From: a virus
Virus record (IMG/VR): IMGVR_UViG_3300042350_006130
Location: 1-29,387 of that record
Length of the DNA stretch: 29,387 nucleotides
Direction: 5' to 3' (one strand)
Part shown: in pieces, positions 1 through 29,387 of the stretch
How the letters are laid out: the number at the start of each line of letters is the position of its first letter
How positions within the stretch are numbered: position 1 is the stretch's first letter
The notes under the pieces: model-generated
What the model was told of the DNA's origin: nothing
Seen by the model: the letters and a program-made list of their open reading frames with translations, nothing else
The model's database searches: none
Translations under genes and position numbers: made by a program

Positions 1-231
1 CACCCTGACGCTACGTTGCGCGAGATCTCTGTTGCTTTGGGTGTTAGTGAGTCGAATGTTGGACGTTCGGTAAGCAATTTGGTCCGTTCTAATGTCATAG
101 CAAGAACAAAAGTCAATGGTCGTAATACTTATAGGGTGAATTTGGATGTCCTAGAGTCTCACCCGGATTTGCGTCGATATGGGCAAGTTTTGGCGTCTTT
201 GCAGGGGAAAGTGGCCAATCTCGAGCAGTGA
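1..231 (+). CDS. Winged helix-turn-helix regulator, 3' part
   Basis: The reading frame is open from the first base of the window, so the N-terminus is cut off and the TTG at 16 need not be the start. The visible 76 residues read as a MarR/ArsR-like winged helix: a helix (LREISVALGV), a turn and recognition helix (SESNVGRSVSNLVRSNVI), then a wing with basic residues (RTKVNGRNTYRVN). A short C-terminal tail may help dimerisation. This pattern is familiar from small actinobacterial HTH proteins. It lies 48 nt upstream of the Acr-like gene on the same strand, and a 10-bp palindrome lies in the gap, so it could be the repressor of that gene (inference). The fold is fairly secure; the target is not known. 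Confidence 0.72.
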   Translation, partial: HPDATLREISVALGVSESNVGRSVSNLVRSNVIARTKVNGRNTYRVNLDVLESHPDLRRYGQVLASLQGKVANLEQ

Positions 232-245
232 TAGCAGGGCAAAGT

Positions 246-273
246 TTGCAAAATCTGTTAACAGTGGTAGGCT
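246..273 (+). promoter_or_regulatory. Candidate leaderless promoter of the Acr-like gene
   Basis: TTGCAA at 246-251 is followed by 16 nt and then TAGGCT at 268-273, which fits the TANNNT -10 of actinobacterial housekeeping promoters. Only 6 nt separate the -10 from the ATG at 280, so the expected first transcribed base is the A of the start codon. No convincing Shine-Dalgarno sequence precedes this ATG, which also fits a leaderless mRNA. The promoter is predicted from sequence only. Confidence 0.5.
255..264 (+). promoter_or_regulatory. Palindromic operator candidate CTGTTAACAG
   Basis: CTGTTAACAG is a perfect 10-bp palindrome lying between the -35 and -10 hexamers of the candidate promoter. 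A repressor bound there would block polymerase. The wHTH protein encoded just upstream is the obvious candidate ligand, by analogy with Aca repressors of anti-CRISPR operons. A 10-bp palindrome can occur by chance, so its position is the main argument. Confidence 0.4.
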
Positions 274-279
274 CTCCCC

Positions 280-1296
280 ATGGGATCCAAACACGTACTA
301 GCAAAAACCAAAAGAAAATGGGAACAACAAGTCGGACCAGCGCTCACCGCCAACGCATTCCTCATGCGATACCGGGCCAGCATCACCAACCGCAAAACCG
401 AATTGAACGTGTCCCAACACGACCTAATCGGTGAGTCCATCGACGCATGGGCAAAACAAGGCAAAGCAACCTACCTCGTCGACCCCGACCTCAGTGAAGA
501 ACTTGTCGCCACACCACTACCTGATGGCGAAACCCCCCATGAAGTTTTTTTGCGTCGGCCTCACAACATCGGCTACTTCGTATTTCCTAAGCCGCAGATC
601 CATGCCATGACACCCGAACTTGACCAGCCGCCAACACTCATGGTGTTTGACGGCATTCTCGTACACGAACACCAAGCCACAGACGCCCGAAAAAACGTAT
701 TGCCAAGTATTTGGATGACTGCGGTGGGCCACGAACAGGAAACTGGTCGCACCATGTCCATCACGTTCACTGTCCCATTGGGCGAGTTTTGGGAGTTGCT
801 ACCACTTGAAAGCGAAGAACACTGGAAAAAACTTTCCAATGCCACAACCGTCAACTTGCAGAAGTTGCATCTCCACGACCGTGACTACTGTTTTGACGAG
901 CAAACAATTATGCACGAATGGAAATCAGCGAGCGACCTGTTTTTTCTTGCCGTGAACCTCATGCTTTATATATCTGCGGCGGATCCCGATTTGGAAGAAA
1001 TTCCTGAACCCGTTGTGGGGGGCCGTCGTGTCGGTCCGGCCCACGCCCCAAAAGTTCACCACCTTGGCTACCGGGTGGGAGCGGTCCTGCGGAACGCACG
1101 TGCTGCCGGTAGCGCCAGCGACCCCACAGGCAGAGCAGTCACTCCGCATCTGCGGCGCGCTCACTGGCATCGGTACTGGACTGGTCCCCGCACAGGGGAT
1201 CGCAAACTGGTACTTCGATGGGTGTCACAAACCCTTGTTGCCGCCGACACCGGCGAGTACGTCCCCGCCGTCCGACCATTGCCGAGGTCGGCGTGA
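280..1296 (+). CDS. AcrVA2-like protein, putative anti-CRISPR
   Basis: This is a 338-aa soluble protein without membrane segments. The C-terminal 50 residues carry a recognisable block: PHLRRAHWHRYW at about 289-300, a GPR turn, then RKLVLRWVSQTLV at 308-320 and a closing VRPL. I associate this arrangement, preceded by a YRVGAVLR helix, with the AcrVA2-like family found in phages and plasmids. AcrVA2 of Moraxella blocks Cas12a production by acting on the nascent Cas12a peptide and its mRNA. Family length (about 320 aa) fits. Most relatives are uncharacterised, so anti-CRISPR activity is inference. Start: ATG 6 nt after a TAGGCT -10 and no clear ribosome site, consistent with leaderless translation. 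It lies on the strand opposite to all structural genes and overlaps the next small gene by GTGA. Confidence 0.5.
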   Translation: MGSKHVLAKTKRKWEQQVGPALTANAFLMRYRASITNRKTELNVSQHDLIGESIDAWAKQGKATYLVDPDLSEELVATPLPDGETPHEVFLRRPHNIGYFVFPKPQIHAMTPELDQPPTLMVFDGILVHEHQATDARKNVLPSIWMTAVGHEQETGRTMSITFTVPLGEFWELLPLESEEHWKKLSNATTVNLQKLHLHDRDYCFDEQTIMHEWKSASDLFFLAVNLMLYISAADPDLEEIPEPVVGGRRVGPAHAPKVHHLGYRVGAVLRNARAAGSASDPTGRAVTPHLRRAHWHRYWTGPRTGDRKLVLRWVSQTLVAADTGEYVPAVRPLPRSA

Positions 1297-1475
1297 TACC
1301 CGGCTGGTGGCACAACCCCGAACGGGAGAGCCTGCACCACTACAGCCTGAACGGTCGGGTGGCCGCATGCCACCGCGAGTTCAATAGCGAGTGGGAACAG
1401 GGCGATAACCCTGCTCGTCGCTGCGTCACTTGCGAACGTCACGCCATTAGAACGGAATCAGCATGGGGTTCCTGA
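1293..1475 (+). CDS. Small zinc-binding-like protein, 60 aa
   Basis: The GTG at 1293 shares GTGA with the stop of the Acr-like gene and has GAGG a few bases upstream, which decides the start. The protein opens with GWWHNPERE and contains HHYSLNGRVAACHREF followed by CVTCERH. Three Cys (about 26, 44, 47) plus His could form one zinc site. This HY...C...CxxC layout recalls tiny putative zinc-binding proteins common in phage accessory regions, for which no function is known to me. Coupling to the Acr-like gene suggests joint expression. The overlap and the spaced Cys pattern argue for a real gene. Confidence 0.5.
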   Translation: MIPGWWHNPERESLHHYSLNGRVAACHREFNSEWEQGDNPARRCVTCERHAIRTESAWGS

Positions 1476-1678
1476 CCGGCGCCCTGTTCGTTGGATGGCG
1501 CCGTCAGGCACGCCACGCTCGCACCTACCGGACTGAACGCGACAATCTTGCCGACGACTTTGCCGCCCACCTTGACGCCTTATGCGAGGCTGCGGGAATC
1601 CCATGCTGTCACCACTGCGGCTGGTGTGGAGGCTGCTCCATAAACGATTACTGCACCGCTTGCTACGAAGCGTATTGA
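1463..1678 (+). CDS. Small Cys-rich protein with N-terminal hydrophobic segment
   Basis: This 71-aa protein begins at an ATG overlapping the preceding gene by 13 nt. Residues 1-12 (MGFLTGALFVGW) are hydrophobic but short for a membrane helix. Residues 13-40 are charged and helical. The C-terminal third, CCHHCGWCGGCSINDYCTAC, packs seven Cys and two His and is probably a metal-binding knuckle. I do not recognise the family. It is the last gene of the plus-strand block and ends 15 nt from a converging minus-strand gene, with no terminator visible between them. Confidence 0.45.
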   Translation: MGFLTGALFVGWRRQARHARTYRTERDNLADDFAAHLDALCEAAGIPCCHHCGWCGGCSINDYCTACYEAY

Positions 1679-1693
1679 CACACCATAAAATCT

Positions 1694-2017
1694 TTAGCCC
1701 TGCTGAGTCACCAACCACGCCGAAAACGCCTCATCCGCTGTTGGAATAATCCAAACTTGGGCTGCATCCAAATCGTGCGGATCACCAACAAGACTCCAAG
1801 CAATCGGCATTTCCGGTGAAGGTGGGGCAACACCAACGTTGCATTCAAGACCAAACCGCAACATGAAATACCTGACCATGCACCCATGAACAGGATGTTG
1901 ACAAGGTCCCTCCTCAGGACACGAAACATACAAAGCCTGAATTTCAGAACGATTTAACTGCAAAAGCATGACGTGGCCGTCGTTATGCCACACCACATCA
2001 GCATCAACAGCAGTCAC
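1694..2017 (-). CDS. Hypothetical protein, 107 aa
   Basis: The start is a GTG at 2017 that shares GTGA with the stop of the gene before it, so the two are probably translated together. The protein has a central Cys/His stretch (CPEEGPCQHPVHGCMVRYF) and a hydrophobic, Trp-containing C-terminal half, but no signal peptide or clear membrane span. I do not recognise a family. It is the last gene of the long leftward transcription unit and lies just downstream of the transglycosylase gene, so a late accessory role is possible but unproven. Confidence 0.55.
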   Translation of the reverse strand: MTAVDADVVWHNDGHVMLLQLNRSEIQALYVSCPEEGPCQHPVHGCMVRYFMLRFGLECNVGVAPPSPEMPIAWSLVGDPHDLDAAQVWIIPTADEAFSAWLVTQQG

Positions 2018-2205
2018 CGTTGAATCCCCGGCGCATACGGAAGAGGATCAACACTGCCGTCACGAACAGCGACACCCTCAAGTTCAACAATTGCTTTCTG
2101 AGCCTTCATTAGCGCAAGACGCGTTGTTTCCAACTCAACTACCAACTTTGCAATTTTTGTTGAAAGGGCATCAATCAGTTCTGAGGAATCAACACCAATT
2201 TCCAT
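2014..2205 (-). CDS. Small coiled-coil protein, 63 aa
   Basis: Residues 8-45 form a heptad-rich helix (LIDALSTKIAKLVVELETTR and on), followed by a short tail GSVDPLPYAPGIQR. AAGG precedes the ATG. The gene begins 15 nt after the transglycosylase stop and overlaps the next gene by GTGA. Function unknown; small coiled-coil proteins of this kind usually oligomerise or bridge partners. Confidence 0.5.
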   Translation of the reverse strand: MEIGVDSSELIDALSTKIAKLVVELETTRLALMKAQKAIVELEGVAVRDGSVDPLPYAPGIQR

Positions 2206-2220
2206 GCGGGAAACCTTACA

Positions 2221-2775
2221 TTAAGCGCATGTCCATGGCCCCCAACCTGAACGACTGTAAAGGTCGTGGGCGTAAGCGATGTTTGAGGCTGGGTCGAACA
2301 TTGCTTCCCAAGACATTCCACGGTCGGAAAGGTAGGGGATGTGAACGGGGTGGATTTGGAATAGTCCGCGTTCGCCTGCGGCTCCGACTGTTCCGGGGTT
2401 GAACCGGCTTTCGCAGTGGACCACTGATAGGGCTTTTGAGCATTGGTCACCGAATGCGGTGCAGATCATGTTTTCGATGCTGCCGGGTTCGTATTCGATG
2501 GTTTGTGCTGGTGGTGCGGTTGTGGGTGGTGCCGGTGGGGTTGTTGTTGGTGGCACGGTTGCGGGTGCAACTGTTGCGGGTGGTGCGGTTGTTGGCGGCA
2601 CCGTTGTTGGTGGGAGAGTTGTTGGGGGTTGTGTCGTTGTTTCGACGGGTGGTGCCGCTGTGGGTGGCGGTTCGGGAGCGATGCTTGGTGCGGTGAGCAC
2701 AAACATTGCGATTCCTGCGAATAGTAGAAGGGTGACGATAGTAAGGGGTTTGCTGGGTTTGCGGCTGGTGGACAT
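2221..2775 (-). CDS. Membrane-anchored lytic transglycosylase-like lysin
   Basis: The 184-aa protein starts with a basic N-terminus and a hydrophobic segment at about 11-30 (LTIVTLLLFAGIAMFVLTAP), a signal sequence or anchor. A Pro/Thr linker of about 60 residues built from TTxPP units follows. The C-terminal ~85 residues resemble a lysozyme-like/SLT transglycosylase domain: VVHCESRFNPGTVG with the candidate catalytic Glu, GLFQIHPVH, and a late NIAYAHDLYSRSGWGPW. Such enzymes cleave peptidoglycan between MurNAc and GlcNAc. AGGAGG lies 6 nt before the ATG. The linker is typical of secreted actinobacterial proteins, so the domain probably acts outside the membrane as an endolysin or virion-independent wall hydrolase. 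The position after tail fibre genes fits a late lysis role. Confidence 0.8.
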   Translation of the reverse strand: MSTSRKPSKPLTIVTLLLFAGIAMFVLTAPSIAPEPPPTAAPPVETTTQPPTTLPPTTVPPTTAPPATVAPATVPPTTTPPAPPTTAPPAQTIEYEPGSIENMICTAFGDQCSKALSVVHCESRFNPGTVGAAGERGLFQIHPVHIPYLSDRGMSWEAMFDPASNIAYAHDLYSRSGWGPWTCA

Positions 2776-2805
2776 TGATCCTCCTAGGTCGGCCTATAAT
2801 GCAAA

Positions 2806-2832
2806 CGACCGCCCCTATTGGGGGAGCGGTCG
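2806..2832 (-). terminator. Hairpin, terminator or leader structure
   Basis: CGACCGC (2806-2812) pairs with GCGGTCG (2826-2832), and the inner C and G runs can pair partly. On the minus strand it is followed by TTTGC, a weak T-run. It could end transcription of the tail fibre genes or form the 5' leader of the lysin mRNA, because a candidate promoter lies just upstream. It is GC-rich and well formed; the role is uncertain. Confidence 0.5.
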
Positions 2833-2841
2833 CAGGTTTCT

Positions 2842-2850
2842 AGTATACCA
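2842..2850 (-). promoter_or_regulatory. Candidate extended -10 promoter for the lysin gene
   Basis: On the minus strand TGGTATACT is a full TGn extended -10 motif with TATACT at 2842-2847. A -35 match is poor (TTGTGG, 18 nt upstream), which is tolerable for extended -10 promoters. It lies about 67 nt before the transglycosylase start, with the GC-rich hairpin between them. Confidence 0.35.
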
Positions 2851-2889
2851 GTTTTGGTTTCAAAGCCACAAATTTGTTAAGCCAATGTT

Positions 2890-3081
2890 TTAACTTTGGT
2901 CCGTTTCTTCAACATCAACAACAGGCGGAGGACCCCAGACTCCGCCAACACGAACCCAACCGATGTCAACCGTTTGTTCGCCTTCGGGTTCGATGGTCGT
3001 GCCGGAGGGTGGTGACCAGTCGCCGCCGTCGTAGGCGATGCGGTTAACGCAAACATTGTTTGCGATCACTAGGTAGACCAT
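2890..3081 (-). CDS. Small tail-associated protein, 63 aa
   Basis: The ATG at 3081 shares its A with the TGA of the glycine-rich adhesin and has GGTGG upstream; a GTG 9 nt earlier is possible but less well placed. The sequence MVYLVIANNVCVNRIAYDGG, then DWSPPSG and a closing IGWVRVGGVW, follows a pattern common in small phage proteins encoded after tail fibres (short beta strands, W.PP.G turn, final GW...G..W). The family has no firm function; a fibre-assembly helper or fibre-tip accessory role is inferred from its position. Confidence 0.6.
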   Translation of the reverse strand: MVYLVIANNVCVNRIAYDGGDWSPPSGTTIEPEGEQTVDIGWVRVGGVWGPPPVVDVEETDQS

Positions 3082-5423
3082 CAGACGCACACCACCAACA
3101 CATAACCATTACCACCGTTGCCACCGGCGCCCGAGGTCGTGCCAGTAGTGGTTCCCGCACCACCACCGCCGCCAGAGCCTCGCACCCCATTGCCGCCGTT
3201 TACCGAAGCGGCGTTGCTGTTGCCGCCGCCACCACCCGTTGAACCGAACATGCCGAGCGTGGTCGGGTAAATGCTTGCACCATTACTTGCCGCAGTCGTT
3301 GCACTGCTAATAGTTCCATAACCCAAAGACTTTGGAGAGGATGCGCCTGTCCCAGTCATTCCACCGGTACTGATGCCACCCCCACCAGCACCGCCACCCG
3401 TAATAAAACAACCCAAGTAGGCCGAGGTGCTCATAGTGTCTCCACTGGGAATGTTGCCCGTGCCAGACGATCCTCCACCGGTCAAAGTGCCGGGGTTATA
3501 GGAATTGTACGCCATATGGTGAATACTTGAACCTCGTCCGATTGCATTCGTTCCAGCGCTTGAACCGCCAGCGTAACCACGTTGTCCCCCTAAAGCGTCG
3601 GAGTACGTTCCGAAAGAGGATTTTCCGCCCCAAGATCCATGGTTGCCGTTGCTGTAGTCAACGGTTTTCCCTGCACCACCAGCGCCGCCGAGACCAACAG
3701 TGACGTCGACTGTTTGGGGTAAAAAACTAAGGGGAATTTCAGAGTATGAAACGCCTCCGCCTCCGCCGCCGCCGCCGCCGAACACGTTGGTAGGCGTGTT
3801 GTTGATCGTCACCGTGGCGGCGTTGGCAGACGACTCCGTGAATGAAGCCGCCCCCGCAGTGGCCGTCTCGAAGTTCGCATCAAAAACGGTGGTTCCAGCG
3901 CCGTCATAGCCATTCTTAATAATGACCCTGTATACAAACCCTTCAAATTTATTGGAAGTTGTTCCAGTGGTTAAATTTCCAACCCTCAAAACGGCGGTTG
4001 AGTCAAAAATTGAAGTTGTAGTAGCAACAACACGATCTGTGCCGAGTTGGCTCCACGTGCTTCCATCGTCAGACGTATAAAACTTGGCGGTACGCCCTGA
4101 TGCCCCATTGTTGACATCGAGAGTTGCACGCACCCACTTCACAGTCATGCTTTCAAAATCAAGCGTGGCGTCGGCGGTAACTGAATTTTCAGTGGTTCCA
4201 TTATTTGACCAGAAAAGCAAGAGTTGACCGTAACTATTTACTGATAGATGGTATGAGCGTTGGTTGAGTAGTGTTGTCCATTTAGAAACAATTGTACGAG
4301 TTTCAATGTTGCCGTTGTTGATAATGCGGTCACCTTCGCACCAACTGAACGCAGCAATTTTTGCTTGAATGTCAATATCGCCAGTGATTGAAAGTGGTGC
4401 GGAATCGGGAGCAGAAGCAAAAGATCCACCTGATCCGGAGGACAAAGCCAAGTGCGAACCGGTTAAGCGTGCACCGTTGTTATAGTCCCACCTGCGACCC
4501 GATCCGCCACCTCCACCGCCGCCGATCACAAACACTCGTGCTGTTGAAAGTCTTGGATCCGTCGGCTTGTTCCACTGTCCACTAGTTGTAAATTCTTGAA
4601 CGTCAATTGGCTTGGTCTTTGTGCCGTAGCCCACGACAAGGCAGTAACCGTCGCCTCCCGATCCACCATTTTCACCATTGAAGTCGGATTTGCTTCCCCC
4701 TCCACCTCCGCCACCATTGCCAAAAGTGCCGTTGGAAACAGTGTTAATGCGGGTCCCAAAAATATTGAACCCGCCCCCGTGACCCGCCTGTCCAATCAAA
4801 CCGTATTTTTGCGGTTCCAAAAATGGTGATCTTGCAGAGTTTGCGCAACCCGCTGGCGTCGCCCCAATGTCAGCCCCCCCCAGTGTGGGTCCACCCCCTC
4901 CAGCGCCACCAGCAGTTGCCAAAGACTGAGAAGCGTTTGCCTGACCAAAAAATGCAGCGCTGCCGTTCCCGCCAATCAAATGCCCCTGACCGCCACCCGC
5001 TTGACCGGAGGTGTTATTCCCACCACCACTTCCTCCGGAAGCAGAAAGAATGTCACCAAAAGTAGAAGTGCCGCCACTCGAACCACTTGAACCAAGAGTG
5101 TTGGCAGTGGTTGAACCATTACCTCCAGAACCGCCAGCCCCAATAGTGATTGGCACAGTGGAAGGCAGCAAACCGGCAGGCACATCAATAAATGACATGC
5201 CTGCACCACCGCCACCGGTGCCGCCAGCGCCTTGCGAACCGGCAACGCTTGTACCTCGTCCGCCCCCTCCCCCACCGCCGCCGCCGCCGACGAGGATGAC
5301 GCGCACCCACTGGCAGTCGGCAGGCTTTGTCCACGTACCACTAGACGTAAACAGTTGCGTATTGGGGTCAAGGTCAACCGGTGGCCCCTTTCCCGGATAG
5401 CCAAGCAAGCCAGATTCTGGCAT
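3081..5423 (-). CDS. Glycine-rich tail adhesin with LamG-like insert
   Basis: The start is the ATG at 5423, which shares ATGA with the preceding stop; upstream in-frame codons are low-complexity and unlikely. The 780-aa product has two copies of a glycine-rich phage-tail module. Each begins with a strand of the type FTSSGTWTKP, has VILVGGGGGGG, a SFIDVPAGLLP-like strand plus VPITIGAGG, and closes with GYCLVVGYG or GYVLVVCV. Copy 1 spans about 8-270. Copy 2 spans about 270-780 and is split after GGGGGGGSG by an insert at about 323-541 that reads like a LamG/concanavalin-type sandwich (TIVSKW, YHLSVNSYGQLLLFW, WVRATLDV, LRVGN). Such modules form receptor-binding fibre tips; the insert is likely sugar-binding. 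Order and composition suggest a distal adhesin. Confidence 0.78.
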   Translation of the reverse strand: MPESGLLGYPGKGPPVDLDPNTQLFTSSGTWTKPADCQWVRVILVGGGGGGGGGGRGTSVAGSQGAGGTGGGGAGMSFIDVPAGLLPSTVPITIGAGGSGGNGSTTANTLGSSGSSGGTSTFGDILSASGGSGGGNNTSGQAGGGQGHLIGGNGSAAFFGQANASQSLATAGGAGGGGPTLGGADIGATPAGCANSARSPFLEPQKYGLIGQAGHGGGFNIFGTRINTVSNGTFGNGGGGGGGSKSDFNGENGGSGGDGYCLVVGYGTKTKPIDVQEFTTSGQWNKPTDPRLSTARVFVIGGGGGGGSGRRWDYNNGARLTGSHLALSSGSGGSFASAPDSAPLSITGDIDIQAKIAAFSWCEGDRIINNGNIETRTIVSKWTTLLNQRSYHLSVNSYGQLLLFWSNNGTTENSVTADATLDFESMTVKWVRATLDVNNGASGRTAKFYTSDDGSTWSQLGTDRVVATTTSIFDSTAVLRVGNLTTGTTSNKFEGFVYRVIIKNGYDGAGTTVFDANFETATAGAASFTESSANAATVTINNTPTNVFGGGGGGGGGVSYSEIPLSFLPQTVDVTVGLGGAGGAGKTVDYSNGNHGSWGGKSSFGTYSDALGGQRGYAGGSSAGTNAIGRGSSIHHMAYNSYNPGTLTGGGSSGTGNIPSGDTMSTSAYLGCFITGGGAGGGGISTGGMTGTGASSPKSLGYGTISSATTAASNGASIYPTTLGMFGSTGGGGGNSNAASVNGGNGVRGSGGGGGAGTTTGTTSGAGGNGGNGYVLVVCV

Positions 5424-5818
5424 CAGAAATCTCCAGCGAGCGCGATGACGTTGATCGCTCCAGTGGTTGGGGCGACAGTGACCGCTGCTCGTAGTTTCCA
5501 ACTGGCGTTGGGAAGTACGAGATTGGCGTATTGCACGGTCGTCCGGTAAGCGGTTGCTGTAGTTGATGAGGCGGCAGGGGCGCCGAGGTCAATTTCGTCG
5601 AACAACCAGTTTGTGGAACCATCGTTGATGAACAAGGTCAGAATAGAGTCTGCTGGCCGTCCGGTTGATTTGATGACGACTTCGTTGACTTTGGTGCCGG
5701 TGGCGGCGCCGGTGATGATGTCGACGATGGTGCCGGTGCCGTCACGGTTGGTGTTTGCCGTTGAGACAGAACCTAAGCCGATCCGTGGTGTTGATGTGAA
5801 GTTTGGTGTTGAAGCCAT
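5423..5818 (-). CDS. Small virion/tail fibre-associated protein, 131 aa
   Basis: The sequence follows a pattern I know from many phages: a start such as MASTPNFTSTPRIGLGSV, ANTNRDGTG, a set of beta strands (VVIKSTGRP, LTLFINDGS, WLFDEIDLG), and an end of the type INVIALAGDF. It is a small all-beta protein found next to fibre genes, with no firmly known function to me. It lies between the collagen-like fibre and the glycine-rich adhesin and overlaps the latter by ATGA, so it may join or cap fibres. AAAGG precedes the start. Confidence 0.65.
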   Translation of the reverse strand: MASTPNFTSTPRIGLGSVSTANTNRDGTGTIVDIITGAATGTKVNEVVIKSTGRPADSILTLFINDGSTNWLFDEIDLGAPAASSTTATAYRTTVQYANLVLPNASWKLRAAVTVAPTTGAINVIALAGDF

Positions 5819-5827
5819 GATGTGCCT

Positions 5828-9869
<4,042 letters not shown>

Positions 9870-9880
<11 letters not shown>

Positions 9881-10241
9881 CGCGGGTCACCTCTGGTTCA
9901 ACAACGAACCGACCCTTGATTACCCTGTACACCTTGCCAGCGTTGTTGTAAATTTCGAGGTCGTAAACACCGTCGGTGTCAAATGTTTCTGTTACGTCCG
10001 CTTCAATTTCCATTTCAATGGTTCCAGCAACCCCGCCAAGGGTCAGTCGACCATTCTCGGTAGTCAACTCAACCATAATTTCATTGGAATCGGTTTCAGG
10101 ACGAACCTGCATGCGGGCGCTATAGCCCGTTAAATTCACAGGAGTTGCCGAAGCGCCGCCGACAGAAGGATTGTAAATTGTCATAGTGCGCTCAAAAGTT
10201 GCGCCCTGATCACAATTAATCCTATAAACACCGGCAATCAT
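9870..10241 (-). CDS. BppU-like baseplate/fibre adaptor domain protein
   Basis: The 123-aa protein begins with a strand pattern ([18 protein letters not shown]), then [14 protein letters not shown], a [19 protein letters not shown] block and [20 protein letters not shown]. This is the usual order of a small immunoglobulin-like or BppU N-terminal-like phage protein that sits between baseplate and fibre genes. The role would be to attach the collagen-like fibre encoded next, whose start it overlaps by 11 nt. AGGAGG 9 nt before the ATG is predicted to be masked by an RNA stem. The family pattern is well recognised; the exact partner is inference. Confidence 0.65.
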
Positions 10242-10251
10242 TGACAGGAAC

Positions 10252-10279
10252 CTCCTAGCGGACTACCCCATTCTAGGAG
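10252..10279 (-). promoter_or_regulatory. RNA stem masking the ribosome-binding site
   Basis: On the minus strand CTCCTAG (10279-10273) can pair with CTAGGAG (10258-10252) across a 14-nt loop. The second arm contains most of the AGGAGG ribosome-binding site of the adaptor gene that follows. Folding would limit initiation unless it is opened. Seven perfect pairs are visible; stability was not computed. Confidence 0.45.
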
Positions 10280-10305
10280 ACAAAAACCCGCAAAAAAGCA
10301 GAGAT

Positions 10306-10545
10306 TCACTCGTCTTCAAACAAAGACGGACCATCATGCACCGGACCAAAAAACGAAGCCGTCGCACGATCCTTACCAACCCGAGAAGAAGCCCAAGCCA
10401 ACAACGCAGCAACAACAGCCGTAGCCGGAACAATAATCGTCTCAGGAATCTCATACTTCACAGCAAGCCAAGCAAGAACCCCAAGAACAAGACCCTTCAA
10501 AGCCTGATCAAGAGTCTGTTCGCCAGTAGTGGTGTGGTTTTCCAT
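10306..10545 (-). CDS. Putative holin, two membrane segments
   Basis: The 79-aa protein has a short polar N-terminus and two hydrophobic helices at about 16-30 (ALKGLVLGVLAWLAV) and 37-53 (TIIVPATAVVAALLAW), then a charged tail ending in FEDE. Size and topology fit a class II-type holin that permeabilises the membrane so that lysin acts on the wall. AGGA lies before the ATG at 10545 and the previous gene stops 1 nt upstream. No sequence motif proves holin function; other small membrane genes sit beside it. Confidence 0.55.
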   Translation of the reverse strand: MENHTTTGEQTLDQALKGLVLGVLAWLAVKYEIPETIIVPATAVVAALLAWASSRVGKDRATASFFGPVHDGPSLFEDE

Positions 10546-10546
10546 G

Positions 10547-10762
10547 TCAATCCTCGTCTTCGCCGGTTGCTGTCTCTTGCAACATGTTCGTAGCAGATAC
10601 TAGCATGCCAAGGCCAAGCCATGGCGTTATCGCGTCCGAAGTCGCAATCGTCAACTCCGCCCCATCCTCAGTCAAAACCTCACAAACTAAAACAAAATTT
10701 GAAATAACACGATCCGGCATCGCCCCACGAATAATCTCCGAAAAAGCCGACGTGTCATCCAC
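10547..10762 (-). CDS. Small conserved phage protein, 71 aa
   Basis: The start is a GTG at 10762 with GGAGG upstream, overlapping the previous gene by 8 nt. The sequence pattern (FSEIIRGAMPDRVISNFVLV, then EDGAELTIATSDAITPWLGLGML) resembles a small protein I have seen near lysis and tail genes of actinophages. It has no strong membrane span. The D-x-ITPWLGLGML core and an acidic end are its main features. Function is unknown; position between membrane proteins suggests a lysis-cassette accessory. Confidence 0.55.
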   Translation of the reverse strand: MDDTSAFSEIIRGAMPDRVISNFVLVCEVLTEDGAELTIATSDAITPWLGLGMLVSATNMLQETATGEDED

Positions 10763-11093
10763 TATCTCGCTCCCCCTCCAAATTGGCCAAACGACGCTGC
10801 AAATCGAGAATCAAAGACTCCATCTCATCATTACGACGCTCACATTCTTCTTGCTCTTTCCGCAAGTCGTCAATGACTTCATTCAATCTTGCAACTTCCT
10901 CCCGGAGATCTTCAACCATGTTTCCGTATCCGTCTAAAAGAGTTGCGGTTGCCTGATCAATTCTACGTGCTTTTTCAAGTTCGTGATTGTCAATGTGGTA
11001 CGAGTCCTGAGATTTTTGTGTTTTTCGACCAGCAATCCAAGAAAGAATTCCGGTAATAACTGTTGCCGCTGCAATAACAATGTTATTTGTCAC
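10755..11093 (-). CDS. Membrane-anchored coiled-coil protein, spanin-like candidate
   Basis: I choose the GTG at 11093: it shares GTGA with the upstream stop and follows AAGGAG by 10 nt, better than the ATG at 11111 that overlaps the ribosome site. The product is about 112 aa. An N-terminal hydrophobic helix (IVIAAATVITGILSWIAG) is followed by a basic stretch and then about 60 residues of heptad coiled coil (EDLREEVARLNEVIDDLRKE). This matches the topology of i-spanins or holin-associated proteins, but Gram-positive-type hosts rarely need spanins, so an inner-membrane scaffold is equally possible. Confidence 0.55.
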   Translation of the reverse strand: MTNNIVIAAATVITGILSWIAGRKTQKSQDSYHIDNHELEKARRIDQATATLLDGYGNMVEDLREEVARLNEVIDDLRKEQEECERRNDEMESLILDLQRRLANLEGERDSG

Positions 11094-11440
11094 TTCTTCC
11101 TCTCCTTGCATCCAAGTGACGTGAAAGAGGACGCATCAAAAATGGCAAGCATGATCGCAAGGGTTGCGCTCAGAACGTCACCTTCATCAAGAATCGCAGC
11201 AGTCGCAACACCACCCCAAAGGGCAGCAGCACCAAGAAACGCATAATTTGCAAAATATTTAAGTTTCTTTGAAGCCAAAGACAGGATGCAAATTCCACAA
11301 ATTGCGATCGCAAGAATTGCTAAAAACGGGGAAACAGCACCCGCAAAAGCAATTGAAACGGTGAGAAGAGCAAGGATTCGCCCAAGTAGAAAAACGATAC
11401 TAAAATGAAGATTGCTGTACTTGGCAATAAATGTTTGCAT
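11090..11440 (-). CDS. Small polytopic membrane protein, holin-like candidate
   Basis: This 116-aa protein has about four hydrophobic segments: about 12-35 (SIVFLLGRILALLTVSIAFA), 36-55, 64-80 and 88-103, with a basic C-terminus CKERKK. The ribosome site is weak. It begins the four-gene run before the adaptor gene and is followed by a GTGA-coupled coiled-coil protein. It could be a holin or antiholin partner; no diagnostic motif is visible. Confidence 0.5.
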   Translation of the reverse strand: MQTFIAKYSNLHFSIVFLLGRILALLTVSIAFAGAVSPFLAILAIAICGICILSLASKKLKYFANYAFLGAAALWGGVATAAILDEGDVLSATLAIMLAIFDASSFTSLGCKERKK

Positions 11441-11486
11441 TCATCCAGATTACTAGATGACATAAAAGTATTTGTGGTAAATGATT

Positions 11487-12656
11487 TTACAGTTTGATTA
11501 TGTAACGCATAGCCGTAAAAGCGGGAAGCGTGGAAACAGAAGACCCCGAACCGGTGCTCGCCGTTGTTCCGGAAACCGTATGGGTGTGATCCGACTCAAC
11601 GGAAGTAGTCAAAGTGTGACTGTGCGCTGGCTGTTGAATGAAGGCATTTGTTTGAAGTCCTACTTGATAAAAGCCAGAAGCACCTAGCCAGAGTCCAGAC
11701 CCGCCAGTGTTATCAAAAAGTCTTGGCGACTCGGTCATACCATGTGAGTGTTGAGCCTCCGATGAAGTTGTTCCAGTATGAGAGTGCTGCCCTCCACCGG
11801 CAGTTGTCAAAGTGCCAATACTGTGACTATGTGATGGTAATTGGGCAGTCGTCAACGTTACGGAATCGGCACCGCCAGTAGTTCCCGGCGTCCCACCACG
11901 AATAAAACGGTTGCTCAAGTTTGGAACATTGAACGTCGTGGCGTTATCGCCCGGCCCGTAAGTAGTACCTAAAAGCGCAAAAAGATCGGCATTGACGCCG
12001 CCCCTGTTAATTGCAGCACCATCACATAAAACCCAACCAGTGGGAGCAGCCGATCCAGCGTAAGCCCAAATGACCCCTGTTGGGATTTGTTGAGCAGCCT
12101 CAATTTTTGTTTTGGTAACTGCGCCCGCAGCAATTTTGTTCGTTGATACCGAATCAGTTGCCAAGGCAGCGTCACTTACCACACCTGCGGCAAACATCGT
12201 TGACTGTGAAACTGCACCGGTTCCGATAGCGTGAACATGGTTTGATCTGGCAAAAGTTTCTGCGTCACCAGCAGCGTTTCCGGTGCTGACACTTACAGGC
12301 GAGCCGAATCCGGGAAGTTGATGGACGTGATCGGCCCGAGCGATGTTTGAAGAACTTCCGGCAGTGTTTGAGGAGCCCGGTGCAATTCCTGTTGGCGTTC
12401 CAAAAGCCGTGACTGAAGTCCACTGAGTGCCGCTGTTGTTCGAGTGAAACAGAACTGAGTCGGATGTTCTCAGGAAGAAAGCCCTTGCGTATTCTGGGGT
12501 TCCTTCTTCTGCGAGTTCGGGTAAAGAAGCGCCAATAAAAAAAGTGGCGACACGATCTTCGATGCCTTGATGGGAATCGGTCATGTCGACGCGTGTGAAT
12601 TCGTCGCTGTCTTCGTCCCAAACAACAACTTCAGTGCGTGGCAATGTTTCTGACAT
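11487..12656 (-). CDS. Tail collar domain fibre with His-rich tip
   Basis: The 389-aa protein has an N-terminal virion-attachment region, then DHVH and NHVH motifs in a repeat-like middle (about 95-145), and a phage tail collar domain beginning near 190: IPTGVIWAYAGSAAPTGW, VLCDGAAINR, LFALLGTTYGPGD and FNVPNLSNRFIRGG. The last 120 residues contain five more H-x-H motifs (HSHS, HSHT, HSHG, HSHT, HTHT). In T4 gp37, H-x-H motifs bind iron along the fibre tip, so metal-stabilised trimers are likely here. GGAGGA precedes the ATG. Placement next to baseplate genes suggests a short or long tail fibre recognising the host. Confidence 0.82.
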   Translation of the reverse strand: MSETLPRTEVVVWDEDSDEFTRVDMTDSHQGIEDRVATFFIGASLPELAEEGTPEYARAFFLRTSDSVLFHSNNSGTQWTSVTAFGTPTGIAPGSSNTAGSSSNIARADHVHQLPGFGSPVSVSTGNAAGDAETFARSNHVHAIGTGAVSQSTMFAAGVVSDAALATDSVSTNKIAAGAVTKTKIEAAQQIPTGVIWAYAGSAAPTGWVLCDGAAINRGGVNADLFALLGTTYGPGDNATTFNVPNLSNRFIRGGTPGTTGGADSVTLTTAQLPSHSHSIGTLTTAGGGQHSHTGTTSSEAQHSHGMTESPRLFDNTGGSGLWLGASGFYQVGLQTNAFIQQPAHSHTLTTSVESDHTHTVSGTTASTGSGSSVSTLPAFTAMRYIIKL

Positions 12657-12688
12657 AACTCAATCCTCCGGACTCAGTTTATCTGAAC

Positions 12689-13924
12689 TCATAATGTGAC
12701 AGCGGAGACTTCAATCTCGTACCCTGCCGGTGTTGTTGGAGCAAGAAGTTCTTCAATAGTTGTTTCAGTATCGGATAGATCGCTCTGTTCTACCTCAACC
12801 CGAATTTTAAATGGGTCGCCGTCAGCATTTTTTACAATGTTGACGTAGCCGTTAGGGTTAATAAGCCCTTGCCGTGCAGCGGCTTTCAAACTGGCGGTCG
12901 TTCCACCTCTTAGACCGTATGCCGCACTACTGATTTGCCAACTGAAAAAGGCACGGAGAGTCTCAGGGCTGATGTCATCAGCCAGATCTTGAATTTCTGT
13001 CCACTCCAAGGTGCCGTTAGTTGGCTCCTCCGCAGCGTCAATGTTCGTAACAAATTCGTCCCAAGTGGGTGTTTCGTCAACCGGATCAGCCGTCGAAAGA
13101 AGCGACTTCCAAGAAGTAGCACCGATTCTTGGATCAAGAAATTCAAAGCCTAAGAACTGAGCCAACCAAAGAAGAACTTCAACAGATGCCTTTTCGGGAT
13201 CGGAAAGAGAGGAAGACTTAAGAATCTGACCGTTTGATTCGGGCGACAGGTAACGAAACTCTTCCCACTTTTTAAACACCGCATCACTTACAGCCGTAAC
13301 AACGTCAATGAAACGCAACAATGGAAAGTCTGGTGAGTCCGGCTGACGGTCACCGTCCTGCATGTACTCCGGTAAACGCAACCAAGTTTCTGCAGCAAAA
13401 TTATTGAAACGGACAGCAAGAGGAATGCTCACCGTAGGAATCTTTACGTACAAACGTTTCGGACCGGTTTCTGATGGGTCCCAAAATGCTCCAACAGTGA
13501 CCTTTGCAACCGAACTCAGGTTCGGGAAATCGTTACTGTCGTTGACCTCACTAGCAACGTCAATCATGTGCCAAGTGCCCCCCTGAAACAGTTTTCCGCT
13601 TTCCGGAAAAGCCGTCCAAGTTCCTGCGGCATCACCTTCAATTTCAAGTTCAACGTTTAGTGAGGCAGAAGAATTCGTTCCAATGTAAACGTGAAACCTT
13701 GCAGGCCACCTACGGTAAATCTGAGGGATTGTAATCTCCTCAACAAAAGCACTAGCCGAACTGCCGTCCAGAACTTCAACAGCAAGAGTATTTTCGGCAA
13801 AAATGTCCCCATCCAAAATGGATGATCGCCCCACCGAACTATTATCATCGGCAACCCACCGACCAATCCCGCTACCTAAAAGTTGGGTTTCGAAATCAAG
13901 CAGATTTGGAACTGAGCCGTACAT
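12689..13924 (-). CDS. Baseplate protein I (gpI-like) with sugar-binding-like N-domain
   Basis: This 411-aa protein follows baseplate J as P2 gpI does. The C-terminal part from about 200 has tail-protein-I features: PLLRFIDVVTAVSDAVFKKW, the VEVLLWLAQFLGFEFLD strand-helix, AFFSWQISSAAYGLRGGTTA and a DTETTIEELLAPTTPAGYE ending. The N-terminal about 190 residues read as a jelly-roll carbohydrate-binding-like domain (NLLDFETQLLGSGIGRW, FHVYIGTN, GTWHMIDV). Phage gpI proteins are usually near 200 aa, so this is an N-terminal fusion. It should link the baseplate to fibres. Confidence 0.7.
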   Translation of the reverse strand: MYGSVPNLLDFETQLLGSGIGRWVADDNSSVGRSSILDGDIFAENTLAVEVLDGSSASAFVEEITIPQIYRRWPARFHVYIGTNSSASLNVELEIEGDAAGTWTAFPESGKLFQGGTWHMIDVASEVNDSNDFPNLSSVAKVTVGAFWDPSETGPKRLYVKIPTVSIPLAVRFNNFAAETWLRLPEYMQDGDRQPDSPDFPLLRFIDVVTAVSDAVFKKWEEFRYLSPESNGQILKSSSLSDPEKASVEVLLWLAQFLGFEFLDPRIGATSWKSLLSTADPVDETPTWDEFVTNIDAAEEPTNGTLEWTEIQDLADDISPETLRAFFSWQISSAAYGLRGGTTASLKAAARQGLINPNGYVNIVKNADGDPFKIRVEVEQSDLSDTETTIEELLAPTTPAGYEIEVSAVTL

Positions 13925-13932
13925 CAGTCAGG

Positions 13933-15327
13933 TCACCCCGTGTTTACGTTTACTAAAGTTGTTTGACGTGGCAGCAAACCCTTTAAAAGGAAAGTGCCGT
14001 CTCCTGTAACTGGATCGACGTCAACAAGGGTTGCATCGGCGGCCTCGATTTCTACATCGATTACTCGAACAACTCCGGGGACACTGTCAATAAGTGAAAT
14101 CAGTTCATTTTTGTAAATGACATCATCCCAACCCCAGTAATCGGGGTGCAGGTACTCCGCAACAGCGTTCTCAACCGATTGGGAAACAGAGGAAATTGTT
14201 GTGCTGCGTTCTTTCACAATGTCTACGGTCACTGTTAGTGACGCCTCGGCAGCATTTGATGCGTAAATCTGCAAACCAGCCACAGACCGATCAGTAAGAT
14301 CTTCTTCCAAGGTCGCTAGTGTCGCTCCGTTTACGGATGCACCATCAACTCCGGCAACATAAATGGTCAAGTAACCGTTTTCCGGTGTTGGGTTTTGAAG
14401 CCTGTGCGAAATGACTACGCCACTGTTTCCGGAATTTGTTTCACCATCACATTCAACGGTAAGTGACGCTCCAGATGTTGACGAAACCAAATAGACCCCG
14501 TCAATCGCCTCTTCACCTAAAAGAATTCTAATTTGCTCAGCCGCCGTGACGTCGTGAGCGGCACCTAGATCCAATGTGAGGGTGCTTGTCCCGCCGTCCA
14601 ACTCCCAAGCGTCAATAGATCGTTCTGTTTGAAGGCGACTGTAGGCATTCGCCCTGTAAATGTTTGCATAATTCAAAAGGGCGTGTCTCGAAAATTGTGA
14701 TGGCAGAACAAGCGCTTCTGAGAATTGCCCAAATGCGGCTTTTGCCCTATCAAGAAATTGTGTTTCAGTTTCTGGGTCTTGCCCGGGGTCACTATTTACC
14801 GTAAGGGTTACGGAATCGATGAATGAAATTGAAGACAGAAGTTGGAGTGACTGACCCGCTAAAAGGAACGGGTAGTTCTCTAAAAGAATCCCTCGAATCG
14901 GAATAATTGCCGTGGTGTTTCCGGGTGCAACGGTTGACTGTTCGGTGGTTTCAAAAACGTAAAGGATCGGTTCGAGTTCAGTGGAGTCCAAATAGCCGAA
15001 TCGAGTTCCGACGGGAATGGTGTGCCCGACGTCGTCGACCAGTTCCACCTCCACAACTGCACTGGGAGCGGTACCAATGTTGCGCTCAATTCCGTATAGT
15101 TTTAAAAGGCCTTCTGTGACTCCTGCTGGCAGCCTGTTGATGGCGCCCACGAGTTCACCGGTCATCAGGGAAGCGGCTTGCAACAATGCGTCCTCGATGG
15201 ACCCGCTGACCGGTGACCATTCAGGCAAAGCAGTACGAGCGTATGCGGTGGCAGCATCATAAATTTCTTCTGGCTGCAAATCGTAAACGGTTAAGTCAAT
15301 GTATTTGCTGATGTCTGGCGATGCCAC
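13933..15327 (-). CDS. Baseplate wedge protein J (gp47/gpJ-like)
   Basis: The 464-aa product has the order of the baseplate J-like family: N-terminal helical wedge (SGSIEDALLQAASLMTGEL), a beta section (VELVDDVGHTIPVGTRFGYL), the LTVNSDPGQDPETETQFLDRA signature near 185-205, and C-terminal strands with VVRVIDVEIEA. It builds the wedge ring around the hub and triggers sheath contraction. Gp25-like W precedes and gpI-like follows, giving the P2-like W-J-I order. Family length about 300-500 aa fits. Confidence 0.88.
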   Translation of the reverse strand: MASPDISKYIDLTVYDLQPEEIYDAATAYARTALPEWSPVSGSIEDALLQAASLMTGELVGAINRLPAGVTEGLLKLYGIERNIGTAPSAVVEVELVDDVGHTIPVGTRFGYLDSTELEPILYVFETTEQSTVAPGNTTAIIPIRGILLENYPFLLAGQSLQLLSSISFIDSVTLTVNSDPGQDPETETQFLDRAKAAFGQFSEALVLPSQFSRHALLNYANIYRANAYSRLQTERSIDAWELDGGTSTLTLDLGAAHDVTAAEQIRILLGEEAIDGVYLVSSTSGASLTVECDGETNSGNSGVVISHRLQNPTPENGYLTIYVAGVDGASVNGATLATLEEDLTDRSVAGLQIYASNAAEASLTVTVDIVKERSTTISSVSQSVENAVAEYLHPDYWGWDDVIYKNELISLIDSVPGVVRVIDVEIEAADATLVDVDPVTGDGTFLLKGLLPRQTTLVNVNTG

Positions 15328-15330
15328 TTG

Positions 15331-15633
15331 TTACCCCAGTCCTGCCGTTCTCTCAAACTCAACTTGAATTTGAAGTTTTCCCTCTTCGATACTTTGATAA
15401 ACCTCAAGAATTTTCACTTCCGGAAAGTATGTTGTATTCGTGTACAACAGTCCAACCCCGTCAAAGTTTTCAAATTCCGGATCGGACGTCCCAAACTGTG
15501 GAAGTAATGGGAGTTCACCTAACCTTGTTGACACTGCTGTCAAAATTTTTTGGGCAGCGTAAGCATCGGTTTGGTCGTCAACAGTCACAACCTTGCCTCG
15601 GTTAAACCTAAACGGAAAAGAAAAGGCTTGCAT
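15331..15633 (-). CDS. Baseplate wedge protein gp25-like (gpW)
   Basis: The 100-aa protein matches the GPW/gp25 family in size and pattern: FPFRFNRGKVVTVDD, a helix AAQKILTAVSTRLGELPL, then LPQFGTSDP, and a closing beta pair (VKILEVYQS, LQIQVEFERT). Gp25 connects sheath base to the baseplate wedge and nucleates sheath assembly. GGTGGG precedes the start. Only 3 nt separate it from the J-like gene. Confidence 0.85.
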   Translation of the reverse strand: MQAFSFPFRFNRGKVVTVDDQTDAYAAQKILTAVSTRLGELPLLPQFGTSDPEFENFDGVGLLYTNTTYFPEVKILEVYQSIEEGKLQIQVEFERTAGLG

Positions 15634-15668
15634 CCCACCATTCTTTCACGTTTCCCGTAATCACATCC

Positions 15669-15899
15669 CTACAACACCTGTTGATTTGCAAATTCCAGTG
15701 CCGCAGACCACGCAAGAGCCTCTTGGACAAGATCATCGGGATCAACCCCTACGGCATTCGCTGCGTGCTCCAAAGGAACTACGCCTAAAACTACTTGGAG
15801 GGCCGCATACGCCCCTACAGGGGGCAATGGTGGGCCGTAGGCGTGACGGTTGACTGCTCGCCGGTAACGGGCCTGAATCTCATCAATGTCAAGAGTCAT
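15669..15899 (-). CDS. Small protein between gpV- and gp25-like genes, 76 aa
   Basis: The ATG at 15899 shares ATGA with the gpV-like stop, so it is preferred over the in-frame start 33 nt upstream. The sequence is short and helical (LDIDEIQARYRRAVNRHAYG, then a Leu/Val-rich helix and VDPDDLVQEALAWSAALEF). I do not recognise the family. Its position suggests a small baseplate or assembly factor. Confidence 0.6.
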   Translation of the reverse strand: MTLDIDEIQARYRRAVNRHAYGPPLPPVGAYAALQVVLGVVPLEHAANAVGVDPDDLVQEALAWSAALEFANQQVL

Positions 15900-16690
15900 A
15901 GGTCGTCTGCCAAGTCGCCGGAAAGAAGCCAAACGTCAACAAAAACAGCAAAAACTTCGACATTTTCATAAACCTTTGTAGCCACCACCAGACTTCCGCT
16001 GTCTCTGGGTGCGGCCAACTTGCCGGTTGGGGGCAAAAACAGTGCGTCTGCGCTTTCGCTTAACCCAAATGCAAATGATCCCGTTGAAAAAAGGTCGTGA
16101 ACAAATTCGATCCTGCTTCCCACCGAGCCCACACCTTTCTCAATAGTAATTTCAACAAGCGGACTGCTGGGGGATTCCGACGCATCCGGCACAATGCGAA
16201 GCAACGCTCCCAAATCACTTGACGTCACTTCATAAAACTGTGACTCAGGATCCTCCCCATACGTTGCCGTCCGCCCAAAAACATTCAACCCGCCCTCTAC
16301 GCCACCCCACGAACTGCCATTCCAAACCAAAACATTGAAAGTGTTCGTCTCAAAAATCAAAGTACCCGCAGGAGGATTCTCAGGACGAGAAGAAGAAGTG
16401 CACACAACGGGAATCACATAATCCAAACTTGTCGTAGACTTCACCACCCCCAGAACAATCAAATCGTTACTTTTTTCCTCCATGAACTGGCAGGCGACAC
16501 GATCACCCACAACAGGCAAAGTGGAAGCAATGACAGCCAGCGGCCCAAACTGAAAACCACGAGCCAAACGTGAAATCTCCACCCACACACGATTCAAGTC
16601 AGAATCAACACGAGTGACCTTGCCGAAATAAACACCGGTTGGGGACTGACCGGTTTTTGCGGAACGTTGCTGAGCGTAATAATTACTCAT
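15896..16690 (-). CDS. Baseplate spike/hub OB-fold protein (gpV/gp5-like)
   Basis: Residues 20-85 carry the gpV/gp5 OB-fold pattern: GKVTRVDSDLNRVWVEI, PVVGDRVACQFMEE and DLIVLGVV. In contractile tails this domain caps the tube and carries a spike that pierces the envelope. The remaining about 180 residues are acidic, contain VWNGSSWG-type strands and end in WLLSGDLADDL. No lysozyme or obvious repeat spike is visible, so the C-terminal part may be a short beta-domain. ATGA overlaps on both sides show coupling with the hub genes. Confidence 0.72.
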   Translation of the reverse strand: MSNYYAQQRSAKTGQSPTGVYFGKVTRVDSDLNRVWVEISRLARGFQFGPLAVIASTLPVVGDRVACQFMEEKSNDLIVLGVVKSTTSLDYVIPVVCTSSSRPENPPAGTLIFETNTFNVLVWNGSSWGGVEGGLNVFGRTATYGEDPESQFYEVTSSDLGALLRIVPDASESPSSPLVEITIEKGVGSVGSRIEFVHDLFSTGSFAFGLSESADALFLPPTGKLAAPRDSGSLVVATKVYENVEVFAVFVDVWLLSGDLADDL

Positions 16691-17532
16691 CGAGATTGCC
16701 GCTTAGGTTCAGGTTTTACCGGGGTTCGAACGGAAACAGAAACAGGGTTCAAAGACCCCCAACTGTACGACACTTCAGAAATCAGGTACGACGCATCAAA
16801 ATTGTTAATTCCTGAGAAGACAACGGTCATGCCCGGACGCAAATTCACCGCATTAGTGCGATCAACAACAAAACGAATTTCTGCGGCATTCGGGTCATCA
16901 TCAGATGTTCGGCAGTTAGGAATTTCGTAAAGCGGATAACTGTCCGTCGGATCTAAGGTCGGCCACCTAAAAGGCACATTTGCCCACTTGCCCAAAAGCC
17001 AAACCTCGCTAGCAAAATACAATGTGTTGTCAGACTCAAAAACAACAAACTGCGCTTCACTCGCATTACTTTTAAGAACATCCCAAACTGACTGTGGACG
17101 CCCCTCATTGGAAGACTGAATTTGCACCGCTTTAGCAGCAGTGGGCTCGCCAACAAAATTTAAACCAAACCGGGAAGCAACGGCACGAGCATAATCGGTT
17201 GCGGTGCCGCCACCATACGCCGCAGGATTTTTATCCCTTTTCATTAACTGTGCAGCCTTTTTACGGGCTTGAATTTTAACCAATGGCGACTGTCCGGGTC
17301 CTTGCGAAATGTCAATAACAGTAATTTCGAACAGGTTGCCGTCAACAGTAACGTCGCGACGTGGCACAAAATAATTTCTGTTTATGAGTAGAAAGTCGGC
17401 GTCCCAAACGTCAAAAGAAACTTCTGACACGGAGTCTAAAGTCCATGAGTAATCGAGGCGCGTGACAGCGTCTCTGATTTGAGACATGTTGAAGGAGCCG
17501 ATGTCTCCGATGGAAAGATCAAGAAAAGTCAT
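16687..17532 (-). CDS. Baseplate hub protein (gpD/gp27-like)
   Basis: The 281-aa product fits the late control gene D/gp27-like hub family by order and by features: an early beta domain (LDYSWTLDSVSEVSFDVWD, FEITVIDISQ), a helical part with TATDYARAVASRFGLNF, WDVLKSNASEAQFVVFESDNT and a closing strand WGSLNPVSVSVRTPVKP. Hub trimers bridge the tube and the spike. It overlaps both neighbours by ATGA-type junctions. Confidence 0.75.
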   Translation of the reverse strand: MTFLDLSIGDIGSFNMSQIRDAVTRLDYSWTLDSVSEVSFDVWDADFLLINRNYFVPRRDVTVDGNLFEITVIDISQGPGQSPLVKIQARKKAAQLMKRDKNPAAYGGGTATDYARAVASRFGLNFVGEPTAAKAVQIQSSNEGRPQSVWDVLKSNASEAQFVVFESDNTLYFASEVWLLGKWANVPFRWPTLDPTDSYPLYEIPNCRTSDDDPNAAEIRFVVDRTNAVNLRPGMTVVFSGINNFDASYLISEVSYSWGSLNPVSVSVRTPVKPEPKRQSR

Positions 17533-18236
17533 TGTTGGAACAATTCTGAAACTTTGTCTCGCTCGTTCGGGCCAGCATTGTCGTTTGGACTATTGCCAGA
17601 AGCAGCACCAGACCTAGCCTGTGGTTGGTCTGAATAGTCGATTTTTGGTAAAACGGAAGCAAACACAAAAGGGTTCCTGTCTTCAACTAAAGTCATTGAA
17701 ACGTCAGCCTGCGTTGCAGCATTACTAAGATTCCTATAAACAACATCAATAGAAAGATCAGTCATTCGAAAAGCCGCAAACTTGGCGACTCTGCCACCCT
17801 GACGAATTTCCCCCGTTGGAGCAATAGGACGAGACAAAAAAGCATCCATCTGCGAAACCAAAATGCGACCCGGAAAAAGAGCCATTTGACGCAGTTTGTC
17901 CAACTGCCCCTCAATCGAACTCAAACCGCCACTACCACCCCATTCACCATTCGGTTTAAAGTTCAACGGGTCAGCAACCCGAAACTGCAAAGAAACTTGC
18001 ATCAACTGATTAGCAGACCTATCCAAAATCGGATACTGTCCCGGACGCTCAATTTCAGCATAAGTTCCAGCAAGACGAGAATACGAAACTTCCCGAGGCG
18101 CATACGGAAACGTAAATGTCAAAGTTCCAAACGGACCGGTGTGCAAAATTTGCGGCCTAACCCGAGAACGCGTCTTTTGACTCCAACCATAAAAATAGTC
18201 GTTCCATTTGGCGTAAGGAATTTTTGCTACCGGCAT
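17529..18236 (-). CDS. Tail hub connector after tape measure, 235 aa
   Basis: The gene directly follows the tape measure, with the ATG sharing one base with its TAA. The N-terminal half contains FTFPYAPREVSYSRLAGTYA followed by ERPGQYPILDRSANQ, a pattern known from the tail protein that precedes gpD-like hubs in myophages and contractile injection systems (XkdP/gp53-like connectors, often with a LysM domain). No LysM repeat is visible; the C-terminus is low-complexity and polar. The likely role is to join tube end and hub. Exact family is uncertain. Confidence 0.6.
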   Translation of the reverse strand: MPVAKIPYAKWNDYFYGWSQKTRSRVRPQILHTGPFGTLTFTFPYAPREVSYSRLAGTYAEIERPGQYPILDRSANQLMQVSLQFRVADPLNFKPNGEWGGSGGLSSIEGQLDKLRQMALFPGRILVSQMDAFLSRPIAPTGEIRQGGRVAKFAAFRMTDLSIDVVYRNLSNAATQADVSMTLVEDRNPFVFASVLPKIDYSDQPQARSGAASGNSPNDNAGPNERDKVSELFQQ

Positions 18237-21200
18237 TATGCCCGTTCCTTCATGTTGCGATCACGGTCATCAATTTTTGCCATAACAGCAGCAGCAATAG
18301 CGTTCGGGTCCTGTCCTTGCGCTGCGTTAATCGTAATGTTGTAAGCGGTAGAAGAACCGCCTCCACCGCCTGAAACCATAACTGCGGCAGGTGTCATTGT
18401 GTCACCCATCGGTGTTGCTCCCGGAACAACATGAAGGTGCCGGTCAAAACCTGAACCGTGGAACTCTGCGAATCCACCGGACTGGTTCACAAGGTTTGAG
18501 TATCCGACAAGGTTTTGACCTGTTAGGTCGTATGCGTTGCCTGTCAGGTGATCCGAGTTTAGGGACCCAAGATTCGTGTTCCGTAGGGACGATGTGACCA
18601 TTCGTTTGCCGGGGAGCATTGAGTTGTAAAAATTGTGACGTCCCATTGTGCGGGCAAGGCGACTCGTTGGGGTGTCTTGGGGCGTACTTGGATCGTCATC
18701 GTTATCAATCGAGCCGTCATCATTAAGTTTGACACCGTATACTGCCGGTTTTTCATTCCACCAACTAGGCTTCCCGCTCCACCACTCCGGAGGATCTTCC
18801 ATGACCGAGTTGAACCCCTGCCTAAGCGCTTCGGCAATTCTTTTCTGCTCATCGGAAAACTCGGCTTCCCTGTCTGTGGTAACCTCATCAAATCCTGGTG
18901 TAACGCCCATCAGTCCTAAGTCTTCAAGAAAAGTGCTTAGTGCTCTTTTCGCTGCCCAAGGTTCATCGTCAATTCCTAATGCCCCCAGACTTCTGCGCTC
19001 ATTTGCAAGGGTCTCTTCAAAAGAAGTTTTTTCTGTATCTGAAAGGGAATTTAACCTTTGGACTATTTGGGCTTGCTGCTCTAACGGCAAAGACGAAATG
19101 GCAGCCTTGGCGCCTTCCGCATCAAATTGCAGACCAGATTTCCCTGCTTCGGTACCACCAACAAAAGCCGTCAAGTTTTCAACAGCCTTTAAGATGCCAC
19201 CTTCCCGCATTCCTTGAATAAGTAGTCCAACGTTGGCAAAAAAGTCTGGACTCATTTCCGAGCCCCGACCCTCAAGTTGTTGACCCGGTTGAAAAGCAAG
19301 GCCCTCTGGACTTCCATAAACTTTTTCAACTTTTAATGCCTGTCCAAAAGGATCATCAGGATTTATAGATAGCGCCTGCTGGCCAATTAAAGAAACGTAA
19401 TTTAACATATCCTTTTCGCTTGAAAACTTTCCATTGTTTTGATAAACCTCTTCAGTCGCCTGATCTAAAGCCTCCTGTGCCTCCAACACTTTGATTCTTT
19501 CACCAAAAAGGCTTTCAATATTCTCAAGCATTTGCCCTCGCATGCGCGAATTTGCTTCGTCAACCGTTTCCGCCAACGTAATTCCAAAATCTTTAAGCAA
19601 CACAGAGGCATCCTGAGTTGATTTTGTTAAATCAACCCCCAAAGTTGCAGCCAAAGATTTAATTTCAGGTTCTGTTTTCCCCGTAGCCTTTTTAAGAAAA
19701 TTCACATTAGTTTGATAATTTTCACCAAGAGCACGTGCAACAATTTCGTTTTGTTCAACCGTTTCTTCAAGACCGTCTAAATAGTTTCTTATTGCATCCT
19801 CTGCCGCAACATTATTTGCCGCAATCGAATCAAGAACCTCAATTTCTGCTCCAGTCAATAGGCCCGATTCTTTTGCCGCAGCAATGCGATCTTGAATAAT
19901 TAACTCCCTACCGGCATCTTTCACGCGCTGCGAGGCGCTTTCTCCGGCCCCATCGCCTAACCCATAATGCTCATAGTAACGGTCTCGCTCCTCCTCCATT
20001 GTTGTTGAAGCATAAATTGATCGCATTGCATCTTCGGCTCGCCTAAGGTTATTTCTTTCTTGCTTCAATTGGTTTTCAAGGCCGGTCAAACCTGATAAAC
20101 CCAGTCGACGGCCAGTTCTCTCCGCCCCGTAGATACCGCTCGATACGCCACGTTCACGATTTTCTCTCTCTACAAGATTCCCCTTGTTGATGCTGCCAGC
20201 AATGGCTCCACTGATTGTTCCGACGGCAGCACCAATAGCGGTACCGACACCGGGAGCGATCATTGTTCCAATCGCTGCACCCGCAGCAGCGCCAGAAATC
20301 GCACCACCGGCAGCGGTTTCAGCAGTCAAAGCAGTACCAGCCGCAGAAATACCCAAACCCAGCAGCGGGTTATACATTGAAACCATGCCGCCAGCCATCT
20401 GGAACGGTGCAGCCGCCTCATTGCCGCTGGTTAGCATCATCGCTTGCGCCCCAAGGGCACCAATGCCCGGACCGTAACGGCCAGCCATCGGTTTAATTCG
20501 ACCCATCATCCCACCTAAACCTTTTCGACCAACATTGCCGGTCATCAAAAGTTCATCTTGGAAAGGGCCTTTCACTGGCGAATCGGGACCATAAGTTTGT
20601 GAAATGGCATACGCAGGCATTTGGGTTGCGCTAGAAAAAAGCGAAGGTTGGTTTGGATTGCCTTTTCCGCCTCTGCCCCTACCGCCACCACCAGAAATAG
20701 GTCCGTTCACATAAACGGTGGTTGCGCGAACCGTCATGTTTTGCATGGTTTGACCAGCGTCTGTTCCCGGAGCGCCGGGAGTGGGTCCTCCAAACACATT
20801 ATTGCCAAAGCGGCGGTAGGGTTTGTTTCCAGTTTCGTCAAATTTGGTTTCAGTTCCGTTCAAAACGGTTGCCGCTTTACTTTTCAACCCGTCAGCAAGA
20901 TCCTTTCCGGCTTTAGTTGTGTCAAAAAGGGTTGCCGCCCCACGCCCCAACCTGCCACCGACACGATCTTTACCCGTACGACCCATCCTCGCATTTAAAG
21001 CACTAAGACCACCCCCCACACCTAAAACGGCACCCAAACCAAGAAGTCCACCTAATGCCGAGTTGCCGCGCGAAATAGCGGCCAAGCCCTCCAAACCTTT
21101 AGCGATCACGTCAATAATGGAGGCAAAAGCATTGAACAATCCGTTAATGATCGGCAAGTTGGCACTAATAAAGTTTTTAAATTGACCGAACAAGTTCAGA

Positions 21201-22669
21201 ATGGAGTCAACAACATTTGTTAACGTCTCACCCCATTCACGCCACTGATCTTGATCTTCAAGGGCTAAGTTCGCTGTGTAGTTCAGTCCGTCACCCAAAC
21301 CTTTAAACAACGCAATGATTGGCGGACCGAAAGTGTCCGTAACAACACGAGCCGCATCACTTAAACCTAAAAGTGATTTTTTGAAATCGTCAAAAAAGTT
21401 TTTGACTTCCCTAAACGCTGTTTTGATCCCACCCATCATCCCTTCGGACTGAGGCAAATATTTTCCGAAAAGGTCAGCGAAAAGATCTGCAGCCTTACCA
21501 ATAACATCAACAATGTCCTGAATCATGTTGCCCATATCGAAAGCAAGCATGTCGCCAGAAATGCGGGCAAAAGTTACACGAAAAATTCTGGTTAGTTTGT
21601 CAAACGCCACTTTCACATCAGGTAAAAACGCCTGACCCAAATCAGCAAACATGCTGACCACAGAAGTAAAAAACGCTTTAGCCCGACCAATCAACGTGTC
21701 GTTAACCGCATCCAAAGAACCTGCGATCCCGGCAGTTTCGGCAAAAGTTCCAGAGGAAAACGCTTTCATCAACTCGGAAGCACCAGTCAAACCCATTTTC
21801 TGGGCATTCTCAATTGCTTTCTGAAATTGCGGGCCAACAGCCCCAGCAGCCTGAGCAACCTCAGCAGTAAGTTTCCCTTCCTTCTGCAACAAACCTAAAA
21901 ATTCGCCAGCCGCAGCCAAATTCTTCCCAATGTCCCCACCCGCAGCAACAGCAAAATCGCCAAGCCCTTTCAGAGCCCCTTTCAAAGGTGCCGTAACCTC
22001 AGTGTTTTTAGAAATCGACGCAAAAGTTTGATTAAGTGCTTCCATCCCAAAAGAAGCCAACTTCGTATCAGACGTCAACATCCGCATAGCGGACATCGCC
22101 TGAGCAGTACCATTACCCAAACCCGGAGCACTTTTATACTGAAACTGAACCATCGCAGCGTTGTACTCACGTTGAGCAGCAGCAACAGTAGCAAGCGCAG
22201 CCGTCGCCGCTGCAGCCAACGCCGCCGTACCGGACATCATCCAGTTAAAAGCCTTCATGGTTGCTCTTCCAACAGCCAAAAGGCCGTTAACTGAAGAAAG
22301 GGCAGCCGCCATCAAACCAAACTCAAGTACCGTGCCCAAAAGAGCAAACTTCAAACCCTTTGAAAGCATCGAAGTGACACCGCCCACAACTTTGCGATGC
22401 ATCTCAAACATTCGGCTTGTCTGATTCACTTTTTTGGACAGGCGGTCAGAATCCCGATTCGCCCCCCTCATCGACTTACTTAACTTATCAGTCGACCGAG
22501 AAGCGTCAGTGCTGGCGCCAGAAAGATCAGTTAACTTGTCGGACGCCCCACCCAAATTGCCGTCAGCAAGTTTTGCCTGAGACGACAAAGCAGCCAACTT
22601 TGCCTGAACACGATCAATGGCACTCGTGTCAGCATTTACCTCAATACGTATGACAACGCGCTCATCCAT
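18236..22669 (-). CDS. Tape measure protein with C-terminal M15-like peptidase
   Basis: At 1477 aa this is the longest gene. Residues 1-95 are coiled coil, followed by hydrophobic helices at about 95-165. A central alpha-helical rod carries phage tape-measure features. A glycine-zipper membrane-like run lies at about 775-830 (GAAAGAAIGTMIAPGVGTAI). Near 1372-1380 is SDHLTGNAYD and near 1410 HLHV, the SxHxxGxAxD and HxH zinc-ligand patterns of VanY/M15 D,D-peptidases, with GFAEFHG between. The protein sets tail length, forms a conduit in the host membrane, and the embedded peptidase should trim cross-links. Starts with AGGA upstream of ATG; chaperones precede it. Confidence 0.92.
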   Translation of the reverse strand: MDERVVIRIEVNADTSAIDRVQAKLAALSSQAKLADGNLGGASDKLTDLSGASTDASRSTDKLSKSMRGANRDSDRLSKKVNQTSRMFEMHRKVVGGVTSMLSKGLKFALLGTVLEFGLMAAALSSVNGLLAVGRATMKAFNWMMSGTAALAAAATAALATVAAAQREYNAAMVQFQYKSAPGLGNGTAQAMSAMRMLTSDTKLASFGMEALNQTFASISKNTEVTAPLKGALKGLGDFAVAAGGDIGKNLAAAGEFLGLLQKEGKLTAEVAQAAGAVGPQFQKAIENAQKMGLTGASELMKAFSSGTFAETAGIAGSLDAVNDTLIGRAKAFFTSVVSMFADLGQAFLPDVKVAFDKLTRIFRVTFARISGDMLAFDMGNMIQDIVDVIGKAADLFADLFGKYLPQSEGMMGGIKTAFREVKNFFDDFKKSLLGLSDAARVVTDTFGPPIIALFKGLGDGLNYTANLALEDQDQWREWGETLTNVVDSILNLFGQFKNFISANLPIINGLFNAFASIIDVIAKGLEGLAAISRGNSALGGLLGLGAVLGVGGGLSALNARMGRTGKDRVGGRLGRGAATLFDTTKAGKDLADGLKSKAATVLNGTETKFDETGNKPYRRFGNNVFGGPTPGAPGTDAGQTMQNMTVRATTVYVNGPISGGGGRGRGGKGNPNQPSLFSSATQMPAYAISQTYGPDSPVKGPFQDELLMTGNVGRKGLGGMMGRIKPMAGRYGPGIGALGAQAMMLTSGNEAAAPFQMAGGMVSMYNPLLGLGISAAGTALTAETAAGGAISGAAAGAAIGTMIAPGVGTAIGAAVGTISGAIAGSINKGNLVERENRERGVSSGIYGAERTGRRLGLSGLTGLENQLKQERNNLRRAEDAMRSIYASTTMEEERDRYYEHYGLGDGAGESASQRVKDAGRELIIQDRIAAAKESGLLTGAEIEVLDSIAANNVAAEDAIRNYLDGLEETVEQNEIVARALGENYQTNVNFLKKATGKTEPEIKSLAATLGVDLTKSTQDASVLLKDFGITLAETVDEANSRMRGQMLENIESLFGERIKVLEAQEALDQATEEVYQNNGKFSSEKDMLNYVSLIGQQALSINPDDPFGQALKVEKVYGSPEGLAFQPGQQLEGRGSEMSPDFFANVGLLIQGMREGGILKAVENLTAFVGGTEAGKSGLQFDAEGAKAAISSLPLEQQAQIVQRLNSLSDTEKTSFEETLANERRSLGALGIDDEPWAAKRALSTFLEDLGLMGVTPGFDEVTTDREAEFSDEQKRIAEALRQGFNSVMEDPPEWWSGKPSWWNEKPAVYGVKLNDDGSIDNDDDPSTPQDTPTSRLARTMGRHNFYNSMLPGKRMVTSSLRNTNLGSLNSDHLTGNAYDLTGQNLVGYSNLVNQSGGFAEFHGSGFDRHLHVVPGATPMGDTMTPAAVMVSGGGGGSSTAYNITINAAQGQDPNAIAAAVMAKIDDRDRNMKERA

Positions 22670-22713
22670 GATGATCCTATGTTGCCACTTATTTCGCCGT
22701 CAGCAGGGAAGAA

Positions 22714-22923
22714 TCAGCCCCTGCGACGCTCCATCTCTTCCTGCTGGGCTTTACGGTCCCGATTAATCACCTGAGCGCAGGCCAAACGAATCAGCCAGTC
22801 ATCATCAGAACAATCCAAAATGACCAAAGGGTCAGTGCCAAACAACTCGCCAAGGCGAGCAGCGGTCTTAATGCGAGCGTCGTCGACTAATTCGTCTACG
22901 ACTCCGTCGTAGGGTCCACCGTC
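22714..22923 (-). CDS. Tail assembly chaperone T frame (reached by -1 frameshift)
   Basis: A frame without its own ATG, GTG or TTG near the 5' end runs from the TGA at 22926-22924 to TGA at 22716-22714. It encodes about 65 residues downstream of the slip: VDDARIKTAARLGELFGTD, PLVILDCSDDDWLIRLACAQ and a charged end QQEEMERRRG, the usual composition of a T-type chaperone tail. It lies in the -1 frame of the upstream chaperone and just before the tape measure. I infer a G-T fusion of about 240 aa, as in lambda G/GT and most long-tailed phages. The two chaperone forms coat the tape measure during tail assembly. Confidence 0.75.
   Translation of the reverse strand, partial: DGGPYDGVVDELVDDARIKTAARLGELFGTDPLVILDCSDDDWLIRLACAQVINRDRKAQQEEMERRRG
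22896..22923 (-). promoter_or_regulatory. Programmed -1 frameshift window
   Basis: The slip must fall between the last -1-frame stop (22926-22924) and the zero-frame TAG (22898-22896). The window holds GTG GAC CCT ACG ACG GAG TCG. No standard X XXY YYZ heptamer is present; GGACCCT at 22917-22911 is the best candidate because the Pro tRNA can re-pair from CCT to CCC. Confidence 0.5.
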
Positions 22924-23435
22924 TCAACATCATCACCGTAACCGGCAGCCTCCATAATCGTAAGGGCTGCCGCTTCGACGTGCGGATCAAGTCCAAAAAA
23001 CGCCTGAATGCAATCAGGGATAGGACGAGTCGTTCCAGTCATGTCAAGAATGTCCTGCGAAGCAAAAGAAAGAGAATGGCCAGCCTCAGCCAAAACCTCT
23101 TCAGTGCCCATGTAAATACCAGTCGTGGTATGACCAATGACATAACAAGCAAACTTCGTCGGATCAAAACCGGGCTTTGTGCCTTCACCGGCATTCTTGC
23201 GCCACGCCCGCATCTGATGCTGCGTGATGTTGGGGCTCACCTCAATAGCAAGACCCGGACGCTCAGGAACTTCAATAAGGATGCGTGGCCGCTCCACCTT
23301 CTTCGCAAGTTGCTCACGAAGACGGTCAAGGACACTAACCTCAGTTTCGTCCTTCTTTGCCTTCCCGCCTGAAGCGTCCTTGGACGTCTCAGTGTTCAAT
23401 TCTGAAGTTGTGCTGAAATCGTAAGTGTCGCTCAT
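22896..23435 (-). CDS. Tail assembly chaperone G
   Basis: I choose the ATG at 23435 (MSDTYDF); a TTG start 9 nt upstream is possible. The 179-aa protein has an acidic, disordered N-terminus (to about 35), then RPRILIEVPERPGLAIEVSP, HQMRAWRKNAGEG and a C-terminal helical half with DPHVEAAALTIMEAAGYG. Its place between tail tube and tape measure, and a following -1 frame that lacks a start, identify it as the G-type chaperone. It is made in excess over the G-T fusion. The closing VDPTTES is the region of slippage. Confidence 0.78.
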   Translation of the reverse strand: MSDTYDFSTTSELNTETSKDASGGKAKKDETEVSVLDRLREQLAKKVERPRILIEVPERPGLAIEVSPNITQHQMRAWRKNAGEGTKPGFDPTKFACYVIGHTTTGIYMGTEEVLAEAGHSLSFASQDILDMTGTTRPIPDCIQAFFGLDPHVEAAALTIMEAAGYGDDVETVDPTTES

Positions 23436-23470
23436 GCCCGCCAACTTAGCACCAACGAGTGCCCAAACGC

Positions 23471-23503
23471 GACAAAAGGACGTTAAAAAAACGCCCTTTT
23501 GTC
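23471..23503 (-). terminator. Hairpin between tail tube and chaperone genes
   Basis: GACAAAAGG (23471-23479) pairs with CCTTTTGTC (23495-23503), with an inner CGTT/AACG pairing and an A/T-rich loop. On the minus strand the downstream bases are GCGTTTGG, so there is no proper T-tract. It probably attenuates read-through after the highly expressed sheath and tube genes. Confidence 0.55.
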
Positions 23504-23516
23504 AAATGTTTGTAAA

Positions 23517-23984
23517 TTAGGCTTGGGTCTGGCCCGAAACCTGAGAAATTGAGAACGTCAGCGAAAAAGTTGCTGGCGCCCCAGACGACGAATCGCCCTC
23601 AGGCTCGGACACGCCCACCAGAAGGGCTTGGGCGTAGGAACGCTCAGTCCCAAACTCAACCAAATCGCAGTTAAGTGAAAAGACCGTAACGTCGTAGCGG
23701 AGACGCCCAACACCCTGACGCACCAACTTCAGAGACTCGTGGTCACGGCGAGCATCACCACGGTCGAAATGGCGGGTAAGCGTGATGTCCCCAATCTCGG
23801 GCGGTGCACACAGAACCTCAGGGAAAGTGGAACCCCCGTCGTACACCTTCTCAACACTCGCGGTGATCTCTCCACCCGAAACCTGAGCAAAATACCCGGG
23901 AAACTCGGGGCCAGAAGTGCCACCAGCAACAAGAGGCTTGATGCTGGCGACAATCTGCCGCTGTGCAAGTTTATTGCTTGACAT
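23517..23984 (-). CDS. Major tail tube protein
   Basis: The 155-aa protein directly follows the sheath gene, the standard position of the myovirus tube gene. It is rich in beta strands and matches a tube-like layout: a short N-terminal arm (NKLAQRQIVASI), a strand with SGGEITASVEKVYDGG, an insertion loop (FPEVLCAPPEIGD) and strands ITLTRHFDRGD, RYDVTVFSL and TFSLTFSISQVSG. Stacked hexamers of this fold form the inner tube pushed through the host envelope. The adjoining hairpin may set its high dosage. Confidence 0.85.
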   Translation of the reverse strand: MSSNKLAQRQIVASIKPLVAGGTSGPEFPGYFAQVSGGEITASVEKVYDGGSTFPEVLCAPPEIGDITLTRHFDRGDARRDHESLKLVRQGVGRLRYDVTVFSLNCDLVEFGTERSYAQALLVGVSEPEGDSSSGAPATFSLTFSISQVSGQTQA

Positions 23985-23995
23985 TATTCCTCCGC

Positions 23996-25438
23996 TCAGA
24001 CAACTGAACTCGTGAGATTGGACTTGACAATTTCGATCTCAATGCGATCGGAAACACTCGATACCCTTACGCCGACCTTGGCCCGAATCACACCGTTGGC
24101 CAACTGGCTCAGCGGGTTCAGAGCGTCAGAAACCTCAACTGAGTACCCGGCGTCAAGACGGTTGCCCTCAGTGTCGAAAGCCTCAAACAGGCCGCCGGAG
24201 GTGCGAAGCGGATCAAGCAGAGCAATAAGCCGTGCTTCCACCTGCCCGAAAACGCTGCGACGCCCATCAATCGGAGAGAACACAAGGTCCTCAAGACGCT
24301 GCTCAGCCTGCGACACGATGTAGTTCAGCGTGTCACGAGTCGTAATGTACCGGAAGTTGGTTTCGTCATCAGACCCGGAACGGGCACCGTAGATGCGGAC
24401 AGAACCCTGAATGATCCGAATCGCATTGATTCGTGCATCGTCAAGTTCTTCACCGGTCGTCTTGGGAACCGAAGTTGCAAGACCAGTGACGAAACGTGCC
24501 CGGGAGGGAAGCCCTGCACCCGGCTGCCACGGCCCAACAGTGTTATGGGCAATGGAGCGCTTAGCGGCAGCGTAAGCCTCGGGGGAAACCGTCAATGAAG
24601 TTCCGCCCGGACCCGGAATCGTGACATGCGGGAAGTAGTACGCAGCGTACTCACCGTTCTCGGTCACGTAACCCTCAACAGTGTCGATGGCATCGCTTGC
24701 CGTATCACCTGAAGCGAAACCAAGAACCGCAATCCGGTTGTTCGCCTGAGCGTGATCGATAAGGCCATCCCAGATCGTTGAAGACGAATAGCCGGGAATG
24801 GCGACAGCGCCAGCACCCAAAGCATTGTCAAACAACTCAAGGGCATCGACAAGTTCGGCTTCTGTTGGAACTGACGTTGAACCAGCCGAGAGGGCAGTTG
24901 GGCCACTGTCAGTGAGAACCGTTTCGCCTTCACCAGTCTCCGTGGATGCCGTTACAAAGAAAGCCGCCACGCTGGAGCCGTTAATTGCAGCAACAGCGTC
25001 GTCCACGGTTGCCACGAAACCGCTCGTGTAGACCAATTCGTCTTTCAGGATCAGTCGAACTGCAAACTTCAACGCAGCATTTGCCACAATCTCAACTTCA
25101 AGTTCTGTCGACCATGAGCCGGGTGTTGCGGCGTCGATCCGAAGAGCGCTCTCCACAACAAGGAAGCCTGAAGTGGGAGCAACGCTTGCACCAACCGCAC
25201 GGCTCACGTAGGCGCGAGCGCCACCCTCTTCAAAATAGGTTTGAACCTGCTGATAAAGAGTTTTGGATGCTTCGTAGTCACCGTAAATTGCCTCAAAGTC
25301 AAGGAGACTGGTAACAAGGCGAGCCTCGTCAATCGGCCCACGCTCGGCGGTGCCTGCTACAAAAAAAGTAGACGCTGGTGCAGTGTTCGCCGTTGATGGT
25401 CCGGTTCGAACTGCGGTTGTTACAACTACGCCGGGCAT
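23996..25438 (-). CDS. Tail sheath protein
   Basis: The 480-aa product has the sheath order: N-terminal MPGVVVTTAVRTGPSTANTA, FVAGTAERGP near 26-35, then YFEEGGARAYVSRAVG near 68-83, a variable middle domain, and a conserved C-terminal domain with RDTLNYIVSQAEQRLEDLVF, NPLSQLANGVIRAKVGVRV and a long final strand DRIEIEIVKS. These features, in this order, are diagnostic for contractile tail sheaths. AGGAGG lies about 6 nt before the ATG. A 125-nt gap upstream contains short repeats and may carry a promoter. Confidence 0.95.
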   Translation of the reverse strand: MPGVVVTTAVRTGPSTANTAPASTFFVAGTAERGPIDEARLVTSLLDFEAIYGDYEASKTLYQQVQTYFEEGGARAYVSRAVGASVAPTSGFLVVESALRIDAATPGSWSTELEVEIVANAALKFAVRLILKDELVYTSGFVATVDDAVAAINGSSVAAFFVTASTETGEGETVLTDSGPTALSAGSTSVPTEAELVDALELFDNALGAGAVAIPGYSSSTIWDGLIDHAQANNRIAVLGFASGDTASDAIDTVEGYVTENGEYAAYYFPHVTIPGPGGTSLTVSPEAYAAAKRSIAHNTVGPWQPGAGLPSRARFVTGLATSVPKTTGEELDDARINAIRIIQGSVRIYGARSGSDDETNFRYITTRDTLNYIVSQAEQRLEDLVFSPIDGRRSVFGQVEARLIALLDPLRTSGGLFEAFDTEGNRLDAGYSVEVSDALNPLSQLANGVIRAKVGVRVSSVSDRIEIEIVKSNLTSSVV

Positions 25439-25480
25439 GGGCGCTCCTCCATTTGTGGATCTATGCCAAGATTACTACAT

Positions 25481-25511
25481 CCGAATTGCTGTTCGGTGTA
25501 ATGAATTGCTG
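25481..25511. repeat. Short hairpin and 9-bp direct repeats upstream of sheath
   Basis: GAATTGCTG occurs at 25483-25491 and again at 25503-25511, exactly 20 bp apart. The first copy lies in a small stem CCGAA/TTCGG (25481-25496). Copies spaced two helical turns apart suit a protein binding site, but the units are short. They sit in the gap before the sheath gene, where a late promoter could lie; I see no convincing -10/-35 pair there. Confidence 0.35.
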
Positions 25512-25563
25512 GTTTAAAACTAATTGGATAGTACAGGGCCAAATGAGGGTTTTTCTGCAACGG

Positions 25564-26148
25564 CTACCAAGAAAGTGGATCTTCTAAAATTTCCGTTTCG
25601 ATTTCAACGGATCCCAATTCTCCAACATTGCGCCTAGTGATGTGTTCTGTCAAAGTTAAGTCGTAACCGATATAGGCGCCAGCCATAACTCGATCACCTT
25701 TGATTAAGGTCAGATCAGAGAATTCTTCCCGCAAATTGCTTTCCTCAACCCTTGCCCCACAGTCGGTGTAATCAGCGGTGCGCAAACTGGCATGATCCAA
25801 AAGTGCCGAACGTAAAACCGTTGTAATATTGTCACGAATTTCGGTGCAGTATTCGGAACCGTCCGCCTTCACCCAAACGTATGTTCTCATTGTGTAGCGA
25901 ACGTGATATTCGGGATTTAAAGAACTGTCGTAATCCACGCGACCGATTTGTGGCGTGGAAATAGCCACCGTAATAATCGTCGGCCAAGTATCAAGAGCCA
26001 CCGGCTCGTACGTCAAGTACAAAAGCGGATCAGGGAGAGAATCTTCGTCAAGGTGCCAGTGATTCCGGTAAGTTGTAAGCCTTTCCGGGAGGTCATGGGC
26101 AAGATAATTATTTACAAGCCGTTTCGCTGCTGCGGATCCCTGCATCAT
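25564..26148 (-). CDS. Putative tail terminator/tail completion protein
   Basis: The 194-aa protein lies between the gpG/S-like protein and the sheath, the usual place of the tail-terminator or gpU-type protein that closes the tube and joins it to the head. It has an N-terminal helix (KRLVNNYLAHDLPERL), Trp-rich strands (PVALDTWPTIITVAI), a strand of the form VRYTMRTYVWVKA, and a final beta block (VMAGAYIGYDLTLTEH). The alternating strand pattern fits a beta-rich terminator, but the family is not recognised by motif. The start overlaps the upstream stop by ATGA. Confidence 0.55.
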   Translation of the reverse strand: MMQGSAAAKRLVNNYLAHDLPERLTTYRNHWHLDEDSLPDPLLYLTYEPVALDTWPTIITVAISTPQIGRVDYDSSLNPEYHVRYTMRTYVWVKADGSEYCTEIRDNITTVLRSALLDHASLRTADYTDCGARVEESNLREEFSDLTLIKGDRVMAGAYIGYDLTLTEHITRRNVGELGSVEIETEILEDPLSW

Positions 26149-26576
26149 GTCGGTGAGATCCCGTTAGCGACCCAAGCGGCAGCCTTTTTCCCTAAGTCGC
26201 TTGCAAACCCGCGTGGCTCAAAGACGATTTTTCGGGGTTCCATTTCACTTGTTCCATACTGATGGAACTTTGCGTAGTCTAGTTTTGTGCCAAAAGTTGC
26301 ATTTGTGGCATTAATTTCATTTGGGTTGCCGCGCAAGGTCGTAAGAGAGCGAAAAAGCCGTCCACTTGAACGCATAATTGGCCAGCGCTCAGCCTCGTCG
26401 CGAGGGTTCCACCCACCAACCGGCAAGCCGCCAGTCGTGAAGTTTTCCGCATTAGCAAGAGCCAATCTTTGCCGAGCGTATTCGAAAAGCGGCTGAAAAG
26501 CCTTTGAGCGCAACTCCATTTTGCGCAGTTCTTGACGAACTCTAGCCGAGTCGACATCAATCTTAATTCTGGCCAT
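26145..26576 (-). CDS. Phage virion morphogenesis protein (gpG/S-like)
   Basis: The 143-aa product fits the phage virion morphogenesis family (Mu gpG and P2 gpS): a basic N-terminal helix (DSARVRQELRKMELRSKAFQ), FTTGGLPVGGWNPRDEAERW, then the RSSGRLFRSLT and YAKFHQYGTS motifs, and PRKIVFEPRGF. Such proteins complete or join head and tail. The order adaptor, gpG-like, terminator-like, sheath is typical. It begins 1 nt beyond the adaptor stop. Confidence 0.8.
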   Translation of the reverse strand: MARIKIDVDSARVRQELRKMELRSKAFQPLFEYARQRLALANAENFTTGGLPVGGWNPRDEAERWPIMRSSGRLFRSLTTLRGNPNEINATNATFGTKLDYAKFHQYGTSEMEPRKIVFEPRGFASDLGKKAAAWVANGISPT

Positions 26577-26577
26577 G

Positions 26578-27201
26578 TCAGATCCTGATTCGTCGCCAGC
26601 GTCGAACCGAACGCACCTCTTCCTCGGTGAATCCCGTAGTCAACGGAGCCACGTTCCGTGTTTCTAAATCCTTGAGGCCGACTACATCGTCATGCATGTT
26701 TTGCGCTTCTCGGGTGGCGGCCCTCAAAATCAACAACTTCAAATGGGGAATCGCTTCGCCATCCAGTCCAGCAGTATAGGTGACTTCCACCCTGTCGTTT
26801 GAAAGCGCTCGATATAGATCAATTCCATATCGCTGAACAATGTAATCGGTTCCATTGACCAAACCCGCTGAAGCGCCACCGGTGGGCGGATAAACCGCAA
26901 CTGAGTCAACGTTAATAACCGGAGAGTTTCTCATGTAGATGGTCACTGCAGGCCGAACGTAATTCGGAGGATTGCCCGTTGTGTCCATTGTGAAGTCGTA
27001 CAGATGCGCCGAAACTGGGAATGATCCGAAGTCGGAAGGGATCATGTGGCTTTCCGTGTACGCATTGACCTCAATGGGACGGCGAAGATTGGACTCCAAC
27101 TCAGAGTGAAGTCCTTGCAGAATCATTTCAACCGCACGAATCTGACGATTGGTGAACTTGACGTCCATGTAGGTCGCCAAATCTTCTACCGAAACCAACA
27201 T
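26578..27201 (-). CDS. Head-tail connector/adaptor (gp6-like)
   Basis: The 207-aa protein opens with a two-helix start (SVEDLATYMDVKFTNRQI, then AVEMILQGLHSELES) seen in gp6/gp15-like head-tail connectors, follows with a beta domain (AVTIYMRNSPVINVDSVAVY) and ends in an Arg-rich RSVRRWRRIRI. It would assemble under the portal. Its ribosome site is weak. The next gene upstream ends 22 nt away. Confidence 0.68.
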   Translation of the reverse strand: MLVSVEDLATYMDVKFTNRQIRAVEMILQGLHSELESNLRRPIEVNAYTESHMIPSDFGSFPVSAHLYDFTMDTTGNPPNYVRPAVTIYMRNSPVINVDSVAVYPPTGGASAGLVNGTDYIVQRYGIDLYRALSNDRVEVTYTAGLDGEAIPHLKLLILRAATREAQNMHDDVVGLKDLETRNVAPLTTGFTEEEVRSVRRWRRIRI

Positions 27202-27223
27202 TATTTACAGTCCGATCAATCGA

Positions 27224-27400
27224 TTACGAACTGCGCCTAGCGCGTCGCCGCCGAGCAGCCCGAGTGCCTGCACGAATTCCGCGTGCGGCTAAACGGCGAA
27301 GCCAATTCGCTCGCCTACGCCCGCCCTCTTCGGGCTCAACCTCTTCCTCGCGCTCCTCCTCCTCAAGTTCTTCATCGGGAAGCACTGTAGGGACGACCAT
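27224..27400 (-). CDS. Small acidic/Arg-rich protein, 58 aa
   Basis: The ATG at 27400 has GGAGG 9 nt upstream, which decides the start over an upstream in-frame ATG. The first half is acidic (DEELEEEEREEEVEPEEGG), the second very basic (RRRANWLRRLAARGIRAGTR and on to RRRRARRSS). No hydrophobic segment is present. The split charge suggests nucleic-acid binding with self-masking, or a decoration or scaffold-like tail. It lies between adaptor and ParB-like genes. Function unknown. Confidence 0.55.
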   Translation of the reverse strand: MVVPTVLPDEELEEEEREEEVEPEEGGRRRANWLRRLAARGIRAGTRAARRRRARRSS

Positions 27401-27469
27401 CGAAAACCTCCAAAAAAACAAACGTTCTATTCAGAAGTTACCATAGGCCTAGAAGAATTAGCCCAACAT

Positions 27470-28021
27470 TCAACGATCGGCGTTAGGTGGCCGCTCGATG
27501 TTAATCGTTGCAGAAGTCGTACCGGCTGGAGCCTCAATTGGGATCCAAGCCTTGGAGTACACATGATCTTTGACTTTTCGGCTTTTCAAAAGACCGCCAT
27601 CAAAAAGAAGGTCAACTTCATCATTGCTCATGCCCAGCATGCGACCCAAAGTTCGCTGATCGTAAGCACGCGATCGAACAATCTTCTTCAACAAAGAACT
27701 GAGACTCTTGGCATAAAGTTGTCCACGCCCACGATTTAAGCGCACATGCATAATCATTGCTTCAATGTCATCGCAATCAACCCACGTCACGGGCACTAAA
27801 CCTTTGTCCCTTTTAACAATTTCCGGATCGTCGGCAGCGATGAGCCAACGCTCATGTCCATCAATGATGACATTGCCATTGACAGAAGCAATAATTGGGG
27901 AAACCCAACCGTACTTTCGTAATGACTCACTCAAAACCTTTTGATCGGTTTTCAAAATGTAAGTGGAGCGCCAAGTGGCTGGTCGCAAAATTCCACCGGA
28001 AACAGTTTCAAAGTTAAACAT
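27470..28021 (-). CDS. ParB-like nuclease domain protein (IbrB-like)
   Basis: The 183-aa protein has a ParB/sulfiredoxin-like fold pattern: LSESLRKYGWVSPIIASVNG, then VIIDGHERWLIAADDPEIV with the IIDGHER motif, and VPVTWVDCDDIEAMIM, followed by a helical region (SLSSLLKKIVRSRAYDQRTL). AAGG precedes the ATG. It lies 8 nt after the PAPS-reductase-like gene, so both are expressed together. IbrA/IbrB pairs of this type are known in bacteria and phages; biochemical function is not settled. Confidence 0.8.
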   Translation of the reverse strand: MFNFETVSGGILRPATWRSTYILKTDQKVLSESLRKYGWVSPIIASVNGNVIIDGHERWLIAADDPEIVKRDKGLVPVTWVDCDDIEAMIMHVRLNRGRGQLYAKSLSSLLKKIVRSRAYDQRTLGRMLGMSNDEVDLLFDGGLLKSRKVKDHVYSKAWIPIEAPAGTTSATINIERPPNADR

Positions 28022-28029
28022 TTTTGTCC

Positions 28030-29193
28030 TTATCGGTAATCATCGAGTGCGTCTAGTGAGTTTGCATCTGCTTCAGCCTGAGCAGCAGCCATGCGCATGG
28101 CATGCGCTCTAGTTTTCGGACCAACAGGGGTCACGGAAGACAAATTGAATTCGTTGAGCAAAAGATTCCTAATCAGCCATTCAATGGGATAAGAGAAAGG
28201 ATCTTTTTTGTGCTTGGTTCTAAACTCTGCCGAAAATGACATAGCCCTTCTCTTAATTCCGGGAGTGAGCATGTTGTCATCAATACAGTTTTGAACACCT
28301 TGCCAGCCCTCATCAGCATAAGAAGCAATCAAAGTCTCAATATCGAATTCCGGCCACCAGCGCCGTTGGGCATCAATCTGAGGAAAGCACTCAACAAGCC
28401 GATCGTAAAATTCTGGCTCAGTCGCAACGACATCACCAATTCTACGAATCGCCACGGAATGCAAAGGAATTCCAACACGAGTATTAGAACCTGTCATTGC
28501 AGCCAAATCGTAGTATTCGCAAAATTTTCCGCCATGCTCTTCAATGACGAATTTGAAGACGTCGTCCGTGGTCCAGTCGTAAATCACTTTTGCGAAACGG
28601 AGGGGAATTGATTTTTTCATTCGGTAGGGAACCACAATGTAATTTTCGTGAAGTTTTTGCACACACGAGCGGTAACGAATCATTGACTCATTCGCTCGCA
28701 CACCCGTAATGAAAGCAGTTCTCCCCTTTTTACCTTGCATCGTGTAATAGTCAACAGACTGGGGAATCGTTTGATTGGACGGGAGCCCAAAATGTTCTGC
28801 GCGAATTGCCCAAGGGGGAATGTCTCGAACAAGGCGCCCCTTTTTTGCTCTTTTTTCCGACCAAAGCAAAACGTATTCTCGCCTGCCCAAAACCCAAATT
28901 TCGCCACCGGAAGGCAAGCAGTACCATTCCATGTCCACCCAGTCGTAATTTCTGACCTCTTCCATGAAGCGAACGACAGCAGGGGAAACCATTTCCTCGT
29001 CTCGGAAAATGACTTTTACGGGTCCGAGTCCTCGTTCTTCGTGAATTTCTTTTGCTAGGTAAAGAACGGCAGTGGAGTCTTTCCCGCCAGAGAATTGAAC
29101 ACAAACGGTGTCGAAAGTGTCATAGACGTGACGCATTCTTTCGCGAGCCGCATCCACACACGAAATATCTAGGAACATTCTTTGGCGGGTCAT
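28030..29193 (-). CDS. PAPS reductase-like PP-loop protein (IbrA-like)
   Basis: The 387-aa protein has the PP-loop VCVQFSGGKDSTAVLYLA (about 31-48), FRDEEMVSP, and FITGVRANESMIRYRSCV near 160-180. PP-loop enzymes adenylate a substrate at SGGKDS. The family includes PAPS reductase, DndC and IbrA. No CxxC pair of the DndC iron-sulfur type is visible. Its partner, an IbrB-like ParB protein, follows by 8 nt. Start is ATG with AAGGGAAATA upstream. The two may modify nucleotides, DNA or a thiolated product; in E. coli IbrAB affect immunoglobulin-binding protein expression. Confidence 0.82.
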   Translation of the reverse strand: MTRQRMFLDISCVDAARERMRHVYDTFDTVCVQFSGGKDSTAVLYLAKEIHEERGLGPVKVIFRDEEMVSPAVVRFMEEVRNYDWVDMEWYCLPSGGEIWVLGRREYVLLWSEKRAKKGRLVRDIPPWAIRAEHFGLPSNQTIPQSVDYYTMQGKKGRTAFITGVRANESMIRYRSCVQKLHENYIVVPYRMKKSIPLRFAKVIYDWTTDDVFKFVIEEHGGKFCEYYDLAAMTGSNTRVGIPLHSVAIRRIGDVVATEPEFYDRLVECFPQIDAQRRWWPEFDIETLIASYADEGWQGVQNCIDDNMLTPGIKRRAMSFSAEFRTKHKKDPFSYPIEWLIRNLLLNEFNLSSVTPVGPKTRAHAMRMAAAQAEADANSLDALDDYR

Positions 29194-29204
29194 TATTTCC
29201 CTTT

Positions 29205-29387
29205 CTAGAAAGGAGAGTCAGTTGAGTCAAGTTGGATTGCAGCAATTTCCTTCAAAAGGCCGTGAAGGGTTTCATTCTGAACCTTTGCGGAAATCCGAAT
29301 AGCCGATAAGGGCTGACCCATTTCTGAGGTTTCCAGATCATCCAAACTTCTTAAAAGAGAAGCAAGTAAATCTGCTTTATATAGAAG
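29205..29387 (-). CDS. C-terminal part of an unidentified protein
   Basis: An open frame enters from the right edge and ends at TAG 29207-29205, 11 nt before the PP-loop gene start. The visible 60 residues are mostly helical: LLYKADLLASLLRSLDDLET, then MGQPLSAIRISAKVQNETLH and an acidic end. The N-terminus lies outside the window. The sequence alone gives no family; the composition would suit a small DNA-binding or terminase-small-like protein, but this is a guess. Confidence 0.55.
   Translation of the reverse strand, partial: LLYKADLLASLLRSLDDLETSEMGQPLSAIRISAKVQNETLHGLLKEIAAIQLDSTDSPF

Follow-up and report, generated by a model that had tools for sequence, protein, structure and literature searches.

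The locus examined here lies in IMGVR_UViG_3300042350_006130, a 29,387-base virus record that was analysed over its whole length (the window). Its tail chaperone gene overlaps a second open stretch in the -1 frame, which is closed off by an upstream stop codon, and the locus thereby raised the question of how ribosomes could enter this second frame at a site without a standard slippery heptamer. The tail genes of the window all lie on the minus strand, in the order sheath, tube, chaperone gene, tape measure, and then more tail genes. The features referred to below are as follows.

23996..25438, minus strand: tail sheath gene (contractile tail), PHROG_23, E 5e-38
23517..23984, minus strand: tail tube protein gene, upstream of the chaperone gene, PHROG_5102, E 1.6e-26
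22896..23435, minus strand: ORF1, tail assembly chaperone (gpG-like), 179 aa, from ATG 23435 to TAG 22898-22896
22911..22917, minus strand: putative slip heptamer G_GAC_CCT, with zero-frame codons GAC (22916-22914) and CCT (22913-22911)
22714..22911, minus strand: -1-frame extension (gpT-like part), from TAC 22911-22909 to TGA 22716-22714
22896..22898, minus strand: zero-frame stop TAG, within the 5' arm of the stem-loop
22879..22902, minus strand: predicted stimulatory stem-loop, nine positions per arm, 6-nt loop, starting 8 nt 3' of CCT
18236..22669, minus strand: tape measure protein gene, 1477 aa, downstream of the chaperone gene, PHROG_167, E 7.5e-6
15327-13933, minus strand: baseplate wedge match

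ORF1 was located between the tube and tape measure genes, as tail assembly chaperones are, and its profile matched PHROG_5088 (tail assembly chaperone; E 1.7e-16). By tblastn, ORF1 matched proteins of Gordonia, Arthrobacter, and Brevibacterium phages, which were labelled tail assembly chaperone in some records and hypothetical in others. When the predicted model of ORF1 (mean pLDDT 76.6) was searched with Foldseek, the top viral match was the tail assembly chaperone of Cantare (E 2.5e-10), and there was no significant match among the solved structures of the PDB (HK97 TAC 2ob9, E 3.6). A Pfam search assigned no family to ORF1, and for the second frame it gave a below-cutoff HEAT match and nothing else. 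We concluded that ORF1 is a tail assembly chaperone. In the surrounding region, a 15-pair hairpin with a 5-nt loop was seen between the tail tube and chaperone genes (23470-23504, minus strand; fold of the surrounding 81 nt, -33.5 kcal/mol), with a possible role in transcript processing or attenuation. A collagen-like (Gly-X-Y) gene of 1350 aa with many repeats (5828-9880, minus strand) probably encodes a tail fibre. Upstream of the tail genes, a phosphoadenosine phosphosulfate reductase-like gene (28030-29193, minus strand; PHROG_2302, E 2.1e-74) adjoined a ParB-like gene (27470-28021, minus strand; PHROG_2159, E 9.8e-30).

A TGA at 22926-22924 closed the -1 frame, which from 22923 onwards was open, overlapping ORF1 down to TAG 22898-22896 and ending at 22714. 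The second frame could be reached only via a shift between 22923 and 22896, as the original prediction, made from the window sequence alone, had stated. Its further statements that no X XXY YYZ heptamer is present in 22923-22896 and that Pro CCT to CCC in GGACCCT is the sole cognate re-pairing were also borne out: no in-phase X_XXY_YYZ, the canonical -1 slip site, was found in this interval, and a reading of the sequence gave CCT to CCC as the only full re-pairing within it. Among the 18 listed minus-strand ORFs of the window, in-frame GGACCCT occurred as a single copy, at the slip site. The expected fusion product would consist of 175 + 65 = 240 aa, with ...VDP-YDGVVDELVDDAR predicted as the sequence across its junction in the window. 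ACG, which follows CCT, accounted for 24% of Thr codons in the 18 ORFs and was not rare, so that no hungry codon was evident; a rare A-site codon as the cause of the shift was thus found unlikely.

Relatives were gathered from six viral-contig scans, one genome-contig scan, and 21 annotated phage regions. With the window, the set comprised 313 sequences, many of them repeat fetches of one contig, with ORF1 in 312 and the whole region in 311. Dereplication at <90% nucleotide identity yielded 98 lineages including the window, a number that comes from an ungapped greedy comparison and may be an overcount. Three of the viral scans each supplied the best 80, out of at least 568 confirmed relatives in one scan and out of 405 and 404 in the two others, and the family was therefore sampled, not exhausted. 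Two entries were dropped ahead of the counts: L039, which is cut off where its contig ends, and L045, the record of the window itself, whose fetched copy gave no hit to ORF1. For the column and stem analyses, the 18 cultured-phage lineages were excluded, leaving 80, and subsequently two lineages lacking 130 nt downstream, leaving 78. Three close relatives (L151, L152, and L153) were on contigs titled Phycisphaerae, Gammaproteobacteria, and Actinomycetota metagenome-assembled genomes; these are probably phage contigs binned with bacteria.

The second frame was the -1 frame in all 98 lineages. At the site, 85 lineages had G_GAC_CCN (G_GAC_CCT in 80, G_GAC_CCG in 4, and G_GAC_CCC in 1), six had A_AAC_CCT, and five had C_CCT_TTR, as C or T_GAC_CCT_TTG in four and A_AGC_CCT_TTA in one. 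The two exceptions, C_GAC_CCT_ACC in Abba (L053) and T_GAC_CCC_ACG in L138, kept the proline slip and had no left partner. CCC plus one base was the sole element common to the 98 lineages. For each lineage, the permitted shift window was defined as running from the last upstream -1-frame stop to the zero-frame stop. A formal X_XXY_YYZ heptamer was absent from the permitted window in 87 lineages, that is, the window's own and 86 others, and present in 11, as AAACCCT in six and CCCTTTR in five, both using the same CCC. These formal heptamers of relatives, as well as the stem-loop at 22902-22879, had not been part of the original prediction. If one homologous site is assumed, the permitted windows of the 98 lineages intersect solely within offsets -1 to +6, counted from base 1 of the Pro codon, bounded on the left by L138 and DalanDe (L051) and on the right by L014, L023, and ArV1 (L049). 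In the latter three, the zero-frame TAG came one codon after the slip codon (CCT ACG TAG, CCT ACC TAG, and CCT CAC TAG, respectively).

Codon-position variability was computed on 80 and on 78 lineages. Zero-frame third positions had 1.82, 1.24, 1.98, and 1.92 bits at -16, -13, -10, and -7, and 0.48 bits at -4. Third positions of the -1 frame were variable at +7 and +10 (1.52 and 1.66 bits), low at +13 and +16 (0.33 and 0.99 bits), both of which lie within the stem arm, and variable again at +19 to +31 (1.23 to 1.93 bits). Around the slip site, the variable third positions cease to be those of the zero frame and become those of the -1 frame.

Downstream of the site, the window could form the stem GTCGTAGAC/GTCGACGAC with the loop GAATTA and one A.G mismatch. 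In a hairpin search limited to starts from +5 to +19, the best hairpin started 4-8 nt after CCT in 70 of the 98 lineages. Compared with dinucleotide shuffles, the 50 nt from +6 gave a mean z of -2.65, with 46 of 78 lineages below -2, and the control region at +46..+106 gave a mean z of -0.39, with 7 of 78 below -2. The window's own downstream fold was unremarkable against shuffles (z -1.13 to +0.6 in five stretches starting at +0 to +16). Across 77 distinct rows, 79.9% of stem cells were paired versus 72.5% after shuffling, doubly changed cells numbered 55 versus 22.9 +/- 5.5 (none of 500 shuffles reached 55), and the covariation score was 0.276 versus 0.162, in controls that do not remove relatedness. 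Slid versions of the stem had 14-25 doubly changed cells and a covariation score of at most 0.139, a comparison in which the counted structure was named from the window's own fold and a structure taken from one member tends to have an advantage over slid ones. Of the five stem measures, two did not exceed the shuffles, namely pairs with a double change (70/500) and further pair types (211/500); including the ninth pair gave a similar outcome. RNAalifold on the 78-row alignment predicted no pairs and no consensus structure, and the stem therefore rests on folding of each sequence and on counts over a named structure. Unbroken stems of 12 pairs and 11 pairs were present in L148 and L138, respectively, and long stems (score 8 or more) were found in 40 of 98 lineages versus 59 of 588 ORF1 control stretches. 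By the counts and the mean z over relatives, the site has a covarying stem-loop at about the distance (5-9 nt after the heptamer) expected of a 3' stimulatory structure. In view of the RNAalifold result and the unremarkable z of the window, the stem is taken as a putative stimulator of the slip. Two other candidate signals were set aside. An upstream Shine-Dalgarno-like signal of -5 kcal/mol or lower, found in 30 of 98 lineages versus 127 of 784 controls, was weakly above the controls, and such a stimulator was rejected. A conserved pairing of GGAC with GTC at +11..+13, taken from column counts, was dropped on inspection because the AAC lineages would break it.

If Pro-tRNA moved alone, the wobble base before GAC would be free. 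Among the 87 lineages that have GAC without a following TTR, 85 carried G at this base, in codons for Val, Ser, Glu, Leu, Ala, Met, or Thr; the three Met lineages are uninformative because Met has ATG only. Elsewhere in ORF1, G preceded 106 of 493 GAC codons, and 2 of 41 after Val. Before AAC, the base was A in all six AAC lineages. Changes were mapped on a tree of the 98 proteins from which the site was left out; on this quick tree, with 28 of 95 inner branches open and some long branches, the base before GAC changed 8 times, the next two wobble bases upstream 43 and 35 times, and bases 1-2 of the codon preceding GAC 25 times. For A before AAC there were three changes, at least two of them forced by well-supported branches. 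The alignment of related chaperones, which had been proposed as a check of the slip site, thus returned the same site and the same -1 frame in 98 lineages and, in addition, a constraint on the base 5' of GAC. The constrained base before GAC or AAC favours tandem slippage with imperfect re-pairing of Asp-tRNA, and this is the reading that we prefer. The left partner is not indispensable, as Abba and L138 lack it. None of the five TTR lineages, in all of which the formal heptamer lies to the right, had G before the P codon; they sit together on one side of a single tree branch, so that the combination of TTR on the right with a free left base counts as one event.

Of the other explanations, the one that survives best is slippage of Pro-tRNA alone: it would move from C_CCU to CCC while in the P site, the A site over ACG would be vacant, and the Asp codon would have no role. 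The restriction of the universal element to CCC plus one base agrees with it, as do the two lineages without a left partner (L053 and L138) and the C_CCT_TTR lineages, in which CCT is the left half of the formal heptamer and would hence sit in the P site. However, slippage of Pro-tRNA alone leaves the near-invariant G before GAC and A before AAC unexplained. The hairpin start at 4-8 nt after CCT in most lineages is near the heptamer-to-structure spacing of 5-9 nt given in excerpts of a published account (PMC4342338), but with ACG in the A site the spacing would shrink to 1-5 nt, and ACG is not rare in the window. We therefore regard this explanation as improbable.

Much less probable is RNA polymerase slippage or a +2 ribosomal shift. 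Either would reach the same frame, and frame alone cannot separate -1 from +2 or an inserted base. A +2 shift, however, would skip the first -1 codon, which was Tyr (TAC or TAT) in 80 of the 98 lineages, and was found unlikely; for polymerase slippage, three consecutive C make a short run.

Phage annotation bears on a further alternative, independent initiation of the second frame. In 8 of 14 Arthrobacter phage records (L048, L053, L058-L060, and L064-L066), the -1 frame was annotated as a small hypothetical CDS of its own, as such initiation would have it; EastWest (L067) had a separate small CDS in the other frame, and 5 of the 14 had none. None of the 14 Arthrobacter phage records carried a fusion protein or shift annotation. 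Of the 21 records examined, those with an annotated two-piece CDS were all from Gordonia phages (5 of the 6 Gordonia records), the 14 Arthrobacter records and the single Brevibacterium record having none; the join position was not shown in the Gordonia records. The two-piece CDS was not annotated in Hanem (Gordonia; L070) or in Cantare (L052); in both, a small hypothetical protein was annotated separately in the -1 frame, and no frameshift product was annotated. The original prediction that the second frame has no start codon held near the slip, but TTG, GTG, and ATG codons exist further down, the first (TTG) being codon 27 of the open stretch. Against initiation at such codons, 82 of 98 lineages had no ATG, GTG, or TTG in the first 16 codons past the slip, and no start position and codon were common to more than three lineages, yet the -1-frame constraint begins near the slip. 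We consider independent initiation highly improbable. A sequencing or assembly error that joins or splits the frames is refuted, with hardly any probability left to it, by the frame change in 98 lineages and by four contigs of four metagenome datasets (L001-L004) that are identical to the window over slip-30..+60, which argues against such an error. Further loci with the identical stretch were repeat fetches, and no evidence in favour of an error was found. The frame change is real and is neither an assembly error nor chance, and both of the refuting possibilities named with the original prediction, assembly error and independent initiation, were thus made unlikely.

From these comparisons, it is likely that -1 programmed frameshifting at G_GAC_CCU produces two chaperones, a G-like short form of 179 aa and a GT-like long form of 240 aa. 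The central proposal, a tail chaperone with a -1 frameshift at an unusual signal, is supported by the relatives in gene family, frame, and site, at the level of sequence. In the proposed mechanism, a ribosome whose P site holds GAC and whose A site holds CCU would slip back by one base. Pro-tRNA would re-pair well, from CCU to CCC, and Asp-tRNA would move onto GGA, with the first pair (G) kept and a G.U pair and a mismatch tolerated; the codon read after the slip would be UAC. The stem-loop, mostly 4-8 nt downstream (8 nt in the window), would promote the slip. That such slippage occurs in vivo, its rate, and its tandem character are inferred. A wider reading is put forward tentatively. The fixed core may be a Pro-tRNA slip on C_CCN with an interchangeable helper tRNA, either on the left (Asp or Asn, G_GAC or A_AAC) or on the right (Leu, TTR); G_GAC_CCU may be a long-lived functional link between two canonical heptamers, and bacterial ribosomes may use the GGA P-site solution of plant and insect RNA viruses. 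If this reading is true, it would show frameshift sites evolving without loss of function. Tools that search for X_XXY_YYZ only would miss the G_GAC_CCT signal. The phage family offers a natural series, G_GAC_CCT, A_AAC_CCT, G_GAC_CCG, G_GAC_CCC, T_GAC_CCC, and C_CCT_TTR, which allows a direct test of how much each tRNA and the hairpin contribute to -1 slippage by bacterial ribosomes. The finding is of specialist interest.

A -1 frameshift in a tail chaperone gene is of a known kind, and its conservation was reportedly described by Xu, Hendrix and Duda in 2004. As in the G/GT system of phage lambda, the chaperone gene of the window stands ahead of the tape measure gene, the shift lies near the end of ORF1, and the extension is in the -1 frame; the window differs in that its slip site is not an X_XXY_YYZ heptamer. 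For phage lambda, excerpts of PMC5009743 describe a role of the long form at the point where the tail tube begins to form on the tape measure, and the long form of the window may have a similar role. The Gordonia phages ChisanaKitsune, GMA6, UBSmoodge, DalanDe, and ScarletRaider and the Brevibacterium phage Cantare share with the window a homologous protein, the frame, and the CCC core, but with C_CCT_TTR they have a formal heptamer on the right side of this core. For GMA6, a conserved programmed frameshift is mentioned in the portion of PMC4524720 available, which does not give the site. In the literature searched, no account of GGACCCT serving as a slip site in phages was found among the matches listed, with Xu et al. 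2004 outside them; by title, none of the papers with GGACCCU was on frameshifting, and none with GGACCC, slippery, and frameshift was on phages. According to the sections of the PRFect paper available (PMC10885494), most frameshift overlaps in its data lack XXXYYY, and further motifs are proposed; judged by motif names, GGACCCT fits none of its eight -1 motifs, and GGACCCC (L040) would fit 'twoonefour'.

The closest published slip sites found appear to be G_GAU_UUU of the umbraviruses and G_GAU_UUY of the insect-specific flaviviruses. In excerpts of PMC4737148, the slip site of umbravirus PEMV RNA2 is given as G_GAU_UUU, with AAAUUUU in two relatives, and 36 and 40% of frameshifting is left when P-site re-pairing is prevented; the zero-frame stop of PEMV follows GGAUUUU at the same distance as in L014, L023, and ArV1. 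The flavivirus site, G_GAU_UUY, is given in the same excerpts that report the spacing (PMC4342338). As far as these excerpts go, the viral sites resemble that of the window in that GGA occupies the P site once the shift has taken place, re-pairing is perfect in the A site alone, and a structure lies downstream, and the AAAUUUU of two umbravirus relatives parallels AAACCCT in some of the phages here. They differ in belonging to eukaryotic RNA viruses with UUU in the A site, whereas the phage site has CCC and is read by bacterial ribosomes. By its sequence, the site in the window is of the G_GAY_YYN type and would work like those of PEMV and the insect-specific flaviviruses, to which it is not homologous.
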